Shown piece after piece: positions 1-64,000 of a DNA stretch of 64,000 nucleotides (positions are counted from its first letter, which is position 1; each line of letters begins with the position of its first letter). The translations under genes and the position numbers were made by a program. The stretch lies in NCBI GenBank assembly GCA_017643365.1, contig JAEPNO010000005.1, forward strand, positions 124,001 through 188,000, read 5' to 3'. The stretch is from Balneolaceae bacterium (GTDB lineage Bacteria > Bacteroidota > Rhodothermia > Balneolales > Balneolaceae). The notes beneath the pieces are model-generated. The model saw only the letters and a program-made list of their open reading frames with translations. It ran no database searches and was not told where the DNA came from.

Positions 1-2
1 CG

Positions 3-896
3 CTAGTAACGTTAGCGAACCCTGTAATTGAGTTTGGTGGCTTTGCCGGGGAATCAAAATCAGAAATTCTACGATCCTTAAATCAACCGGATTCAGTCCC
101 TGCATTTCAATTAATTGATCCTGAAGATGATCCAGTTGATGCTTGTGTGCGTTTTATGGAAGTCCATAATTTAGAATTCCCTGTTGTTCTAAAACCGGAT
201 GTTGGCGAGCGGGGGAAGGGGGTTATCATCCCTAAAAATAAAACTGATTTAAAAAGTGGCTGTTTTAGTTTTTCGAGCAAATTTATTATTCAAAAATATG
301 TTGGCGGACTTGAGTTTGGGGTGTTTTATGTACGTTTTCCGAATCAAGAAAAAGGGCGAATTATCTCAATCACCAGAAAAAAATATTTGTGGCTAACCGG
401 TGATGGAAAGCAAACATTAGAAGAATTGATTTTAAACGATGAGAGAGCAGTTTGCTTAGCTAAAATCCATTTTGAGCAACATGTAGACCATTTATTTAAG
501 GTGATTCCGAAGGGCAAGAAAATTAAACTTGTTGAAATTGGAACTCATTCACGCGGAGCAATTTTCAAGGACGCGATTCATCTCAATTCTAATGCTTTAA
601 CCGATAAATTTGATGAGCTTTGCGAGCAATTCAAGGGTTTTCACTTTGGAAGATTCGATGTTAAAGTGCCAACCGAAACCCACTTAAAAGAAGGCTCTAA
701 CATCAATATTCTTGAAGTAAACGGGATTACATCGGAAGCCACGCATATGTATGATCCCAAATATCCTTACTGGTATGCAGTTAAAACCTTATGTAATCAA
801 TGGAAAACAGCATACGCAATCGCGGCTCAAGTGAAAGATCAAAATAAAGCGTTAACTACTCCAACTCTAAGAGAAGTGCTAAGTAAGGTGTTTTAA
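3..896 (+). CDS. ATP-grasp carboxylate-amine ligase-like protein, 5'-truncated by window edge
   Basis: The reading frame is open from the first bases of the window, so the gene starts upstream and only its last 297 residues are visible; the first possible internal start is a GTG at 147, which would cut the conserved N-terminal part. A glycine-rich ATP-binding segment (FPVVLKPDVGERGKG) and the C-terminal metal/ATP-binding motif ILEVNG followed by THMYDP are typical of the ATP-grasp fold seen in D-Ala-D-Ala ligase-type enzymes. Such enzymes join a carboxylate to an amine using ATP. The substrate cannot be read from the sequence. It ends tail to tail with tadA, the two stop codons overlapping by three bases. 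Confidence 0.75.
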   Translation, partial: LVTLANPVIEFGGFAGESKSEILRSLNQPDSVPAFQLIDPEDDPVDACVRFMEVHNLEFPVVLKPDVGERGKGVIIPKNKTDLKSGCFSFSSKFIIQKYVGGLEFGVFYVRFPNQEKGRIISITRKKYLWLTGDGKQTLEELILNDERAVCLAKIHFEQHVDHLFKVIPKGKKIKLVEIGTHSRGAIFKDAIHLNSNALTDKFDELCEQFKGFHFGRFDVKVPTETHLKEGSNINILEVNGITSEATHMYDPKYPYWYAVKTLCNQWKTAYAIAAQVKDQNKALTTPTLREVLSKVF

Positions 897-1375
897 ATTC
901 GATTTCTCTTACTGGAAAAAAAGGCTTTCAATAAATATTCGGCATCGTGTTCCAAAACTCCCTGAATGACTTCGGTACGGTGGTTAAGTGATTCGTTTTG
1001 AGCAATATTGAAAACACTACCGCAGGCCCCTGATTTTGAATCAGAAGCACCAAAAACAACCCGGCCAAGTTTGGCCCAAACAAGTCCGCCCGCGCACATT
1101 GGGCAAGGCTCTAAGGTTACGTACAGCGTGCAATCAGATAAATATTTCGACTCGATAGTATCACAAGCTGCAGATATTGCAATCATTTCAGCATGTGCTG
1201 TAGGGTCATTTAATCGTTCTACTTGATTATAGCCTTTGCCTACAATTTGGTTTTCGTGCACAACAACAGCTCCAACAGGAATTTCACCTTCGTCGAAGGC
1301 TTTTTCGGCAAGTTGAATTGCTTTCGCCATAAATTGTTGATGAATACGCCACAAAGGATTATCCGAATTTATCAT
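893..1375 (-). CDS. tadA: tRNA-specific adenosine deaminase TadA
   Basis: The 160-residue protein carries the zinc-dependent cytidine/deoxycytidylate deaminase signature: HAEM (His61, catalytic Glu63) and PCPMC (Cys91, Cys94). TadA converts adenosine-34 to inosine in tRNA-Arg(ACG), allowing wobble decoding. The length and the HAEMIAI context fit TadA better than a guanine or cytosine deaminase, though these families are close. It is transcribed divergently from apt; the 62-base gap between them holds the apt promoter. The start is the first ATG of the frame. Confidence 0.88.
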   Translation of the reverse strand: MINSDNPLWRIHQQFMAKAIQLAEKAFDEGEIPVGAVVVHENQIVGKGYNQVERLNDPTAHAEMIAISAACDTIESKYLSDCTLYVTLEPCPMCAGGLVWAKLGRVVFGASDSKSGACGSVFNIAQNESLNHRTEVIQGVLEHDAEYLLKAFFSSKRNRI

Positions 1376-1380
1376 TCTGC

Positions 1381-1412
1381 TTGATTGGTGTATAGATTTA
1401 TCTCTACTTTCG
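1381..1412 (+). promoter_or_regulatory. Putative Bacteroidota-type promoter of apt
   Basis: TTG at 1381-1383, 21 bases, then TACTTTCG at 1405-1412. This resembles the Bacteroidota sigma-A promoter (TTG, 17-23 bases, TAnnTTTG) with one mismatch. It lies 25 bases upstream of the apt start. Assigned by pattern only. Confidence 0.4.
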
Positions 1413-1437
1413 GGTCGAATTTTACATCACCAAGTTT

Positions 1438-1980
1438 ATGCAAAAAGTAGAAGAAAGCATTAAGGATTATTTACTCGAAAACATCCGAACCATTCCTGAT
1501 TTTCCGAAGCCCGGAATTCAATTTAAAGACATAACAACTTTACTTTCTAACAAAAAAGCACTTCAGCTTACTACCTTTTTGTTGACTGAACCCTATCTGG
1601 AAAAAGAAGTAGACATCGTGGTTGGTTTGGAATCACGAGGTTTCCTTTTTGGAACCAATTTGGCGCAAAATTTAAATGCTGGATTTGTACCGGTTCGTAA
1701 ACCTGGAAAACTGCCGGCGAATACCATCTCGCAGGAATACGAACTAGAGTATGGCACCGATACATTAGAAATGCATGCTGATGCCATTTTACCCGGGTCT
1801 AAAGTATTGATTCACGACGATTTGATTGCTACGGGTGGTTCAGCTGTTGCAGCCACAAAATTGGTGAAAGCACTGGGTGGTGAAGTAATTGGATATTCTT
1901 TTATTATGGAGTTGAGTTTCTTAGAAGGAAGAGCACTTTTAGAGAAAGAAGCACCCATCGAATCTATACTTATTATTTAA
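1438..1980 (+). CDS. apt: Adenine phosphoribosyltransferase
   Basis: The 180-residue protein makes AMP from adenine and PRPP in the purine salvage pathway, in the cytosol. It shows the family hallmarks: the N-terminal IPDFPKPGIQFKDIT segment, the VGLESRGFLFG region near residues 62-72, and the PRPP-binding loop VLIHDDLIATGGSA at residues 123-135. The length is normal for Apt. With tdk and the CNT nucleoside transporter further along, it shows a salvage-capable nucleotide metabolism. Confidence 0.95.
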   Translation: MQKVEESIKDYLLENIRTIPDFPKPGIQFKDITTLLSNKKALQLTTFLLTEPYLEKEVDIVVGLESRGFLFGTNLAQNLNAGFVPVRKPGKLPANTISQEYELEYGTDTLEMHADAILPGSKVLIHDDLIATGGSAVAATKLVKALGGEVIGYSFIMELSFLEGRALLEKEAPIESILII

Positions 1981-2060
1981 TCGATTTTTTCGGAACAAAG
2001 CCGATCTATTTCACTTCAAATATGTGAATCTATATCATCATCATCACATTAGGAGAAGCA

Positions 2061-2519
2061 ATGAAATCGGTAAAAATAATATTCCTGATCTTAGTAACAG
2101 CGGTTGGCTTTAGCTGTACAAAATCATTAGTAATTGAAAATGTAAATTATGCACAACATGTAGAATCGGTTGTTGCGCCAAATCAAGAGGGCATAGTGGA
2201 TGATCAAAGGAATAATATCCGATTTACGATGCTTCCTTTACTTGAAAAAGAATACGGCGAAAACTCTACCGACTTACCTGAATTTGTTCGCATACTCAGA
2301 AACTCTGAAGGCTATTATTTTATCACGGCCGAAGATTTCAAGAACGTATATGTATTTGAACCAAAACGTGGCGAACTAAAATTAATTAAAAGTATTCTGT
2401 TGGCAGAAAACGGGCTCGAAAAACCGGCTTTAAACTGGAGGGCACCCTACATAGAGGTAGTTTCTTTTAATAGCGACACACCGGCTTACCTTGATGAAAA
2501 TGGCGTAATAAAAAAATAG
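2061..2519 (+). CDS. Hypothetical lipoprotein
   Basis: A 152-residue protein with a hydrophobic N-terminus ending in a lipobox (VGFSC, Cys19), so it is probably lipid-anchored after signal peptidase II cleavage. No known domain is recognised in the remainder, which is rich in Glu, Asn and Tyr. An AGGAG ribosome-binding site lies seven bases before the ATG. It is followed after 13 bases by a coiled-coil membrane protein with its own AGGAG site, so the two are probably cotranscribed and may act together in the periplasm. Confidence 0.7.
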   Translation: MKSVKIIFLILVTAVGFSCTKSLVIENVNYAQHVESVVAPNQEGIVDDQRNNIRFTMLPLLEKEYGENSTDLPEFVRILRNSEGYYFITAEDFKNVYVFEPKRGELKLIKSILLAENGLEKPALNWRAPYIEVVSFNSDTPAYLDENGVIKK

Positions 2520-2532
2520 GAGAGAGAAAATC

Positions 2533-3759
2533 ATGAAAAAATTATTGTATATCATTGTCCCCATATTGCTGATACTGCCAGTGGCTCAAGTGTCGGCACA
2601 GAATAGCGATTATGAACTAGTAAAAGACTTTAATTCTAAGACTGAATTAATATCACATAAAATTCAAAATGCTATTACAACTGTTCAGATTCAAGGAATT
2701 GAAGCAGAACTAGATTCCGTTGAACAAAAGTACGCTGATCATAAAGAAATTATTAATCACGCAATTTACCCTGCTACATTTAACGAGGAAATTGAGGCGT
2801 TACGTGCTAATCTAATTACCAACGAGCATCGACTCTACTTAATCGAAAATCAGCGAGAACAATTGTTTGATTTAAGCAATCAAGTGATGGCACATCGAGC
2901 AGAGATTAATCGAATGTATGCTCAGGTTGATTCATTAAATCGCGAAATTGAATTATCACAAGCAAGTGAGGCTCGTTTATCGCAATTGGTTCAGAATTAT
3001 AGAAACAAAGTTGAGCAGCGCGACCGCCTTTTATTCGGTATGATTGATTCTCTCTTGTTTACCCATCAAAAGTTGCAGGCTACCATGAGCACCGAGCAAT
3101 CGATGGAAACGTATATGATTTCTGATGATTCAAATCCGCTGGCCATGATTCATCAAATCATCGAGCAAAATATTGAGGCCACTCACGCAAATAATGCAAT
3201 GCTATCGGTTAATGACCACCTTCGAATGCGATCTTTGCAAATACAATTTGAGAGAACTTGGGATCGAACTAAAGATGATTTCACAGATGTGTACAGCAAT
3301 GATGACGTTGATTGGGGGGCACAAATAGATAGTGCACTTAAACAATGGCGAATGATCGCATCCAAGAAAATGTGGGATTCGGTGGATCAATATTTGGCTC
3401 AAAACGAAATTGATTTAGGAGCTTTTGATAATAGATTGAGCTTTTATCAAGCTATGGACAGCTTTATAGCCGAAGGTTATGAAATCAGCAAAGATGAGTT
3501 TTTAGTTTCAGATAGTTTTCAAGAATTCGTTGAATTTGAAGAGTTTTGGAATGAGACATTCAAAACAAAATGGATTCCTAAAACACCTGAGGGCGTGTTA
3601 TTAAGCGAAGACCAAATTTCGACTATTGACGCCGCACTTACTGATTGGGAAGAAACCGCTCGACCTATTCATCCAATGCTGGCTGCGATAATTGCGTTGG
3701 CTATTGTTAGCTTAACAGGCTTTATTTTAGTGATGGCGAAAGCTAGAAAAGCTCGTTAA
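2533..3759 (+). CDS. Hypothetical coiled-coil protein with signal peptide and C-terminal membrane anchor
   Basis: The 408-residue protein has a cleavable-looking signal (hydrophobic residues 4-20, VSAQ cleavage region), a long helical heptad-rich stretch at about 30-170, a mixed domain, and one C-terminal transmembrane helix (about 379-401) followed by a basic tail (KARKAR). This predicts a periplasmic protein anchored at its C-terminus in the inner membrane. The family is not recognised. An AGGAG site precedes the ATG, and the preceding lipoprotein gene ends 13 bases upstream. Confidence 0.7.
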   Translation: MKKLLYIIVPILLILPVAQVSAQNSDYELVKDFNSKTELISHKIQNAITTVQIQGIEAELDSVEQKYADHKEIINHAIYPATFNEEIEALRANLITNEHRLYLIENQREQLFDLSNQVMAHRAEINRMYAQVDSLNREIELSQASEARLSQLVQNYRNKVEQRDRLLFGMIDSLLFTHQKLQATMSTEQSMETYMISDDSNPLAMIHQIIEQNIEATHANNAMLSVNDHLRMRSLQIQFERTWDRTKDDFTDVYSNDDVDWGAQIDSALKQWRMIASKKMWDSVDQYLAQNEIDLGAFDNRLSFYQAMDSFIAEGYEISKDEFLVSDSFQEFVEFEEFWNETFKTKWIPKTPEGVLLSEDQISTIDAALTDWEETARPIHPMLAAIIALAIVSLTGFILVMAKARKAR

Positions 3760-3807
3760 AGTTTATTCGATAGTTGACGTGTATTCGATTTTGTACTACC
3801 ATCGGAT

Positions 3808-4332
3808 ATGAAAAATTACAAATTACTCTTCGTATTGGCATTTACACTGCTGTTAACAGGCACTGTAAATGCCTTTCAAATTTCAGAAATTAATGCTGAT
3901 GAAACTCTTCTGATATTTGTTCGCCACACCGAAAAAGCCGATGATGGTACTCGAAACCCGCCGTTAAATATGCAAGGACTAGAACGAGCTAATGCACTGG
4001 TTGTTTCTCTAAAAGATCTACCCATTGCAGCTATTTACAGTACAAATTACAAGCGGACTGAGATGACAGGCACACCAACAGCGTTTCATTTCGAGCTACC
4101 GGTAAATAACTACGATTTTGACAACCTAGACGCTTTCTTATCAACGTTGATATCGAAACATAAAGGGGAAGCCGTATTGATTGTAGGGCATTCTAATACA
4201 ACGCCACGGTTGGTAAATATGGTAATGCAAGAAAACCGATTAGAGCAAATTGATGAGAAAAGATATGGCGATCTATTTCTGCTCTATACCAAATCCTTCG
4301 GCGATACGCGACTTGTTTCGGGTGAATTTTAA
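3808..4332 (+). CDS. Secreted histidine phosphatase family protein
   Basis: The 174-residue protein begins with a signal peptide (hydrophobic residues 5-20). It has the branch-2-like phosphohistidine core: VRHTEK with Arg39 and His40 as nucleophile, and IVGHSN with His128 as the second catalytic histidine. Members remove phosphate from varied small substrates or proteins; the substrate is unknown here, but export to the periplasm is likely. The gene abuts the stop of the oppositely oriented VWA gene with no gap. Confidence 0.8.
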   Translation: MKNYKLLFVLAFTLLLTGTVNAFQISEINADETLLIFVRHTEKADDGTRNPPLNMQGLERANALVVSLKDLPIAAIYSTNYKRTEMTGTPTAFHFELPVNNYDFDNLDAFLSTLISKHKGEAVLIVGHSNTTPRLVNMVMQENRLEQIDEKRYGDLFLLYTKSFGDTRLVSGEF

Positions 4333-6444
4333 TTAAGGCAGCGAGTAGTTTTTTCTAATCAGCCATTCACTTCCTAAAAGTAAGATTACCAGCACAAACC
4401 AAAAAACAGAACGAATAGGATGGATGTAGGCCTCAACCAGTTCTTCGGATGAGTCCAGTTTCCCATCCAATCGTAGCGTATTCCAGAATTCTTGTACAGC
4501 ATTATAGATGAAAAAAGAGCCACTAGTTTCGGATGCTAGAGAACTTAAAAAGGCATCGTTTCTAATAGTATTGATAAGTTCAGAACTGGAATCTTCAATC
4601 AGAAACTCTCCGGATTGTTCATCTAAGGATCGTGATCCTTTTCGAGCGTTGGCAGTAAATGAATAAAGGCCGTTACTCAACGATTCAAACAATAGCGAAT
4701 ATCTACCACTTCCATTATTTGTCATATTAAAGACACGATCGTTTCCTTCCTCATCAATTAAATGGAATTCAATGGTAGCATCCGACTCCGCTTCGCCACT
4801 TTCATTTACAAGACTTGCATTAATATTAACCGGTTCGGAACTGCTGAATGAGCTTTTCGAGGGAGAGATTGTAAGCAAGCGTTCATCCGGATTATTGGAT
4901 GTCCAGGTGATAACATTGAGTATGAGCTCTTCAACAAAGTTTCGCTCATTTTCGCTTACACTCTGAAAGAGTCTATACCATCCCCATGCAGCAACATGCG
5001 CACGTCGAGCATTCCCTCGATCAGCGATAGCCATTATTGGGTTTGGAGTGGTCATATTCTGAAATTGGCTATTGAGTAATGGAATTATATCAACACCGTT
5101 ACTGCTTGTACGCAATGAAGTTAGAATTGGAACGAGGGCATCATAATTAACTTCATCAACTTCAAGAATTGGGTGGTCTTCGTTATTCTCGTTAGGCACA
5201 AAATTCAGTTCAAATATCTGTGCGCCTTGATTTGTGATTAACGATATCGGCAGGCTTCTCGGGTCACTTCTTCGAGTTCTAGGTAGATCGAAGTAAAGCG
5301 TTGGGGTTTGAGTTAGAAGATCATCAAAACCGGGAATCAAATTTTGGCGAGGAAGTCCGTGAAGAATGATTAAGTCTAAGTTGTCTAGTTCCGGCAACTC
5401 GGGTTCTACAAAGCTATTTCCACCCAACCACGTTAATGTTTTTAACTCATACGCAGGGTCGGAAAGCAATAAAGATCGAAGTGCTTTTACATCAGGATGG
5501 ATTTCGGAAGCAATGTGAAGTATCCTGGTTTTACTGTCCAAAATATCGATGCTGAATGTTCGCGAATTATTTTCTACCGACCATTCGTCGTTTAATGGCG
5601 AAATTTGAGCTTGAAATGCTTGCAAGCCTTCTTCTGTAAGTGGAAGCTCAATTCGAATCGTTTGTACTTCTTCCGATGCTGAAAATGTAATGTCTTTCGA
5701 ATCGATTTCAATACCATTTGCATCATAAATGGAAAGGGTAGTGCCGGTGCCAATAAACCCATTTTGAGAGACTTCAACTTCAACAACATGGTTACTCTCG
5801 GTGTAGCCGGTAGAGTTGGTGAGCACGTTATTGATAGTGACATCACGAACCTGTGAAGAATCGCCCGTTGAGATTGTGTATAATGGGATTTCTAGTGCAG
5901 ACGCTTGAATTAAAGGGTTTCTGCCAAAGGTAATGATGCCATCGCTAATAATAACTGCTGCCAAATAATCGCCCTGTAGTTCTTCGATTTGGGTGATGGC
6001 TTCTAAAAAATTGGTTTGTGAATCTAAAAAAGAAAGGGAATCAGGTAGTTGGATAGGGCGAGCATCATTCCCAAATGCAAAATAATCGATGTTTACATCG
6101 TCTCGATCTTCAAATCCGAGTTCATCGAGCAAGTTTTGATAGGATTCTTCGCCTAGATATTCTCCTTTTTGTATAGTCATCGATTCAGAATTATCGAGCA
6201 AAACCATGAGTTTTGGAGCTTGTTCGACCAGCTCTGATTTGAAAAATACCGGATTAAAGAGTAAGAGGGCAATGATCACGAAGGTGATGGAGCGTAATCC
6301 ACCAAGAAGTAAACGTACTCCCGAACTTAGACTTTTGTGTTTTTGATAACTGAAGAAGGCAAGTGCTATCAAACAAAGTAAAATCAGCACTACGGATAAG
6401 AGCGAAAAAGAGGATTGGAAACCTTGAAATTCCATAGGATACAT
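4333..6444 (-). CDS. Large membrane protein with von Willebrand A-like core
   Basis: The 703-residue protein has two N-terminal transmembrane helices (about 14-32 and 48-66), a large extracytoplasmic region that starts with an intact MIDAS-type motif DNSES (residues 84-88, DxSxS), and one C-terminal helix. The layout matches the BatA/BatB-like and glutamine-amidotransferase-like VWA proteins found near MoxR genes in Bacteroidota. A metal-dependent protein-binding role is inferred. It starts 3 bases after moxR ends. The DUF58 protein usual in MoxR clusters is absent from this run. Confidence 0.75.
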   Translation of the reverse strand: MYPMEFQGFQSSFSLLSVVLILLCLIALAFFSYQKHKSLSSGVRLLLGGLRSITFVIIALLLFNPVFFKSELVEQAPKLMVLLDNSESMTIQKGEYLGEESYQNLLDELGFEDRDDVNIDYFAFGNDARPIQLPDSLSFLDSQTNFLEAITQIEELQGDYLAAVIISDGIITFGRNPLIQASALEIPLYTISTGDSSQVRDVTINNVLTNSTGYTESNHVVEVEVSQNGFIGTGTTLSIYDANGIEIDSKDITFSASEEVQTIRIELPLTEEGLQAFQAQISPLNDEWSVENNSRTFSIDILDSKTRILHIASEIHPDVKALRSLLLSDPAYELKTLTWLGGNSFVEPELPELDNLDLIILHGLPRQNLIPGFDDLLTQTPTLYFDLPRTRRSDPRSLPISLITNQGAQIFELNFVPNENNEDHPILEVDEVNYDALVPILTSLRTSSNGVDIIPLLNSQFQNMTTPNPIMAIADRGNARRAHVAAWGWYRLFQSVSENERNFVEELILNVITWTSNNPDERLLTISPSKSSFSSSEPVNINASLVNESGEAESDATIEFHLIDEEGNDRVFNMTNNGSGRYSLLFESLSNGLYSFTANARKGSRSLDEQSGEFLIEDSSSELINTIRNDAFLSSLASETSGSFFIYNAVQEFWNTLRLDGKLDSSEELVEAYIHPIRSVFWFVLVILLLGSEWLIRKNYSLP

Positions 6445-6447
6445 CCT

Positions 6448-7443
6448 CTAATTTACATCTTCCAAAAGTCGCTCAATTATCTTTATAGTCGTATAGCCCT
6501 CAGCTTCGGCTGCATAATTGTTTACAATTCTGTGCCTTAAAACCGGAACAGCCAAGGCTTTAATATCGTCTTCGGTAACATTATATCGACCTTTGGACAA
6601 CGCACGAGCTTTACCGCCTAAAATTAAGTATTGGCTGGCTCGCGGCCCAGCGCCCCAACTCATATACTTCTTAATGTAATCCGGAGCCAGATCCGAATCG
6701 GGACGAGTCATCCCAACTAAACGAACGGCATAATCGAGCACACTGTCAGGAACGGGAACATCACGAACCAATGCCTGGAGTTGCTTAATTTTCTCACGAT
6801 CTAGTGTAGAATTGATATTGATTTCTTGGCGCGATGTTGTTTGGCTAACAATCTGTTTTTCTTCTTCAAAAGAAGGATAATCAACCCAAATGTTGAACAT
6901 AAAGCGATCGAGCTGTGCTTCGGGCAGGGGATAAGTCCCTTCTTGTTCGATAGGGTTTTGTGTAGCCAGTACAAAAAATGGTGTGTCGAGATCGTAGGTT
7001 GTGCCCGATGCCGTTACATGATACTCCTGCATGCCTTCTAAGAGCGCAGCCTGAGTTTTTGGGGGCGTTCGGTTGATCTCATCTGCAAGTACGATATTCG
7101 CGAAAATTGGACCTTTTATGAATTTAAATTCTTTAGTGCCTTTATCCACGTTTTCTTCGATTACCTCGGTTCCGGTGATATCGCCCGGCATTAAATCGGG
7201 TGTAAATTGAATTCTGTTAAACGATAAGTTTAGTGAATCAGCTAAGGTTCTGATGAGCAGTGTTTTAGCTAATCCCGGTACACCAACCAATACGCAATGT
7301 CCTCTAGAAAAAAGGCTGATAAGAAGCAGGTCGATGATATCTTCCTGACCGATAACCGCTTTGTGAATTTCTGATTTTATATTGTCGAAGGCGACTTTAA
7401 ATTCGTCGGCTAACTGCACCGGATCGTTTAACTCAACGCTCAT
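6448..7443 (-). CDS. moxR: MoxR family AAA+ ATPase
   Basis: The 331-residue AAA+ protein has Walker A GVPGLAKT (residues 54-61), Walker B LADEINR (about 119-125), and the LEGMQE and ATQNPIEQEGTYPLPEAQLDRF segments typical of MoxR. MoxR ATPases act as chaperone-like remodelers, usually with VWA-domain partners; the next gene downstream encodes such a protein. The ATG overlaps the stop of the upstream SurA-like gene by one base, pointing to translational coupling. Confidence 0.9.
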   Translation of the reverse strand: MSVELNDPVQLADEFKVAFDNIKSEIHKAVIGQEDIIDLLLISLFSRGHCVLVGVPGLAKTLLIRTLADSLNLSFNRIQFTPDLMPGDITGTEVIEENVDKGTKEFKFIKGPIFANIVLADEINRTPPKTQAALLEGMQEYHVTASGTTYDLDTPFFVLATQNPIEQEGTYPLPEAQLDRFMFNIWVDYPSFEEEKQIVSQTTSRQEININSTLDREKIKQLQALVRDVPVPDSVLDYAVRLVGMTRPDSDLAPDYIKKYMSWGAGPRASQYLILGGKARALSKGRYNVTEDDIKALAVPVLRHRIVNNYAAEAEGYTTIKIIERLLEDVN

Positions 7444-8798
7444 TAATTATTCTCCATATTGGGCATTGGAATTCTGTATTCGATATAAACTTCGTCTCTC
7501 AGCTCTTCAATCCATTTTGTGTATTCTTCCACTTGTTTTCTTTGAAGAGCTATATTTTTTAAACGCTCATAATCTTGTTCCATATTTGCAACATGCTCAG
7601 GAATTTGTTGATCTAATCGAACAATACGATATGCTTTTCCACCATTCCCTGATTGCAAATTAAAAGGACGCGGTTCTGAGATAGTTCCAACTTCATCCAT
7701 CAACAGAACAACGCGGTACAAAGCAGGATCTAATCGATTTAAAGGGATAAGGCGTTCACCACTTTGAGGATCAAGAATTTTTCCACCGGCAACTTTGGTA
7801 ACCGGATCTTCACTGCGCGCTTTTGCCATCATCGAGAACGAAATATCATCGTTTGTGAGAATTGAGTCTCGAATTTCAACTAATCGCTCACGAGCGTAAT
7901 CGTCATCCAATTCGTTGCTATCAACCGTAATTAGAATGTGGCGGGTTTCAATCTGATCACCCACCCGACGAATTAATTCAATTACATGGAAGCCAAAACT
8001 TGTTTCAACCACTTCCGAAATTTGTCCGGGTTGCAGCGCTGAAGCAGCAGCCGAATACTCGCTAACAAGCTCGTTTAAGCCCATTAAAGGCAACAAGCCA
8101 CCACGAGGTGCGGATGGACCATCGCTGTGCTTACGGGCTAAATCTTCCAGGTTTTTACTATGATTTAGGATTGAATCTCTCAACGTTTGTGCAAACTTGA
8201 AAGCAGCGTCACGAGCGTCGGCCTTTGCAGGCGGTATAACTACAATCTGAGAAAGAGCAACTTGCTCAGGAATGGTCGGGAGCGAATCGGTAGGAATAGA
8301 ATTAAAAAATTCCTGTACTTCAGGACGAGTTATTTTCACGGTTTCAAATTTCGTCATTCTAACCATCTCGGTGAGCATCTGCTCTCTAAAATCTTCCCTG
8401 AAATCTTCTTTCAACTGAATGATTGATTTACCAAATGCATCTTCTAACGCTCTCTCGCTACCTGCTTGTCGAATCAATTGATCTACTCGTTGATCCATTT
8501 GGTGATTTACACGCTCATCTGGCACAACAATGGAATCAATCTTTGCTTTTTCGATGAGAAGCATGTTCTCTACCGATGCATTTAAGAAATCGTACCAAAG
8601 TTCTTTAGTAAAGGGGATAGGTTGCCCCATATTTTGAGCTTGGCGAAGGTAAGCGGTGACGTCAGAATCTACGTCGGACTTTAAAATGATATTATCGTTT
8701 ACAATGGCTACGATTTGATCGGCCGGTTGTTGAGCGCTAACAGAAGGGCTGATTACCCCAAAAATAGATAGTAAAAGCGCTATTAAAGTATATTTCAT
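7443..8798 (-). CDS. SurA-like periplasmic peptidyl-prolyl isomerase/chaperone
   Basis: The 451-residue protein has a signal peptide (hydrophobic 2-20, VSAQ), a SurA N-terminal segment (DQIVAIVNDNIILKSDV), and two parvulin-type PpiC domains at roughly 185-285 and 285-390, with the conserved GG and FGFHVIEL patterns in the first. SurA proteins escort outer-membrane proteins to the Bam complex and catalyse prolyl isomerisation. It is the third of three consecutive parvulin-related genes and overlaps moxR by one base. Confidence 0.85.
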   Translation of the reverse strand: MKYTLIALLLSIFGVISPSVSAQQPADQIVAIVNDNIILKSDVDSDVTAYLRQAQNMGQPIPFTKELWYDFLNASVENMLLIEKAKIDSIVVPDERVNHQMDQRVDQLIRQAGSERALEDAFGKSIIQLKEDFREDFREQMLTEMVRMTKFETVKITRPEVQEFFNSIPTDSLPTIPEQVALSQIVVIPPAKADARDAAFKFAQTLRDSILNHSKNLEDLARKHSDGPSAPRGGLLPLMGLNELVSEYSAAASALQPGQISEVVETSFGFHVIELIRRVGDQIETRHILITVDSNELDDDYARERLVEIRDSILTNDDISFSMMAKARSEDPVTKVAGGKILDPQSGERLIPLNRLDPALYRVVLLMDEVGTISEPRPFNLQSGNGGKAYRIVRLDQQIPEHVANMEQDYERLKNIALQRKQVEEYTKWIEELRDEVYIEYRIPMPNMENN

Positions 8799-8830
8799 TG
8801 AATAAGTTGTGTTCTTGTTTTTGCTGATTG

Positions 8831-9679
8831 CTACTGTTGAACGGCGTAGGTCTCTATTTCATTATTTGCTTGTGCCTGAAGATAAAGATTCTTTACATAG
8901 GTGTTGAAGGCTATTCGCTTTTTTTCCAAGATTAACCAGTCTTTTATTTGATCGATTAACCATTCAAGGTCTGGATGATCACCGGCAACCCGTTCTTCAA
9001 GTAATTGTACAAAGTGATATTCGTCGCCAATTTGCTCGATGGCAGAGATTTCAGACAGCCCAATAAGTTGAAGATACCGGTTCAAAATTTGATAGTCGTT
9101 TAAAGCCACCGACTCAGGCCAAAATCGCTCCGATTCGCGAATTGCTAAGTCTGGATTGATCGTAAAGTTATTTGCAATAATCTCCCATTCAATCCCACGC
9201 ATTAAATCTTCGCGCGCATCTTGGGCATCTTCTAAAGTTGCAGCTCTGATGTGCCTAAACCTCACATATCTTTCTTCGAGCACAAAGCTGTCTCTATTTT
9301 CTTGATAATATGATCTCGCTTCTTCGTCGGTAACGGTTAATTCATTACCCAACTCAGCAATTATGTATTCCTGAGCGGCTTTTGCGATATAATCTTCGCG
9401 AATGTTAGCTAATCGATCTAACACTTTGGGCTCGCGATGCACTCTAAGGCGATACGCTTCCTGGAGCAGAATTTGATTTTGGATCCATTCTTCACGGTAC
9501 TTTTCGTACGCACTAATACTGTCTTGATTGAACAAGTAGGTGGGGATATTGGCCTTAGCTTCAGAAAATGTTAAAACGGAAGAGCCTACTTTTGCTAAAG
9601 CAGGCTCATCGAATTCGGCTTTTCTGGTGCAACTTGCCAGACTAATCAGAATTAAAAGAAATGGAAAATAATGGTGCAT
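8831..9679 (-). CDS. Parvulin-related lipoprotein
   Basis: The 282-residue protein has a short signal with a lipobox (LASC, Cys17). It resembles PpiC/SurA-type proteins in its N-terminal helical part and in a shortened parvulin-like region near residues 135-235 (begins YVRFRHIRAATLEDA), but the GG and FGYHxIEL marks of an active domain are not evident. It may be a chaperone without isomerase activity. It lies 6 bases after the larger PPIase gene and 32 bases before the surA-like gene, so the three are probably cotranscribed. Confidence 0.7.
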   Translation of the reverse strand: MHHYFPFLLILISLASCTRKAEFDEPALAKVGSSVLTFSEAKANIPTYLFNQDSISAYEKYREEWIQNQILLQEAYRLRVHREPKVLDRLANIREDYIAKAAQEYIIAELGNELTVTDEEARSYYQENRDSFVLEERYVRFRHIRAATLEDAQDAREDLMRGIEWEIIANNFTINPDLAIRESERFWPESVALNDYQILNRYLQLIGLSEISAIEQIGDEYHFVQLLEERVAGDHPDLEWLIDQIKDWLILEKKRIAFNTYVKNLYLQAQANNEIETYAVQQ

Positions 9680-9685
9680 AAAAGA

Positions 9686-11629
9686 TTATTCTTTTTGCTG
9701 ATAAAGCTCCCGCACCTTCATTGGGTATGCTTCAATGTTATACGTTTTGCGCAACCTGTTTAACCAATTTTCTTCACGAATTGGTTGATATTCGGATGCC
9801 AGTCGATGAAACGCTTCATCAAAAGTCATAGTACGTGCAGGTAACACTTCTACCAAATAAAAATGTGCTTTTCGATTTCCGTATTCAAATCGCTCCGAAA
9901 TTGTGCCTTCTTCCATTTCATCAAGAAGGGTAAAGGGCTCACCTCTGAAAGCACCGGTCGAATCGGCAGTTACTCCAACTTTAAACTCATTGGCATGTAA
10001 CGAATCAGGGTGATTTCCTGCCTCAACAAAAGCGATAGCACGATCAAGTGTGGTATCTCGGCTGGAGGTGATCATGTAATAATGAAAACGTTTTTCGTAA
10101 CGATAATTCTCAAGATTGTTTAAATAACGATCCATAAGAATAGCTGTGTCGATGGTCGCAGTACTCCAAACAGAATCTTCATTTATTTGATATACCACCA
10201 ACCCTTCTTTATAGCTGTTTACTTGAGGCTTAAATTCAGGGAATTGCTCGATGGTTATTTCAACTAAACGCTCGTCAATTTTGGCATCTTTAAAGCGATT
10301 GAACCAATTATCGCTGTAAAAAGGAGTGGATTCGTTAGCCCGAGTATTGTTTAGATAATCCACATAATCAGCAACGGTAAACGAATCTTCTAAAAAAGTG
10401 AAGACTTGTGTACTGCCTAATTCTGCAGGAACTGAAAGTTCGCTGTACAACGTCGAGTCGATTTGATTGATGTAGGCTTTAAAATCTGTATAGGCATCTT
10501 TATTGTCTTTCGCATTAAAACGAGTTTTTAGAAACTCTAAGGCAAAACTGTTACTCTCTTGGAAAGCATCCGATTCTTTTAAAATATCCATCAGATATTC
10601 ATCTCTTGCTTCCTCAGTTTTGAACGTACGAACACTATCAACTTTAAAGATGTGTTGACCGTAATTGGTTGTTATGGGCTTGGTAAACGGCTCATTCGGA
10701 TCTAAATTCATTAACGTATCCACAAAATCAGGATTGTATCGCGATCCGTTGTTTATCCAGCCAATGTATCCTTCATTTTGTACCGATGGAGTATCCTCCG
10801 AAAATTCACGAACAACATCTTCCCATTGTCCGCCCATTTGCAACGCTTTGTATGCGTCTTCAATTTTTGATGGATTTGAATTCGGACGTACATAAACGTG
10901 GTACACACGTCGATCGGGTTGGCGTTCTCGTTTATCCAAAAGCTCAATGATATGATATCCGAATTGAGTACGTACCGGAGCGCTGATCTCACCAATTTCC
11001 AATTCGAACAACACATTTTCAAACGGTGCAACGGTAGTACCAACAGTTAACCATGGTAACTCACCACCCATTGTTCGTCCGTTTCTTTTGGTTGAGAATT
11101 GAGCATCAACTTCTGAATAATCTTCGCCATTTATGAGTTTCTCACGAGCTTCTAAAATGCGTTCGTACGCTGCTGCGGTATCGCTTGGCGATGGGGCAGG
11201 AGGCAATGAAATTAAAATGTGTCGACTTTTTATTTCTTGATCATACCGGCTCTTGAATTCCTGAAACTTTAACGGCTTAATTACTTGATCCATCCAATAA
11301 GCGTAAGAAGCTTGCTTGGCATACAACTGAAATTCGCTTTCAATCGATTCATTTTCGTAGTAACCGGCTTGTTTAGCGTCCAAGATTTTAGCCCTGTAAT
11401 CAAGGTAAATTGGCAAAAACTCTACCAGATCATCTTCGGTGCTTTCTTGGGTAATGCTACCGGCTACAAAATTGTCGCGCAATTCATCGTAGGTCACAAA
11501 TTCGCCGCCAACGCTTCCTACAGCATCAGCAGGAGGTACCCGATCGGATTGCGTCGATTTACTACCTGTACAAGATGTTACTAAAAACAGTAACCCTACA
11601 CATACTACTTGTAATATGTTTTTGTTCAT
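9686..11629 (-). CDS. Large peptidyl-prolyl isomerase lipoprotein with two PpiC domains
   Basis: The 647-residue protein has a lipobox signal (LVTSC, Cys20). Two parvulin domains follow, at about 135-235 (KSRHILISLPP, GGELPWL, TQFGYHIIELLDKRE) and about 240-345 (YHVYVR, GYIGWINNG, TNYGQHIFKVD), then a long helical C-terminal half. This is the PrsA/SurA/PpiD style of extracytoplasmic folding factor. It is probably the first gene of the PPIase trio and follows the CNT transporter gene by 37 bases. Confidence 0.82.
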   Translation of the reverse strand: MNKNILQVVCVGLLFLVTSCTGSKSTQSDRVPPADAVGSVGGEFVTYDELRDNFVAGSITQESTEDDLVEFLPIYLDYRAKILDAKQAGYYENESIESEFQLYAKQASYAYWMDQVIKPLKFQEFKSRYDQEIKSRHILISLPPAPSPSDTAAAYERILEAREKLINGEDYSEVDAQFSTKRNGRTMGGELPWLTVGTTVAPFENVLFELEIGEISAPVRTQFGYHIIELLDKRERQPDRRVYHVYVRPNSNPSKIEDAYKALQMGGQWEDVVREFSEDTPSVQNEGYIGWINNGSRYNPDFVDTLMNLDPNEPFTKPITTNYGQHIFKVDSVRTFKTEEARDEYLMDILKESDAFQESNSFALEFLKTRFNAKDNKDAYTDFKAYINQIDSTLYSELSVPAELGSTQVFTFLEDSFTVADYVDYLNNTRANESTPFYSDNWFNRFKDAKIDERLVEITIEQFPEFKPQVNSYKEGLVVYQINEDSVWSTATIDTAILMDRYLNNLENYRYEKRFHYYMITSSRDTTLDRAIAFVEAGNHPDSLHANEFKVGVTADSTGAFRGEPFTLLDEMEEGTISERFEYGNRKAHFYLVEVLPARTMTFDEAFHRLASEYQPIREENWLNRLRKTYNIEAYPMKVRELYQQKE

Positions 11630-11666
11630 GTCTGTTGATGAATAATGAAGTTTGATTGTTAGTTAA

Positions 11667-12998
11667 TTAAAAGAGCATTCCTGCTATTGTAGCTGTCATT
11701 AAATTAGCCATTGTTCCGGCAAAAACTGCTTTCAAACCGAATTTTGCCAAGTCTGATTTTCTGGATGGAGCCAAGCCACCAATTCCACCAATCTGAATAG
11801 CGATAGATGAAAAGTTCGCAAAGCCACACAGTGCAAAAGTAGCCATAGCAATTGTTTTTGGTCCAATATTAGCCGCTGCTACTTCTTCAGCTAATTTTAA
11901 ATAAGCTACAAATTCGTTTAGCACAATTTTAGTGCCCAATAACGAACCCATATTTGTTGCGTCTTCCCAAGGCACACCAACCACCCACGCAATAGGAGCA
12001 ATGATCCAACCTAATAACATTTCGATGGTTAATTCGGTGCCCAAAACACTGGTTAAACCGGTAATATTACTCGCCCAACCAAATAAGCCATTAAACATAG
12101 CCAGTAACGCTACAAATGCGAGAAGCATAGCACCCACATTAAGTGCCAGGTGTAAACCTGTACCCGCGCCAGTGGCAGCTGCATCAATACCGTTAGCATC
12201 GGTTTGTTCTACAACCATTTTTACGTCACCTGCGGTAACTGATTGTTCGGTTTCTGGTTGTAGTATTTTAGCAATTACTAATGCAGCAGGAGCCGCCATC
12301 AAACTGGCTCCTAATAAACGCTCGGCGAAAAGTTGTTGGGCGACTTCAATTTCTAATCCATTAGCAGCTGCAAAGGAACTGCCTAACATGGCTACATAAG
12401 CTGCCATCACACCCCCGGCAATGGTAGCCATACCACCGGTCATTACGGCGAGTAACTCCGATTTTGTCATCTTATCAATGAATGGCTTTATCACCAGAGG
12501 GGCCTCGGTTTGCCCTACAAAAATATTTGAAATCACCGATAGGGTTTCTGCACCCGAAGTTCCGAGTAGCTTCTGCATCCCTTTAGAAAGAAAACGAACA
12601 ATAGCTTGTAGAACGCCATAGTGATAAAGAATAGAGGTAAGGGAAGCAAAGAAAATGATGGTTGGCAGAATTTGAAAAGCAAAAATCACCCCAACGCTAT
12701 CTTCATATTCCGGACCACGACCTAAAAACCCAAAGAGGAACGCAGCGCCTTCCGTGGTGTATCGTAAAACAACCACAAAAAAGCCGGCAATCACTTCAAA
12801 CAAGCGCATGGGCCAACCTAAGGGACTCCATAAATCGGTTAAGAAATCGGCTTTAAGAATAAAAATTGCTAGGATAAACTGAATCGACAATCCGGTAATT
12901 ACTAACCGCCAGTTTATGCTTTTACGATCTTTGCTAAGCAGGTACGATACCCCGATAATTGCGACCATACCTAAAACGCCGCGTAAAATATTTTCCAT
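11667..12998 (-). CDS. Concentrative nucleoside transporter (CNT/NupC family)
   Basis: The 443-residue polytopic membrane protein carries CNT-type sequence: the pore region VFVGQTEAPLVIKPF near residues 160-175, and C-terminal segments ATFALCGFANFSSIAIQIGG and GTMANLMTATIAG. Family members import nucleosides with Na+ or H+. The gene touches tdk: its ATG overlaps the tdk stop by one base. A transporter and thymidine kinase in one operon make thymidine or deoxynucleoside uptake a likely role. Confidence 0.92.
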   Translation of the reverse strand: MENILRGVLGMVAIIGVSYLLSKDRKSINWRLVITGLSIQFILAIFILKADFLTDLWSPLGWPMRLFEVIAGFFVVVLRYTTEGAAFLFGFLGRGPEYEDSVGVIFAFQILPTIIFFASLTSILYHYGVLQAIVRFLSKGMQKLLGTSGAETLSVISNIFVGQTEAPLVIKPFIDKMTKSELLAVMTGGMATIAGGVMAAYVAMLGSSFAAANGLEIEVAQQLFAERLLGASLMAAPAALVIAKILQPETEQSVTAGDVKMVVEQTDANGIDAAATGAGTGLHLALNVGAMLLAFVALLAMFNGLFGWASNITGLTSVLGTELTIEMLLGWIIAPIAWVVGVPWEDATNMGSLLGTKIVLNEFVAYLKLAEEVAAANIGPKTIAMATFALCGFANFSSIAIQIGGIGGLAPSRKSDLAKFGLKAVFAGTMANLMTATIAGMLF

Positions 12999-13660
12999 TA
13001 AGAATGGGTTTGGTTTTCGATTTCTTCTTCTGTTGATTCAATATTTGCCTTAGGTAGAATAAAAGGGCGAATTGGTTTCCTGCGCCGTTTATCAACCGAT
13101 GGCCTAAAACAATGTCGAGCTCTTGGTTCGTAAGCATCGTATTCGCCTACAAGTACTGTATTTTGATTCTCTACTACACGTTGAGAAAAGTTTGCCATTG
13201 CGCCACTTTCGCTACACACAGCATGTAATTTGGTTACAAATTCTGCAATCGCTAGCAAAAAGGGCATAGGGCCGAACGGTTTACCTTCAAAATCCATATC
13301 AAGTCCGGCAACGATCACACGTTTACCGTCATTAGCTAAAGAATTTGCAACATCGACGATGCGCTCATCAAAAAACTGAGCTTCATCAATACAAACCACA
13401 TCAGCATTACCGGTAAGTAGCACAATTTGATCTGCCGTGTCTACCAAAATGCTTGGGAGCGCTGTTTCGTTATGCGAAACTACCTCAGTATCGCTGTATC
13501 TTTTATCGATGGCGGGCTTTACTACTATTACATTTTGCCCGGCGATGTGTGCCCGTTTAGCTCTTCGTATAAGTTCTTCGGTTTTTCCGCTAAACATGCC
13601 ACCGCAAACTACTTCAATCCAACCAAAATCTTTGGGTGCCAGCGAGGGTTCGTTAATCAT
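12998..13660 (-). CDS. tdk: Thymidine kinase, type II, with incomplete zinc site
   Basis: The 220-residue protein phosphorylates thymidine to dTMP. It has the P-loop GGMFSGKT (residues 20-27), the DEAQFF motif (92-97, Glu93 as likely base) and the SQR lid region. Normal type II enzymes bind a structural zinc with two CxxC pairs. Here the first pair reads CSES (Cys149, Ser152) and the second RARHC (Ala181, Cys184), so two of four ligands are missing. The C-terminal tail is basic. The gene is divergent from a helicase gene and overlaps the downstream transporter gene. Confidence 0.93.
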   Translation of the reverse strand: MINEPSLAPKDFGWIEVVCGGMFSGKTEELIRRAKRAHIAGQNVIVVKPAIDKRYSDTEVVSHNETALPSILVDTADQIVLLTGNADVVCIDEAQFFDERIVDVANSLANDGKRVIVAGLDMDFEGKPFGPMPFLLAIAEFVTKLHAVCSESGAMANFSQRVVENQNTVLVGEYDAYEPRARHCFRPSVDKRRRKPIRPFILPKANIESTEEEIENQTHS

Positions 13661-13693
13661 TAATTATATGTTGATAGATGCCTTTTCAAACTC

Positions 13694-13724
13694 CAAATAT
13701 ATTGGGCTAAGCTATGAATGGAAA
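13694..13724 (-). promoter_or_regulatory. Putative promoter of the tdk operon
   Basis: On the minus strand TATATTTG (13701-13694) matches the Bacteroidota -7 element TAnnTTTG. A TTT triplet lies 20 bases upstream in place of the usual TTG. It is 33 bases before the tdk start. Confidence 0.4.
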
Positions 13725-13751
13725 GGGCTAATATTGATAAGATTTATAAGA

Positions 13752-13781
13752 ATGGGTACACATAATTTTTACATACGTTTG
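13752..13781 (+). promoter_or_regulatory. Putative promoter of the helicase gene
   Basis: TACGTTTG at 13774-13781 matches TAnnTTTG exactly; ATG at 13752-13754, 19 bases upstream, stands where TTG is expected. It leaves a short leader before the ATG at 13801. Confidence 0.35.
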
Positions 13782-13800
13782 GCTTTTCGTACTTTTTGGG

Positions 13801-15819
13801 ATGAAGAAATTTGTGCTCAAAAAAGAAGAATCGGCCCCAAAGCCCGAGAATTACACCATTAAGTACAGTGAATTGTTGAATAAACAGCAATTAGACGCTG
13901 TTTTTTTTGATCGAGGTGCTGCTTTGGTTGTGGCCGGAGCCGGAACCGGGAAAACGCGAACGTTAGTTTATCGAGTGGCCCGCTTAGTTGAAGCCGGTGT
14001 TCACCCATCGTCGATTTTATTGCTCACTTTCACTCGAAGAGCTGCACAGGAAATGATTAGTCGGGCAACCAATATTTTGGATGATCGGTGTAAACACGTT
14101 AAAGGAGGGACCTTTCATTACTATTGTAGCCAATTATTGCATCAATATGCATCAGAGATTGGGTTCCCAGCAGATTTTACCATTATCGATACTGCAGATG
14201 CTCTGGATGTAATTCAACATGTTCGCACACAACTTGGTCTTCATAAAAAGAATAAACGCTTCCCAAATAAGAACACGCTACTGTCGATTATCAGCTCGGT
14301 AAAGAACAAGCATCTTGATTTGCGAGTGGTTGTAGGAGATCAGTATCCACAATTCATGGAAAACATCGAGCAAATTCAGCAGGTTTACGATGGTTATCAG
14401 GCCTACAAAGAGCGTAATTTTGTAATGGATTTTGATGACTTGCTCGAGAAATCCGTCGAATTACTTCAATCTAATGAAGCTGTTCGAACAAAAGTTGCTG
14501 CACAGCACCGATTTGTGATGGTAGACGAATATCAAGACACTAACAAACTGCAGGCCACGCTTACACAATTGTTATCGAGTGTTCACAACAATGTGATGGC
14601 GGTTGGTGATGATGCCCAAAGCATTTACGCTTTCCGTGGAGCTGATCACCGTAATATTTTAGAGTTTCCATCACTTTACGAAAATTGTACGCTCATCAAA
14701 CTTGAGGAAAATTATCGATCTACCCCTCAAATTTTATGCGCTGCCAACGAGTTACTTGGTCAAGCTTATCACAAATTTGATAAACAGTTATTTTCTGAAA
14801 AGGAAGAAAGTGACCTACCTGCCTTAGTTAAAGCGGCTTCCGATAACGAACAAAGCCGATTTTTAACTCAAGCTATTTTACAGTTGAGAGAGCAGGAGAT
14901 AGCACTTAACGACATGGCTGTGCTGTTCAGGAATGGGAGGGATTCGTTTGATTTAGAAATCGAGTTGAATCGAAAAAACATCCCATTTGTAAAATTTGGA
15001 GGTCTAAAATTTACAGAAGCTGCACATGTAAAAGACGTACTGGCCCATGTTCGTGTGCTGGTTAACCCAATGGATACGTTGGCATGGAATAGAATTTTAA
15101 TGCTGATTGATGGTATTGGTCCAAAGACAGCTCAGGAACTATTTGAATGGATTCGTTTGGCTTCAAATCCATATGCGCTGGATGCATCAGAAGTAGTAAG
15201 CAAGAGCTACATGAAGCAAATTAAAGGGTTAAGTAAACTACTCATTAAATTGAATGACAATGAGTTAATGGTCAATGAAGTTGTCTCTGAAATAGTAGAT
15301 TACTACAAAAATTACTGCGAAAAGCGTTACGATGATTACCCAAAACGGCTTAAAGATTTAGAAACCTTTGTAGGTATTTCAGCCGGATTTAGTTCGCTTT
15401 CAAATATGCTACGCGATCTTGCTTTAGATCCAATCAATGCAACGGCAATTGATACAGAACAGCAGCAACACGATGAGCTGCCTTTGGTTTTAAGTACCAT
15501 TCACTCGGCCAAAGGATTAGAGTGGGAACATGTATTTATTATGCAATGTTTGGATGGTGTAATCCCATCTTCATATTCGGTTGAAGATGAAGAATTACTA
15601 GACGAAGAACTTCGGCTTATGTATGTGGCAACTACACGCGCAAAACAGATGCTCTACTATACATTTCCGGCTATCGCACAATCTAGCTATGGCGACTATT
15701 TTACCAAACCAAGTAGGTTTATTGAAAATTTGCCGGATGGAATTTTAGAACCATGGATACTCACCGAAGAACCGGAAACACCAATGTTGGATGAGGCTGG
15801 TAATTACCTAACTGAGTAA
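13801..15819 (+). CDS. UvrD/PcrA/Rep-type superfamily 1 DNA helicase
   Basis: The 672-residue protein has the ordered SF1A motifs: Q-motif LNKQQLDAV, Walker A AGAGTGKT (45-52), Walker B VDEYQDTN, motif III VGDDAQSIYAFRGA, motif IV LEENYRST, motif V STIHSAKGLEWEHV, and motif VI YVATTRAK. It should unwind DNA 3' to 5' in repair or in clearing replication blocks. At 672 residues it is slightly shorter than classical UvrD/PcrA and lacks their long C-terminal tail, so the exact orthologue is left open. Confidence 0.92.
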   Translation: MKKFVLKKEESAPKPENYTIKYSELLNKQQLDAVFFDRGAALVVAGAGTGKTRTLVYRVARLVEAGVHPSSILLLTFTRRAAQEMISRATNILDDRCKHVKGGTFHYYCSQLLHQYASEIGFPADFTIIDTADALDVIQHVRTQLGLHKKNKRFPNKNTLLSIISSVKNKHLDLRVVVGDQYPQFMENIEQIQQVYDGYQAYKERNFVMDFDDLLEKSVELLQSNEAVRTKVAAQHRFVMVDEYQDTNKLQATLTQLLSSVHNNVMAVGDDAQSIYAFRGADHRNILEFPSLYENCTLIKLEENYRSTPQILCAANELLGQAYHKFDKQLFSEKEESDLPALVKAASDNEQSRFLTQAILQLREQEIALNDMAVLFRNGRDSFDLEIELNRKNIPFVKFGGLKFTEAAHVKDVLAHVRVLVNPMDTLAWNRILMLIDGIGPKTAQELFEWIRLASNPYALDASEVVSKSYMKQIKGLSKLLIKLNDNELMVNEVVSEIVDYYKNYCEKRYDDYPKRLKDLETFVGISAGFSSLSNMLRDLALDPINATAIDTEQQQHDELPLVLSTIHSAKGLEWEHVFIMQCLDGVIPSSYSVEDEELLDEELRLMYVATTRAKQMLYYTFPAIAQSSYGDYFTKPSRFIENLPDGILEPWILTEEPETPMLDEAGNYLTE

Positions 15820-16059
15820 TTAGTTTTTCTTCATAAATATATGCTGTTCAATAATATCCCGAATTAACCAATAAATAGGATAGATCGGAATTAAGACAGC
15901 AATTGCAACTTGCCAGCGATTAAATTTCGGTTTTCCTCCATCTACAGGTAAGGTAATTCCTGCTAATCCGGCTATCCAAAAGATGAATAAGATGAAAATG
16001 GTAAGCGATAAAATTAAAGCGCCAAAAAAACCAAGTATTTCATAGAAGGTGCGTAGCAT
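15820..16059 (-). CDS. Small two-helix membrane protein
   Basis: The 79-residue protein has two hydrophobic helices (about 8-36 and 48-66) separated by a polar loop. No family is recognised. The stop directly abuts the helicase stop on the opposite strand, and the gene points away from der. The frame fills the whole gap between its neighbours and has a normal composition for a membrane protein, so it is probably real. Confidence 0.55.
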   Translation of the reverse strand: MLRTFYEILGFFGALILSLTIFILFIFWIAGLAGITLPVDGGKPKFNRWQVAIAVLIPIYPIYWLIRDIIEQHIFMKKN

Positions 16060-16120
16060 GGCAAAGTGTTGTTTGAAAAATGCGTACTTTCAGGTAAAAA
16101 CTACTAATTCAATTTATTAA

Positions 16121-17428
16121 ATGCTTCCTGTTGTTTCTATTGTTGGACGTCCTAATGTCGGTAAATCAACTATTTTTAATCGCTTAATTGGCGAAAGACG
16201 TGCAATTGTTCATGATGAATATGGTGTAACCAGAGATCGCCATTACGGTGAGTCATACTGGAATGGTGTTGATTTTACTGTAATTGACACCGGTGGGTAT
16301 CTTCCCGATGATATGGATGTAATGGTAGTTGGTATCCGCGAACAGGTGCATATTGCGCTCGAAGAATCAGATCTTGTACTGTTTGTGGTTGATGTAGAAC
16401 TAGGCATTAACACATTGGATAAATCGGTTGCGAAATTGCTTCGTCAGCAAGACAAACCCGTACTTGTGGTTACCAATAAAGCTGATAATGAAATGCGAAG
16501 GCTTAATTCAGCTGAGTTTTACGAACTCGGATTCGATGAGATATTTCCGGTTTCCGGGATCAGTGGATCAGGCACGGGGGAATTGCTAGACCGAGTGGTT
16601 GAATTATTACCGGAAAAGCAGCCTGAAGATGAAGAAACGGCACCTAAATTAGCGTTTGTTGGTCGCCCAAATGTTGGTAAAAGTAGCCTTGTAAATGCAC
16701 TGCTAGACGATGAGCGATGTATCGTAACCGACATTGCAGGTACTACAAGAGATACTGTAAATAGCAGATTAACTTTTGATGGGAGAGATTACGTTTTAGT
16801 TGATACAGCCGGTTTACGTAAGCGCGTTAAGGTTAAAGAAAATATAGAGTTCTACTCTACAGTTCGAACCGAGAAAGCAATTAGAGAATGTGACGTTGCT
16901 GTTCTGATTTTAGATGCTGTTCGTGGCTTCGAAGACCAAGATAAACGAGTACTTCGAGAGGCTGAGAAATTTAATAAAGGATTGATCATTGTACTTAATA
17001 AGTGGGATCTGATCGAAGACAAAGACACTAACACCGTAAAAGAGTTTGAAAAATATATTTACGATTCGGTGCCACAGCTTAATTATGTGCCAGTTTTAAC
17101 CATTTCAGCGGTGAACAAAAAGAGAATTCATCGAGTAATTGAGATGACCGATATGGTTTTGAATGAACGTACCAAGCAAATAGGGACTTCAGAGTTCAAT
17201 AACTTCCTCGAAACAGTGTTGCAATCTCGTCCTTTACCTATGAAACGAGGTAAACAACTCAAAATCAGTTATGCAAGTCAGGTAAAGGCAAATCCGCCAG
17301 TTTTTAAATTCTTTATGAATAATCCACAGGATTTACCACCTAATTATCGAAGATATCTAGAGAATCAGATTCGAGAAAAATATGGGTTCGTTGGCGTGCC
17401 AATTACAATGACTTTTAAGCAAAAGTAA
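16121..17428 (+). CDS. der: Ribosome biogenesis GTPase Der (EngA)
   Basis: The 435-residue protein has the two tandem G domains that define Der: G1 motifs GRPNVGKS at residues 9-16 and again near 177-184, DTGGY and DTAGLRKR as G3, NKAD and NKWD as G4, and a C-terminal KH-like domain. Der is needed for maturation of the 50S ribosomal subunit. The length is standard. The next gene starts one base after its stop, suggesting cotranscription with the membrane protein and peroxiredoxin. Confidence 0.97.
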   Translation: MLPVVSIVGRPNVGKSTIFNRLIGERRAIVHDEYGVTRDRHYGESYWNGVDFTVIDTGGYLPDDMDVMVVGIREQVHIALEESDLVLFVVDVELGINTLDKSVAKLLRQQDKPVLVVTNKADNEMRRLNSAEFYELGFDEIFPVSGISGSGTGELLDRVVELLPEKQPEDEETAPKLAFVGRPNVGKSSLVNALLDDERCIVTDIAGTTRDTVNSRLTFDGRDYVLVDTAGLRKRVKVKENIEFYSTVRTEKAIRECDVAVLILDAVRGFEDQDKRVLREAEKFNKGLIIVLNKWDLIEDKDTNTVKEFEKYIYDSVPQLNYVPVLTISAVNKKRIHRVIEMTDMVLNERTKQIGTSEFNNFLETVLQSRPLPMKRGKQLKISYASQVKANPPVFKFFMNNPQDLPPNYRRYLENQIREKYGFVGVPITMTFKQK

Positions 17429-17429
17429 C

Positions 17430-18047
17430 ATGTTGGCGATCGACTGGATAAGTGTATTGTTTCTGATTTCTGGAAGCGTAAGTGCAGTAATTTTATTTAT
17501 TGTTGCTAAGCGAACTGCTTCTGTTTCTAATCTGTTTTTTGGCTTATCGGCGTTGAGTTTTACTATCGGTGTGCTACTTGGGCTCATCAATGATGACTTC
17601 ACAGAAATTGCAAGAGAGTGGGGCGATTTGCTAGGAATGACACTTGTACTGTGCGGATTATTCGTAAAAACGAGGAACTCAAAGCCAATTTTCGCTCGAT
17701 TCCCAATGCCAATGACAATGTTGCCTTTAATTGGTGTTCTGTTTTACCCTCTAATTAATCAAGCTGAAGTGATCAAAGATTTACTTTGGATAACTTATCA
17801 GGGGGGAGCCATTGTCGTAGCAATCCTTGTAATTAGTATCAATCATCTAATGTATAAACAAAGAGCACTGTTGCTACTAGCATGTTTAATACTTGGATCT
17901 TCGTTTGCTATTTTTTGGTTTGTAACCATAATCGATAGACCATTTTCAGAAGACATAGCCAATGTTATGTTATCAGCAGGAATGCTTATTAGTGCATTAG
18001 GTTTTAAGAAAATTGGCGATTTAAACATTAAAAGGCAGAAAGAATGA
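17430..18047 (+). CDS. Hypothetical polytopic membrane protein
   Basis: The 205-residue protein contains about six or seven hydrophobic helices spanning nearly its whole length and only short loops. No signature motif was recognised, so no function is proposed. It begins one base after der and its stop overlaps the peroxiredoxin start by four bases (ATGA), so it belongs to a der - membrane protein - peroxiredoxin transcript. Confidence 0.65.
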   Translation: MLAIDWISVLFLISGSVSAVILFIVAKRTASVSNLFFGLSALSFTIGVLLGLINDDFTEIAREWGDLLGMTLVLCGLFVKTRNSKPIFARFPMPMTMLPLIGVLFYPLINQAEVIKDLLWITYQGGAIVVAILVISINHLMYKQRALLLLACLILGSSFAIFWFVTIIDRPFSEDIANVMLSAGMLISALGFKKIGDLNIKRQKE

Positions 18048-18508
18048 GTTTACTACATAAGAAAGCACCGGAATTCACTCTTCAGAACGAGAATTTTGAA
18101 GAAGTATCCCTCAGCGAATTACGTAAAGATTCCAATGTTGTGATTTTATTTTATCCATTGGCATTTTCGAGCACATGTACCGAAGAACTTTGCTCGGTGC
18201 GAGACAATATGAAAATTTACGAGGCTTTAAATGCAAAAGTAGTTGGAATCAGTGTTGACTCGATGTTTGTTCAAAAGGCGTTTAAGAAGGCACAAAATTT
18301 AAACTTCGATTTATTAAGTGACTTCAACAAAGAGGCAATGACAGCCTACGGAGTTAAAGACGAAAACTTCTTTGGTATGCAGGGAGTATCTAAGCGTTCG
18401 GTATTTGTAATCGATAAAGAAGGCACAGTTAAATACGAAGAGATACACGAGGAGAGTAATGTCATCCCAAATTTCAGTGCAATTCAAAATGCATTAGGAG
18501 AGATATAG
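18044..18508 (+). CDS. Peroxiredoxin (AhpC/TSA, AhpE-like)
   Basis: The 154-residue thioredoxin-fold protein reduces peroxides. The catalytic region reads FYPLAFSSTCTEELC, with Cys45 as the peroxidatic cysteine after the family Pro and Thr; Cys50 could be an atypical resolving cysteine. Length and the GVSKRSVFVID segment fit the AhpE/Bcp-like group rather than the longer typical 2-Cys AhpC. Its start overlaps the previous gene by four bases. Confidence 0.9.
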   Translation: MSLLHKKAPEFTLQNENFEEVSLSELRKDSNVVILFYPLAFSSTCTEELCSVRDNMKIYEALNAKVVGISVDSMFVQKAFKKAQNLNFDLLSDFNKEAMTAYGVKDENFFGMQGVSKRSVFVIDKEGTVKYEEIHEESNVIPNFSAIQNALGEI

Positions 18509-18707
18509 TTTCTCCTTTTATATAAACAACTTTACATAATATATATTATAGGATTATTATAATGTACTTTAAACATAGATTAGCTCCGAATTAACTAATT
18601 ATTTATGTTTACTTAATGTTTAATGCCTTAAGCCGATAAATTGAATCATGTTCGATAACAACCTGAATATGTACTAAGGTTAGTTTCATATAATCTTAGA
18701 TATAGAC

Positions 18708-18739
18708 TTAGCAATTTCGAACGTAACCTCTTACATTTG
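18708..18739 (+). promoter_or_regulatory. Putative promoter of the receiver-domain gene
   Basis: TACATTTG at 18732-18739 is an exact TAnnTTTG match with TTA 21 bases upstream (18708-18710). It is 38 bases before the ATG. The rest of the 269-base gap from 18509 is very AT-rich and shows no gene. Confidence 0.4.
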
Positions 18740-18777
18740 TCGAGAACTAAACTATATAGGAATTCCCAACTACTGAT

Positions 18778-19140
18778 ATGAGAAAAGTACTTATTGTTGA
18801 AGACGATAAAGTTCTCTCACTACTCCTCACTAAAATGATGGAGAAACTGAATATGCAAGTCATTGCAACTGTAACCGAAGGCGGAAAAGCCATTAGTATG
18901 GCAAAGGAACATAATCCTGATCTGATACTAATGGACATTATGCTTGAGGATGATATAGACGGCATCGATGCGATGATCGCAATTCAAGGAGCAGGCATAA
19001 AAAGCCCGGCTATATTCATCACTGGAAATTCTGACTCATATAACCGGGAACGAGCTGAAGCTGTGGATTATGTTGATTACCTGGTTAAACCTATTAGTTT
19101 TACTATACTTAAAGATTCAATCTCTAAAATCGAAGACTAA
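18778..19140 (+). CDS. Stand-alone response regulator receiver domain
   Basis: The 120-residue protein is a complete CheY-like receiver and nothing more: acidic pocket EDD (8-10), phospho-acceptor Asp53 in LMDIM, Thr82 in FITGNS and Lys104 in LVKP. All switch residues are present, so it should be phosphorylated by a histidine kinase encoded elsewhere. There is no output domain, so it probably acts through protein contacts or phosphorelay. It is isolated, with its own upstream region and a convergent tonB neighbour. Confidence 0.9.
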   Translation: MRKVLIVEDDKVLSLLLTKMMEKLNMQVIATVTEGGKAISMAKEHNPDLILMDIMLEDDIDGIDAMIAIQGAGIKSPAIFITGNSDSYNRERAEAVDYVDYLVKPISFTILKDSISKIED

Positions 19141-19824
19141 TTAACTGTCTTTATTGTAGATTTTAAAGGTTATTGGTAGCGAATATCTAACTGCTACCGG
19201 TCTTCCTCGTTGCATGCCTGGTTGAAACTTAGCCAATTTAACGGCTCTAATCGCCTCTTCATCGCATCCGCCGCCAATTCCTCTCATTACAACGGGATTT
19301 ACAACTGTACCTTCTTTATCTACAACAAACTGCACAACTACTCTACCTTCAATCCCCACTTTAAGCGCTAATTCAGGATAAACAATTCGCTTTTGAACAC
19401 CTGCAATTCCACCTATTAATTCTGGTGGTTGCTCAACAACTACAAAGATCTCGTCTTCGAATTCTTCTTCAACGGCTTGTTTAGGTGGTGGTGGCGGTAA
19501 ATCCATAGGTCCATCCAAGTCAAATTCGAGATCAAGTTCTACGATGTCGTCTGCTATTATTTCATCGTTAGGCACTTCAATCGGAACCGGTGGTCTTGGT
19601 GGCGGCGGTGGTGTGTCGGTTTGTTTGGTTTGAACGATTTCTTCAACAAAAACTTCTTCTTGTACTTCAAAGAAAACGGATTCTTCGACCTGCTGTGGAT
19701 AAAAATCCATTTTAAATAACAGTATGAATACAGTTAATGAAAATATTAAACCCAATTCTACGCTAATGAAATAATTCTTTCGTAAGCTATTATCACGTTT
19801 CATTCTTTTGATTGGCTCTTTCAT
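19141..19824 (-). CDS. TonB family energy transducer (copy 1)
   Basis: The 227-residue protein has one N-terminal transmembrane helix (about 20-37), a proline-rich spacer (TPPPPPRPPVP, later LPPPPPK) and a C-terminal TonB domain (YPELALKVGIEGRVVVQFVVD, GGGCDEEAIRAVK). Such proteins couple the inner-membrane proton force to outer-membrane TonB-dependent receptors. A GGAGG site precedes the ATG. It is a close tandem paralogue of the next gene but is separated from it by a terminator. No exbBD or receptor gene is adjacent. Confidence 0.9.
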   Translation of the reverse strand: MKEPIKRMKRDNSLRKNYFISVELGLIFSLTVFILLFKMDFYPQQVEESVFFEVQEEVFVEEIVQTKQTDTPPPPPRPPVPIEVPNDEIIADDIVELDLEFDLDGPMDLPPPPPKQAVEEEFEDEIFVVVEQPPELIGGIAGVQKRIVYPELALKVGIEGRVVVQFVVDKEGTVVNPVVMRGIGGGCDEEAIRAVKLAKFQPGMQRGRPVAVRYSLPITFKIYNKDS

Positions 19825-19895
19825 AATATACCTCCGTTCTATTGTTTAAATAATTATAACAGGTAATCGTGAAGATTTGATGAAATCGCTTTCAT

Positions 19896-19917
19896 AAAAA
19901 AAGCCCTTAACGGGCTT
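19896..19917 (-). terminator. Rho-independent terminator after TonB copy 2
   Basis: Read on the minus strand, the sequence forms a six-base stem AAGCCC/GGGCTT with a five-base loop (19917-19901), continuing into a run of seven T (19902-19896). It lies 30 bases after the stop of the upstream tonB gene and uncouples it from the downstream copy. Confidence 0.85.
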
Positions 19918-19946
19918 CTTCATAAAATTAATAAGTGAAGGGTGTT

Positions 19947-20618
19947 CTAACTCGGACCTAATGTAAAAGTTATCGGCAAACTATAACTCACATTTACGGG
20001 TCTTCCGCGTTGATAACCGGGTTTAAATTTAGCGAATTTAAGTGCTTCTAAAGCGGCTTCATCACATCCACCTCCGATTCCTCTTACAACTTTAGGATTG
20101 GCAACCTCACCTTCTTTAGTTACAACAAATTGAAGCACTACCCTCCCTTCAATCCCGGCGTTTCTGGCAAGTTCAGGATACTTTATCCTTTTCTGCACAC
20201 TTGCAATCCCACCAATTAATACCGGCGGTTGTTCAACTACAATAAAGATCTCATGTTCATCACCGTCCGATGCGGGTGGCGGTGGCGGCGGTAAATCCAT
20301 TGGGCCGTCCATATCAAATTCTAAATCAAGCGCTAGAATTTCATCTTCGATAACTTCATCGTTTGGTACTTCGATAGGAACAGGTGGTCTTGGTGGCGGA
20401 GGTGGTGTAGTTATTTGTTTGGTTTGAACTACTTCTTCGATAAACACTTCCTCAGGCATTTCAAGAATTAATGCCTGAGGTGGCTCAGATGCTATATTTA
20501 TTTTAAAAGCCACCAGAAATATTGATAAACTAAAGATCAAGCCAAGCTGAAACTTGATTGCATAATGCGTGCGATGATACTGCTTTAAACGTCGAATTTT
20601 TTTAACTGGTTCTCTCAT
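19947..20618 (-). CDS. TonB family energy transducer (copy 2)
   Basis: The 223-residue protein has the same layout as its neighbour: basic N-terminus, one transmembrane helix, TPPPPPRPPVP spacer, LPPPPPP tract, then the TonB C-terminal domain (YPELARNAGIEGRVVLQFVV, GGGCDEAALEALKFAK). The conserved spacer and acidic middle region show a tandem duplication, with divergence in the transmembrane region and at the tip. It ends at a strong terminator. Confidence 0.9.
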   Translation of the reverse strand: MREPVKKIRRLKQYHRTHYAIKFQLGLIFSLSIFLVAFKINIASEPPQALILEMPEEVFIEEVVQTKQITTPPPPPRPPVPIEVPNDEVIEDEILALDLEFDMDGPMDLPPPPPPASDGDEHEIFIVVEQPPVLIGGIASVQKRIKYPELARNAGIEGRVVLQFVVTKEGEVANPKVVRGIGGGCDEAALEALKFAKFKPGYQRGRPVNVSYSLPITFTLGPS

Positions 20619-20697
20619 AGCGATTTTAAATATTTTTTTTCAGATGAACAGAGCCTTATCCGAAATCAATATTATTTAGTTGCGCCAGGAACTTGAA

Positions 20698-21591
20698 TTA
20701 ATTGTATTGTTGGACTAAAACCTTCAACGAAGCAGGTAATATTTCAAAAGACACATCATATAATGGCTCAATGACTTCACCATCGCAATGAGCATGAATT
20801 GCCTCTTTAAACGCTAACTGAGCTTGTTTACATTCAAAACTCTTTAATATATGTTTAGAGAAAGAACCAAAAAGAGATAGTCTTAAAAATTGAAGTAACA
20901 ATTGAAGCCTAGAATCAATCTTTGCTATATGAAGCTCGAAAATTCCATCGTCTAATTTAGATTTAGGAGATAATTGATAGGAACCTCCCTCCCAGCGCCC
21001 ATTCGAGATTAAGGTCAAATAGGTATCAAAATTCCCGTGGGTTTTGCCATCTATATTGACAAATACACTGTTTTTAGTAACTTTAAATATGGCTTTTAAA
21101 GCAGCAACCATGTATTTCAATTTCCCTTTAAATAAAGTGCTTTTAGCAGCCAATTGATTGGTTAGGCCATCGATACCTAAGCCAAAAGTATTTATGCAGA
21201 AATCGTTATTCCATGCTATGGTATCAAAATATGCAACACTACCCTGCTCAAGAATTGCTAAAAAAGACGATGTGGAAGAATTTGAATTTACCATTTTTGC
21301 AAAGTCGTTACCACTGCCCAACGGTAGAACCCCTAACATGGAATCTTTGTGAACTAATTGTTTGGCAACTGCATGGATGGTTCCATCGCCACCACATGCA
21401 ACAAATACTGAAGTTGGCGAATCATTTGCCTCAATAATGCCTGCAATTTCATCGATAGATTGGGTATAGAAAGCGTAAATTCGATCGAATTTTAATCGTA
21501 TTTCGTCTTCAATTTCCTTAAATGAATGAACGGCCCGCCCCGAATTAGCTCGGCTGTTTACTATAAAATAGTATGTAAGCGGATGGCTCAG
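20698..21591 (-). CDS. Diacylglycerol kinase-like lipid kinase with probable CTG start
   Basis: The frame encodes the DAGK/YegS catalytic fold: IVNSRANSGR near residues 10-19, GGDGT (67-71), PLGSGNDFA (about 90-98), and the C-terminal CDGE motif. The first ATG (21339) lies after GGDGT, so it cannot be the true start. Upstream to the in-frame stop there is no ATG, GTG or TTG; the CTG at 21591 gives a normal 297-residue protein beginning just before YYFIVNS. It would start 5 bases after the DUF952-like gene ends. The family phosphorylates diacylglycerol, sphingoid or related lipids. Confidence 0.8.
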   Translation of the reverse strand: MSHPLTYYFIVNSRANSGRAVHSFKEIEDEIRLKFDRIYAFYTQSIDEIAGIIEANDSPTSVFVACGGDGTIHAVAKQLVHKDSMLGVLPLGSGNDFAKMVNSNSSTSSFLAILEQGSVAYFDTIAWNNDFCINTFGLGIDGLTNQLAAKSTLFKGKLKYMVAALKAIFKVTKNSVFVNIDGKTHGNFDTYLTLISNGRWEGGSYQLSPKSKLDDGIFELHIAKIDSRLQLLLQFLRLSLFGSFSKHILKSFECKQAQLAFKEAIHAHCDGEVIEPLYDVSFEILPASLKVLVQQYN

Positions 21592-21596
21592 TTTGG

Positions 21597-21944
21597 TTAA
21601 TCGAAATGCTTGATGTTAATTTCGAATTGCCCACTTTTGTTTTTAGAAATCGGGATTCGATCAACGATGGCATCGATAGAAAATGTGCCTTGAATTTGAA
21701 GTTGCTCGATAGAATCTTTTTTCGCCTTCTTTATGGGCGCATTAATTCTGAGGGGATCAATTACAATTAAAAATAGTTTCGAGACGTCAGAAAATTCTGA
21801 GTTGGCAATTTGCTCAATATATTTGCCTTCGTACGTATAAATAACTCCTGATTCTTCAACCGAAGCCGGTAAAAATGAGCCTTCATCAGTTAAATTTTTC
21901 CACTCGCTGTGCTCGATTAATGTAAATAGTAAATCGTATTCCAA
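21597..21944 (-). CDS. DUF952-like protein
   Basis: The 115-residue protein resembles the DUF952 family in layout: a start of the type LFTLIEHSEWKNLTDEGSF, a central IVIDPLRI strand and a final DAIVDRIPI segment. The similarity is judged by pattern and is moderate; the usual GFIHCS block reads SGVIYTY. Function is unknown. It sits 6 bases after the aspartoacylase-like gene and 5 bases before the lipid kinase. Confidence 0.6.
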   Translation of the reverse strand: MEYDLLFTLIEHSEWKNLTDEGSFLPASVEESGVIYTYEGKYIEQIANSEFSDVSKLFLIVIDPLRINAPIKKAKKDSIEQLQIQGTFSIDAIVDRIPISKNKSGQFEINIKHFD

Positions 21945-21950
21945 TTTCTC

Positions 21951-22892
21951 TTAGTTATATGCCAAATGAATAATTGCGTCGCCTTTATGAACAATCGGAT
22001 TGTTATTTAATCCGATGATAATTCCATCTCGAGAAGATAACATTTTCGCCTTTCTACCACCAAATGGTTCGCTAATATAACCAAGTTCTTGTTTTGCAGA
22101 AACCACGTCGCCTAATGCAGCGGTAGCATTAAATAAACCGGACTTTTTAGCTCGAATCCACGCCGATTTTTTTACGATTCGAGTGGTGGGCTTTTCTTCT
22201 TGATAAGGTTTCATTCCCAGATAATTCATTACACGCATGGTGCCTTTAATACCCTCGTTAATAGCCATTTCGTCAAACCGTAAGGTTTCACCCGCTTCAT
22301 AAACAATAATAGGTTTACCCTTTTTATGCGCAGCCATTCGAAAGGAATTTTTAATCAGATTTGAATGCATCATAACTGGAGCGCTAAACGCAGATGCTAG
22401 TTTCTTTGCTTCAGGCTGATTAAACGAACACCGAACTTGTGGGTAATTTGCTCTGCTTGCTCCACCTGTGTGGAAATCAATCCCACAATCAACAACCGGC
22501 AATATCGATTGCATTAATGTATAGGCAATCATTCTAGCCAATGATCCAACCTTTGCGCCCGGGAAACTTCGGTTAATGTCTTTGCCATCCGGTACACCGC
22601 GTTGATTAAAAATGAACCCGTACACATTTACGATCGGAATTGCTACAACTGTACCTACTTCAGGTTGTAGTTTTTTATTGGATATCATGCGGCGAATGAT
22701 TTCGATTCCGTTGGTTTCATCACCATGTAAGCCACCGGTTAAAAGTAAAACCGGTCCATCCTTTTTTGCTCTAAAAATATCAACGGATAAATCAATTGAA
22801 GTGTGTGTGGGCAGTTTTGCCACATTTAAATTGAGTGTTTTGTTTTCACCCAATTTAATTTCTTCGCCATTTATAGAAATTATCTCAGGCAT
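21951..22892 (-). CDS. Succinylglutamate desuccinylase/aspartoacylase family protein
   Basis: The 313-residue M14-like zinc enzyme has GGLHGDE (His56, Glu59 as metal ligands), DINRSFPG (105-112) and DFHTGG (His141, third ligand). Family members remove acyl or N-linked groups from amino acids such as glutamate and aspartate. It overlaps the rimK-like gene by 8 bases. Together with that ligase and the upstream retropepsin-like protein it forms a trio repeatedly seen in bacteria, suggesting that it trims a glutamyl-type modification. Confidence 0.88.
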   Translation of the reverse strand: MPEIISINGEEIKLGENKTLNLNVAKLPTHTSIDLSVDIFRAKKDGPVLLLTGGLHGDETNGIEIIRRMISNKKLQPEVGTVVAIPIVNVYGFIFNQRGVPDGKDINRSFPGAKVGSLARMIAYTLMQSILPVVDCGIDFHTGGASRANYPQVRCSFNQPEAKKLASAFSAPVMMHSNLIKNSFRMAAHKKGKPIIVYEAGETLRFDEMAINEGIKGTMRVMNYLGMKPYQEEKPTTRIVKKSAWIRAKKSGLFNATAALGDVVSAKQELGYISEPFGGRKAKMLSSRDGIIIGLNNNPIVHKGDAIIHLAYN

Positions 22893-23814
22893 TACTTTTA
22901 ATTTTACGCCGTCTCGAAGGTTTACTTTTTATCTCTTTTGTTTGCTTAACCACATACTGGACGATACTGCCGGCAATATCTTTTTTTGTAGTTTGTTCGA
23001 TTCCTTGCAATCCAGGGGATGAATTTACTTCCAGAATTAACGGACCGCGCTCCGATTGCAGTAAGTCAACGCCACAAATTGGCAAGCCCATCGCTTTGGA
23101 TGCAGTAAGCGCCATTTCTCGTTCTGCTTTCGACAGTTTAATAAGCGTTCCACTCCCTCCCTGGTGTAAATTAGATCGAAACTCACCTTCTTTTCCTTGT
23201 CGCTTCATGGCACCAACTACTTTTCCATCTACCACAAATGCGCGTATATCAGCTCCTTTCGATTCGGCGATGTACTCTTGAACGATCACTCTAGCTTTCA
23301 TGCTGTGAAAGGCTTCGATGATTGATTGAGCAGCTTTTTTGGTAGGCGCTAATACAACGCCGTAGCCTTGGGTTCCTTCTAATAATTTTACGATAAGAGG
23401 CGCTCCGCCAACCGAATCAATCAACTTATCAACTTCGCGTGAGTAGTTAGTGAATACCGTTTTTGGGAGTCCTACGCCTGAACTCGCCAATATTTGCAGA
23501 CTTCTTAATTTATCGCGTGAGCGAACCAATGCTTGGCTTTGAACAGCTGTAAACTTGTTCATCATCTCAAATTGGCGAACAACCGCTGTTCCATAAAAAG
23601 TAACCGATGCTCCAATACGGGGAATAACCGCATCAACATAATCGAGGTTCTCTTTGTTATAAAAAATGGTGGGGCTATCCTGCTCAATTACAATATCACA
23701 TTTCAGGTGATCGATCACTTTTGGGATATGCCCGGCAGCTTCAATAGCCTCAATTAATCTTTTGGTTGAGTATAATGCAGCGTTTCTTGATAAAATTCCT
23801 ATGGTAAGTTGCAC
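22885..23814 (-). CDS. rimK: RimK family ATP-grasp alpha-L-glutamate ligase
   Basis: The 309-residue protein shows the RimK order: IGILSRNAALYSTKRLIEA at the N-terminus, SSGVGLPKTVF, VKLLEGTQGYGV as the ATP-grasp loop, QEYIAESKGADIRAFVV, MKRQGKEGEFRSNLHQGG, and the metal-binding ILEVNSSPGLQGIE. E. coli RimK adds glutamates to the C-terminus of ribosomal protein S6; other members make other poly-glutamyl products. The basic tail (SKPSRRRKIKSN) is an added feature. Its start lies one base from the end of the protease-like gene. Confidence 0.92.
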   Translation of the reverse strand: MQLTIGILSRNAALYSTKRLIEAIEAAGHIPKVIDHLKCDIVIEQDSPTIFYNKENLDYVDAVIPRIGASVTFYGTAVVRQFEMMNKFTAVQSQALVRSRDKLRSLQILASSGVGLPKTVFTNYSREVDKLIDSVGGAPLIVKLLEGTQGYGVVLAPTKKAAQSIIEAFHSMKARVIVQEYIAESKGADIRAFVVDGKVVGAMKRQGKEGEFRSNLHQGGSGTLIKLSKAEREMALTASKAMGLPICGVDLLQSERGPLILEVNSSPGLQGIEQTTKKDIAGSIVQYVVKQTKEIKSKPSRRRKIKSNA

Positions 23815-23815
23815 T

Positions 23816-24265
23816 CTATTTTCTTGTTTTTTTAAGCGATTGATTTTTCTTGGTTACATCAACTAAAAATTGATGTCTTCTTATAAATTTTCTTCCCAGT
23901 AAAATTGGAAACCTCATTTCTGAACGATCGGTAAGTGATAACTCGATTTCATATTCGTTGCCAAATAAAACAATTTTAGTTTTTACAAAATACCGGAGTT
24001 CAGCTTGACCATTAGAGCTTTTAACTTCTCTTTTGTCGTGGATTGGTAGAACAAATAATTGATCGTTATAAGCAGGATGTTCGGGATCCAGTAAATTAAA
24101 CCGGATAAAAGTGGCACCTTCCTGTATCACTTCTTCAATATGATGACAATGTACACTTGAGGTAAATGCACCTGTATCAATCTTGGCTTCAATATTTTCG
24201 ATTCTCCAAAGAGGAAGATTTACGCGCTCAGTTCTGCCAAGAGTATGTCGTATAATTTTGTTCAT
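23816..24265 (-). CDS. Retropepsin-like aspartic protease of the RimB/'ATP-dependent zinc protease' family
   Basis: The 149-residue protein has the single DTGA active-site motif (AKIDTGAFTSSVHC) and the LLGRKFI strand typical of the retropepsin-like family once called ATP-dependent zinc proteases (RimB). Only one DTG is present, so an active dimer is expected. In pseudomonads RimB works with RimK on S6 glutamylation. Here it is the first gene of a five-gene minus-strand operon, so a ligase-protease pair that writes and removes glutamate tails is the simplest reading. Confidence 0.85.
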   Translation of the reverse strand: MNKIIRHTLGRTERVNLPLWRIENIEAKIDTGAFTSSVHCHHIEEVIQEGATFIRFNLLDPEHPAYNDQLFVLPIHDKREVKSSNGQAELRYFVKTKIVLFGNEYEIELSLTDRSEMRFPILLGRKFIRRHQFLVDVTKKNQSLKKTRK

Positions 24266-24345
24266 TAATCGTTTTAAAAATAACTCTATTTAATCAGTAT
24301 CCCATAAATTAGCTTTTAAATTTATATCATCTTTCAAAAAAAATC

Positions 24346-25422
24346 ATGCGCTTACCTTTCTTAAAACTTGATCTCGAAAAAGTAGCATCGAACATCAAGA
24401 CTATGGCGGATAACGCAACTAAGCACAAGCTAGAATTTCGGCCACATTTTAAAACTCATCAATCTCTTGTAATCGCTCAATTGTTTAAAGAGCATGGTGT
24501 TACGGGAATCACCGTTTCATCAATTTATATGGCTGATTTCTTTTCAAAGCATGGATGGAATGATATTACTGTTGCTTTTCCGGCAGGGTTATCGAATGTG
24601 AAATTGTATGATAGCATTGCAAAAAGATCGAAACTGAAGGTGCTGGCTGTTGATAAAGCGGTTGTTAAAAAGATAAATAATGCAATAAGCGAATCGATTT
24701 CAATGTATATCGAGATTGATCCGGGGTACGGAAGGAGCGGAATTAGGTATGATAACTTTGCATTGATTGATGAGTTGCTTACGGCAATCAATAGCTCAGA
24801 AAACATTCAATTTGAAGGATTCTATTGCCATGCAGGGCACACTTACAAATGCACATCAAAAAAAGAGATTGTTGCGCTTACAGATCCAATTTTAGAATCG
24901 CTTGGCACATTAAAAACCAAGTACGGTGGTAACATAAGCTTCGGAGATACGCCATCCTGCTCAGTTCGCGATAACTTTGATGGGATTGATCAAATCAGTC
25001 CGGGTAATTTTGTGTTTTACGATTGGATGCAGACTCAAATTGGAGCATGTACACCCGAGCAAATCGCTGTTACAATGCATTGTGAAGTTGTGGCCAAATT
25101 TCCGGAAAGAAACGAAGTCTTGATTCATGGCGGTGCAGTTCACTTTTCTAAAGATTTTGTATTGAATAAGGATGGCGAGCGTGTGTACGGATTTGTTAAA
25201 TCAAAAATGAATGCGGGATCAGAATCCTACATAAAATCACTTTCTCAAGAACACGGATTAGTTGCATGCTCCCAAGCTGAATTCAGCGCCATCGAAATTG
25301 GTGATATAATTGAGGTCTTCCCTATTCATTCATGTCTAACCGCTAATTTGATGCGAGAGTACGTTACTGCTTCAGGCAAGGTGATACCTCAATTTGGCTC
25401 TGGATCGCCCTATCAGCGTTAG
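24346..25422 (+). CDS. D-threonine aldolase/D-serine dehydratase-like PLP enzyme
   Basis: The 358-residue protein has the fold III PLP-enzyme start and the lysine motif RPHFKTHQS (Lys36 binds PLP), GYGRSGIR as phosphate-binding segment, and the C-terminal FPIHSC (His328, Cys330) that binds a divalent metal in this family. The family cleaves D-threonine or dehydrates D-serine; which one cannot be said. It is divergent from the RimK operon and its stop overlaps the DUF5686 gene stop. Confidence 0.87.
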   Translation: MRLPFLKLDLEKVASNIKTMADNATKHKLEFRPHFKTHQSLVIAQLFKEHGVTGITVSSIYMADFFSKHGWNDITVAFPAGLSNVKLYDSIAKRSKLKVLAVDKAVVKKINNAISESISMYIEIDPGYGRSGIRYDNFALIDELLTAINSSENIQFEGFYCHAGHTYKCTSKKEIVALTDPILESLGTLKTKYGGNISFGDTPSCSVRDNFDGIDQISPGNFVFYDWMQTQIGACTPEQIAVTMHCEVVAKFPERNEVLIHGGAVHFSKDFVLNKDGERVYGFVKSKMNAGSESYIKSLSQEHGLVACSQAEFSAIEIGDIIEVFPIHSCLTANLMREYVTASGKVIPQFGSGSPYQR

Positions 25423-27836
25423 AAAAGGATTTGGAAGCCTACTGAGTTACCGTAGTCGCCGGCAATGCGTTGACTAAATTCTGCGTAGATAAAACCGAAT
25501 ATTTTAAATGCCGCAATACCGATTTCTGCCTGGGTTTTTGAACCCGAATATGGCAGTAAAGGCTCTAAACTATTTGTGTCATCAATAGTACCAACGGTTA
25601 AAAATGTGGCAAGATGAATTCCACTCTTTTTCAATAGAGGGATTGGAGATTTACGGGTTAATGAACTCCCGAATTTGTATTTCACTTTTAACACCGAAAC
25701 ACGAGTGCCAATCGGTTCTCTAAAGCTTACTGTATTGAAAGGTCGTTCACGAACGTAATCATCAAGTACAAAACCATTGTAAGTAAATAGGCGTTGTGAC
25801 GGTGTTCCTTCGTTTGAAGCACCTAAAATTATGTCTGTCTGGATGAAATGAGAACTAAATACGGGTACGTTAAACTTTAATCCAATCCGATATCGGTGGA
25901 AATCGAAGTCTCCACCCCAATCGCTATAACCCGATTCCCAAACTACATCCCCAAGCCAACCAAAATCCCGAATGTTATAATCGCGTAGAAACTGCGTACG
26001 CAAATATTTGCGGGTATCGTGATGCAAATGAACCGACAGTCCGGTGAGTTTTCCATTTTGCATGGGATAATTCACACTATTATTTGGCACTTCCGCCATT
26101 TGATTCGATCGCCCTAGCAAATTGAAATCGGTTGTAGCTGTTAAGGCAGAATGATTTTCGTTGAGATAAAGAATTCTTATAAACGACTCGATATCAAATC
26201 GATATCGAAACCCGCTTGAAATGCCTTTTCGCTGAAAATAGTTGTTAACCGGTTCGCTATCTAAAAGTTGAGCTATTGAGTGCCGAAATTCAAAGAAATC
26301 CAGCGGAGTTCGGTTGTATTCATAATCCTGATATTGTTGAACCACATCTTTTTGAACAATCAGCTCGGGTGCAAATGCAGTTCCAGGCACATACTGAAAT
26401 CCGGATAATGTATAAGTCCAATCTTCTTGCCCAAAACTATACGCTGCTACACCTCGGTATTCATAATTAGGATGTACCGGAGTTCGTAATCCAAGCCCTA
26501 AGGTGTGCCCTTCAACACGATTAAAACGGTAAATATCACTAATATTGGTTAGGTAAAACCGCTCCAATTCGTAGGGAAGCCTGAAAAAATTGCTCATCAC
26601 GCTCATCCCAAGACGTAATGTTCTATTTTTTTCGGTATAGGATTTGGCTTCATCCAAGTAGCTTAGATTATCGTTTGCAGCCGAAGTGGATACACTATCC
26701 CAATAAGCTCCTTTTTTACGATGTGAACCAGCAACCATCACCAAAGTGTTCAAATCAAGCGCATCCAGTGACAGGTTTGGGTTTACTTCATGCCCCGACC
26801 AAGCCCATTCATCCAAATATTGAATTGGTTTAGCAGAGGCCAAAAAATCAAGCGTTGCAGATAGTTTCGTGTTCGCTGGTAACCAAAATTCTCCCAGTTT
26901 CATGTAGGTTTGAACGTATCTGAGATCTTTAATACTGAACAATCCGGTGTTTGTGCTCGCGTATTCATTTAACCGAACATCGATGCCTAAAATGGAGTTC
27001 GTACTTTCTTCTACCAAGACTTTACCTTCGAATAAAGGACGATTATTTACCTTTGGTTTAAAGTTTATCTCAATGGTGCCCAACGGCCAAGAACTATCAG
27101 CTTCTGTATCTGTAAGGTGATAAAACCGCCCGGCACGTTTCGAAATGGGGCCAACTACAGTAATATCTTCCGACAAAATACTTAGCGGCACTAACTCTTG
27201 ATTTAGGTTCAGCGGTGGTCCACCCGTGGAGAAAAAATCATATTCACTGAAAAAGTTCTTACTGGATCGATTTGCTAATGTAGTTTCAGAAAAGCGTTCG
27301 GGGGAAATAATGTGTTTGATCTCAGATACTCTTTCTGAAAAAGCAATTGGTGCAATGGAGTCGGATTCAGGATTGTCGGTTCCTAATATTGCGAGTTTAT
27401 AAATATCCGCTTTGTATGCATTAAGTCCCTCGTTTTGCTGATCACGGAATACGGCCAGTTGTTGTACAAATCGGGTGACTCTATCGCCGCTTACAACAAT
27501 TTCGCCAAGTACCAGCCTGTCTTCTAACATTGTAACGTTGAGTTCCAGCTCTTGATTTGGCGCTAATCGAACTTGGATAAGAGTGTCGACATAAACCATT
27601 GAGGAAAACTCCAATGCATGCACTCCGGGCTGTAGAGCTAGTTCAAACCTGCCATCTTCATCGCTGTTAGTGCCAATGGTTGTGCCCGATTTCACAATGT
27701 TTACAAGCGGAATGGTTTCCCCGGAATTTGCATCGATGATAACTCCGGTTACAATAGCTTCTTGAGCTACTGCAGTAAATGAGTTACAAAACCATGCAAC
27801 CATACCTACAAACGTGAAAAAGCGAATCCGTCTCAA
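25419..27836 (-). CDS. DUF5686/carboxypeptidase-regulatory-like domain outer-membrane protein
   Basis: The 805-residue protein has a signal peptide (hydrophobic 7-24, AVAQ), an N-terminal carboxypeptidase-D-regulatory-like beta-sandwich (TGVIIDANSGETIPLVNI to about residue 105), and a long region rich in alternating aromatic strands ending in phenylalanine (GFQILF), as expected of an outer-membrane beta-barrel. This matches the DUF5686 proteins of Bacteroidota. A role in surface transport or assembly is inferred only. It shares three or four bases with the D-threonine aldolase-like gene at the stops. Confidence 0.85.
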   Translation of the reverse strand: MRRIRFFTFVGMVAWFCNSFTAVAQEAIVTGVIIDANSGETIPLVNIVKSGTTIGTNSDEDGRFELALQPGVHALEFSSMVYVDTLIQVRLAPNQELELNVTMLEDRLVLGEIVVSGDRVTRFVQQLAVFRDQQNEGLNAYKADIYKLAILGTDNPESDSIAPIAFSERVSEIKHIISPERFSETTLANRSSKNFFSEYDFFSTGGPPLNLNQELVPLSILSEDITVVGPISKRAGRFYHLTDTEADSSWPLGTIEINFKPKVNNRPLFEGKVLVEESTNSILGIDVRLNEYASTNTGLFSIKDLRYVQTYMKLGEFWLPANTKLSATLDFLASAKPIQYLDEWAWSGHEVNPNLSLDALDLNTLVMVAGSHRKKGAYWDSVSTSAANDNLSYLDEAKSYTEKNRTLRLGMSVMSNFFRLPYELERFYLTNISDIYRFNRVEGHTLGLGLRTPVHPNYEYRGVAAYSFGQEDWTYTLSGFQYVPGTAFAPELIVQKDVVQQYQDYEYNRTPLDFFEFRHSIAQLLDSEPVNNYFQRKGISSGFRYRFDIESFIRILYLNENHSALTATTDFNLLGRSNQMAEVPNNSVNYPMQNGKLTGLSVHLHHDTRKYLRTQFLRDYNIRDFGWLGDVVWESGYSDWGGDFDFHRYRIGLKFNVPVFSSHFIQTDIILGASNEGTPSQRLFTYNGFVLDDYVRERPFNTVSFREPIGTRVSVLKVKYKFGSSLTRKSPIPLLKKSGIHLATFLTVGTIDDTNSLEPLLPYSGSKTQAEIGIAAFKIFGFIYAEFSQRIAGDYGNSVGFQILF

Positions 27837-27862
27837 AAAATAGTCGTTAAATTTAATTGTGC

Positions 27863-28888
27863 TTATTTGAGTGTACCAGGCTCAAGTAATTCAATGGTTT
27901 TTGCGCCCCCATCAATGGTAGCCTGTACTCCAACGGGAATGGTGAGATTAAGTTCCTCGTGACTTATCATTGCCCCATAAAAAGCCGGAATATCGATCTC
28001 AGATAAATAGTCGTCAAATACTTGTTTCAAGCTTAATCCATTTGATGATTCATCGCAATTCGTACATTTCCCGAACACTAACCCGTTTATTTTGTTTAAA
28101 ACTCCGGATAATTTTAGCTGCGAAAACATTCGATCAACTCGGTAGATATCTTCCCCTACATCTTCTAGAAATAGGATGGCATTGTCGAACTCAGGCAAAT
28201 AATCGGAACCTAACAGCGAAGTTAATACCGTTAAATTGCCTCCTATTAGTACACCGGATGCCTTTCCACTGTTTATGGTATAGGATGCATCAATTTCTTC
28301 CACCGGGATCGAAAAGGTTGGACTCTCCCCTTCGTGCAAAATGTCTACCCAAGATTCTCGAGTATATTCCGGCCACACAGATTTACCTACCGGACCGTGA
28401 AAAGTAATCAGCCCAGTTTTTTTGTAAATCGCCATGTGTAAGCTGGTGATGTCACTGAAGCCAATAAATGGTTTTGGGTTACTACGAATGACATCATAAT
28501 CAACTAAATCTAATATTCGATTACAGCCATAACCGCCACGTACACAGACTATTGCATCTATTGAAGGATTGCTAAACATTCGGTTCAAATCATCTGCACG
28601 GTCTTGATCTTTACCGGCCAAATACCCATATCGATCTCGAACATGATCACCTAACACCAGATTATACCCTAAAGCAGCAAGATCAATAAGCATCTGATCG
28701 AAATCAGACTCATCATAAATTGGACTTGCAGGCGCAACCAATCCAATTGTGGCATCCAATGGAATGGAATTAGGTTTTAAATGACTGAAATTGGGAGAAT
28801 CATCGGAAGAAAACCCCTTTATAATATTAGGAATCCCTAATAGAGATGTGCCAAGTAGCTGAATAGAGTGACGTCGCGAAATACTCAT
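27863..28888 (-). CDS. S66 family LD-carboxypeptidase, probably Tat-exported
   Basis: The 341-residue serine peptidase has IGLVAPASP near residue 48, CVRGGYGCNRILDLVDYD, FIGFSDITSLH with the likely nucleophile serine, ILFLEDVGED with the glutamate, and SHEELNLTIPVG with the histidine. LD-carboxypeptidases remove the terminal D-Ala from murein tetrapeptides during recycling. The N-terminus SRRHSIQLLGTSLLG resembles a twin-arginine signal, so a periplasmic location is likely, unlike cytosolic LdcA of E. coli. It starts 8 bases after nadD ends. Confidence 0.88.
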   Translation of the reverse strand: MSISRRHSIQLLGTSLLGIPNIIKGFSSDDSPNFSHLKPNSIPLDATIGLVAPASPIYDESDFDQMLIDLAALGYNLVLGDHVRDRYGYLAGKDQDRADDLNRMFSNPSIDAIVCVRGGYGCNRILDLVDYDVIRSNPKPFIGFSDITSLHMAIYKKTGLITFHGPVGKSVWPEYTRESWVDILHEGESPTFSIPVEEIDASYTINSGKASGVLIGGNLTVLTSLLGSDYLPEFDNAILFLEDVGEDIYRVDRMFSQLKLSGVLNKINGLVFGKCTNCDESSNGLSLKQVFDDYLSEIDIPAFYGAMISHEELNLTIPVGVQATIDGGAKTIELLEPGTLK

Positions 28889-28896
28889 AGATGAAA

Positions 28897-29484
28897 TTAT
28901 TGCTGGTACAGTCTTTTTGTAAGAATATAATCTTCAACTCCTTGAGGAACCAAATCAGATATCGAATTTCCCAATTTAATTCGTTCTCTGATATCCGTTG
29001 ATGAAACCCGAATAGGTTCATGCGAAATAGTAACCGTGTGTTTTAATATATCCTCAGATATCTTCGAATGATTAAAATCCGGGCGTTCAGCTACTAATAA
29101 GTCTACTTCTTGCAGAATGGATGTATAATCTTTCCACAAATGAAAGGAACTCAAGCTATCCCCACCGATGCAATAATGGAAGTTTTTATTGCTGTATTTC
29201 TCTTTAAGCGCTCTTAAAGTTTGAATAGTGAACGACGGCTTAGGAAGTTCATTCTCGATGGTTGAAACAGAAATATTGCCGATATCCGCTACTGCAAGAT
29301 GCAGCATGTTCAATCTATCAGCATAAGATGAATGGTTTCTCCCCTGTTTGTGTGGCGGATCCGGAGTGAGAAGAATCCACAATTCATCTATAAAATCTGA
29401 ATTGAGGAATGATCGGAAAATTGAGACATGGCCGTTATGAACGGGATCGAAGGTTCCACCCAGCAATCCTATTCGATCAGCCAT
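28897..29484 (-). CDS. nadD: Nicotinate-nucleotide adenylyltransferase
   Basis: The 195-residue nucleotidyltransferase has the GGTFDPVHNGH motif at residues 9-19 and VSSTDIRER (ISSTxIR class) near the C-terminus. NadD converts nicotinate mononucleotide to deamido-NAD in NAD synthesis. Its ATG overlaps the bamD stop by one base (TAATG), so translation is probably coupled. Confidence 0.95.
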   Translation of the reverse strand: MADRIGLLGGTFDPVHNGHVSIFRSFLNSDFIDELWILLTPDPPHKQGRNHSSYADRLNMLHLAVADIGNISVSTIENELPKPSFTIQTLRALKEKYSNKNFHYCIGGDSLSSFHLWKDYTSILQEVDLLVAERPDFNHSKISEDILKHTVTISHEPIRVSSTDIRERIKLGNSISDLVPQGVEDYILTKRLYQQ

Positions 29485-30311
29485 TAGTTACTTCCTATTG
29501 AGTCTCCGGCAGCGCTAACTTCAACATCAGCTAATTTATCAACTGCTTCAAGATACATCGATTCAGCGTTTGCACGACTTCCACTCTGTGGGAATAACTG
29601 CAGGTACTTCTCGTAGTTATCGATAGCTTTATTGTAACGCTCTGCCTGTTTTTCTACAATACTGTTGTCTGCGTAAATGATGTACGTCTCTATTTGCTTA
29701 AGTAAAGCACGTTCAGCCCAAGTAGATTCCGGATATTGATCGATTACTTGATCAAAATAGATAGTAGCTGCCAAGTAGCGATTTGTTCTCAAGTAGAATT
29801 CGCCCGATTCATACGATTTACGAGCTAATTTATTTCTTAGCTCATCAATGCGTTCAGCCGATTCTACCACAAGTTCACTATCCGGATACTTGGTATTAAA
29901 AAGCTGAAAAAGCTCAATAGCTCGGCGTGTTGGTGTTTGATCTAAACGATAGCGTGGAGATTGTTGGTAGTAGCACATCGCTAATTTGTATTCCACTTCT
30001 TGTCGTTTTTCATCGCGCGGATAATAACTTACAAAGCGCTGATATTCGGAAGCGGCTAAAATGTACTGTTTGTCGGCGTAGTAACTTTCTGCAAGGTAGA
30101 ATTGAGCGTCTTTCGAAAAATTTGTGCCCCGCCCCATTCTGGTAACCAAATCGAAACCATAAGCGGCATCGTCGTATTTGCCTTCTTCATACAAGGCCAT
30201 TGATTTGTCGTAAGCAACGTTTAATGGGTCACCGGGACGGATAAGATCTTTATTTCGGCAAGCACCGGTTAAAACAATAAGGGATAAAAGCGCGATGAAA
30301 ATATAACGCAT
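29484..30311 (-). CDS. bamD: Outer-membrane assembly lipoprotein BamD
   Basis: From the ATG at 30311 the 275-residue protein has a lipobox signal (LTGAC, Cys18) followed by TPR-like helical repeats (YEEGKYDDAAYGFD, FYLAESYYADKQYILA, SYYPRDEK) typical of BamD. BamD is the essential lipoprotein partner of BamA in inserting outer-membrane beta-barrels. A longer in-frame start at 30398 would place 29 polar residues before the signal peptide and overlap the upstream prenyl synthase gene, so it is rejected. Confidence 0.9.
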   Translation of the reverse strand: MRYIFIALLSLIVLTGACRNKDLIRPGDPLNVAYDKSMALYEEGKYDDAAYGFDLVTRMGRGTNFSKDAQFYLAESYYADKQYILAASEYQRFVSYYPRDEKRQEVEYKLAMCYYQQSPRYRLDQTPTRRAIELFQLFNTKYPDSELVVESAERIDELRNKLARKSYESGEFYLRTNRYLAATIYFDQVIDQYPESTWAERALLKQIETYIIYADNSIVEKQAERYNKAIDNYEKYLQLFPQSGSRANAESMYLEAVDKLADVEVSAAGDSIGSN

Positions 30312-30330
30312 AGTTGATGATGTAAACTCT

Positions 30331-31326
30331 TTAATGATCACGATTTTGTAAGAAGATAAGTAGATTTTCGAGTTCTTTCTTGAACTCATTGTCTTCAAAT
30401 TGATTTAATAATTGGTGTGTATGGGAATAATGGGTTTGCAGAATGTCAGAAACATCACTTAGAACGTTTAAATCTTTCATAATCGAAAGCACCTCTTCCA
30501 CGTCTTCGTTTGTGGGATTGGAAGCCTCCAAAGTGGATGTAATTTTCTTAGCTTGGTCTGCATTCGCTCGTTCTAACGCAAGTATGGTAAGATATGTTTT
30601 CTTGCCTTCGAAAATATCTCCGCCCGGACGTTTACCAAACTTCTCAGGATCGGCAGTGGCATCCAAAAGATCGTCTTGAATCTGAAATGCTACGCCCATT
30701 TCCATTCCCAATTGAAATAATGCATCTTTCTGTGGGATGGTGGCATGAGCAGTAATTCCGCCCATTTTTAGCGATGCGGCCAACAATGCAGCCGTTTTAC
30801 CGCTTATCATTCGGATGTATTCATCTAGGGAAACATCCTCCCGATCCACAAACTCCATGTCGAAAGCCTGACCTTCACACACAGTAACGATGGCGTTTAA
30901 GAAAGTGGAATTCAGTTCGAAATATTCCTCTTTCGAGAACGAGTCATCTGATCCGTAGGGATGTAAATACCGCATGGCATCGGCAAACATCAAATCTCCG
31001 GAGAGAATGGCTATGTTTTCGTCCCATTTTTTAAACACACTGGGTCTTCCCCGTCGGGTATCCGCCGAATCCATGATGTCATCATGAACCAAAGTGAAGT
31101 TATGCAACACCTCAACAGCGATTGCGGCAGGGATTGAAGCTTCAACTTTGCCCCCGCATAAACCTGCGGCTAGCATGGTAAGTAACGGGCGGATTCGTTT
31201 GCCACCACCTTCCATGGTGTAGGCGTATGGCTCGTATAAACTTGCGGGCTGATCAGAAAAATTAATTTCCTGAATCTTTTCCTCAATCTGATGTAATAGT
31301 GGTGTACGTAAATCTTGGTCTTTCAA
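30331..31326 (-). CDS. Polyprenyl (geranylgeranyl/farnesyl-type) diphosphate synthase
   Basis: The 331-residue trans-prenyltransferase has both aspartate-rich motifs, LVHDDIMDSADTRRGRP (first, DDxxD) and FQIQDDLLD (second), plus GGGKRIRP for diphosphate binding. It condenses isopentenyl units into C15-C20 or longer prenyl chains; chain length cannot be fixed from sequence alone. Type 2 IPP isomerase lies directly upstream in the same direction, so both supply the isoprenoid pathway. Confidence 0.92.
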   Translation of the reverse strand: MKDQDLRTPLLHQIEEKIQEINFSDQPASLYEPYAYTMEGGGKRIRPLLTMLAAGLCGGKVEASIPAAIAVEVLHNFTLVHDDIMDSADTRRGRPSVFKKWDENIAILSGDLMFADAMRYLHPYGSDDSFSKEEYFELNSTFLNAIVTVCEGQAFDMEFVDREDVSLDEYIRMISGKTAALLAASLKMGGITAHATIPQKDALFQLGMEMGVAFQIQDDLLDATADPEKFGKRPGGDIFEGKKTYLTILALERANADQAKKITSTLEASNPTNEDVEEVLSIMKDLNVLSDVSDILQTHYSHTHQLLNQFEDNEFKKELENLLIFLQNRDH

Positions 31327-31385
31327 ACTCTGAATGCTCTTTGAACAGCACTAAAGATACAGATAATATTCACCCTTTGAGCAGT

Positions 31386-32408
31386 TTATTTCTCGATTAA
31401 CAGCGAACGATGCAGTTCCTTTACTGAAGAACATCCCAACAAAAGTAGCAGCGTTTTAAAACTGTGTACCAGTTGACTGTGATAACTTTCCAGCTGCTCT
31501 CGTCCGCCCTCTTTTATAGCTTTGATAATCGGTTGAGCCGTTGCTGTAAATGTGGCTCCCAGACAAATTGCCTTTCCTATGTCACTTGCAGATCGAATAC
31601 CGCCTGAGGCAATTAATTCAAAACTTCGCTCCCATTGTAATTTCGATATTTGATTGAGGCATTCAACCGTAGGAATACCCCAGTCATCGAATTCAAAATT
31701 AGCGGAATGATTATCTTCTCGTTGATTTTCAACTTTTGCCCAACTTGTACCTCCTGCTCCGGCCACATCGATGGCTTCAACTCCGGCGTTCAGCAATCTT
31801 TTTGCGATGTAGGCTGAAATTCCTGCTCCGGTCTCTTTGGCGATTACCGGCAATTCAGCATCCGTTACCAATTGCTCAATCCCTTCCAGCACTCCTTTAA
31901 AATTTCGATCTCCTTCGGGTTGCATCATCTCCTGCAGTGGATTTAGATGCACAATTACCGCATCCGCTTTTATGGCGTCATTGATTAATCGAAGGTCATC
32001 TTTTTTCAGTCCACCAATGAGCTGAGCTCCGCCTATATTTGCAGCGATGAATGCATTCGGAGCTTTTTCACGTGCGATTTTAAAGGATTGAATTTGAGAT
32101 TCGTCCACCAGCATTGCGCGTTGACTCCCTACCCCAAACGGCAAATTATGATCTTCGCAAAACTCAGCGATTATCGCATTAACCGGACCGGCATCGGCAT
32201 ATCCGCCGGTCATTGAAGAGATCATCAACGGAAAAGAAAAAGTGCGATCCAGCAACTTCGCCTCGGTTGAAATCTCATCGAAATTTACCTCCGGAAGTGC
32301 ATTATGTTGAAAATAATAGCGTTCAAATCCGGTAGAAATACCGTATTGAGTTTGATCGGTTACGGTGAGTTCGACGTGGTCTTTTTTGCGATTCGAAATA
32401 TTGGACAT
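31386..32408 (-). CDS. fni: Type 2 isopentenyl-diphosphate delta-isomerase
   Basis: The 340-residue FMN-dependent enzyme interconverts IPP and DMAPP. It shows RKKDHVELT at the N-terminus, MISSMTGGY, GVGSQRAML, IAANIGGAQL, HLNPLQEMMQPEGD, and the FMN phosphate-binding IASGGIRS. It precedes the prenyl synthase by 59 bases. Type 2 enzymes are common in Bacteroidota, Firmicutes and archaea and unrelated to the Nudix type 1 enzyme. Confidence 0.95.
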   Translation of the reverse strand: MSNISNRKKDHVELTVTDQTQYGISTGFERYYFQHNALPEVNFDEISTEAKLLDRTFSFPLMISSMTGGYADAGPVNAIIAEFCEDHNLPFGVGSQRAMLVDESQIQSFKIAREKAPNAFIAANIGGAQLIGGLKKDDLRLINDAIKADAVIVHLNPLQEMMQPEGDRNFKGVLEGIEQLVTDAELPVIAKETGAGISAYIAKRLLNAGVEAIDVAGAGGTSWAKVENQREDNHSANFEFDDWGIPTVECLNQISKLQWERSFELIASGGIRSASDIGKAICLGATFTATAQPIIKAIKEGGREQLESYHSQLVHSFKTLLLLLGCSSVKELHRSLLIEK

Positions 32409-32460
32409 AGGGTAAAAATCAAATTCCAGTGATCAAATTCCAAACAATTTCTAATCTGAA

Positions 32461-32676
32461 ATGATTTAAATCAGATAAGTCCCCGAATTCACACGCTAAG
32501 TCTGACCCGTATCGTGTTTGAGCTTCCCTTCAGCCACTTAAAGCACCAAATTCGCGATTTCAAAAATTTCCTTACGAGATAAAGCAAAGTGTCGTTGAAC
32601 CTTCGGAAGAATCCTCAGGTTGACTCACTAAAGTCATTCCTGCAAAGGCAGGAATCTAAGGCTAATTTGAACCGAG
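32461..32676. repeat. Tandem copy A of the SDR gene tail plus palindrome (decayed)
   Basis: This 216-base unit repeats the 3' end of the adjacent SDR gene and is followed by another copy. On the minus strand it still spells FEIANLVL, then a stop, then VAEGKLKH, another stop, and VNSGTYLI. The part away from the gene tail holds a near-perfect palindrome (ATTCCTGC-AAAG-GCAGGAAT, 32636-32655) and a CCTCAGGTTGACTCAC segment. It is the more diverged of the two copies and cannot be translated. Confidence 0.85.
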
Positions 32677-32892
32677 ATAATTTAAATCAGATAACTCCCC
32701 GAATTCACATGGAAAGTCTGTCCTGTTGAGTGTGTGAGCTTCCCTTCGGCTAACAAAAGTACCAGATTTGCGATTTCAATAAATTCATTCCGTGATAAAG
32801 CAAAGTGACGTTGAACCTTCGGAAGAATCCTCAGGTTGACTCACTAAAGTCATTCCTGCGAAGGTAGGAATCTAAAGTTAAATGAACCGAGA
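32677..32892. repeat. Tandem copy B of the SDR gene tail plus palindrome
   Basis: The second unit lies 216 bases from copy A and 215 bases from the matching point in the SDR gene. On the minus strand its gene-derived part has no stop and reads FIEIANLVLLLAEGK, then LTHSTGQTFHVNSGSYLI and a stop, differing from the gene's own tail at several residues. It shares with copy A the non-coding half, including the imperfect palindrome at 32852-32871. The stretch 32409-32460 before the units shows nothing recognisable. Confidence 0.85.
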
Positions 32893-32896
32893 TAAT

Positions 32897-33613
32897 CTAA
32901 ATCAGATAACTACCCGAATTCACATGAAAAGTCTGTCCCGTTGCGTGTTTGAGTTTCCCTTCAGCTAACAAAAGCACCAAATTCGCGATTTCCTCGGGCG
33001 GCGCGATTTCGTTCAACGCAAGTCCTTGAGTGAGATACTCAGCCCCATACACCTCAATAGATTCCCGCGCCATATCCGTTTCCACAAAACCGGGAGCGAT
33101 GGTGTAGGCGGTTATACCTTTCTTTCCCATACTTCGGGCAATGCTTTTGGTGAGGCCGATCATCCCGGCTTTACTTGCTGCATAAGCCGCATATTCTTGA
33201 GTATCACCACGCATTCCTGCCCTGCTCGAAATGTTGATGATTCTCCCTTCGATTCCCCGTTCCATCCAAGAATTGATCGCCCATTTACAAAGCAAAGCCG
33301 CTGATCTGAGATTCACTTGCTGGGTAATATCCCACGTTTCCAGCCATTCCTCATCTGAGATACTGAAATCTGCATCCCGAAACATCCCGGCATTGTTGAT
33401 TAATACATCGGGAATTTCTTCACCATTAAAAACTTCTTTTAGCTTTTGAAGATCTTCTTGATTTGAGAGATTGCAGACAATATGGCTATAGTTATTGGTT
33501 GATTGGTTAATGGTGGATGTGGAAGTACCAATAACCTCGAATCCTTTAACCAATAACAAATCAGCAATTGCTTTTCCGATTCCACGAGATGAGCCTGTTA
33601 TAAAAATATTCAT
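32897..33613 (-). CDS. Short-chain dehydrogenase/reductase (SDR)
   Basis: The 238-residue Rossmann-fold oxidoreductase has the cofactor motif TGSSRGIG (6-13), NNAG, the catalytic serine in INISSRAG and YAASK (catalytic Tyr and Lys), and the C-terminal GQTFHVNSG typical of FabG-like SDRs. The substrate is unknown. Its ATG overlaps the TGA of an upstream small membrane frame, so it looks like the last gene of the SUF-DUF2480 transcript. Its 3' end is duplicated twice downstream. Confidence 0.9.
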   Translation of the reverse strand: MNIFITGSSRGIGKAIADLLLVKGFEVIGTSTSTINQSTNNYSHIVCNLSNQEDLQKLKEVFNGEEIPDVLINNAGMFRDADFSISDEEWLETWDITQQVNLRSAALLCKWAINSWMERGIEGRIINISSRAGMRGDTQEYAAYAASKAGMIGLTKSIARSMGKKGITAYTIAPGFVETDMARESIEVYGAEYLTQGLALNEIAPPEEIANLVLLLAEGKLKHATGQTFHVNSGSYLI

Positions 33614-33891
33614 TTAACGATGTGTTTATTCCAAATTCGAACAAATAATACACCAAATAATTGGGCTACAGTCGTAATAACTAGAATAAATATTATGAAT
33701 AATACGCTTAAGACTACTACAAATAAATACTAATTAAACGAAGGTATATATTCAAATATATATTCCAGTAAATTTTTAAGAATATTAGATGAATATATAA
33801 ATTTAGTGAATATTATTATTTGAATAAGACATCCAAACAAATGCCCTAGAATGTACACTGGGTGACTATATTTTTGATCAATTTTCAACAT
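33610..33891 (-). pseudogene. Small membrane protein gene interrupted by an in-frame TAG
   Basis: The frame starts at an ATG 5 bases after the DUF2480 stop and ends in a TGA that overlaps the SDR ATG, exactly the spacing of an operon gene. It spans 94 codons with a single internal TAG at 33732-33730. Part one (53 residues, MLKIDQKYSHPVYILGHL...) has one hydrophobic helix. Part two (about 39 residues, YLFVVVLSVLFIIFILVI...FVRIWNKHIVK) has another. In DNA this AT-rich a random frame would be expected to carry several stops. A small two- or three-helix membrane protein that has been disrupted is likely; family unknown. Confidence 0.5.
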
Positions 33892-33896
33892 TTGAC

Positions 33897-34406
33897 CTAA
33901 CCCTTCCAAACTGGCACAAAACTACACGCTTCCCCATACATAATCTTTTTTGCTGTTCCCTGTAACTTATTGGTCACCAGTAAATAAATAGAATCAGGTA
34001 CGTATATGTCACCGCAGCCTTTAAGCAAGATGAACTTGTCTTGGTACTGCGACCAATCGTGAGCTTCAATATTCCGACGGTATAATTCATGAAGAATAGC
34101 GTCACGTTTTAAATGGAAAACTTCTTTAGCAAATTCCGAGGCGTGAGAGGTAATCAGCATCCAGGCCCATGGAGCGATAATGGCATCGGTCGAGCAGAAA
34201 ACAGATAAATATTGACCTTCAAACTGCGACCAATCGAACTCTTTAAGGTGAGCTCTGAAATCCGCTTCTTTGAGCAGCAATCCCATATGCAGAAAGTCTT
34301 TGATATCCAGTTCTGCAATTGAGGTATCATCATGAAAAAGCTTTGCCAGATCGAGGGTGATCAGCTTGGTGTTGGCTTTTACTTTGTTGATGATTGGTTG
34401 GGACAT
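33897..34406 (-). CDS. DUF2480 family protein
   Basis: The 169-residue protein matches the Bacteroidota-specific DUF2480 family in its pattern: INKVKANTKLITLDL, DIKDFLHMGLLLKEADFR, EFDWSQFEGQYLSVFCSTDAIIAPWAWMLI. Function is not known. In this window it follows the SUF genes and is separated from the sufA-like gene by a 113-base gap that holds an inverted repeat. Constant association with Fe-S assembly genes would suggest a link, but that is inference. Confidence 0.85.
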   Translation of the reverse strand: MSQPIINKVKANTKLITLDLAKLFHDDTSIAELDIKDFLHMGLLLKEADFRAHLKEFDWSQFEGQYLSVFCSTDAIIAPWAWMLITSHASEFAKEVFHLKRDAILHELYRRNIEAHDWSQYQDKFILLKGCGDIYVPDSIYLLVTNKLQGTAKKIMYGEACSFVPVWKG

Positions 34407-34432
34407 TTTTAGAGAATCATTATTACTTAACT

Positions 34433-34517
34433 GTCATCCAGAGCGGAGCGATGGATCTTCAAAATAACTATCAAGCAATGAGACATAGTGAAGACTCTTC
34501 GCTTCGCTCTGAGTGAC
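34433..34517. repeat. Dispersed inverted-repeat element between sufA-like and DUF2480 genes
   Basis: The ends GTCATCCAGAGCGGAGCGA and TTCGCTTCGCTCTGAGTGAC are imperfect inverted complements, giving a long hairpin with a 40-odd base loop. The GTCAT...GAG and CTCAG/CTCTGA...GAC ends are shared with the element at 36694-36749, so both belong to one repeat class. Confidence 0.65.
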
Positions 34518-34519
34518 TT

Positions 34520-34858
34520 TTACACTGAAAAACTCTCGCCGCAGGAGCAGGTTCGGCTGGCGTTGGGGTTGTGGAAGTGAAAGCCCTGCCCTTCCAAACC
34601 ATCGGTAAAGTCGAGCTCGGTTCCCGCCAGGTATAAAAAGCTTCGCATATCCACGAAAACCTTTAAGCCATTGAGTTCAAAAACCTGATCGTTTTCGCCG
34701 GGTTTTGCATCCGAAGCAAAATCAAGATTGTAAGTCAGGCCTGAGCATCCCCCTGAAACAACGCCCACTTTTAGGTAAGCGTCGTTGGGTATACTTTGCT
34801 CAGCACGAATCTCTTCAATCCGTTGATAAGCGCGTTCACTAATGGTAATCTCGCCCAT
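34520..34858 (-). CDS. A-type Fe-S carrier (SufA/ErpA/IscA family)
   Basis: The 112-residue protein has the three conserved cysteines of A-type carriers, one in VVSGGCSGLTY and two in the C-terminal CSCGESF. It accepts Fe-S clusters from the SufBCD scaffold and hands them to target proteins. It lies 12 bases after nfu in the SUF cluster. Whether it should be called sufA or erpA cannot be decided from sequence alone. Confidence 0.9.
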   Translation of the reverse strand: MGEITISERAYQRIEEIRAEQSIPNDAYLKVGVVSGGCSGLTYNLDFASDAKPGENDQVFELNGLKVFVDMRSFLYLAGTELDFTDGLEGQGFHFHNPNASRTCSCGESFSV

Positions 34859-34870
34859 CGTTCGTGGTGT

Positions 34871-35422
34871 TTAAACTGAAATTACTTGAATTTCCGGATC
34901 GATACGCTTCACCATGCTTTCGATGGCGTACAAAGTTCCGGTTGTGGCTGTCGGACAAGTTCCGCAGGCACCTTGGTAATGCACTTTGAGTCGGTTATCA
35001 TCCAAGCCGAGCACTTTCAATCCACCGCCATCAGCCAGCAAATAAGGACGTACTTGCTCATCTAACATGCGATTGATTTCTTGCAATCTCGGATCGTCGG
35101 AATTGGCTGCTTCTTCAGAAACATGAACAGCGTCATCTGCTTCTAAGTCCATTTGTGGTTGAGCTTCACGAATCGGCGGAGCCAACTTACGGAGCAATTC
35201 CGACCACACAGCTTTTCCATCCTGCGTAACCGTAATGTATTTATCAACATAGTACACGTTGATTACATTCTCGATGGCAAATAATGCTTTGGCAAGCTCA
35301 TCATGCTCTGCTTCCACACTGTTTTCGAACGAGCGTGTAACACCATTCGTGAGCGGTTCTGCCAACACAAAGCGCATGGCATCGGGGTTTGGAGTACGTT
35401 CTATCTCTTTAATTTTAGCCAT
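34871..35422 (-). CDS. Nfu-type Fe-S scaffold/carrier
   Basis: The 183-residue protein has an N-terminal Nfu_N domain (IERTPNPDAMRF to about residue 90), an acidic linker, and a C-terminal NifU domain with the CGTCP cluster-binding motif (LLADGGGLKVL, HYQGACGTCP). Such proteins transfer assembled clusters to apo-proteins. It begins 12 bases after sufS. Confidence 0.92.
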   Translation of the reverse strand: MAKIKEIERTPNPDAMRFVLAEPLTNGVTRSFENSVEAEHDELAKALFAIENVINVYYVDKYITVTQDGKAVWSELLRKLAPPIREAQPQMDLEADDAVHVSEEAANSDDPRLQEINRMLDEQVRPYLLADGGGLKVLGLDDNRLKVHYQGACGTCPTATTGTLYAIESMVKRIDPEIQVISV

Positions 35423-35434
35423 CTTTCTATCTGT

Positions 35435-36682
35435 TTAAACGAAAAATTCTTTGGTATAAATAATTGCTTCTGCGAGGCGATCAATATCGTCTTCATTATT
35501 GTAAAATGAAATGGACGCCCGCAATGTGCCCGGTATGTTGTAATAATCCATCACCGGTTGGGCACAATGGTGACCGGTTCGAACAGCTATTCCTTCTTTA
35601 TCCATGATGGTTCCGGCATCGGTTGGGTGAATTCCATCCAGCAAGAATGAAATTACACTCGCTTTTTGATTGGCCTGACCAACAATTCGAAGTCCTTCGA
35701 TCGCTGATAATTTCTTTGTGGCATATTCCAGCAATTCAGCTTCTCGATGTGCGATATTATCCATCCCGATTTCATTTAGAAAATCGATTGCTGCTCCTAA
35801 TCCGATTCCTGCAGCAATGGGTGGAGTTCCTGCTTCAAATTTGTGCGGTAAATCGTTGTAGGTGGTTTTCTCGAAAGTCACCTTATCGATCATATCGCCA
35901 CCACCGCGATAAGGCGGTATTTTATTGAGCAGTTCTTTTTTGCCGTACAAGATGCCAAAACCGGTAGGTCCGCACATCTTATGTGCCGAAAAGGTATAGA
36001 AATCGGCATCCAGTGCTTGAACATCCACCTTGGTATGAGGAACAGATTGAGCTCCATCAATCAAAACAACGGCATTTTTTGCATGTGCTGCTTCGATGAT
36101 CTCCTCCACCGGGTTGATTGTCCCCAAAGCATTCGATACATGAATTATCGCCACAATAGCCGTCTTTTCCGATAATATCGCATGAAAAGCATCCATCATC
36201 AGATTGCCGTTTTCATCCATTGGAATCACTTTGAGCACCGCACCTGTTTGTTCGGCTATCATCTGCCAAGGCACGATATTCGCGTGATGTTCCATCTGCG
36301 AAACGATAATTTCATCGCCTTCTTTCAGATAAGTCCGACCATAACTATGAGCCACCAAATTAATGGAATCAGTAGTTCCGGTGGTGAATATCACTTCTTC
36401 CAGCGATCCTGCGTTGATGAAGTCTTTCACTTTTTCGCGAGTAGCTTCGTAGGCATCGGTGGCTTTCTGGCTCAACGAATGGATTCCTCGATGCACATTT
36501 GCATGCTCATTCGAGTGATACGCATTCAATCGATCAATCACCGGCTGGGGCATCTGGCTAGACGCACCATTATCCAAATACACCAATGGCTTTCCGTTTA
36601 CTTCTTGCTGAAGAACGGGGAATTGGTTTCTGATTGTTTTCCAATTTATGGTTGAATAAGTATCGATTTGAGCCGTTTTCAT
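35435..36682 (-). CDS. sufS: Cysteine desulfurase SufS
   Basis: The 415-residue PLP enzyme has the pyridoxal lysine in FSAHKMCGP and the catalytic cysteine in RTGHHCAQP, the short-loop arrangement of group II (SufS) desulfurases. It releases sulfur from cysteine for SufBCD. No sufE or sufU partner is present in this operon, so the sulfur acceptor must be elsewhere. A repeat element separates it from sufD. Confidence 0.95.
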   Translation of the reverse strand: MKTAQIDTYSTINWKTIRNQFPVLQQEVNGKPLVYLDNGASSQMPQPVIDRLNAYHSNEHANVHRGIHSLSQKATDAYEATREKVKDFINAGSLEEVIFTTGTTDSINLVAHSYGRTYLKEGDEIIVSQMEHHANIVPWQMIAEQTGAVLKVIPMDENGNLMMDAFHAILSEKTAIVAIIHVSNALGTINPVEEIIEAAHAKNAVVLIDGAQSVPHTKVDVQALDADFYTFSAHKMCGPTGFGILYGKKELLNKIPPYRGGGDMIDKVTFEKTTYNDLPHKFEAGTPPIAAGIGLGAAIDFLNEIGMDNIAHREAELLEYATKKLSAIEGLRIVGQANQKASVISFLLDGIHPTDAGTIMDKEGIAVRTGHHCAQPVMDYYNIPGTLRASISFYNNEDDIDRLAEAIIYTKEFFV

Positions 36683-36693
36683 ATGTTTTAAAA

Positions 36694-36749
36694 GTCATTC
36701 TGAGCGAGAACGAAGAATCGACGATCCTTCGGCATTGCCTCAGGATGAC
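36694..36749. repeat. Dispersed palindromic element between sufD and sufS
   Basis: The ends GTCATTCTGAG and CTCAGGATGAC are inverted complements with one G-T pair, enclosing about 34 bases that include GAAGAATCGACGATCCTTC, itself partly palindromic. It lies entirely in the 73-base gap between two suf genes and can fold in RNA. Same class as 34433-34517. Confidence 0.7.
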
Positions 36750-36755
36750 TTTAGA

Positions 36756-38060
36756 TCAATCTCTGGTGGTATATTTAATTACTTCTTCGAGCAGAAGTTT
36801 TTCTACCGATTCTACTTCCATGCTTTCCACACTTTCAAGTGCAAAAGCGTATACGAGTAGTTCACGTGATTTCTGCTCTGTAAGTCCACGCGAATGCAGG
36901 TAGAATACTTCCTCGTCGTTTAAGTGACCGATAGTTGCACCGTGCGAGCACAATACATCATCTGCAAAAATCTCAAGCTGCGGTTTCGTGTTCACTTTTC
37001 CATTCTCAGAAAGCAACAAGTTTCTGTTTTCCTGGAATGAGTCGATTTTCTGCGCATCTTTGGCCACAAAAATCTTCCCGTTGAAAATAGAGTGCGCATT
37101 ATCGTTCACTACTACTTTGTGCAACTGGTGACTTTTCCCATGCGGGAAACGGTGATCCATAATCGAATGCGTATCAGCAATCTGGTCGCCATCAATCAAC
37201 ACCAATCCATCAACGGTAAAGTCAACTTCGGCAGCATTTTGAATAACACGCGGGTCGTTTCTGAATAATTTCGCACCTAAGCAAATCGTGTATGAGTGAT
37301 ATTCTGCGTTACGATCGATCATTGCAATCGGACGTGAAACGTGAGCTGCACTTTTCGAATCTCTCTGAATACGAGCGTGATGCACATGAGCTCCGGCAAA
37401 TAATCGGAACTCGGTTACCGGCACATTCAAGTACAAGTTGTTCGCTAATCCAATATGCTCCTCGATGATTGTCGCCTTCGAGTACATCTCTCCCACAAAT
37501 AACAATCGTGGAGTAGCGTAAAAAGCTTTATCTGCATCAGTAAAAACGTTCAAAATATGAATCGGAGCCTCTACTGAAGTTTCTTCCGGTAGATATATGA
37601 AAGCAGCATCTTCGAAAGCAGCATCATTGAACGGTGCAAAGGCATCGTCTTCGTAATTGGTGATGGTTCCCAAGTGCTCTTTAACGGCATCATGATCGCC
37701 ATACTCGCTCATATTGCCCACAATTACGTGATTTGGCAAGTCGCTGATCGACGATAATTCTTCGTTGTAGATACCGTTCACAAATACCAATCGCGTGTTT
37801 AGCGCTTCGGGTAAATAGTGATTTGAGATATCACCAACATCTACTGCATTCGCTTCAGAAACAGCTGTAAAACTGTTTTTCTTGATGGTGTTCAGATCAA
37901 TAAATCTCCATTCTTCGTCTTTTCTGGTTGGAAATGGAGTGTTTTCCAACGCTTCTTTCCCACGAACATTAATGGCACGAATAGCTACCGAATCGGCATT
38001 ACTATTAATTTCGCCATCAATAAAGGAAAGCATTGTTTCTTTTTGAATTACTTCACTCAT
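36756..38060 (-). CDS. sufD: Fe-S cluster assembly protein SufD
   Basis: The 434-residue protein has the right-handed beta-helix core of SufB/SufD and the C-terminal signature CSHGATIGHLNDEEVFYLHSRG, with the SufD-typical single Cys-His region, and lacks the long SufB N-terminus. SufD pairs with SufB and SufC to form the scaffold. Its start abuts sufC with a one-base overlap. Confidence 0.94.
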   Translation of the reverse strand: MSEVIQKETMLSFIDGEINSNADSVAIRAINVRGKEALENTPFPTRKDEEWRFIDLNTIKKNSFTAVSEANAVDVGDISNHYLPEALNTRLVFVNGIYNEELSSISDLPNHVIVGNMSEYGDHDAVKEHLGTITNYEDDAFAPFNDAAFEDAAFIYLPEETSVEAPIHILNVFTDADKAFYATPRLLFVGEMYSKATIIEEHIGLANNLYLNVPVTEFRLFAGAHVHHARIQRDSKSAAHVSRPIAMIDRNAEYHSYTICLGAKLFRNDPRVIQNAAEVDFTVDGLVLIDGDQIADTHSIMDHRFPHGKSHQLHKVVVNDNAHSIFNGKIFVAKDAQKIDSFQENRNLLLSENGKVNTKPQLEIFADDVLCSHGATIGHLNDEEVFYLHSRGLTEQKSRELLVYAFALESVESMEVESVEKLLLEEVIKYTTRD

Positions 38061-38833
38061 TACTGAGCCTCACCATTTAGTGCTAATTCTTTTTCCATTT
38101 TATCGTAGCCGTTTGCCTCTAATTCTTCTGCAAGGCTGATGTCACCCGACTTGATAATTCTACCGTCCATCATTACATGCACAAAATCAGGCTTGATGTA
38201 ATTTAGTAGTCGTTGGTAATGCGTAATCATAACGATTGCATTTTCATCGTTAGCGATTTTGTTTACACCTTCAGAAACCACTTTCAATGCATCAATATCC
38301 AAGCCCGAATCTGTTTCGTCTAAGAAAGATAGAACCGGATTCAATACTGCCATTTGGAAGATCTCGTTCTTCTTCTTCTCGCCACCAGAAAAACCGGTGT
38401 TGATTGAACGATTCAAAAACTCATCCTTCATGTTTATTACATCCAGTTTACTTTCGATGTAATCTTCGAACTCAAGCGGATCCAATTCTTCTCGATCGTT
38501 TGCACGAGCAATGGTATTGTAAGCTTCGCGTAAAAGCGTTCTATTGGTAATGCCAGGAACTTCAACCGGATACTGAAACGCTAAGAACAAACCTAAGTGA
38601 GCGCGTTCATCAGCATCTAGTTCGGTGATGTCTTCGCCATTGAAAAGAATTTCGCCCTCGGTTACTTCATATTCCGGGTGACCTGAAACTACTTTTGAAA
38701 GGGTACTTTTACCACTTCCGTTTGGTCCCATGATGGCGTGAATTTCGCCGGCGTTTACTTTCAGATTTACGCCTTTAAGAATTTCGATGTCTTCGCCTTC
38801 AACTACGGCGTGTAAATTTTTGATCTCTAACAC
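38060..38833 (-). CDS. sufC: Fe-S assembly ATPase SufC
   Basis: The 257-residue ABC-type ATPase has Walker A GPNGSGKST, the signature FSGGEKKKNEIFQM and Walker B LSFLDETDSGLD, with the SufC-specific FLAFQYPVEVPG loop. It powers conformational change of the SufBCD scaffold. It is one base from sufD and 121 bases from sufB. Confidence 0.96.
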   Translation of the reverse strand: MLEIKNLHAVVEGEDIEILKGVNLKVNAGEIHAIMGPNGSGKSTLSKVVSGHPEYEVTEGEILFNGEDITELDADERAHLGLFLAFQYPVEVPGITNRTLLREAYNTIARANDREELDPLEFEDYIESKLDVINMKDEFLNRSINTGFSGGEKKKNEIFQMAVLNPVLSFLDETDSGLDIDALKVVSEGVNKIANDENAIVMITHYQRLLNYIKPDFVHVMMDGRIIKSGDISLAEELEANGYDKMEKELALNGEAQ

Positions 38834-38873
38834 AGTTCTGATTTTTGTCTTTGTTGTTTATTTAATTTCGTTT

Positions 38874-38943
38874 TGCGAGGATTCCACGACGAAGCAATCT
38901 CAGAATTCCTGGGATCGCTTCTCCGCCATCCGGCGGATCGCGA
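38874..38943. repeat. Double-hairpin repeat between sufB and sufC
   Basis: Two adjacent stems are visible: GAAGCAATCTCAG / CTGGGATCGCTTC (38891-38921, two G-T pairs) and CCGCC-ATCC-GGCGG (38923-38936). The GCGAAGCAATCTCAG end recurs at 53173-53197 next to the toxin gene. It falls in the only large gap of the suf core. Confidence 0.7.
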
Positions 38944-38954
38944 ATGGGTGTTTC

Positions 38955-40400
38955 TTACCCTACACTTCCCTCTAATTTCACGTCTAGGAGCTTATTGGCT
39001 TCTACAGCGAATTCAAGCGGCAATTCTTTCAGTACATCTTTCACAAATCCATTGATGATCATCGAAATAGCATCTTGTTCACTAATTCCACGTTGCATCA
39101 GGTAAAAGATCTGCTCTTCACCTACACGCGAAGTCGTTGCCTCATGCTCTACACTACTGCTCGGGTTTTCGCTGGAAATGTATGGGAACGTATGTGCTCC
39201 ACACTCCTGCCCAATCAACATCGAGTCACACACTGAGTAGTTTTTCGATCCGTGTGCCTTCTTACCAATTTTCACTTCGCCACGGTAGCTGTTTTGTGAT
39301 CTACCCGCTGAAATACCTTTCGAGATGATAGTACTCTTGGTGTTTTTACCAAGGTGAATCATCTTTGTACCGGTATCGGCTTGCTGCATTTTGGTTGTAA
39401 CCGCAACCGAGTAAAACTCTCCAATCGAGTTATCACCCTGAAGAATCACACTTGGGTACTTTAATGTAACCGCAGAACCAGTTTCGAGCTGAGTCCAGCT
39501 GATCTTTGAGTTCTTACCTTTACAAATACCACGCTTGGTTACAAAGTTGTAGATACCGCCTTTTCCATTCTCGTCACCGGAATACCAGTTTTGAATGGTC
39601 GAGTATTTAATGTCAGCGTTATCTAAAGCAACCAATTCTACCACAGCAGCGTGTAATTGATTTTCATCGTACATCGGAGCAGTACAGCCTTCCAAATAGC
39701 TTACGCTTGAACCTTCTTCAGCTACAATCAAGGTGCGCTCAAACTGACCGCTATTCATATTGTTGATACGGAAGTAAGTGCTCAGCTCCATCGGGCATTT
39801 TGTGTTTTTCGGGATGTAGCAAAAAGATCCATCCGAAAACACTGCCGAGTTTAGAGCAGAAAAGTAGTTATCGCGAACCGGTACAACCGACGCCATGTAC
39901 TTCTTTATCAATTCAGGGTGATCTTGAATAGCTTCACTCATTGAGCAGAAAATCACGCCCGCTTCAGCCAATTTTTCTTTGAAGGATGTAAACACAGAAA
40001 CACTGTCAAAAACAGCATCCACTGCCACACCGGCCAGCATTTTTTGTTCTTCAAGCGGAATCCCCAATTTTTCATAGGTCTCGCGGATGTTTGGATCCAC
40101 ATCGTCCATGCTGTCTAACTGCGGCTTCTTTTTTGGAGCCGAATAGTAAAGCATGTTTTCGTAATCAGGTTTTGTGTAAGTAGCGTTGAACCAATTGGGT
40201 TCTTCCATTTCTTTCCATGCATGATAGGCCTTCACACGGAAGTCGGTCATCCACTCGGGTTCGTTTTTACGCTTCGATAATTCGCGAACAATCTCCTCGC
40301 TAATTCCTTTAGGAAATTCTTCGTATTCAACATCGGTGGTAAAGCCGTACTTGTACTCTTCACCGATCATTGATTCTAATGCTTTTACCTCTTCGCTCAT
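38955..40400 (-). CDS. sufB: Fe-S cluster assembly protein SufB
   Basis: The 481-residue scaffold protein shows the SufB features: [11 protein letters not shown] near the start, [43 protein letters not shown], and [19 protein letters not shown]. It is the first gene of the suf run and has its own 5' region with a good -7 element. Typical length for the family. Confidence 0.96.
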
Positions 40401-40490
40401 GTAATGTTTTTTAGTCGTTAAATTCTATAATTAAGAACCGCCTTTTTTTAATTGGCGTTCAAACTCTGATTCGCTTATTTAGACACCGTC

Positions 40491-40522
40491 CAAATATAAC
40501 AAATCGCTGTGACAGAAGTCAT
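40491..40522 (-). promoter_or_regulatory. Putative promoter of the suf operon
   Basis: On the minus strand TATATTTG (40498-40491) matches TAnnTTTG, with ATG 21 bases upstream (40522-40520) in the TTG position. A stem GAACGCC/GGCGGTTC (40460-40435, one-base bulge) lies in the leader before sufB. No iron- or IscR-type site was recognised. Confidence 0.45.
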
Positions 40523-40567
40523 TGAGAAATCTTATAAGCCGAATAGAAGAGTGTCTATTTGCAACTT

Positions 40568-41545
40568 TTAAGGAATGCGCACTTCAAGCAGTTTCGAATC
40601 TGCGCCCGGCACGAGTTCAATACCGGAAATTACGTTTGGGATGAGAATGGAATCGCCCAATTGATAGGTGACTTCTCCATCGCCATATTTGATGCTACCA
40701 TTACCTTGAAGGCACATCAAAATAATGCAGGAATCGAAATCAGAATAATCGCGAGTCTCCTCTTGATTGATGCTCAATTTTCGGGTTACGAAATACTTAC
40801 AATTGCCTATCTCGGTATCGGTGGCTGACTTATCGTAGGCGGTTTTGTACTCATCGTAGTGATTGTAATCAATGGCATCGATGGCTTCTTCCACATGCAG
40901 CTCGCGGCCAACTCCGTTAGCATCTACCCGATCAAAATCGTAAATGCGATAAGTGATATCTGAGGTTTGCTGAATTTCTGCGATTAACAATCCTTTGCCA
41001 ATGGTGTGTACACGTCCGGCCGGGAGGAAAAAAATATCGTCTTTGTTTACCTCTTCCCGATTTAAAAGCTCCATCAGCCTTCCAGAGTTGAAGAATTCGA
41101 GATATTCTTCTTTGGATGTAGCTTTATTAAAGCCAGATATGAGAGTGGCACCTTCATCTGCAGAAACCACGTACCACATCTCCGTTTTTCCGAAAGAGTT
41201 GTGTCTTTGGTCGGCTAATTCATCATCGGGATGTACCTGAATGCTTAGGTCGTCGTTGGCGTCGATGAACTTGATCAAGAGTGGAAATTTATTTCCGAAT
41301 CGCTCAAAAACGGCGTTTCCTATCAAATCACCTTTAAAATCATCAATCAACTCAACCAACGTTTTTCCCTTTAAAGGACCTTCAGCCACAACCGAAATAT
41401 CACCATCAACTCCGGAAATTTCCCACGATTCACCTGCGTTTTCCGAACCACCTGTTGGTTTATCCAGTACAGATTGCAACTTTGTTCCACCCCAAATTTT
41501 GTCTTTTATGATGGGAGTAAACTTTAAGGGATATAACTTTTGCAT
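40568..41545 (-). CDS. manA: Class I mannose-6-phosphate isomerase
   Basis: From the ATG at 41545 the 325-residue protein begins MQKLYPLKFTPIIKDKIWGG, the usual start of this cupin-fold enzyme, and carries the zinc-site motif IQVHPDDE and FLPAGRVHTIG. It interconverts fructose-6-phosphate and mannose-6-phosphate for glycan precursors. An in-frame ATG at 41626 would add 27 residues not expected in the family; neither start has a clear ribosome-binding site, so this choice is not certain. Confidence 0.88.
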   Translation of the reverse strand: MQKLYPLKFTPIIKDKIWGGTKLQSVLDKPTGGSENAGESWEISGVDGDISVVAEGPLKGKTLVELIDDFKGDLIGNAVFERFGNKFPLLIKFIDANDDLSIQVHPDDELADQRHNSFGKTEMWYVVSADEGATLISGFNKATSKEEYLEFFNSGRLMELLNREEVNKDDIFFLPAGRVHTIGKGLLIAEIQQTSDITYRIYDFDRVDANGVGRELHVEEAIDAIDYNHYDEYKTAYDKSATDTEIGNCKYFVTRKLSINQEETRDYSDFDSCIILMCLQGNGSIKYGDGEVTYQLGDSILIPNVISGIELVPGADSKLLEVRIP

Positions 41546-41632
41546 AACTAAAGATCGGTTCTCAGGTAATTTAATTTCAAGCGACTCTGAATTCGCTTTT
41601 AATGGATGTGAAATGTGTTGTTCCATACCGGA

Positions 41633-42577
41633 TTAAGATAATAGCGCGGCAACACACGCTGTATTAACGATGTCTTCCCACGAACAACCTCGGGATAAAT
41701 CCATCATGGGTTTGGCTAGGCCTTGGATTACAGGACCGGTAGCTGTTGCGCCTCCAAGTCGTTCTGTGATTTTGTATCCAATATTTCCGGCGTCGAGGTT
41801 TGGGAAAATGAACACGTTCGCTTTTCCTGCCACCGCTGATCCGGGAGCTTTACGTTGACCAATTTGTTCAATTACCGCAGCATCGAATTGTAGCTCGCCG
41901 TCTATATCTAAATTTGGAGCATTCGATTTTGCCGATTCAAGAGCTTCGGTCACTAATTCAACTCGTTCATGCTTGGCACTTCCTTTGGTTGAAAACGAAA
42001 GCATCGCAACTTTTGGACTCTCACCGGTTAGTGCTTTGTGAGTAGCTGCAGAATCGATGGCAATGGAAGCCAATTGATCTGAAGTAGGATAAGGAACAAC
42101 AGCACAATCGCCATAGGTGAACACTCGACCGTCATCAAAACTCATCAAAAAAGTAGAGGAAACTACATTTGAACCTTCCTTTAGCCCAATCGTTTGAATA
42201 GCAGCACGGAGCACATCTCCGGTCGTTGAAACAGATCCAGCAACAGCTCCATCAGCATCTCCGGCATCAAGCATAGAAGCAGCAAAAAACAAGGGATCTT
42301 TAATTGTTTCAAGGGCTTGTTCTAGCGTAATCCCTTTATGCTTTCGCTTAGCGTAAAAAGCTTCGGCGTATTGCTGCAATTTCGGGTGTGATTCGATTTC
42401 AATTACATCGAGTTTTGTATCAACAGAACTTTTGTTACTCAATAAGATTGTTGTACAAAGATTATTATCAGCCAGAAACTCTGCTGCTTCAATCACCCTC
42501 GGATCACTAGATCGCGGAAAAACAATTTTGGCGTTTTTTTGGGATGCTTTGGTACGAATGCTCTCTATAAAATTCAT
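41633..42577 (-). CDS. pta: Phosphate acetyltransferase (short form)
   Basis: The 314-residue protein is the short, Bacillus-like Pta domain, with KIVFPRSSDPRVIEAAEFL at the start, AGSVSTTGDVLRAAIQTIG, LSFSTKGSA and FIFPNLDAGNIGYK. It converts acetyl-CoA and phosphate to acetyl phosphate. Unusually, ackA is in the same operon but two unrelated genes lie between. It starts two bases after the EamA gene. Confidence 0.95.
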   Translation of the reverse strand: MNFIESIRTKASQKNAKIVFPRSSDPRVIEAAEFLADNNLCTTILLSNKSSVDTKLDVIEIESHPKLQQYAEAFYAKRKHKGITLEQALETIKDPLFFAASMLDAGDADGAVAGSVSTTGDVLRAAIQTIGLKEGSNVVSSTFLMSFDDGRVFTYGDCAVVPYPTSDQLASIAIDSAATHKALTGESPKVAMLSFSTKGSAKHERVELVTEALESAKSNAPNLDIDGELQFDAAVIEQIGQRKAPGSAVAGKANVFIFPNLDAGNIGYKITERLGGATATGPVIQGLAKPMMDLSRGCSWEDIVNTACVAALLS

Positions 42578-42578
42578 G

Positions 42579-43430
42579 CTAAAAGATGAGTAAAACTATT
42601 GCGATTACCGCTGTGATTAAGCCAATAATTTGGTTGCGAGAAAGTACGTCTTTCCAGTAAAAAATGCCCAACAGTGTGCCCAGTAAAACATTGAGAATAT
42701 TTGTTAAAGAGAACACAAGTGCTCCTTCCAGCATTTCAAGTGCTAAAAGAATAAAATACGAGGAGTATAGATTTACTATCCCAACTAAAACCCCATACAA
42801 GACATGCTTTTTGTTAAACGATATCGAGTCTTTAATGACCATATATCCGGTTCCAAGAATAAAGGCACTTAAAAATATTAGTGCTAAAAATGCTTCTTTG
42901 GGCAAGTTTGCGTTGTATTCCTGTTCATATACTTTTAAGAGTACATCTACCAGACCGTTTAGCACAAAGAGTAATATCAGTGAATACGAAAAACGTTTTT
43001 GAATAGCCGCGCCCTTCATTTTTGGCAGAAGTAAGATCAGTGCGATAAAGACAATGATAATTCCAACGTAATTAAAGGTTGAAACGAACTCCTTGTACCA
43101 GAACAAACTTACTATAACCGGCAGCACCAACGACAGCCTCATTGCTGCCACACTAACCCCTACTCCGTTATTATGCAGTGAAAAACTATACAAGAAAAAG
43201 TTGATGATAAATAAGGCTCCCGTAACTAATGCGAACAACAAGGTTGTAGGTTCGGCGGAGTAAATAACCTCAAAGTCTTCAATTTGGGCACCACTTATTA
43301 AGGCGGCGGTAAAATAATTAACCGTAAGAATGGGAATGATGGAGAGCTCTTTATTCCTGGCGAGCTTCAACAAATGGGCAATTGCAATAGAACAACCAAC
43401 ACTTGCCAGGATATAGCTAAAGCCAATCAT
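42579..43430 (-). CDS. EamA/DMT family membrane transporter
   Basis: The 283-residue protein has about ten hydrophobic helices in the two five-helix halves of drug/metabolite transporters. The substrate cannot be told. Its start overlaps the stop of the caspase-like lipoprotein gene by one base, and pta follows after one base, so it is embedded in the acetate operon. Confidence 0.8.
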   Translation of the reverse strand: MIGFSYILASVGCSIAIAHLLKLARNKELSIIPILTVNYFTAALISGAQIEDFEVIYSAEPTTLLFALVTGALFIINFFLYSFSLHNNGVGVSVAAMRLSLVLPVIVSLFWYKEFVSTFNYVGIIIVFIALILLLPKMKGAAIQKRFSYSLILLFVLNGLVDVLLKVYEQEYNANLPKEAFLALIFLSAFILGTGYMVIKDSISFNKKHVLYGVLVGIVNLYSSYFILLALEMLEGALVFSLTNILNVLLGTLLGIFYWKDVLSRNQIIGLITAVIAIVLLIF

Positions 43431-45130
43431 TAATCAATCAAACTGATGCCTGAATCTCCAAAAAACAGGATGTGTTGAGGTTGATTGTGTAGTCGTCGGC
43501 TCGTGTAATCCACATTACGTTGTAGATGATTTACGATGCCGGAAATCGTTGTAGCACCGTTCTTGATGGCATCAGCAATGTAATAACTAAAAATGCTGTG
43601 ACGCTTTTGCTCGCCGGTAGAGCTAGAATAATTCCGTGAACGTTGTGTCTCGGATGAACTCACGATGATCGCAGAGCTAGCATTGTTTTCTAAAATCTGA
43701 TTAGCGAGTGGTTCTATCAATTCTGAATATTCGGTGTCAACGTTATCAATGTCGAGGAGGATAACCAGCTCCTGAACAGGCAAACGAGAAATCCCGCTGA
43801 AAAATGAATTCAGATTGATTTCGCTGGAAGTGCTCCCTCCTGTTCCCATCAACAGCATTTCGCCGTCATCACCACTGGTAACATAGCCTGAGATATAAAT
43901 AACCAATCGCTTTTGAGTTCCCCGCATGTCGTTTGCTAAACGATTGTAGGCCAGCACCAGCTGTTGTTGGTTTTCGATATTTGTAACCGTTCTAAGGTTA
44001 TCATTTCGAAATGAAAGCGCGTTCTCCAAATACGCACTAATGAGCTGAGCGTCTCGTTCAGCGAAATTTCGTTCTGATAATTCACCCTGATACTCCCTAT
44101 TTGCCAGAATGAAGCCATAACTTCGATCGTTTTGTTCAACGAGTGTCGGGATGTCTGATTCCACATCAATATTGCCAAATGGAATGTTGGGAACAGTGAT
44201 TATAGAAAGTTGAGAGGCAAATTCAGTGGGTCGCCAAATAAGATACGCATCCGATTTGGCTACATAAGTTTCTGATATCCCATACAATACTTTATACCAA
44301 AGATCTGTTTCTTCAACAAATCGTAATTGGCTACCAAAAGCTAAATCGGTTAAGATTGTCCGGGATTCCAAAATCGGTTCATCTCTTAAGGCCGTAACTT
44401 CAGTATCAATCACAACAAATTGCTCTAAAAATGATACGATGGGTACAGTGTTTACGTAAATATCGTCGTTGAAATAAACTTCAACAGTGATCACATCATC
44501 GGTTTCGTATTCCGATTCTTCCGGGTTAAAGCTTTCGAGCAAATTTATCGTGAATCGACCATTTCTGTATTCTAAGTCATCCCCAACTGCCACAATTTCC
44601 CCATCATGATACATGGTATACGATACATCGGTGGATACATCCGGTGTCGCACTAACAGTGTCTGTTTCAGTTACCGATCCGGTTCTACGTAACAATCGAA
44701 TTTCACCGGTTGGCGTGGGATCTCCGGTTGGATTCATGTTCAAAAATGAGGTAAGAGAAATCAATCCCGCTGTACCTAATAATGCTTGTTGCGATGCTTT
44801 TGGTTGATCGATCAGAATAGCAGCACCGGCAGCTAGCGATGCACCGCCCAGCCCTAACAATACCGATTTAAAACTTGGGCGATATCGCTGAATGTATCGG
44901 TCGGTTCTTACACGTTGCGTGTATTCAAAAGTATTGGCCGATTTAATTTCGAATTGAATAACCGGATTCTGTGGCGATACATTACCGACCCTTGATAAAA
45001 ACTGATCAGAGGAAATGAGTTCAAAGTCGTTTCTATCAATTTCGTATTGATTTTCGACCACCCATTTAGAGCTGGAACATGCCGAACCGATGAGTAAAAA
45101 CAGAAACAGTAAGTTCCGGAATTGGATCAT
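43430..45130 (-). CDS. Lipoprotein with SH3-like domain and inactive caspase-like (C14) domain
   Basis: The 566-residue protein starts with a lipobox (IGSAC, Cys18), has a hydrophobic patch at about 88-130, a bacterial SH3-like segment at about 240-300 (TEVTALRDEP, WYKVLYG), and from about 335 a caspase/metacaspase-type domain: YGFILANREYQG, AERDAQLISAYLEN, RLVIYISGYV, ELVILLDIDN. The catalytic histidine of the usual SGHG is Tyr416 and the catalytic cysteine of the usual DAC is Asp462, so peptidase activity is unlikely. Its start overlaps the ackA stop by four bases. Confidence 0.7.
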   Translation of the reverse strand: MIQFRNLLFLFLLIGSACSSSKWVVENQYEIDRNDFELISSDQFLSRVGNVSPQNPVIQFEIKSANTFEYTQRVRTDRYIQRYRPSFKSVLLGLGGASLAAGAAILIDQPKASQQALLGTAGLISLTSFLNMNPTGDPTPTGEIRLLRRTGSVTETDTVSATPDVSTDVSYTMYHDGEIVAVGDDLEYRNGRFTINLLESFNPEESEYETDDVITVEVYFNDDIYVNTVPIVSFLEQFVVIDTEVTALRDEPILESRTILTDLAFGSQLRFVEETDLWYKVLYGISETYVAKSDAYLIWRPTEFASQLSIITVPNIPFGNIDVESDIPTLVEQNDRSYGFILANREYQGELSERNFAERDAQLISAYLENALSFRNDNLRTVTNIENQQQLVLAYNRLANDMRGTQKRLVIYISGYVTSGDDGEMLLMGTGGSTSSEINLNSFFSGISRLPVQELVILLDIDNVDTEYSELIEPLANQILENNASSAIIVSSSETQRSRNYSSSTGEQKRHSIFSYYIADAIKNGATTISGIVNHLQRNVDYTSRRLHNQPQHILFFGDSGISLID

Positions 45131-46341
45131 GCCCAGGGAGTTTGTTTTGAAGCTAGCGCAATTTTAGCCGAATCGATGGCTATAACCAATTCCTCGTTGG
45201 TAGGAATCACCATCACTTCTACATTTGAGTCGTTGGTTGATATTACAGTATTTCCACGAGTTGCATTGCGATCTGCATCAATTTTTACGCCTGCGTATTG
45301 CATGTCTTTTAGGATCAACTCGCGAATTTTAGACGAATTTTCGCCTATTCCACCGGTAAAGATGATAGCATCCACACCATTCATGGCTGCGATGTAAGCA
45401 CCGATATATTTCTTAGCTCGGTAGCAAAATACATCAATAGCTTCCTGGCAACGGCGATCACCGTTTTCAGCTTCTTCAAGCAGATCACGCATATCGCCGG
45501 CATAACCACTAAGACCCAGCAATCCCGAATGTTTATTCAACAATGCATGCACATTAGCCAGCGAAAGTTCTTCTTTTTCGATTAAATAAAACATGATGGA
45601 GGGATCGATATCGCCACTTCGGGTCCCCATTACTAAGCCTTCAAGCGGCGTAAATCCCATACTTGTATCGATAGACAATCCGTCTTTAATGGCTGTGATT
45701 GATCCACCATTGCCTAAGTGACACGTAATAATCTTTGTACCATCTTTCGATTTACCCGACTCCTTATAATACTGTCGGCTCACATAATAGTGGCTGGTTC
45801 CATGAAAGCCGTAACGTCTGATTTTATATCGTCGATAAAGTCGATTTGGGATTCCATACAAGAACGCATGTTGCGGAATGGAGTGATGAAAAGCGGTATC
45901 AAAAACTGCTACGTGAGGCACATTCGGCAAATGCTTTTTCGCAGCTCTAATCCCCTGCAAGTTTGGGGGATTGTGAAGCGGGGCAATATCGAAAGCAGCC
46001 TGAATTGCTTCTTCCACGTCTTCATCGATCAAAACCGAATCTTTGAAAGTTTCGCCGCCATGAACTACTCGATGTCCTACGGCTTCAATTTCATCCAAAG
46101 AGTGTAAATAATCATTGTCGGCAGCGATTAACAACTCCATAATGGTTTTTAAAGCCGCTGCATGATTGTCTAATGCAATCGTTTTTTTGATGGGCTTCTC
46201 ACCCTTAAACTCTTGCTTTACAATAGACGTAACCGCACCAATCCGCTCAACCAATCCCTTGCACAAAGTCTCTCTATTCTCTGTGTCGATTAATTGATAT
46301 TTAATAGACGAACTGCCGCAGTTTATTACAAAAATCTTCAT
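45127..46341 (-). CDS. ackA: Acetate kinase
   Basis: The 404-residue ASKHA kinase has NCGSSSIKYQL at residues 7-17, VAVFDTAFHHSIP, GFHGTSHYYV, HLGNGGSI, and FTGGIGENS. It makes ATP and acetate from acetyl phosphate, together with Pta. It begins two bases after the barrel protein gene and overlaps the following lipoprotein gene by four, so it is probably translationally coupled to it. Confidence 0.97.
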   Translation of the reverse strand: MKIFVINCGSSSIKYQLIDTENRETLCKGLVERIGAVTSIVKQEFKGEKPIKKTIALDNHAAALKTIMELLIAADNDYLHSLDEIEAVGHRVVHGGETFKDSVLIDEDVEEAIQAAFDIAPLHNPPNLQGIRAAKKHLPNVPHVAVFDTAFHHSIPQHAFLYGIPNRLYRRYKIRRYGFHGTSHYYVSRQYYKESGKSKDGTKIITCHLGNGGSITAIKDGLSIDTSMGFTPLEGLVMGTRSGDIDPSIMFYLIEKEELSLANVHALLNKHSGLLGLSGYAGDMRDLLEEAENGDRRCQEAIDVFCYRAKKYIGAYIAAMNGVDAIIFTGGIGENSSKIRELILKDMQYAGVKIDADRNATRGNTVISTNDSNVEVMVIPTNEELVIAIDSAKIALASKQTPWA

Positions 46342-46343
46342 GA

Positions 46344-47642
46344 CTAAAAATTAAAGATGGCTCCGAAACCAATCACGTTTCTAAATTTAAAATTACTCTC
46401 GTTGTTCATGGTTGATGAAAGCCAAAATGGAATATCATATCGGACAAAAACGCCCCGATCTTTACCTAAATAATCAGGAATGTTGATCGAAAATTGAAAT
46501 CCAACACCGGCATCTGCCAACCATTGTTCTGATTCGAAGACACTTTCAACTTTAGATGGGTCCATAGCAGGGAAAAGCTCTCTATTTGGATCGTAGATCA
46601 CGCTGCTACCTTTTCCTCTACTAACATCAAAAAATGTATACGATCTGAACTCAATCAGGTCGCCAAGATATTTGATGCGTGTTAATTTATTATGAAGAGG
46701 GTTCGGAAACTCAATCTCTGCGTTAAAAGCAATTATCTGATAGTGTAAAGGAAATTCGAAAAATCCACCTTCCGTTTTCTCTACTTGTTCAAGCAAATCC
46801 GACATATACGATTGATAGCCTCGTAAATTTGCCCCTCCCTCAAAATGAATGAATCCGGCGTTAAGCCAAGGCTCTGAAATGGTGCCGTCTGCCCTAGAAA
46901 ATCCATACCACATCCAAGATTGAGGTGATCCGTTGGTTGCTAAATATTTGAACTCGGTATTGGCTAATTCTGAAGTGTATCCTGTGAAATTTCTTAATCG
47001 AAGCTTTACATCATCTGAAAATTTGATCACATAATTAAGTTCGAGACTCGCATTCGTAAAAGCGATAGTATTCGGCTCAACATTACGTTGAAGGGTGATA
47101 TCCGCAAAAAACTGACTGTTTTCAAACTTTTCGCTAATCAAAATGTTAGTTCCTATCATGGTTTTCCAACCCTGTTTCCACAAATAACGGTAAGGCTGAT
47201 AATCAACCTCAAAGTGCCCTTGTTTTGATGCAAATACCGAAGCTTCGATATAATCAAGTTCTTGAAAACCGCGCTGCCAGCGTTTGTTTAGTTGTATTCG
47301 ATGGAATGAATAGCCTGTTCGAATCGAAGATATTAACTGAACACTTCCCTCATTCATGTAGGAACTTATAGCCGGAATCGGATTCGTATAATCGAGATAG
47401 TAACTCACCGGAAGATCCGGGAATTTAGTACCGAGCCAGATTCCCGCATCAATTCGGTGCGGACCGTCTTTAAAGGTTCCTTGCATTTCGCCCAAAAACC
47501 GAGCGCCTAACCGAACGCCATCCACCGAGTTAAACCACGCATCCGGATAAATAGAAAGCTCATACGGCTGTGCTTTCGTAGTTGTGGATAATAAACCGGA
47601 AGAAATCAGAATGAGAAACGCTATTAAAGCTCTATGTGCCAC
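46344..47642 (-). CDS. Probable outer-membrane beta-barrel protein
   Basis: From a GTG at 47642 the protein is 432 residues with a signal peptide (ALIAFLILISSGLL, cleavage near TKAQ), repeated amphipathic strands with alternating aromatic residues, and a terminal phenylalanine (FGAIFNF) as in barrel proteins. The longer frame from 47747 would add 35 polar residues ahead of the signal peptide and lies inside the Nudix gene, so it is rejected; the GTG overlaps the Nudix stop by 19 bases. No specific family is recognised. Confidence 0.68.
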   Translation of the reverse strand: MAHRALIAFLILISSGLLSTTTKAQPYELSIYPDAWFNSVDGVRLGARFLGEMQGTFKDGPHRIDAGIWLGTKFPDLPVSYYLDYTNPIPAISSYMNEGSVQLISSIRTGYSFHRIQLNKRWQRGFQELDYIEASVFASKQGHFEVDYQPYRYLWKQGWKTMIGTNILISEKFENSQFFADITLQRNVEPNTIAFTNASLELNYVIKFSDDVKLRLRNFTGYTSELANTEFKYLATNGSPQSWMWYGFSRADGTISEPWLNAGFIHFEGGANLRGYQSYMSDLLEQVEKTEGGFFEFPLHYQIIAFNAEIEFPNPLHNKLTRIKYLGDLIEFRSYTFFDVSRGKGSSVIYDPNRELFPAMDPSKVESVFESEQWLADAGVGFQFSINIPDYLGKDRGVFVRYDIPFWLSSTMNNESNFKFRNVIGFGAIFNF

Positions 47643-48073
47643 TCGGGTAGAATTTGTTGGTTTCGTAACAACTGATCTGTTAGCCGAATCAATCGTTTTT
47701 GTTCCGGCCAGGCTATCATAGTATCGATTTCGGTGACCTTTACCCAACGGTATTCGGTGTGCTCATCGTCGAGGTTGATGGAGGCAGAATCGGGTATTTC
47801 GGCAGCAAAAGCAGGTATTTGATGAATTTGATCTAACGAAGCCTCGTAAAAGGTATTCACAGATGGAATAGTCCAAAAAACAGATGGAAAAACATCTAGC
47901 TCTTCTTTAAGCTCGCGAAGTGCTGCCTGCCAGTATGCTTCGTTAGCTTCCACTTTTCCACCAACCATGCGCCATTGATTAGCATAAATTTTCTTTTTGG
48001 CACGTAGTAACAGCAAAAACTCCGGAATTCCGGAGTTTAATCTATATATATAGACATCGATGAGTTTTTTCAT
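47624..48073 (-). CDS. Nudix hydrolase
   Basis: The 149-residue protein has a Nudix box GGKVEANEAYWQAALREL plus KEELDV, which fits GX5EX7REUXEE, with the last glycine replaced. Nudix enzymes hydrolyse nucleoside diphosphate-linked compounds; the substrate is unknown, and the layout is like NUDIX pyrophosphohydrolases of dATP type. It lies 17 bases after greA and its 3' end overlaps the start of the barrel gene. Confidence 0.87.
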   Translation of the reverse strand: MKKLIDVYIYRLNSGIPEFLLLLRAKKKIYANQWRMVGGKVEANEAYWQAALRELKEELDVFPSVFWTIPSVNTFYEASLDQIHQIPAFAAEIPDSASINLDDEHTEYRWVKVTEIDTMIAWPEQKRLIRLTDQLLRNQQILPEWHIEL

Positions 48074-48090
48074 CGCGAATGCATTACAAA

Positions 48091-48564
48091 TTATATTTCG
48101 ATCTTCTTGATCTCAAGCTCTAGGGTGCCGGCCGGAACGGTTACTTCTACCGATTCGCCAATTTCTTTACCAAGCAGCGCTTTACCAATCGGCGAATCCA
48201 CGCTGATTTTCCCAGCCTTAAAATCTGCTTCGTTTGCTGAAACTAAAGTGTACTGCATCTCTTTATTCATCTTTTTATTTAAGATGGTCACTTTCGTAAG
48301 CACTCTCACTTTCGATAAATCTAGATCTTTTGCATCAATGATGCGGGCATTCGCCAAGATGTCTTCTAATTTAGTTATGCGGTCTTCCATGTGACCTTGC
48401 GCCTCTTTAGCAGCATCGTATTCGGCATTTTCACTCAAATCCCCTTTTGCACGTGCTTCGGCAATATCGGCAGCCACTTCGCGTCGTCCCCTGGTTTTCA
48501 AATCTTTTAGCTCAGCATCAAGCTTATCATAACCTTCTTGCGACAAATATTGAACTTTACTCAT
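48091..48564 (-). CDS. greA: Transcription elongation factor GreA
   Basis: The 157-residue protein has the GreA N-terminal coiled coil (YLSQEGYDKLDAELKDLKTRGRREVAADIAEARAKGDLSENAEYDAAKE) shortened here to its core motif GDLSENAEYDAAKE at about residues 46-59, and a C-terminal FKBP-like domain. It rescues backtracked RNA polymerase by stimulating transcript cleavage. It begins after a terminator that isolates it from the MFS gene upstream. Confidence 0.95.
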   Translation of the reverse strand: MSKVQYLSQEGYDKLDAELKDLKTRGRREVAADIAEARAKGDLSENAEYDAAKEAQGHMEDRITKLEDILANARIIDAKDLDLSKVRVLTKVTILNKKMNKEMQYTLVSANEADFKAGKISVDSPIGKALLGKEIGESVEVTVPAGTLELEIKKIEI

Positions 48565-48589
48565 ACTCTTTTTTTGATCTGTTGCTGAT

Positions 48590-48628
48590 ATAAATAAAAA
48601 GAAGCATGCCGACGCCGGAATGCTTCTT
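48590..48628 (-). terminator. Rho-independent terminator after the MFS gene
   Basis: On the minus strand AAGAAGCAT (48628-48620) pairs with ATGCTTCTT (48607-48599), around a 12-base loop, and is followed by TTTTTATTT. It lies between the end of the MFS gene and the start of greA. Confidence 0.8.
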
Positions 48629-48690
48629 AAAATGTTGGCTAAAAATACAGCCTTTCACACTGTTTGTCTAATCTTTCTGGTGGAATAGAT

Positions 48691-49922
48691 TTAATTAGCC
48701 GTTTGGACTTTCCATTTTCGCATCACTAAGTATGCACCCACTAATGAAATGGCACATAAAAGAGAACCTGCAACGAACGCAGCACCCGGAAGCACAAATG
48801 GTGCTTGATCGGAAGTAAAATATCCAAATAAGCCGGTCATCATAGGTGGACCAATAATCGCTGTTAAGCTGATCAAACTGGTGAGTGCGCCCTGTAATTC
48901 GCCTTGTTGATTGTTCTCAACGCGTTTGAGATGATACCTTGCAAAGCAGGTCCTGCAAATCCGCCTAGAGCAAATGGAGCAATCATCACCAAAATCACCC
49001 AACCGCTGGGAGCAAACGCAAAGCCTAGAAATCCAACCATGTAGAAAATCAAACCGATATACACCGATTTCTGTTCGCCCCATCTTGGAATAACCACTCT
49101 TGTTAATCCACCTTGGACTATGGCCACGCAGATCCCAACAATGCCCAACGAAAAGCCAACCATAGCTTCGTTCCAATCAAATCGGAACATGGTGAAGTAC
49201 GTCCATGTACTTTGGGTGGCGTGATGCGAGAGATACAAAATGAAATAGATGACTACCAATCCCGAAATTGCTGGAAACTTCTTCACTTGAAGTAACGATC
49301 CTAGCGGGTTCGCTCGCTTCCAATTAAATGGCCGTCGGTTTTCTTCGGATAATGATTCCGGTAAAATGAAATATCCGTACGCACAGTTGATAAAAGCTAA
49401 GGCTGCGGAAGCAAAAAATGGAATTCTTGCGCCGTATTCACCCAACAACCCACCAATTACCGGACCTAAAATAAATCCCATCCCAAAAGCCGCGCCGATT
49501 AACCCAAAATTTTGGGCTCGTTTTTCAGGCTCGCTGATGTCGGCAATGTACGCTGTTGCTGTTGTGTGAGATGCTCCAAAAATTCCGGCTACAATTCGTG
49601 CACCGAACAACCAGTAAATAGTTGGTGCAAAGCCTGTAATGATATAATCAATACCAAAGCCGGCTAAGGATAGTAAAAGTACCGGACGTCGACCAAACCG
49701 ATCGCTTAAACCGCCCATGATTGGCGCGCAAAGAAATTGCATCCCTGCATACACAAACATGAGCCAACCGCCATAAATAGCAGCTTTTCCGAGTCCTTCG
49801 CCTGTTAATTCCATGATAAGTGCTGGAATTACAGGTATAATGATTCCCAGCCCGATGGTATAGAGTACCACGGTGATGAATATAAAAGTAAGGGCTGCTT
49901 TTCTGGGTTCTTTCTTGCTTAT
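48691..49922 (-). pseudogene. TetA-like MFS transporter, frameshifted
   Basis: The sequence encodes a full-length MFS drug-transporter-type protein split over two frames. Frame one runs from about 49922 with SKKEPRKAALTFIFI, GLSDRFGRRPVLL and the following helices to LQGIISN, then meets a stop. Frame two resumes at VENNQQGELQGALTSL and continues to a normal C-terminus. One missing base near 48923-48925 (AACGCGTT on the minus strand, where AACCGCGTT would restore the frame) joins them into about 410 residues. The expected ATG is ATA at 49922-49920; the first usable start would be GTG at 49871. Real decay or sequence error cannot be separated here. Confidence 0.85.
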
Positions 49923-49993
49923 CGTTTAAAAATAAGCACCAATGATAGGGTTATTTTGCATGGAATGATTGCCTAAATTCAGCCAAAAACTCG

Positions 49994-50542
49994 ATGGTTA
50001 GAAAATTATCCACCAAAGAAATTCTACAAGAAAATCTATCGCAAACACCGCCGAAAGGAATGGAGCATGTAAAAGTGGTGCTGCATAACATCCGAAGTAT
50101 GCACAACGTGGGTTCTGTCTTTCGATCCGGTGATGCTTTCGGAATCTCAGAGATCATACTTTCTGGCTATTCCCCCACTCCACCTCGAGATGAAATCACC
50201 AAGACGGCGATTGGCGCCGAAGAGTTTGTGGATTGGCGGTTTGTTGAGGATATCCTAGCTAAGCTTTTAAGGCTTAAATCGGATGGCTATACGATTATTG
50301 GCCTTGAACAAACCGATTCCAGCGTATCTTTGTTGGATGTGCAATTCCAAACGGATCAGAAAATATGTATCGTAATGGGAAACGAAGTATCAGGAATTGA
50401 TGCTGATCTTTTGCCTTTAATAGATACTTTTGTTGTTATCCCACAATTCGGACAAAAACACTCGCTAAACGTTTCTGTTGCGACCGGGGTTACCTTTTAT
50501 GCAATTCTTGATAAATACTATAAGGCGGGCTCTGAGTCCTAA
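49994..50542 (+). CDS. TrmH/SpoU family RNA 2'-O-methyltransferase
   Basis: The 182-residue SPOUT-fold protein has the three family motifs: LHNIRSMHNVGSVFRSGDA, IVMGNEVSGID, and VVIPQFGQKHSLNVSVATGV. It transfers a methyl group from SAM to a ribose in tRNA or rRNA; the target is not clear, and short members often act on tRNA. It is followed after 20 bases by the MscS gene. Confidence 0.9.
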   Translation: MVRKLSTKEILQENLSQTPPKGMEHVKVVLHNIRSMHNVGSVFRSGDAFGISEIILSGYSPTPPRDEITKTAIGAEEFVDWRFVEDILAKLLRLKSDGYTIIGLEQTDSSVSLLDVQFQTDQKICIVMGNEVSGIDADLLPLIDTFVVIPQFGQKHSLNVSVATGVTFYAILDKYYKAGSES

Positions 50543-50562
50543 TTTCAATATAACTTCTCTTT

Positions 50563-51429
50563 ATGAACGACTTTATTACCTCACTCTTCGACAAATTACA
50601 AGCTATTTTTGACCCTGAAACAATTGGTGCCTGGCTTGCCGAAGGTATTGTTAATTTATTGATAGCGATCAGTGTTTACGCCATTTTTTATCTGGTTTGG
50701 AGGATTGTACAATTTGCATCGAAATCTATTTTCTCGAGATCTAAACTGGATCAAACGAGTAGTATTTTTATTAGCTCTATTATCAAGTACACGATTCTTA
50801 TTTTTGGAGCAGTAACTGCCCTGGATTCAGTAGGAATTAAGACGTCAGCCATTCTTACTTCACTGGGTATCGTAGGTTTAACCATTGGTTTCGCCGCACG
50901 CGATTCACTTTCCAATATCATCTCCGGAATCATCATTTTTCTTGATCGTCCTTTTGTAATTGGTGATTTGGTTGAGGTTGATGGGAACTACGGTAAAGTT
51001 GATCGTATCACATTAAGAAGTACCCGAATTGTTACGGTAGATGGCAAAATGTTGGCCGTGCCGAATGTTGATGTGATCAATAAAACAGTGAGTTCTTACA
51101 CCAATTTCCCGCACCTTCGATTGGATGTTCAAGTTACTGTAGCTGTCACAGAAGATATCGACAAAGCGCGTTCTATCTTGCTTTCTTTGGTTCAGGACGA
51201 GTCGATATATATGACCGAACCGGCTCCCACGGTAGTTGTTAGAGCATTAAACGATTACAACGTACTTCTGGAAGTTCGAGCGTGGATTCACAACGAAAGA
51301 GACCATGTTGCTTTACGATTCAATTTGCGTGAAAAGATTTTCAAAGCCTTTAACGAGCATAAAGTGGCTATGCCTTTTGAAACATTCGCTATTGAACCAT
51401 TAAAGATTTCGATGGAGTCTGCCAACTAG
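50563..51429 (+). CDS. MscS family mechanosensitive channel
   Basis: The 288-residue protein has three N-terminal transmembrane helices; TM3 and the gate read GLTIGFAARDSLSNIISG, the hallmark of MscS pore helices, followed by LDRPFVIGDLV, then the cytoplasmic beta-domain (RITLRSTRIVTVDGK, VPNVDVINKTV). It releases osmolytes under membrane tension. A short form close to E. coli MscS length. Confidence 0.95.
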   Translation: MNDFITSLFDKLQAIFDPETIGAWLAEGIVNLLIAISVYAIFYLVWRIVQFASKSIFSRSKLDQTSSIFISSIIKYTILIFGAVTALDSVGIKTSAILTSLGIVGLTIGFAARDSLSNIISGIIIFLDRPFVIGDLVEVDGNYGKVDRITLRSTRIVTVDGKMLAVPNVDVINKTVSSYTNFPHLRLDVQVTVAVTEDIDKARSILLSLVQDESIYMTEPAPTVVVRALNDYNVLLEVRAWIHNERDHVALRFNLREKIFKAFNEHKVAMPFETFAIEPLKISMESAN

Positions 51430-51504
51430 TACAAAAATTGATGATTAGATAGAATCCGTAAATGTTCGACTTCTGTGGTTCATCAACCTCATAAAATTTT
51501 CTCC

Positions 51505-51534
51505 TTGCCAAATCTTTAAAACCGCTTATTTTTA
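51505..51534 (+). promoter_or_regulatory. Putative promoter of the AbgT-family gene
   Basis: TTG at 51505-51507, 19 bases, then TATTTTTA at 51527-51534, one mismatch from TAnnTTTG. It is 30 bases before the ATG. Confidence 0.45.
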
Positions 51535-51564
51535 GCCGAAATTCTAACCAATCAAAAATCATAG

Positions 51565-53121
51565 ATGAGTACGGAAGCAGCCAAGCCCACACTATTCAAT
51601 CGTTTTTTAAATGCAATCGAAAAAAGTGGGAATAAGCTTCCCGATCCGGCCATTCTCTTTTTGTATTTGATGCTGTTCGTATGGGTGCTTTCTGCACTTT
51701 TAGCACCCATAGATTTTGGCGAAGTGCACCCTCTCACCGGTGCCGAACTTCGTGTAAACAGTTTGCTAACCGGATCTGCTCTAGCCAATTTTCTGGCAAC
51801 TATGGTCACAACTTTTACGGGATTTGCACCATTAGGAATCGTATTGGTTGCTATGCTCGGTGTTGGTGTTGCTGAAAACTCCGGTTGGATTGATGCGGGC
51901 TTGAAAAAGCTCCTCAATGTAACCCCAAAAATGTTACTCACGCCGATGTTAATTTTCATCGCGATTGTCAGCCATACCGCTGCTGATGCAGGTTACATTC
52001 TTGTTATTCCTTTAGGCGGAGTGATATTCTACGCTGCCGGCCGACATCCACTTGCCGGAATTGCCGCTGCTTTTGCTGGTGTATCGGGTGGATTTTCAGC
52101 CAATTTCATTCCCTCAGCCATCGATCCACTCATCATGAGTTTTACGCTTGAAGCCGCAAGGATTTTGGACCCTGAAATCGCTCTTAATCCTCTTAACAAT
52201 ATCTACTTTACAGGAATCTCTTCCATTTTGATTGTATTAGTTGGATGGTTTGTAACCGATAAAATTGTCGAACCACGTCTTGCAAAAACAGTTGTTGATG
52301 GCGACGAAGAAGCGATGCCTCAAATGGAAGATGTATCCGACAAAGAAAGTCGTGCTTTCTGGATGGGATTTGGTGCAATGATTCTTGGAATCGTTGGATT
52401 GATTGCTTGGGCTATCCCGGCCGATTCTGCTCTTCGCGGACCAGATATGGTTGATCCGAATGTGATGTCGCTTACCTCTTTCAACGCACCACTGATGCAA
52501 GCCATCGTGCCGCTTATTTTCATTTTCTTGTTGATTCCCGGCGTGGTTTACGGCGTTGTATCTGGCAAGTACTCCAGCTCGAAAGATATGATCGATAACA
52601 TGTCGAAGTCGATGCAAAGCATGGGTTACTACATTGTAATGGCTTTTTTCTGTGCGCTTTTTATCGATGCATTTGCCACATCAAACATCGGACTATTGGT
52701 GGCTCTTAAAGGTGCTCAATTCCTTCAATCGCTTGCGCTACCGGGACAAATAACCATCGTTGGAATTATCATTTTGAGTGCTTCGGTTAATTTATTGGTT
52801 GGTTCAGCATCGGCTAAATGGGCGCTTATTGCTCCGATTTTCGTCCCGATGCTCATGCAATTGGGAATCTCTCCTGATTTAACTCAAGCCGCTTATCGTG
52901 TGGGTGATTCCGTTTCGAATATCATTACTCCACTGTTGCCTTACTTCCCATTAGTAGTTGTATTCTGCCAGCGATACGTTAAAAACACCGGTATCGGAAC
53001 CCTCATTTCGATGATGATTCCATACTCCATTATTTTCGGAATCGCATGGACCATATTCTTGCTTGTATATTGGTGGATAGGAATTCCGCTTAGCTTCGAA
53101 GCGAGCTACGTATATCCGTAA
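51565..53121 (+). CDS. AbgT family transporter
   Basis: The 518-residue protein has about twelve transmembrane helices and the AbgT signatures: NRFLNAIEKSGNKLPDPAILF at the N-terminus, GVGVAENSGWIDAGLKKL, GVSGGFSANFIPSAIDPL, and SASAKWALIAPIFVPMLMQLG followed by GDSVSNIITPLLPYFPL. Family members move p-aminobenzoyl-glutamate or export sulfonamide-type drugs; the substrate here is unknown. It has a promoter of its own and a downstream repeat. Confidence 0.94.
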   Translation: MSTEAAKPTLFNRFLNAIEKSGNKLPDPAILFLYLMLFVWVLSALLAPIDFGEVHPLTGAELRVNSLLTGSALANFLATMVTTFTGFAPLGIVLVAMLGVGVAENSGWIDAGLKKLLNVTPKMLLTPMLIFIAIVSHTAADAGYILVIPLGGVIFYAAGRHPLAGIAAAFAGVSGGFSANFIPSAIDPLIMSFTLEAARILDPEIALNPLNNIYFTGISSILIVLVGWFVTDKIVEPRLAKTVVDGDEEAMPQMEDVSDKESRAFWMGFGAMILGIVGLIAWAIPADSALRGPDMVDPNVMSLTSFNAPLMQAIVPLIFIFLLIPGVVYGVVSGKYSSSKDMIDNMSKSMQSMGYYIVMAFFCALFIDAFATSNIGLLVALKGAQFLQSLALPGQITIVGIIILSASVNLLVGSASAKWALIAPIFVPMLMQLGISPDLTQAAYRVGDSVSNIITPLLPYFPLVVVFCQRYVKNTGIGTLISMMIPYSIIFGIAWTIFLLVYWWIGIPLSFEASYVYP

Positions 53122-53172
53122 TGACGAACGACCAATGAGCAAAGACGAACGTTGATCTCTTTACTTTTCATT

Positions 53173-53197
53173 TGCAAGCAAAGCGAAGCAATCTCAG
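53173..53197. repeat. Half-copy of the dispersed hairpin repeat
   Basis: TGCAAGCAAAGCGAAGCAATCTCAG resembles the outer part of the element at 38874-38943 (GCGAGG...GAAGCAATCTCAG) but lacks the second arm. It lies 10 bases from the toxin gene stop. Confidence 0.5.
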
Positions 53198-53207
53198 TAT
53201 CGAAAAA

Positions 53208-53621
53208 TCAATCGTAAATGCTCTTCACGTAGCTAGAAAGCTTGGTCGTTGACAATCCCCGAACCAAGCGTTCGTCGGCTGAGTATAATATTGATTCTGT
53301 TAATGCTGCAGTTGATACATAAAGTGCATCACAATATGAAACTGGTAGTTGAGTGGCTATTTCGAATGCCTCACCAGAAATTAATTCATGAGGAATTAAT
53401 TCATACTCGCGTTCTTTTAACTCTTCAACCTTTAGGAGTGCAGACTTATAATCAATTTCTCGTTTTCGATATTTCTTTGTAATGATCGAAATCATTTCTA
53501 TTGGAAATATCATCGGTTGATATAGATACTTAATACTGTGAATTAATTCTTGAACGATCTCTGTGCCTTCTTCATAGAAAAGCACTTTTGCTATTACCGA
53601 AGCATCTAAAACAGCTTTCAT
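53208..53621 (-). CDS. vapC: PIN-domain toxin (VapC-like)
   Basis: The 137-residue protein has the PIN-fold acidic residues: Asp6 in VLDAS, Glu in the middle region (SGEAFEIA), Asp in SYCDALYVSTAA, and Asp in YSADERLV. VapC toxins are ribonucleases that cleave tRNA or rRNA. The start overlaps the antitoxin stop by four bases, the standard arrangement. Confidence 0.9.
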   Translation of the reverse strand: MKAVLDASVIAKVLFYEEGTEIVQELIHSIKYLYQPMIFPIEMISIITKKYRKREIDYKSALLKVEELKEREYELIPHELISGEAFEIATQLPVSYCDALYVSTAALTESILYSADERLVRGLSTTKLSSYVKSIYD

Positions 53622-53857
53622 CGACTGTCTCTTAGTTCACGAATATAATCAACACTATCAGAATGTTTAACGCCGGTTGCTTTGTATTCTGCAATAGTTT
53701 CTTTAACTAAATTCTTGAACTTTGTTAAATCGTGACCTGCATGTTTATCAATCATTTCATGCAATTCTGCTTGCAACGAACGATTGTTTTCTGCTGCTTT
53801 CGACTTAAGCTTTTTGAGAGTTTCTTCGTCGATATTTCGAATGAGTATATCAGGCAT
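53618..53857 (-). CDS. vapB: VapB/FitA-like antitoxin
   Basis: The 79-residue protein has the ribbon-helix-helix start MPDILIRNIDEETLKKLKSKAAENNRSL shown here in part as ILIRNID and NNRSLQAELHE, typical of FitA-like antitoxins that bind DNA as dimers and block the toxin with the C-terminal tail. The double palindrome just upstream fits its own autoregulation. Confidence 0.88.
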   Translation of the reverse strand: MPDILIRNIDEETLKKLKSKAAENNRSLQAELHEMIDKHAGHDLTKFKNLVKETIAEYKATGVKHSDSVDYIRELRDSR

Positions 53858-53873
53858 AAGATTTGGCTTTATT

Positions 53874-53892
53874 TGATATCATAATGATATCA
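53874..53892 (-). promoter_or_regulatory. Double-palindrome operator of the toxin-antitoxin operon
   Basis: Two copies of the perfect palindrome TGATATCA lie at 53874-53881 and 53885-53892, starting 11 bases apart, about one helical turn, on the same face. The arrangement is typical of two ribbon-helix-helix dimers binding side by side, and it begins 17 bases from the antitoxin ATG. Confidence 0.75.
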
Positions 53893-54050
53893 CATGCAAT
53901 CTAAAGTTTCCATTAGAATTCAATGTTCGATAAAAACTGATATTAACACAGTTGCCGAAGTTGGATCACCAAAAAAATCATTGCCTGATCACTCAACATT
54001 GACCCATCCTTTCATTATCTTCGCCCACCTGAACTATTCATAAAGCAGAC

Positions 54051-56084
54051 ATGCACGATAAGAAAAAGATTTTAGTTACAGCGGCACTACCCTATGCAAA
54101 CGGTCCATTGCATTTAGGTCATTTGGCCGGAGCTTATTTGACCCCGGATTTGTATTGCCGTTTTAAGCGATTAAAAGGCGATGATGTAGTATTTATTTGT
54201 GGATCGGATGAACACGGCGTTCCGATCACAATTGCTGCTGAAAAGGAAGGTGTAAACCCCCAAGATATTGTAGATCGATATCACGAAATGAACAAAAGTG
54301 CATTCGATCAGTTTGGAATCTCCTTCGATTATTATGGACGAACTTCATCGAAAGTGCATCGCGAAACATCCCAAGAGATTTTTACCACGCTCTATAATAA
54401 AGGCTTCTTCAAAAAGAAGACCGAAAAGCAATTGTATGATGCCAAAAAGGACATGTTTCTTCCCGATCGATATGTGAAAGGAACGTGCCCAAATTGTGAT
54501 TTTGAAGAAGCATACGGCGATCAATGTGAAAACTGTGGTACTTCCCTATCGCCTACCGAATTGATTAATCCGGTAAGTGCATTATCAGGTGAAAAGCCGG
54601 AAGTGAAAGAAACCGAGCACTGGTACATGCCTCTTGGCGATATCCAGCCAAAATTTGAGGAATGGCTAAACACGCGCGAAGGCTGGAAACCGAATGTGTT
54701 AGGACAAGTTAAAAGCTGGTTACAAGATGGTCTGGCTGATCGGGCTGCCACTCGTGATCTTAGCTGGGGCGTTCCGGTTCCTTTGGATGAAGCCGAAGGT
54801 AAAGTTTTGTATGTTTGGTTTGATGCACCCATTGGCTATATCTCAGCCACCAAAGAATGGGCCACCGAACAAGGTAAGCCAGAAGTTTGGAAAGATTATT
54901 GGCAAAACGAAGAATGTGAGTTGTACCATTTTATCGGCAAAGATAACATCGTCTTCCACTGTATCATGTTTCCAATTATGTTGATGGAACACGGCGATTA
55001 TGTGCTCCCGAAAAATGTACCTGCCAACGAGTTTTTGAATCTTGAAGGCAAAAAGCTCTCTACTTCTCGTGGCTGGGCTGTTTGGTTGCACGAATATTTA
55101 GAAGATTTTGAACCGGACTTGCTTCGTTACGCGCTTGGCACTACCCTTCCCGAAAGCAAAGATTCTGATTTTTCTTGGAAGGATTTTCAAGCACGGGTAA
55201 ACAACGAATTGGCAGCCGTATTGGGCAATTTTGTATTTCGTGCGCTTTCGTTTACAGGAAAATTTGCCGAGGGTAAAGTACCTGAACTGATTGATCCTTC
55301 GGAAACCGATTTAGAAGCGCTGAAAGCAATTCAAACTCAAAAAGACAAGGTTTCGGCTGCATACGACGCGTTTAAGTTTAAGGAAGCCATTCAGGAGAGC
55401 TTGAACCTGGCTCGGGTTGGTAATAAATATTTCACAGAAACTGAGCCTTGGAAGACTCGCAAAGACAATCCACAAGCGTGTAACAATACGTTGTATGTCA
55501 GCAATCAAATTTGTGCAGCGCTATCTGTGTTGATGGAGCCGGTACTTCCTGATTCGATGAAGAAATTACGTGCACAGCTAGGCATGAATAATGAGATCAG
55601 TTGGGATCAGATTTCAGATGCAATGATTCCATCAGGAACAGATGTTAATGCCGGAGAAGTGTTGTTCACAAAAGTTGAGGATGACCAAATCGAAGCTCAA
55701 ATAAGACGACTCGAAGAACGCGCAGCCGCTAACGATCCTGCCAGTAATTATCCTCCATTAAAAGATAATATCGAGTTTGGGGATTTCATGAATCTCGACT
55801 TGAGAGCAGGTGAAATTTTAGCTTCAGAACGTATTCCAAAGTCCGATAAACTACTTAAGCTTCATGTTGATATCGGCATCGAAACCAGAACCATTGTTTC
55901 AGGTATTGCCAAGCACGTTGATGAGTCGACCGTTGTTGGACAAAAAGTATGTGTGGTAGCAAACCTATCCCCCAAAAAATTGATGGGAGTAGAAAGCAAA
56001 GGAATGATTTTGATGGCCGAAGACAGTGAAGGGAATTTGAAGTTTGTCGAGACCGAGGCTGAAAATGGAAGTTCTATCTCCTAA
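54051..56084 (+). CDS. metG: Methionyl-tRNA synthetase
   Basis: The 677-residue enzyme has PYANGPLHLGH (HIGH-type, HLGH 21-24), a four-cysteine zinc knuckle (GTCPNCDFEEAYGDQCENCG), KLSTSRGWAVW as the KMSKS-type loop, the anticodon-binding region, and a C-terminal tRNA-binding OB domain (DLRAGEILASERIP to the end). The KLSTS form of the loop is normal for Bacteroidota. It overlaps or abuts the debranching-enzyme gene. Confidence 0.96.
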   Translation: MHDKKKILVTAALPYANGPLHLGHLAGAYLTPDLYCRFKRLKGDDVVFICGSDEHGVPITIAAEKEGVNPQDIVDRYHEMNKSAFDQFGISFDYYGRTSSKVHRETSQEIFTTLYNKGFFKKKTEKQLYDAKKDMFLPDRYVKGTCPNCDFEEAYGDQCENCGTSLSPTELINPVSALSGEKPEVKETEHWYMPLGDIQPKFEEWLNTREGWKPNVLGQVKSWLQDGLADRAATRDLSWGVPVPLDEAEGKVLYVWFDAPIGYISATKEWATEQGKPEVWKDYWQNEECELYHFIGKDNIVFHCIMFPIMLMEHGDYVLPKNVPANEFLNLEGKKLSTSRGWAVWLHEYLEDFEPDLLRYALGTTLPESKDSDFSWKDFQARVNNELAAVLGNFVFRALSFTGKFAEGKVPELIDPSETDLEALKAIQTQKDKVSAAYDAFKFKEAIQESLNLARVGNKYFTETEPWKTRKDNPQACNNTLYVSNQICAALSVLMEPVLPDSMKKLRAQLGMNNEISWDQISDAMIPSGTDVNAGEVLFTKVEDDQIEAQIRRLEERAAANDPASNYPPLKDNIEFGDFMNLDLRAGEILASERIPKSDKLLKLHVDIGIETRTIVSGIAKHVDESTVVGQKVCVVANLSPKKLMGVESKGMILMAEDSEGNLKFVETEAENGSSIS

Positions 56085-58113
56085 AATGGCGGCTATTAAA
56101 CTCAAAGAGAGATCAACCCGAACCATCGATTTTAACAATTACTCACTTGGCTACACCATTCTGAAAGACGGAATTGTCTTTCGATTGTATGCGCCGAAAG
56201 CCGATCAGGTGAAAATTGTACTGTTCGAGAATTTTGAGCACCTTTACGGAACCGAATTTAACATGCTTAAAGGCGAGGATGGAATCTGGAATTACTTTTG
56301 TCCTTCGTTGGAGTTAATCGATACCTGGTACGCGTACAAGTTGAATAAAACAGAAGATTCGGCTTGGTTTCAAGCAACCGATAAATATGTGGCCGATCCG
56401 TACAGCAAGCTGGTTACTTCTCGAAATCATTACCTTGGATTCGCGAAAACTAAAATAATCGAAATCCCTGAATTCGATTGGGGGAATGATGAATTTCAAG
56501 CACCCAAGGACTTACGCGACTTAGTTATTTACGAGACGCATATTAAGGATATGGTGGCGCATCCATCCGCAAAAACCTATGTTCAAGGCGTTTACAATGA
56601 TTTTTGGCAAGCTGAAGTGGGCGGAATCAAACACCTGAAAAAACTCGGTGTAAATTGCGTTGAGTTTCTTCCTCTTCAGAATTTCGCATATTTCGAACCA
56701 CCATTTGGCACCACCATTTCCTCGGGTTTAACTAATACATGGAATCATTACAGCAAGAATTATTGGGGGTACATGACCTCCTTTTTCTTTAGTCCCGAAA
56801 CTATTTATGCATCAGACGGGAATCTAAAACATGGATCAGTTGTAGGGCGTAATATCAACGCCATCATTGAATTAAAAGAACTCGTAAAACGATTACATGC
56901 CGAAGGTATCTCGGTAATTATGGATGTGGTTTACAATCATGCTTCGCAATATGATTTGAATCCTTTGAAGTACACCGCCAAAGACGAATACTTCCGGCTG
57001 GATGAGCACGGAAATTATCTAAATGACAGCTGGACAGGGAATGACATCAACACAAGTAATCCGTTTTCTCGGCAACTAATTGTTGAGTCGATAAAGTATT
57101 GGATCGAAGAGTTTCATATTGATGGGTTTCGTTTCGATTTAGCCGGTATTATTGATTGGGAAACGGTGGATCAAATCAAAGAAGAAGCGAAGAAAATCAA
57201 TCCTAATGCCATATTAATTGCCGAACCCTGGGGTGGCGAATATAAACCGGCAGGATTTTCTGATCACGGGTGGAGCAGCTGGAATGATAAGCTCAGAAAC
57301 GGTTTCAAAGGCTACGATCCTGTAAATGATAAAGGGTTAATTTTTGGCGGATGGCATCATGGGTGCAATCGATATGCGCTCGAAAATTTCATCCGTGGCA
57401 CGCTAAAAACCGGCGAGCATGGATTGTTCAGAACATCCGAGCATTCGGTAAATTACATAGAAGCGCACGATGGCTACACCCTCGGCGATTTCATTCGAAT
57501 TGCGTTAGATTCATCAAAACGTGATCAAAAATTTGAGAATAAAAATGAAGTCACCAAACTCTCAAAAAACGAATTAGCCATCGCAAAACTTGCAGCAATG
57601 GCGTTAATGGTTAGTCAAGGTGTGAGTATGATTCATGCCGGCCAAGAGTGGGCCAGATCGAAAGTAATTGAAGACTCAACCGGCCTTGATCCCAGAAATG
57701 GAATGCTCGATCATGATAGCTACAATAAGGATAATGAAACCAATTGGTTAAACTTCAATGAGATTCAGAATAATCAAGAATTGTTTGATTATTACCGTGA
57801 GTTGATACATTTGCGTTTGAAGAGTCCGGCACTGCGCAAATCTGACCCCGGAGCTATCAATTTTAAGGTTTACCTCCATCCTCTTCACATCACATTCTCA
57901 ATTGATGGAAAAAGTGCGGAAGATCCATACGATTACTTTATTTCACTGAATTGCGACCCAAATTCATCCCATAAAATTGATTTACCCGAAGGCGACTGGA
58001 ATATGGTTGCAAATGCAAGAAAATGTAACGTAAAAGGCATTCGCGTAATCAAAAATCAATTTCGACTCCCACCTAGCACAGGAGTTATACTTCGGCGGTT
58101 GCGTCTGAAGTAA
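56065..58113 (+). CDS. Pullulanase type I-like alpha-glucan debranching enzyme (GH13)
   Basis: From the ATG at 56065, which follows a GAGG site by seven bases, the protein is 682 residues. It has an N-terminal CBM48-like sandwich (LGYTILKDGIVFRLYAPKADQV), YETHIKDM, the GH13 sequence VYNHA, the nucleophile Asp in GFRFDLAG, the acid-base Glu in IAEPWGG, and the third acid in EAHDGYTL. It should hydrolyse alpha-1,6 branches in glycogen or pullulan. A TTG at 56044 and an ATG at 56086 are the other starts; the latter begins one base after metG ends. Confidence 0.9.
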   Translation: MEVLSPKMAAIKLKERSTRTIDFNNYSLGYTILKDGIVFRLYAPKADQVKIVLFENFEHLYGTEFNMLKGEDGIWNYFCPSLELIDTWYAYKLNKTEDSAWFQATDKYVADPYSKLVTSRNHYLGFAKTKIIEIPEFDWGNDEFQAPKDLRDLVIYETHIKDMVAHPSAKTYVQGVYNDFWQAEVGGIKHLKKLGVNCVEFLPLQNFAYFEPPFGTTISSGLTNTWNHYSKNYWGYMTSFFFSPETIYASDGNLKHGSVVGRNINAIIELKELVKRLHAEGISVIMDVVYNHASQYDLNPLKYTAKDEYFRLDEHGNYLNDSWTGNDINTSNPFSRQLIVESIKYWIEEFHIDGFRFDLAGIIDWETVDQIKEEAKKINPNAILIAEPWGGEYKPAGFSDHGWSSWNDKLRNGFKGYDPVNDKGLIFGGWHHGCNRYALENFIRGTLKTGEHGLFRTSEHSVNYIEAHDGYTLGDFIRIALDSSKRDQKFENKNEVTKLSKNELAIAKLAAMALMVSQGVSMIHAGQEWARSKVIEDSTGLDPRNGMLDHDSYNKDNETNWLNFNEIQNNQELFDYYRELIHLRLKSPALRKSDPGAINFKVYLHPLHITFSIDGKSAEDPYDYFISLNCDPNSSHKIDLPEGDWNMVANARKCNVKGIRVIKNQFRLPPSTGVILRRLRLK

Positions 58114-58164
58114 GCATAAAATATTTTACGTTGCTTAAAATCTAACATATTAGGAGATCATCAC

Positions 58165-59571
58165 TTGGCAATATCATCAAACACAGAACGTGGTGCCTGG
58201 AATTCTAGGCTCGGCTTTGTACTAGCAGCAGCAGGATCGGCAGTAGGCCTTGGTAACATTTGGAAATTCCCTTTTGAAGTAGAAGCAGGTGGTGGAGCCG
58301 CCTTTGTTCTGCTTTATTTGTTTTTCTGTTTTGTACTCTGCTTTCCGGTTATGGTAACAGAAATTGCTATTGGACGAAAAACCAAGAAAAATGCAATCGG
58401 CGCTTTTGATGCACTTGGATTTCCTAAATGGAATTTCATTGGTAAAATTGGGATTCTAGCCGGCATAGTTATCCTATCATTTTATAATGTTGTTGCGGGA
58501 TGGGCGTTTGGCTATTTCTTCGAAATGGTAACCGCTAACTTCGAAATTGGCGCCCAGTTTGGTGACTACACCAAAGATGTATTTAAAATCGGGCTCTACT
58601 CCATCTTCTTCATGGTGGCTACTTCATTTATCGTTTCTAAAGGAGTTAGTTCAGGTATCGAGCGTGCTGCTAAAATTTTGATGCCAACCTTAATCATTAT
58701 GATTGTAGGTATTTTGATTTATGCATTGACTCTTCCAAATGCATTTACCGGTGTGAAATTCTATCTCGTACCAGAATTTTCGGAGCTGAATTTAAGAACC
58801 ATCGGCGGTGCATTACGTCAAGCTTTCTTCTCTCTATCGTTGGGGATGGGTGCATTAATTACTTATGGAAGTTATTTATCACGCAAAGAGAATATTGTTA
58901 CTTCTGCAGCAATGATTACCATTTTTGACGTTGGTATCGCGTTTATTGCAGGATTGATGCTTTTCCCAATTGTTGCTTACAGTACCGGTGGCGATATGGC
59001 GAATATTGAAGGTGGTGCAGGACTTATTTTCGTTGCTCTTCCGGGAGTATTTGAAACCTTGGGAACCACTTTAGGCGCCGTTATGGGTGGTGCGTTCTTC
59101 TTATTGCTTTCCTTTGCAGCGCTAACTTCTACCGTTTCTTTACTAGAAGTTCCTGTTGCTTATATTGTTGATGAGCATAAAAAAACCAGAAAGAATGCAG
59201 TTATTATTTCTGCAGTAATCATTTTTGTTCTTGGGTTGCCTTCGCTTGTTGCTAATGGCTATAGTGCTTTCTTCAGTAACTTTATTACCTATGTTGGAGC
59301 CAATACTTCAACCGATTTCATGACCTTCTTTGGTCACCTAGCTGATGTGCTACTGTTACTTGGTGGTACGCTCATTGTAACCTTTGCGGCTTATATTTGG
59401 AAGAAAGAAAATCTGCATGATGAAATTGCAACCGGTTACGAAGGATATCACGATTCCATAAATAAAAAGCTTATTGATTTTGCCATCAGTTACCTATGCC
59501 CTGTTTTATTGGGTATTCTATTTGTATTGGTTGTACTTAGTAATTTCTTTGGGATTTCGATTATCAACTAA
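58165..59571 (+). CDS. Neurotransmitter:sodium symporter (NSS) family transporter
   Basis: The 468-residue protein begins with a TTG preceded by AGGAG at eight bases; there is no nearby ATG in frame. TM1 reads SRLGFVLAAAGSAVGLGNIWKFP, the NSS signature with unwound GxG region, shown here in part as GSAVGLGNIWKFP. About eleven or twelve helices follow. Members co-transport amino acids or related solutes with sodium. The substrate is not known. Confidence 0.94.
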   Translation: MAISSNTERGAWNSRLGFVLAAAGSAVGLGNIWKFPFEVEAGGGAAFVLLYLFFCFVLCFPVMVTEIAIGRKTKKNAIGAFDALGFPKWNFIGKIGILAGIVILSFYNVVAGWAFGYFFEMVTANFEIGAQFGDYTKDVFKIGLYSIFFMVATSFIVSKGVSSGIERAAKILMPTLIIMIVGILIYALTLPNAFTGVKFYLVPEFSELNLRTIGGALRQAFFSLSLGMGALITYGSYLSRKENIVTSAAMITIFDVGIAFIAGLMLFPIVAYSTGGDMANIEGGAGLIFVALPGVFETLGTTLGAVMGGAFFLLLSFAALTSTVSLLEVPVAYIVDEHKKTRKNAVIISAVIIFVLGLPSLVANGYSAFFSNFITYVGANTSTDFMTFFGHLADVLLLLGGTLIVTFAAYIWKKENLHDEIATGYEGYHDSINKKLIDFAISYLCPVLLGILFVLVVLSNFFGISIIN

Positions 59572-59605
59572 TATCCAATTTAGTACGGGTAGCTAAACTT
59601 TCTCC

Positions 59606-59636
59606 TTGTTAAACACTGAGGCTACCCCTATTTTTG
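59606..59636 (+). promoter_or_regulatory. Putative promoter of the efp-accBC-gcvH-guaA run
   Basis: TTG at 59606-59608, 20 bases, then TATTTTTG at 59629-59636, an exact TAnnTTTG match. It is 27 bases before the efp start. The same stretch contains GGGTAGC/GCTACCC (59587-59627), which followed by a T-run could alternatively act as a weak terminator for the symporter gene. Confidence 0.5.
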
Positions 59637-59663
59637 CGCAACTAAAAACGGAGTTACAATTTA

Positions 59664-60233
59664 ATGTCAAAAGTCTCTACATCAGATTTCAGGAACGGTT
59701 TAGTTCTGAATATGGATGGCGAATTATATTCGATCACAGAATTTCAACATGTTAAGCCCGGAAAGGGTCCTGCCTTTGTGCGTACCAAATTAAAAGGTAT
59801 TGTAAACGGCAAGAATATTGATAAAACATGGCGATCAGGCGAAAAAGCCGAAGCCATCCGTGTTGAAAACAGAGAATACCAATACCTGTACAACGATGGT
59901 TCAATGTTCTACTTTATGAACAACGACACCTACGAACAAATTCCAATTGCTCCTAATCAGGTTGAACGACAGGATTTTTTAATAGAAGGACAAACCTGTA
60001 AAGTGTTATTTAATGCTGATGACGAGCAGGTTCTTTATGCAGAGCCACCAGATCATCTAGTATTAACTGTTTCGCAAACTGATCCAGGTGTTAAGGGCGA
60101 TACCGCTCAAGGCGGTTCAAAACCGGCAACACTCGATTCGGGTGCAATCGTAAACGTTCCGCTTTTTATACAAGAAGGGGAAAAAATCCGCGTTGATACC
60201 CGAACCGGATCTTATCTTGAACGAGCTAAATAA
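59664..60233 (+). CDS. efp: Elongation factor P
   Basis: The 189-residue three-domain protein has the loop HVKPGKGPAFVRTKL with Lys34 at the tip, the residue that is modified in other bacteria. EF-P lets ribosomes pass polyproline stretches, which fits the proline-rich TonB proteins of this genome. A GGAG site lies upstream. accB follows after six bases. Confidence 0.97.
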   Translation: MSKVSTSDFRNGLVLNMDGELYSITEFQHVKPGKGPAFVRTKLKGIVNGKNIDKTWRSGEKAEAIRVENREYQYLYNDGSMFYFMNNDTYEQIPIAPNQVERQDFLIEGQTCKVLFNADDEQVLYAEPPDHLVLTVSQTDPGVKGDTAQGGSKPATLDSGAIVNVPLFIQEGEKIRVDTRTGSYLERAK

Positions 60234-60239
60234 TTTCTC

Positions 60240-60716
60240 ATGGATTTAAAATTAATAAAGAATATTCTAACCATGATCTCCGACTCCGATGTGGACGAAG
60301 TTTCCATCGAAGAAGGTGATTTTAAAATCAAAGTTAAGAAGACAGGTACGGTTGAGCAGATAACCTACACTCAACCTGCCCATGCGCCGCAAGCACCGGT
60401 TGCACAACCTGCCGCACCTCAAACTCCCGCTGCACCTTCTGCCCCGGCTGAAGCTGAGAAAAGTGCTGCACCTTCAGGAGAAACAGTAAAATCTCCAATT
60501 GTTGGAACTTACTATCAAGCTTCTTCACCAGATTCAGATCCGTTCATAAAAGTGGGTGATAAGATTCAGCAAGGTCAAACGCTTTGTATTATCGAAGCCA
60601 TGAAGATCATGAACGAAATTGAAGCTGAGTTCGCAGGAACTGTGAAAGATATTCTTGTTACCGATGGTACTCCTGTTGAGTTCGATCAGCCTTTATTTAT
60701 CATCGAAAAAAGCTAA
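60240..60716 (+). CDS. accB: Biotin carboxyl carrier protein of acetyl-CoA carboxylase
   Basis: The 158-residue protein has a short N-terminal helical domain, an Ala/Pro-rich linker (about 45-80), and a C-terminal biotinyl domain with [10 protein letters not shown], where Lys122 carries biotin. It works with AccC in the first step of fatty-acid synthesis. It is nine bases ahead of accC. Confidence 0.96.
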
Positions 60717-60725
60717 TTCAACTGC

Positions 60726-62081
60726 ATGTTTAACAAAATTCTGATTGCAAACCGAGGCGAAATCGCACTTCGAATCATTCGAACATGCAAAGAACTTGGC
60801 ATCAAAACGGTGGCTGTTTATTCCACTGCCGATGCAGAAAGTTTGCATGTTAAGTTTGCTGATGAAGCTGTTTGCATTGGTCCCCCTGCCAGTAAAGATA
60901 GTTACCTGAAAATCCAGAGTATTCTAGCCGCTGCAGAAATTACAAATGCAGAAGCCATCCATCCCGGATATGGTTTTTTGGCTGAAAATGCTGAGTTTTC
61001 ACGTATTTGTAGCGAGCACGATATTAAATTCATAGGCCCATCGCCTGAAGCCATCAATAAAATGGGTGATAAAGCGGTTGCTAAAGCAACTATGATTGCC
61101 AACAAAGTTCCGGTTGTACCCGGTAGTGATGGAATTGTAGAAAGCTTTGAAGACGCTAAAAAAGTATGCAAGGAAATCGGATATCCTGTTATTATCAAAG
61201 CATCTGCCGGTGGTGGTGGACGCGGAATGCGAGTTGTTGAACGCGAAGAGGAATTAAAAAAGAATTATGAAATGTGCTGCAACGAAGCAGCCAGTGCCTT
61301 CAACAATCCTGAAGTGTATATCGAGCGATTTGTAAAGAATCCGCACCACGTTGAGATTCAGGTGTTAGCAGATCAACACGGCAACGCTATTCATTTAGGC
61401 GAACGTGATTGTTCGTCGCAACGACGACATCAAAAGATTCTGGAAGAAGCTCCTTCTCCGTTAATGACCCCTGAACTTCGTGATGAAATGGGACTTGCTA
61501 CCGTTAATGCAGCCAAATCGGTAAATTACGAGGGCGCAGGTACGGTTGAGTTTTTGGTGGATGATGACCTGAACTTCTATTTCATGGAAATGAATACTCG
61601 AATTCAGGTAGAGCATCCTGTAACCGAAGAAGTGACAGGACATGACTTAATCGAGCAACAAATTCGCGTTGCTGCCGGCGAAAAAATTGATGAGTTATCA
61701 GTAGAAATTGAAGGTCATTCGATTGAATGCCGAATTAACGCCGAAGATCCGGAGCATGGGTTCCGCCCATCTGCTGGTGTAATTACCGTATTTCATCCTC
61801 CCGGTGGACATGGTGTACGTTTAGACACGCATGCTTACTCTGGGTATCGCATCCCTCCTTTTTACGATTCAATGATCGCTAAGCTCATTTGTACAGCTCC
61901 AACACGCAAGCAAGCAATTGCTAAAATGAAGCGTGCTTTGGAAGAGTTTATTATCGAAGGGATCAAAACGACCATTCCGTATCATATTCAATTGCTTGAC
62001 GATCCTAATTTCCAAGCCGGATCGATTAGCACCAAATACCTAGAAACTTCATTCAAATTTAAACCTAAGGACAAAGAATGA
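60726..62081 (+). CDS. accC: Biotin carboxylase of acetyl-CoA carboxylase
   Basis: The 451-residue ATP-grasp enzyme has [24 protein letters not shown] at its start ([10 protein letters not shown]), [47 protein letters not shown] and [14 protein letters not shown]. It carboxylates biotin on AccB. The stop overlaps the gcvH start by four bases. Confidence 0.97.
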
Positions 62082-62458
62082 GCACTCCTTCTGATTTAAA
62101 GTACACCCCCGAACACGAATGGGTTCGTGATAACGGCGATGGAACTGTAACAATTGGCATTACCGATTTCGCCCAAGGTGAGCTTGGTGATATCGTTTTT
62201 GTTGAACTGGAAGATCCCGGTACAGATTACTCGAAAGACGATACTTTTGGTACTGTGGAAGCCGTGAAAACGGTGTCAGATCTTTATGCTCCTATCGATG
62301 GAGAAGTAATCGAATTGAATGAAGAATTAGAAGACAATCCTGAGCTCGTAAACGACGATCCTTACGGTGCTGGCTGGATGATTAAGATGAAAGTTGCCGA
62401 TGCCGGCCAACTCGATTCTTTGTTATCAGCCGACGAATATCAGGACATCACCTCTTAA
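62078..62458 (+). CDS. gcvH: Glycine cleavage system H protein
   Basis: The 126-residue lipoyl carrier has YTPEHEWVR near residue 9, [12 protein letters not shown], and the lipoylated Lys64 in [11 protein letters not shown]. It shuttles the aminomethyl group in glycine cleavage. The other gcv genes are not adjacent. Its start overlaps accC, suggesting coupled translation with the fatty-acid genes. Confidence 0.95.
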
Positions 62459-62470
62459 GTTATCTTTTAA

Positions 62471-64000
62471 ATGAGCAGACATAACGAGTGGATTTTAATT
62501 TTAGATTATGGTTCACAGTTCACGCAGTTAATTGCACGGCGATTACGTGAGTTCAACATCTATTGCGAAATCCATCCGTTTAATGTCGATTTAGAGGATG
62601 TGCTAACACCAAAGCCTAGCGGTGTTATTCTTTCGGGCGGTCCAATGAGTGTTAATGACGATGGCGCTCCGCATCTTCAAACCGAAATATTCGATTGGGA
62701 TGTGCCCATTTTAGGCGTTTGTTACGGCTTACAACTCCTCTCTCACACGGCCATTCCAGGTAGTGTTACCAAAGCTGACAAACGTGAATACGGTCGTGCA
62801 CATTTAATTATCGATAATTCCAGCGATCTACTTAAAGACATCGAAGATGGCTCGGTAGTTTGGATGAGTCACGGTGACCATATCCACAATTTGCCAACTG
62901 ATTTTGAGATTATTGGCCACACCGCTAATGCCGAAGTTGCTGCAGTTAGGCATCTTAATAAACAAATTTATGGGGTTCAATTTCATCCCGAGGTTGCCCA
63001 TACCGATTGCGGAAAGCAACTTTTAAAAAACTTCGCTTACAATATTTGTGGATTATCCGGCGATTGGACGGCCGCTTCATTTATCGATGAGCAAATTGCA
63101 TCCATCCGTGAAAAAGTAGGTTCCGATAAAGTGCTTTGTGCGCTATCAGGTGGAGTTGACTCAACTGTAGTTGCCACCTTAATCCATAAGGCCATTGGCG
63201 ATCAGTTGGAATGTGTGTTTGTAGATAATGGATTACTACGTAAAAATGAGTTCGAGGATGTTCTTCATCTTTATACACGCGATTTACATCTTCCGGTTCG
63301 TGGTGTTGATGCCACTGATTTATTTATGGAGCGCTTAGAAGGTGTTTCTGATCCCGAGAAAAAACGCAAAATTATCGGCGTTAGTTTTATTGATGTATTT
63401 GAGCAAGAAATCGGCACCGATTTTGATTTTAAATACCTCGCCCAAGGCACGCTCTATCCGGATGTAATCGAAAGTGTATCGTTTAAAGGACCATCAGCAA
63501 CGATAAAATCCCATCACAATGTGGGTGGCTTGCCCGATAAAATGAAATTGGATCTCATCGAACCGGTACGAGAGTTGTTTAAAGATGAGGTGCGCGAGGT
63601 TGGACGAGAATTAGGAATCCCGGAGCATTTTATATCCCGACACCCATTCCCGGGTCCCGGTTTAGGAATTCGTGTGATCGGAGAGCTCAGTAAAGAAAGG
63701 CTGGATCTTTTACGCGAAGCCGATAAAATCTTTATCGACGAGCTGAAAGCGAATCATCTTTATAACGAAACCTGGCAAGCCTTAGTGGTTCTGTTACCTG
63801 TGCAAAGCGTAGGTGTTATGGGCGATGAACGCACTTATGAGTTCACCGTAGCTTTACGGGCGGTAACCAGTGTAGATGGCATGACAGCCGATTGGGCGCA
63901 TCTCCCCTATGATTTTCTAGCTCATGTTTCTAACCGGATAATTAACGAAATTAAGGGCATTAACCGAGTAGTGTACGACATCAGTTCGAAACCACCGGCC
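62471..64000 (+). CDS. guaA: GMP synthase (glutamine-hydrolysing), 3'-truncated by window edge
   Basis: The frame opens with ATG at 62471, 12 bases after gcvH, and runs without a stop to the last base (510 codons). The glutaminase half has [18 protein letters not shown] (nucleophile Cys) and GVQFHPEV. The synthetase half has the PP-loop [33 protein letters not shown] and the C-terminal [12 protein letters not shown]. In E. coli that last motif is followed by TIEWE, so only about five residues lie outside the window. It aminates XMP to GMP. Confidence 0.96.

Follow-up and report, generated by a model that had tools for sequence, protein, structure and literature searches.

A membrane-protein-like frame with one in-frame stop, probably a broken orphan gene, at a variable DUF2480/SDR junction in Balneolaceae

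Two classes of described bacterial sequences serve as comparison systems for the small frame analyzed here, namely, the pseudogenes left behind by failed horizontal transfers (PMC522871) and the unannotated small proteins or open reading frames (ORFs) that lie between genes (PMC6385055 and PMC10682499). The failed-transfer pseudogenes, as described, are matched by our frame in its low GC content, restriction to a lineage, single nonsense codon, and lack of expected conservation; it departs from them in that our searches turned up no intact parent gene and decay is read from the frame alone. The frame is like the unannotated small proteins in being <100 amino acids (aa) long, hydrophobic, and situated in an operon-like gap, and unlike them in being interrupted by a TAG codon and in having no relatives in the collections searched. 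We regard the frame as ordinary in kind, i.e., as a trace of gene gain and loss attributable mostly to the usual turnover of genomes, and consider the apparent insertion hotspot in which it lies to be the more useful result.

The window, i.e., the whole 64,000-nucleotide stretch of DNA that was analyzed, comes from a member of the Balneolaceae, and the best contig matches to its DUF2480 protein are mostly Balneola and Balneolaceae records. On its minus strand, the gene for the DUF2480 protein (33897..34406; 169 aa; Pfam PF10652, E = 5.1e-58), which stops at a TAG, lies upstream of one for an SDR-family dehydrogenase (32897..33613; 238 aa; PF13561, E = 2.1e-39; PF00106, E = 2.8e-36). Between the two is an AT-rich insert of 283 nucleotides (nt) (33614..33896), which has a GC content of 24% versus 41% for the window and is present as a single copy in its own genome. 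Running through this insert on the same strand is a frame of 94 codons, counting its terminal TGA (33891..33610), whose single internal stop, a TAG at codon 54 (33730..33732), separates two hydrophobic segments. The first half (33733..33891) consists of 53 sense codons starting at an ATG, and the second (33613..33729) consists of 39 sense codons that are strongly hydrophobic and include no ATG, GTG, or TTG. Five bases separate the DUF2480 stop (33899..33897) from the ATG of the frame, and its TGA (33612..33610) shares bases with the ATG of the SDR gene (33613..33611). The preliminary description had reported a one-stop frame with the spacing of an operon gene; its coordinates and both gene junctions were reproduced, on the minus strand, a point left unstated there, and the plus-strand translation of 33610-33891 contains nine stops. 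An Rfam search of 33300-34200 at an E value of 1 returned no match, and a folding z-score of -1.28 gave no sign of structured RNA in the region.

Searches with the protein obtained by reading through the TAG recovered no credible relative in 92 genomes of the family (E value of 1) or 394 of the phylum; in genome contigs, viral contigs, plasmids, and phages; or in Pfam (E value of 10), PHROGs, and NCBIfam. Four of the 394 phylum genomes, its own among them, yielded matches at E values up to 0.001. The best non-self matches (E = 1.2e-4 and 6.8e-4; 33 to 43% over 36 to 64 residues) cover short stretches, and we put them down to biased composition rather than homology. One (G040) lies antisense to a 720-aa ORF, presumably for a penicillin-binding protein, and another (G039) falls in a frame with three TAA codons; neither match is a full-length gene of this kind. 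A further match (G138) lies within a 671-aa frame. An intact homologue is thus absent from the collections searched. In a genome of the same genus (G001), the DUF2480-to-SDR gap is only 22 nt and has no such frame, and elsewhere the junction holds other cargo or short gaps; the closest two genomes are still distant, with DUF2480 identities of 85% and 80%. The outcome that the preliminary description had named as refuting it, namely, that relatives conserve the protein neither before nor after the TAG, is the one given by the comparison of the same gap and by the homologue searches. Given the lack of detected relatives and the 22-nt gap in the nearest available relative, we interpret the sequence as a lineage-specific insert, as far as the searched collections show, rather than a conserved operon gene. 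One candidate counterpart, an intact 105-aa membrane ORF that another genome (G007) carries at this position, was set aside, as BLASTP found no similarity between the two; it is itself nearly an orphan, occurring in 2 of 89 genomes, its own included.

We evaluated the frame against shuffled sequences. Among 5,000 dinucleotide-preserving shuffles of the insert, a frame interrupted by no more than a single stop was found in 1.3% when any sense frame was allowed and in 1.5% when any of the six was, and one is expected by chance in ~1 in 70 inserts of such composition. This makes chance a poor explanation. A stop-free run that equals or exceeds the 54 codons seen here is reached in 21% of the shuffles, so the length of the frame alone is no proof. 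For hydrophobicity and composition, the comparison was with 15,986 sense frames from shuffled sequences that had one stop or none: the best 19-residue hydrophobicity observed is matched by 0.43% of these, the mean hydrophobicity by 4.1%, and the proportion of T at second codon positions by 2.7%. The test of codon-position composition was not significant, with 12% of the comparable frames attaining the observed value. When the two halves were shuffled separately, the first was stop-free in 1.3% of shuffles and both stop-free and equally hydrophobic in 0.24%, the corresponding figures for the second being 3.2% and 0.002% (2 in 100,000 shuffles). By the shuffle tests, a coding-like signal is therefore present on both sides of the premature stop, clear in hydrophobicity and weak in codon-position composition. 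These tests are post hoc, on a locus picked by a reader from 64 kb, and for that reason count as support and not as proof; with this proviso, the earlier argument that chance is unlikely holds, and hydrophobicity adds weight to it. Judged by its sequence, the frame was probably once the coding sequence for a small membrane protein with two spans. AlphaFold2, given the single sequence, models the read-through form as all helical (mean pLDDT, 77.5; pTM, 0.50), which is as expected for hydrophobic segments and means little.

Our preferred reading, which we hold with moderate confidence, is that the frame represents an acquired orphan gene for a two-helix membrane protein that was broken by a nonsense mutation. 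Under this scenario, a short piece of AT-rich foreign DNA would have entered the DUF2480/SDR junction in this Balneolaceae lineage, bringing with it a gene for a small membrane protein, probably one of two helices. It would originally have been read in the operon direction, its ATG lying right behind the DUF2480 stop and its end overlapping the SDR start as ATGA. A nonsense mutation to TAG would then have cut the frame in two, with one hydrophobic segment on each side, so that the present product would be at most a 53-residue protein with a single span. The frame geometry, shuffle tests, start-less second half, low GC content, short gaps and varied cargo in relatives, and use of TAG as an ordinary stop argue for this reading; against it stand the lack of an intact relative in the searches, the deduction of decay from the frame alone, the weak codon-position test, the ~1-in-70 chance frequency of such a frame at a locus singled out from 64 kb, and the distance of even the closest two genomes. 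The suggestion in the preliminary description of a recently broken gene survives, partly supported, as the best reading, with both halves coding-like by the shuffle tests and the second devoid of a start; a gene conserved in this operon among relatives is not supported.

The first alternative is that the insert is noncoding AT-rich DNA, whose long frame and hydrophobicity are by-products of its richness in T. A frame of this sort turns up in 1.5% of the shuffles when all six reading frames count, and the longest stop-free run is reached in 21%; both figures are consistent with this alternative, as are the nonsignificant codon-position test and the lack of a homologue in our searches. We nevertheless consider it unlikely, as the hydrophobic signal goes beyond the expectation from composition on both sides of the TAG and the frame fills the gap from end to end. 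A second alternative takes the first half to be an intact 53-residue single-span membrane protein ending at the TAG, with the remainder vestigial or untranslated. Its ATG right behind the DUF2480 stop, the normality of TAG as a stop, and the 1.3% frequency of a stop-free first half would fit such a protein; the stronger coding-like signal resides in the half that follows the TAG, however, and no relative of the first half was found in the searches, making this quite improbable.

We attach still less weight to a third alternative, that of an intact 93-residue gene with a TAG that arose in sequencing or assembly or belongs to a minority allele. The occurrence of just one stop in 93 codons and the draft state of the genome (51 contigs) speak for it; single-base errors are rare in assemblies, and the genome otherwise scores 99.81% for completeness and 0.02% for contamination, so that we judge this alternative very unlikely. 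The last alternative has the TAG read through by a suppressor tRNA, by pyrrolysine insertion, or by programmed recoding. Of the 41 ORFs of ≥200 aa that a mechanical listing gave for the window, 8 end in TAG, as does the adjoining DUF2480 gene. A CUA anticodon is absent from the 32 tRNAs found (150 of the 254 first-look candidates were scored, and a miss is possible), and no pyrrolysyl-tRNA synthetase scored over the cut-off (best, 24 bits versus 178). Thus, neither a tRNA or synthetase decoding TAG nor an avoidance of TAG as a stop was detected, and read-through, which had been raised earlier and has as its sole point that the frame stays open past the TAG, is hardly credible.

The junction itself varies across the Balneolaceae. 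DUF2480 was found in 86 of the 92 family genomes searched, and we examined the junction in 32 of these, including the genome of the window. In 30 of the 32, the SDR gene follows downstream in the same orientation (in G002, the contig ends there, and G014 has no SDR gene at this place). Of these 30 genomes, 15 have a DUF2480-to-SDR gap of ≥500 nt, and 12 have one of just 1 to 163 nt. By comparison, the upstream junction, between a gene for an Fe-S protein and DUF2480, reaches 500 nt in none of 30, and the downstream junction, between the SDR gene and the next gene (Pfam FMN_dh, which we take to be type 2 IDI-like), does so in 2 of 22. These counts do not represent independent events, as the genomes are related and some cargo is shared. 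The contents of the junction differ among genomes, with 7 of 17 scanned cargo proteins scoring over a Pfam cut-off. They include RDD (G007), DUF3800 (G035), RlaP (G038), DUF4160 and DUF2442 (G008), DUF2283 (G025), and DUF5343 with a subthreshold DUF4145 (G005). By eye, RDD cargo recurs in G004; DUF4160/DUF2442-like pairs recur in G006, G024, G025, and G029; and DUF2283 cargo recurs in G029 and G031. Most of the cargo is antisense to the operon; the sense cargo with a stop overlapping the SDR start comprises the frame in the window, the 105-aa membrane ORF of G007, and the DUF2283 genes. Three further cargo ORFs (L134:7505-7948, L143:1181-1663, and L149:3989-4270), none with a Pfam match over the cut-off, resemble one another in their N-terminal pattern when compared by eye and possibly constitute one recurring cargo family.

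The DUF2480/SDR junction thus resembles an insertion hotspot whose small cargo varies. Tentatively, it might be a true integration hotspot of the Balneolaceae, at which sets of one to four small genes would be repeatedly inserted and replaced; many of these genes would be antisense to the operon, and many would belong to families that are toxin-antitoxin-like or unknown. The mechanism would involve neither an integrase nor an att site within the cargo, and the frame in the window would then be one decaying passenger. Small genes of different kinds occupy this junction of core genes in about half of the examined genomes, and the flanking junctions rarely hold any. The site is therefore a handy one for studying the entry of single small genes into bacterial chromosomes where no mobility genes are visible. 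A literature search on DUF2480 found nothing.

Integron gene cassettes, whose attC motif consists of R'' and R' boxes, can also insert at genomic (attG) sites, and the locus is comparable to such insertions in two respects. Integron integrases are common in the Balneolaceae, with 48 of 89 genomes (e.g., L153-L156) having one over the curated cut-off; in control genomes, the integrase model found matches in 14 of 14, none of them over the cut-off (0 of 14). Moreover, GTTRRRY occurs only twice in a 320-nt stretch, once at each edge of the insert. A cassette was accordingly a tempting explanation, which we rejected: unlike integron cassettes, the insert has no attC-like partner site, the genome of the window has no integron integrase over the cut-off, and attC-like pairs occur in 3 of 16 inserts, versus 0.98 expected. 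A full-text literature search combining Balneolaceae and integron found nothing.

On the other side of the SDR gene, we observed that its 3' end and downstream flank are tandemly repeated (window positions 32452-32992) with a spacing of ~216 nt. Three copies of a 110-nt part, 79 to 100% alike, leave two C-terminal pseudo-copies behind the gene; the same place in G001 is occupied by just 57 nt.

Follow-up and report, generated by a model that had tools for sequence, protein, structure and literature searches.

A caspase-fold lipoprotein without the catalytic Cys in the order Balneolales

What does a caspase fold do once it is unable to cut? A locus of a Balneolaceae bacterium offers a clean natural case for this question. 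The window, that is the whole stretch of DNA analysed (64,000 nucleotides; GCA_017643365.1, contig JAEPNO010000005.1, positions 124,001 to 188,000), carries on its minus strand a single gene (43430..45130, ATG start, 566 aa) encoding a caspase-fold lipoprotein without the catalytic His and Cys. An earlier note, made from the sequence alone, had read the product as a surface- or periplasm-facing pseudopeptidase encoded between two genes of the acetate pathway. We examined its fold, its active site, its relatives and its neighbours.

The gene and its caspase fold

The caspase-like gene lies in a tight minus-strand string. As the earlier note had stated, it overlaps the upstream ackA (acetate kinase, 45127..46341, minus strand; PF00871, TIGR00016) by four bases, and is followed, with a 1-base overlap, by an EamA-family transporter gene (eamA, 42579..43430, minus strand; PF00892) and then by pta (phosphate acetyltransferase, 41633..42577, minus strand; PF01515, TIGR00651). 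Upstream of ackA, the same string includes a gene for a putative outer-membrane protein (omp, 46344..47642, minus strand) with homologues across the order, whose GTG start at 47642 overlaps the end of a nudix gene (47624-48073, minus strand). The nudix gene, greA (48091-48564, minus strand) and a manA-like gene (40568-41626, minus strand) were named from a reading of their translations. The order is greA, nudix, omp, ackA, caspase-like gene, eamA, pta, manA-like, with neighbours standing 1 to 17 bases apart or overlapping by 1, 4 or 19 bases, and the string is likely to be one transcript; a scan of it for promoters and terminators remained at chance level. A phage or defence origin was rejected, as searches against PHROGs and PADLOC gave no match. 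Outside the string, an MFS transporter gene (48691-49871, minus strand) is broken into two ORFs whose frames overlap (48873-49871 and 48691-49176), indicating a frameshift near 48.9 kb, either real or a sequencing error.

The C14 caspase-fold domain was placed at residues 336-566 (43433..44125, minus strand) by Pfam, Foldseek and VIA-align. The Pfam Peptidase_C14 profile scored 26.4 bits in the window protein (cut-off 21.4, span 340-551) and matched 24 of the 44 family members; a sequence search of the caspase-like protein against solved structures found nothing significant. An AlphaFold model of the whole protein, built from 44 orthologues, had a mean pLDDT of 89. Its top PDB matches in Foldseek were MALT1, caspase-9 and a metacaspase, and in VIA-align residues 331-566 reached Z 21.1 to Arabidopsis metacaspase 4 and 19-20.4 to caspases, with the caspase alignments extending through residue 566. 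In this comparison of a predicted model with solved structures, the caspases and metacaspases 6w8r, 4hq0 and 3uo8 have their fold in common with residues 331-566 (Z 20-21), whereas their identity to the window domain is 10-15% and the native enzymes carry the active dyad. The model thus makes a strong case for a C14 caspase fold of residues 331-566. The four caspase strand segments assigned in the earlier note lie where it had put them, and the check that it proposed, structure prediction followed by a structural search against C14 domains, returned a caspase-like fold (Z about 20).

Loss of the catalytic dyad

The His-Cys dyad required of an active C14 peptidase is missing from the window protein. 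Alignment to active homologues placed Tyr416 (43883..43885, minus strand; SGYV) at the position of the catalytic His, and the acidic pair Asp460-Ile461-Asp462 (43745..43753, minus strand; LLDID) where these homologues have Asp-Ala-Cys, confirming both substitutions read in the earlier note. Several His residues are left in the C14 domain; it contains no Cys, and the sole Cys of the mature protein is the lipidated one. In 39 of 43 members the aligned positions of the domain were all free of Cys, and 38 of 43 had none except the lipidated one. Judged from these residues, the window protein is presumably inactive as a peptidase.

The first alignment comprised 44 orthologues, and the site could be read in 43 of them. 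Tyr occupied position 416 in 23, His in 8, Phe in 5 and other residues in the rest; position 462 was never Cys; and position 460 was Asp in all. A wider search matched 107 of 129 genomes of the order (the matches include one foreign caspase domain and one contig-end fragment), and the dyad sites were read in 104 orthologues. Position 462 was Cys in none of them, Asp or Glu in 87, and Gln, Ser, Asn, Phe or another residue in 17. Position 416 was His in 17, all of family f3, and Tyr or Phe in 76; it took up K, A, S, Q or I in family f5, varying freely. Position 460 was acidic in 104 of 104. An isolated mutation is ruled out by these counts, and close homologues with His and Cys in place, which the earlier note had named as the finding that would speak against it, did not appear.

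The gene is functional and under strong purifying selection: compared with that of the congener (87% identical), it had a pN of 0.09 with synonymous sites saturated, and two other close pairs had 0.12-0.13. Stop-free open frames throughout, together with the pN of 0.09, rule out a sequencing error or a pseudogene. The designation pseudopeptidase is therefore supported by the modelled caspase fold, by the absence of the Cys from 104 orthologues and by this selection. The gene is missing from the entire family f4 and from some reduced or other genomes, indicating that its function is dispensable.

The window protein counts as a pseudo-orthocaspase under the definition in PMC6426788, which asks for a prokaryotic p20 domain where one dyad residue or both have been substituted, and as a kind it is already known. 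In the bacterial pseudo-orthocaspases of Klemencic et al. 2019, the Cys was replaced mostly by Ser, Ala or Asn; the proteins were concentrated in Alphaproteobacteria and Cyanobacteria, and only 10 of 1078 Bacteroidetes sequences belonged to them (PMC6426788). They resemble the window protein in the C14/p20 domain with a substituted dyad, in the Tyr that is common at the His position and in the S1 acids retained, and differ from it in that here Asp or Glu replaces the Cys, throughout an order, and the protein is a lipoprotein that also has an Ig-like part and an SH3 part. A dead caspase in most genomes of one Bacteroidota lineage contrasts with the great rarity reported for Bacteroidetes (PMC6426788). 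SyOC of Synechocystis PCC 6803, whose knock-out raised oxidative stress tolerance, is likewise a pseudo-orthocaspase, from another lineage and with no lipid anchor described in its abstract (PMC7889975). No paper on both Balneolales and caspases was among the best matches of a search of the open literature, where an earlier notice is still possible; what appears to be new is a lipoprotein family, spread across the order, in which an acid takes the place of the Cys; we did not find such a family described.

A search of 296 genomes of the phylum found no full-length relatives outside the order; the relatives with names belong to the Balneolaceae (Balneola, Gracilimonas, Fodinibius), and the Balneolales, the order carrying the lipoprotein, are mostly environmental bacteria. 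The closest other C14 proteins of the phylum, and the other C14 proteins read inside the order, kept Gly-His-Gly and, in nearly all cases, Asp-Ala-Cys (one had Asp-Val-Cys). Such intact-dyad Bacteroidota proteins (the L075 and L076 type, L075 being from the same family) share the C14 domain with the window protein, some of them the DIE..IP lead-in, and most of the close ones a C-terminal RRL..QTP-type motif; they differ in their GHG and DACFSG, an intact dyad. One of them (L075:2326-3606, minus strand; SGHG and DACFSG intact) is a separate lipoprotein-like C14 protein.

Ten relatives from outside the family, with GHG-type and DAC motifs and, in some of the closest, the DIE..IP lead-in, were placed in a tree. 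The family formed one side of a branch separating it from these ten intact C14 domains (SH-aLRT 95), in a tree whose root is uncertain, as is the long L044 branch. On this tree the loss of the Cys needs one event and the presence of the His two changes. A single loss of the Cys with the His surviving in one branch hints at the order of events: in the simplest history, the Cys would have been lost first, to an acid, and the His later, in lines other than f3. The Cys was lost once, long ago, and the protein has been kept under selection since, probably for binding rather than proteolysis.

Lipid anchor, N-terminal part and SH3 segment

Residues 1-18 (45077..45130, minus strand) form a signal peptide ending in the lipidated Cys18, which was present in every orthologue whose N-terminus could be read. 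The lipobox noticed earlier is real, if loose: several orthologues deviate at -3, where the window protein has Gly. The residues +2 to +5 after the Cys were Ser, Thr, Ala, Gly, Lys, Arg or Gln and never acidic in the orthologues read. The surface-export signal of Bacteroidota lipoproteins, proven only in other members of the phylum, is K-(D/E)2 and its relatives after the Cys (PMC5080379). The lack of an acidic signal of this kind leaves the surface half of the earlier proposal unsupported and makes its other half likelier, so that the protein is probably an outer-membrane lipoprotein of the inner leaflet, facing the periplasm.

Residues 18-235 (44426..45079, minus strand) were modelled by AlphaFold as very long beta strands, an inserted helical hairpin (87-130) and an Ig-like sandwich; modelled alone, they gave a pLDDT of 93.5, with three strands of about 30 residues, the helical hairpin and more strands. 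The Ig-like matches were weak (Z 8.6 at best and mostly 6-7.7; nothing in Foldseek at E 0.001). A SlyB-like membrane hairpin is not claimed for the helices at 87-130 (Foldseek E 0.99, probability 0.11; hydropathy only moderate in many members). A bacterial SH3 segment follows at residues 236-300 (44231..44425, minus strand), placed by PF08239 in family members and by strands in the model. The SH3-like segment of the earlier note holds at the family level, SH3_3 (PF08239) matching 10 of 44 members (best E 4.9e-7) and finding no match in the window protein itself.

The acidic pocket and the neighbouring genes

Positions 460 and 462 were the only columns of the C14 domain with at least 80% acidic residues among 43 members, and Arg545 and Gln552 were invariant (43/43). 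By our own mapping of the motifs, we take Asp460 to be the Asp of the Asp-x-Cys motif, equivalent to Asp211 of TbMCA2, and Asp360 to be equivalent to its Asp95. Most members of the window's family retain Asp360, and families f3 and f5 have Ser or Thr there, indicating that the pocket is not uniform. Asp95 and Asp211 of TbMCA2 are reported to belong to the S1 pocket, where they receive a basic P1 residue, and to be retained in other pseudo-orthocaspases (PMC6426788, PMC4357240). A specificity pocket retained while the nucleophile has become an acid has the look of a site that would bind a cation or a basic segment.

The reading we favour, with about an even chance of being right, is that of a pseudo-orthocaspase on the outer membrane, probably facing the periplasm, whose ligand, basic or cationic, is bound and left uncut. 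Attachment to the membrane would come from the lipid together with the long-stranded N-terminal domain; the SH3 segment would probably contact a peptide or the peptidoglycan, and the caspase-fold domain would act as a scaffold, binding a partner without cleavage. Asp460 would keep the S1 acid for a basic P1, with Asp462 as a second acid in place of the nucleophile; since both acids are there, the pair would most likely hold either a cation or a partner protein by a segment that bears Lys or Arg. More tentatively, the caspase fold may have been turned once, via Asp-x-Asp/Glu, into an outer-membrane receptor or cation-binding module kept by the whole order.

Less probably, the caspase-fold domain is a mere structural spacer, and the lipid anchor, the N-terminal domain and the SH3 segment do the work. 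In conservation, the C14 domain falls slightly behind the N-terminal part (mean identity 0.295 vs 0.351, with the SH3 segment also slightly ahead of C14), and position 416 drifts freely in f5, as a spacer would allow. The acid at 460 in 104 of 104 orthologues and the invariant Arg545 and Gln552 exceed the needs of a spacer, though they could be structural, and we met no instance, outside any dedicated search, of the C14 part being lost with the rest kept.

It is unlikely that the pocket was rebuilt so that the Asp-x-Asp/Glu pair holds a cation or forms a new hydrolase centre. This idea draws on an acid pair kept precisely where the nucleophile used to be, in contrast to the reported replacements by Ser, Ala and Asn (PMC6426788); against it, no further acid of the C14 domain is kept at 80%, and position 462 is non-acidic in 17 of 104 orthologues.

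That the protein senses or regulates the acetate (AckA-Pta) pathway seems improbable. Among the first 44 loci, ackA was upstream of the caspase-like gene in 23, absent from this slot in 19 and unreadable in 2, and pta was downstream in 34. The ackA, caspase-like gene, pta order occurs in families f1, f2, f3 and f5, indicating that it is probably ancestral, yet unstable; this recurrence and the tight overlaps speak for a link to the pathway, as does the acs gene that some ackA-less f3 genomes have on the upstream side of the caspase-like gene. In five f3 loci (L036, L037, L039, L041, L042), the acetyl-CoA synthetase gene lies between omp and the caspase-like gene, in the usual place of ackA; an MFS gene accompanies it in L037. 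Immediately before the caspase-like gene of L015, at L015:1127-1339, lies a short ackA remnant (39% over residues 1-75), as though ackA had decayed there.

On the other side, G015, G017 and G026 (96-98% complete) retain the caspase-like gene and no ackA was found in them, and in others ackA was located elsewhere; family f4 has ackA and omp without the caspase-like gene. The neighbours belong to a longer string (greA, nudix, omp, ackA, eamA, pta, manA, suf), the make-up of which changes from genome to genome. AckA and Pta are cytoplasmic, whereas the caspase-like protein is a lipoprotein. Neighbours present without the caspase-like gene, and the reverse, indicate that it has no obligate partner among them and that the acetate link is loose at best; an acetate-pathway role is weakly supported. 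The flanking by ackA and pta that the earlier note described as an operon context is true of the window and is not kept (ackA off the slot in 19 of 42), and of the two features that it wanted surveyed, the Tyr/Asp pair and the ackA-pta location, the first proved to be part of an order-wide absence of the Cys (Cys462 in 0 of 104) and the second did not last.

In animals, the dead caspase domains of c-FLIP can pair with an active caspase and control it. Such pairing is very improbable here, and mostly refuted for the window's genome: no other C14 match was found in it, another C14 protein was present in only three of the 26 gene-carrying genomes searched, and canonical C14 proteins, scoring 69-129 bits, would have been detected. 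That the protein is still an active protease, its dyad misaligned or replaced by another His or Cys, is barely credible in spite of the remaining His residues, the C14 domain being Cys-free in the window protein and most members, and cysteine peptidase activity of the window protein is, on its residues, practically refuted.

Strict pairing with omp is ruled out, genus g5 having the caspase-like gene without omp and family f4 omp without the caspase-like gene; in G004 there is an omp-eamA-pta run without the caspase-like gene. The omp product had no Pfam, NCBIfam or PDB match, and it is not an Omp85 protein, being absent from the eight Omp85 matches of the genome. The family of the 46344-47642 product is order-wide, with 27 invariant columns in 37 members, and omp paralogues occur two in tandem at L086:4032-6729.
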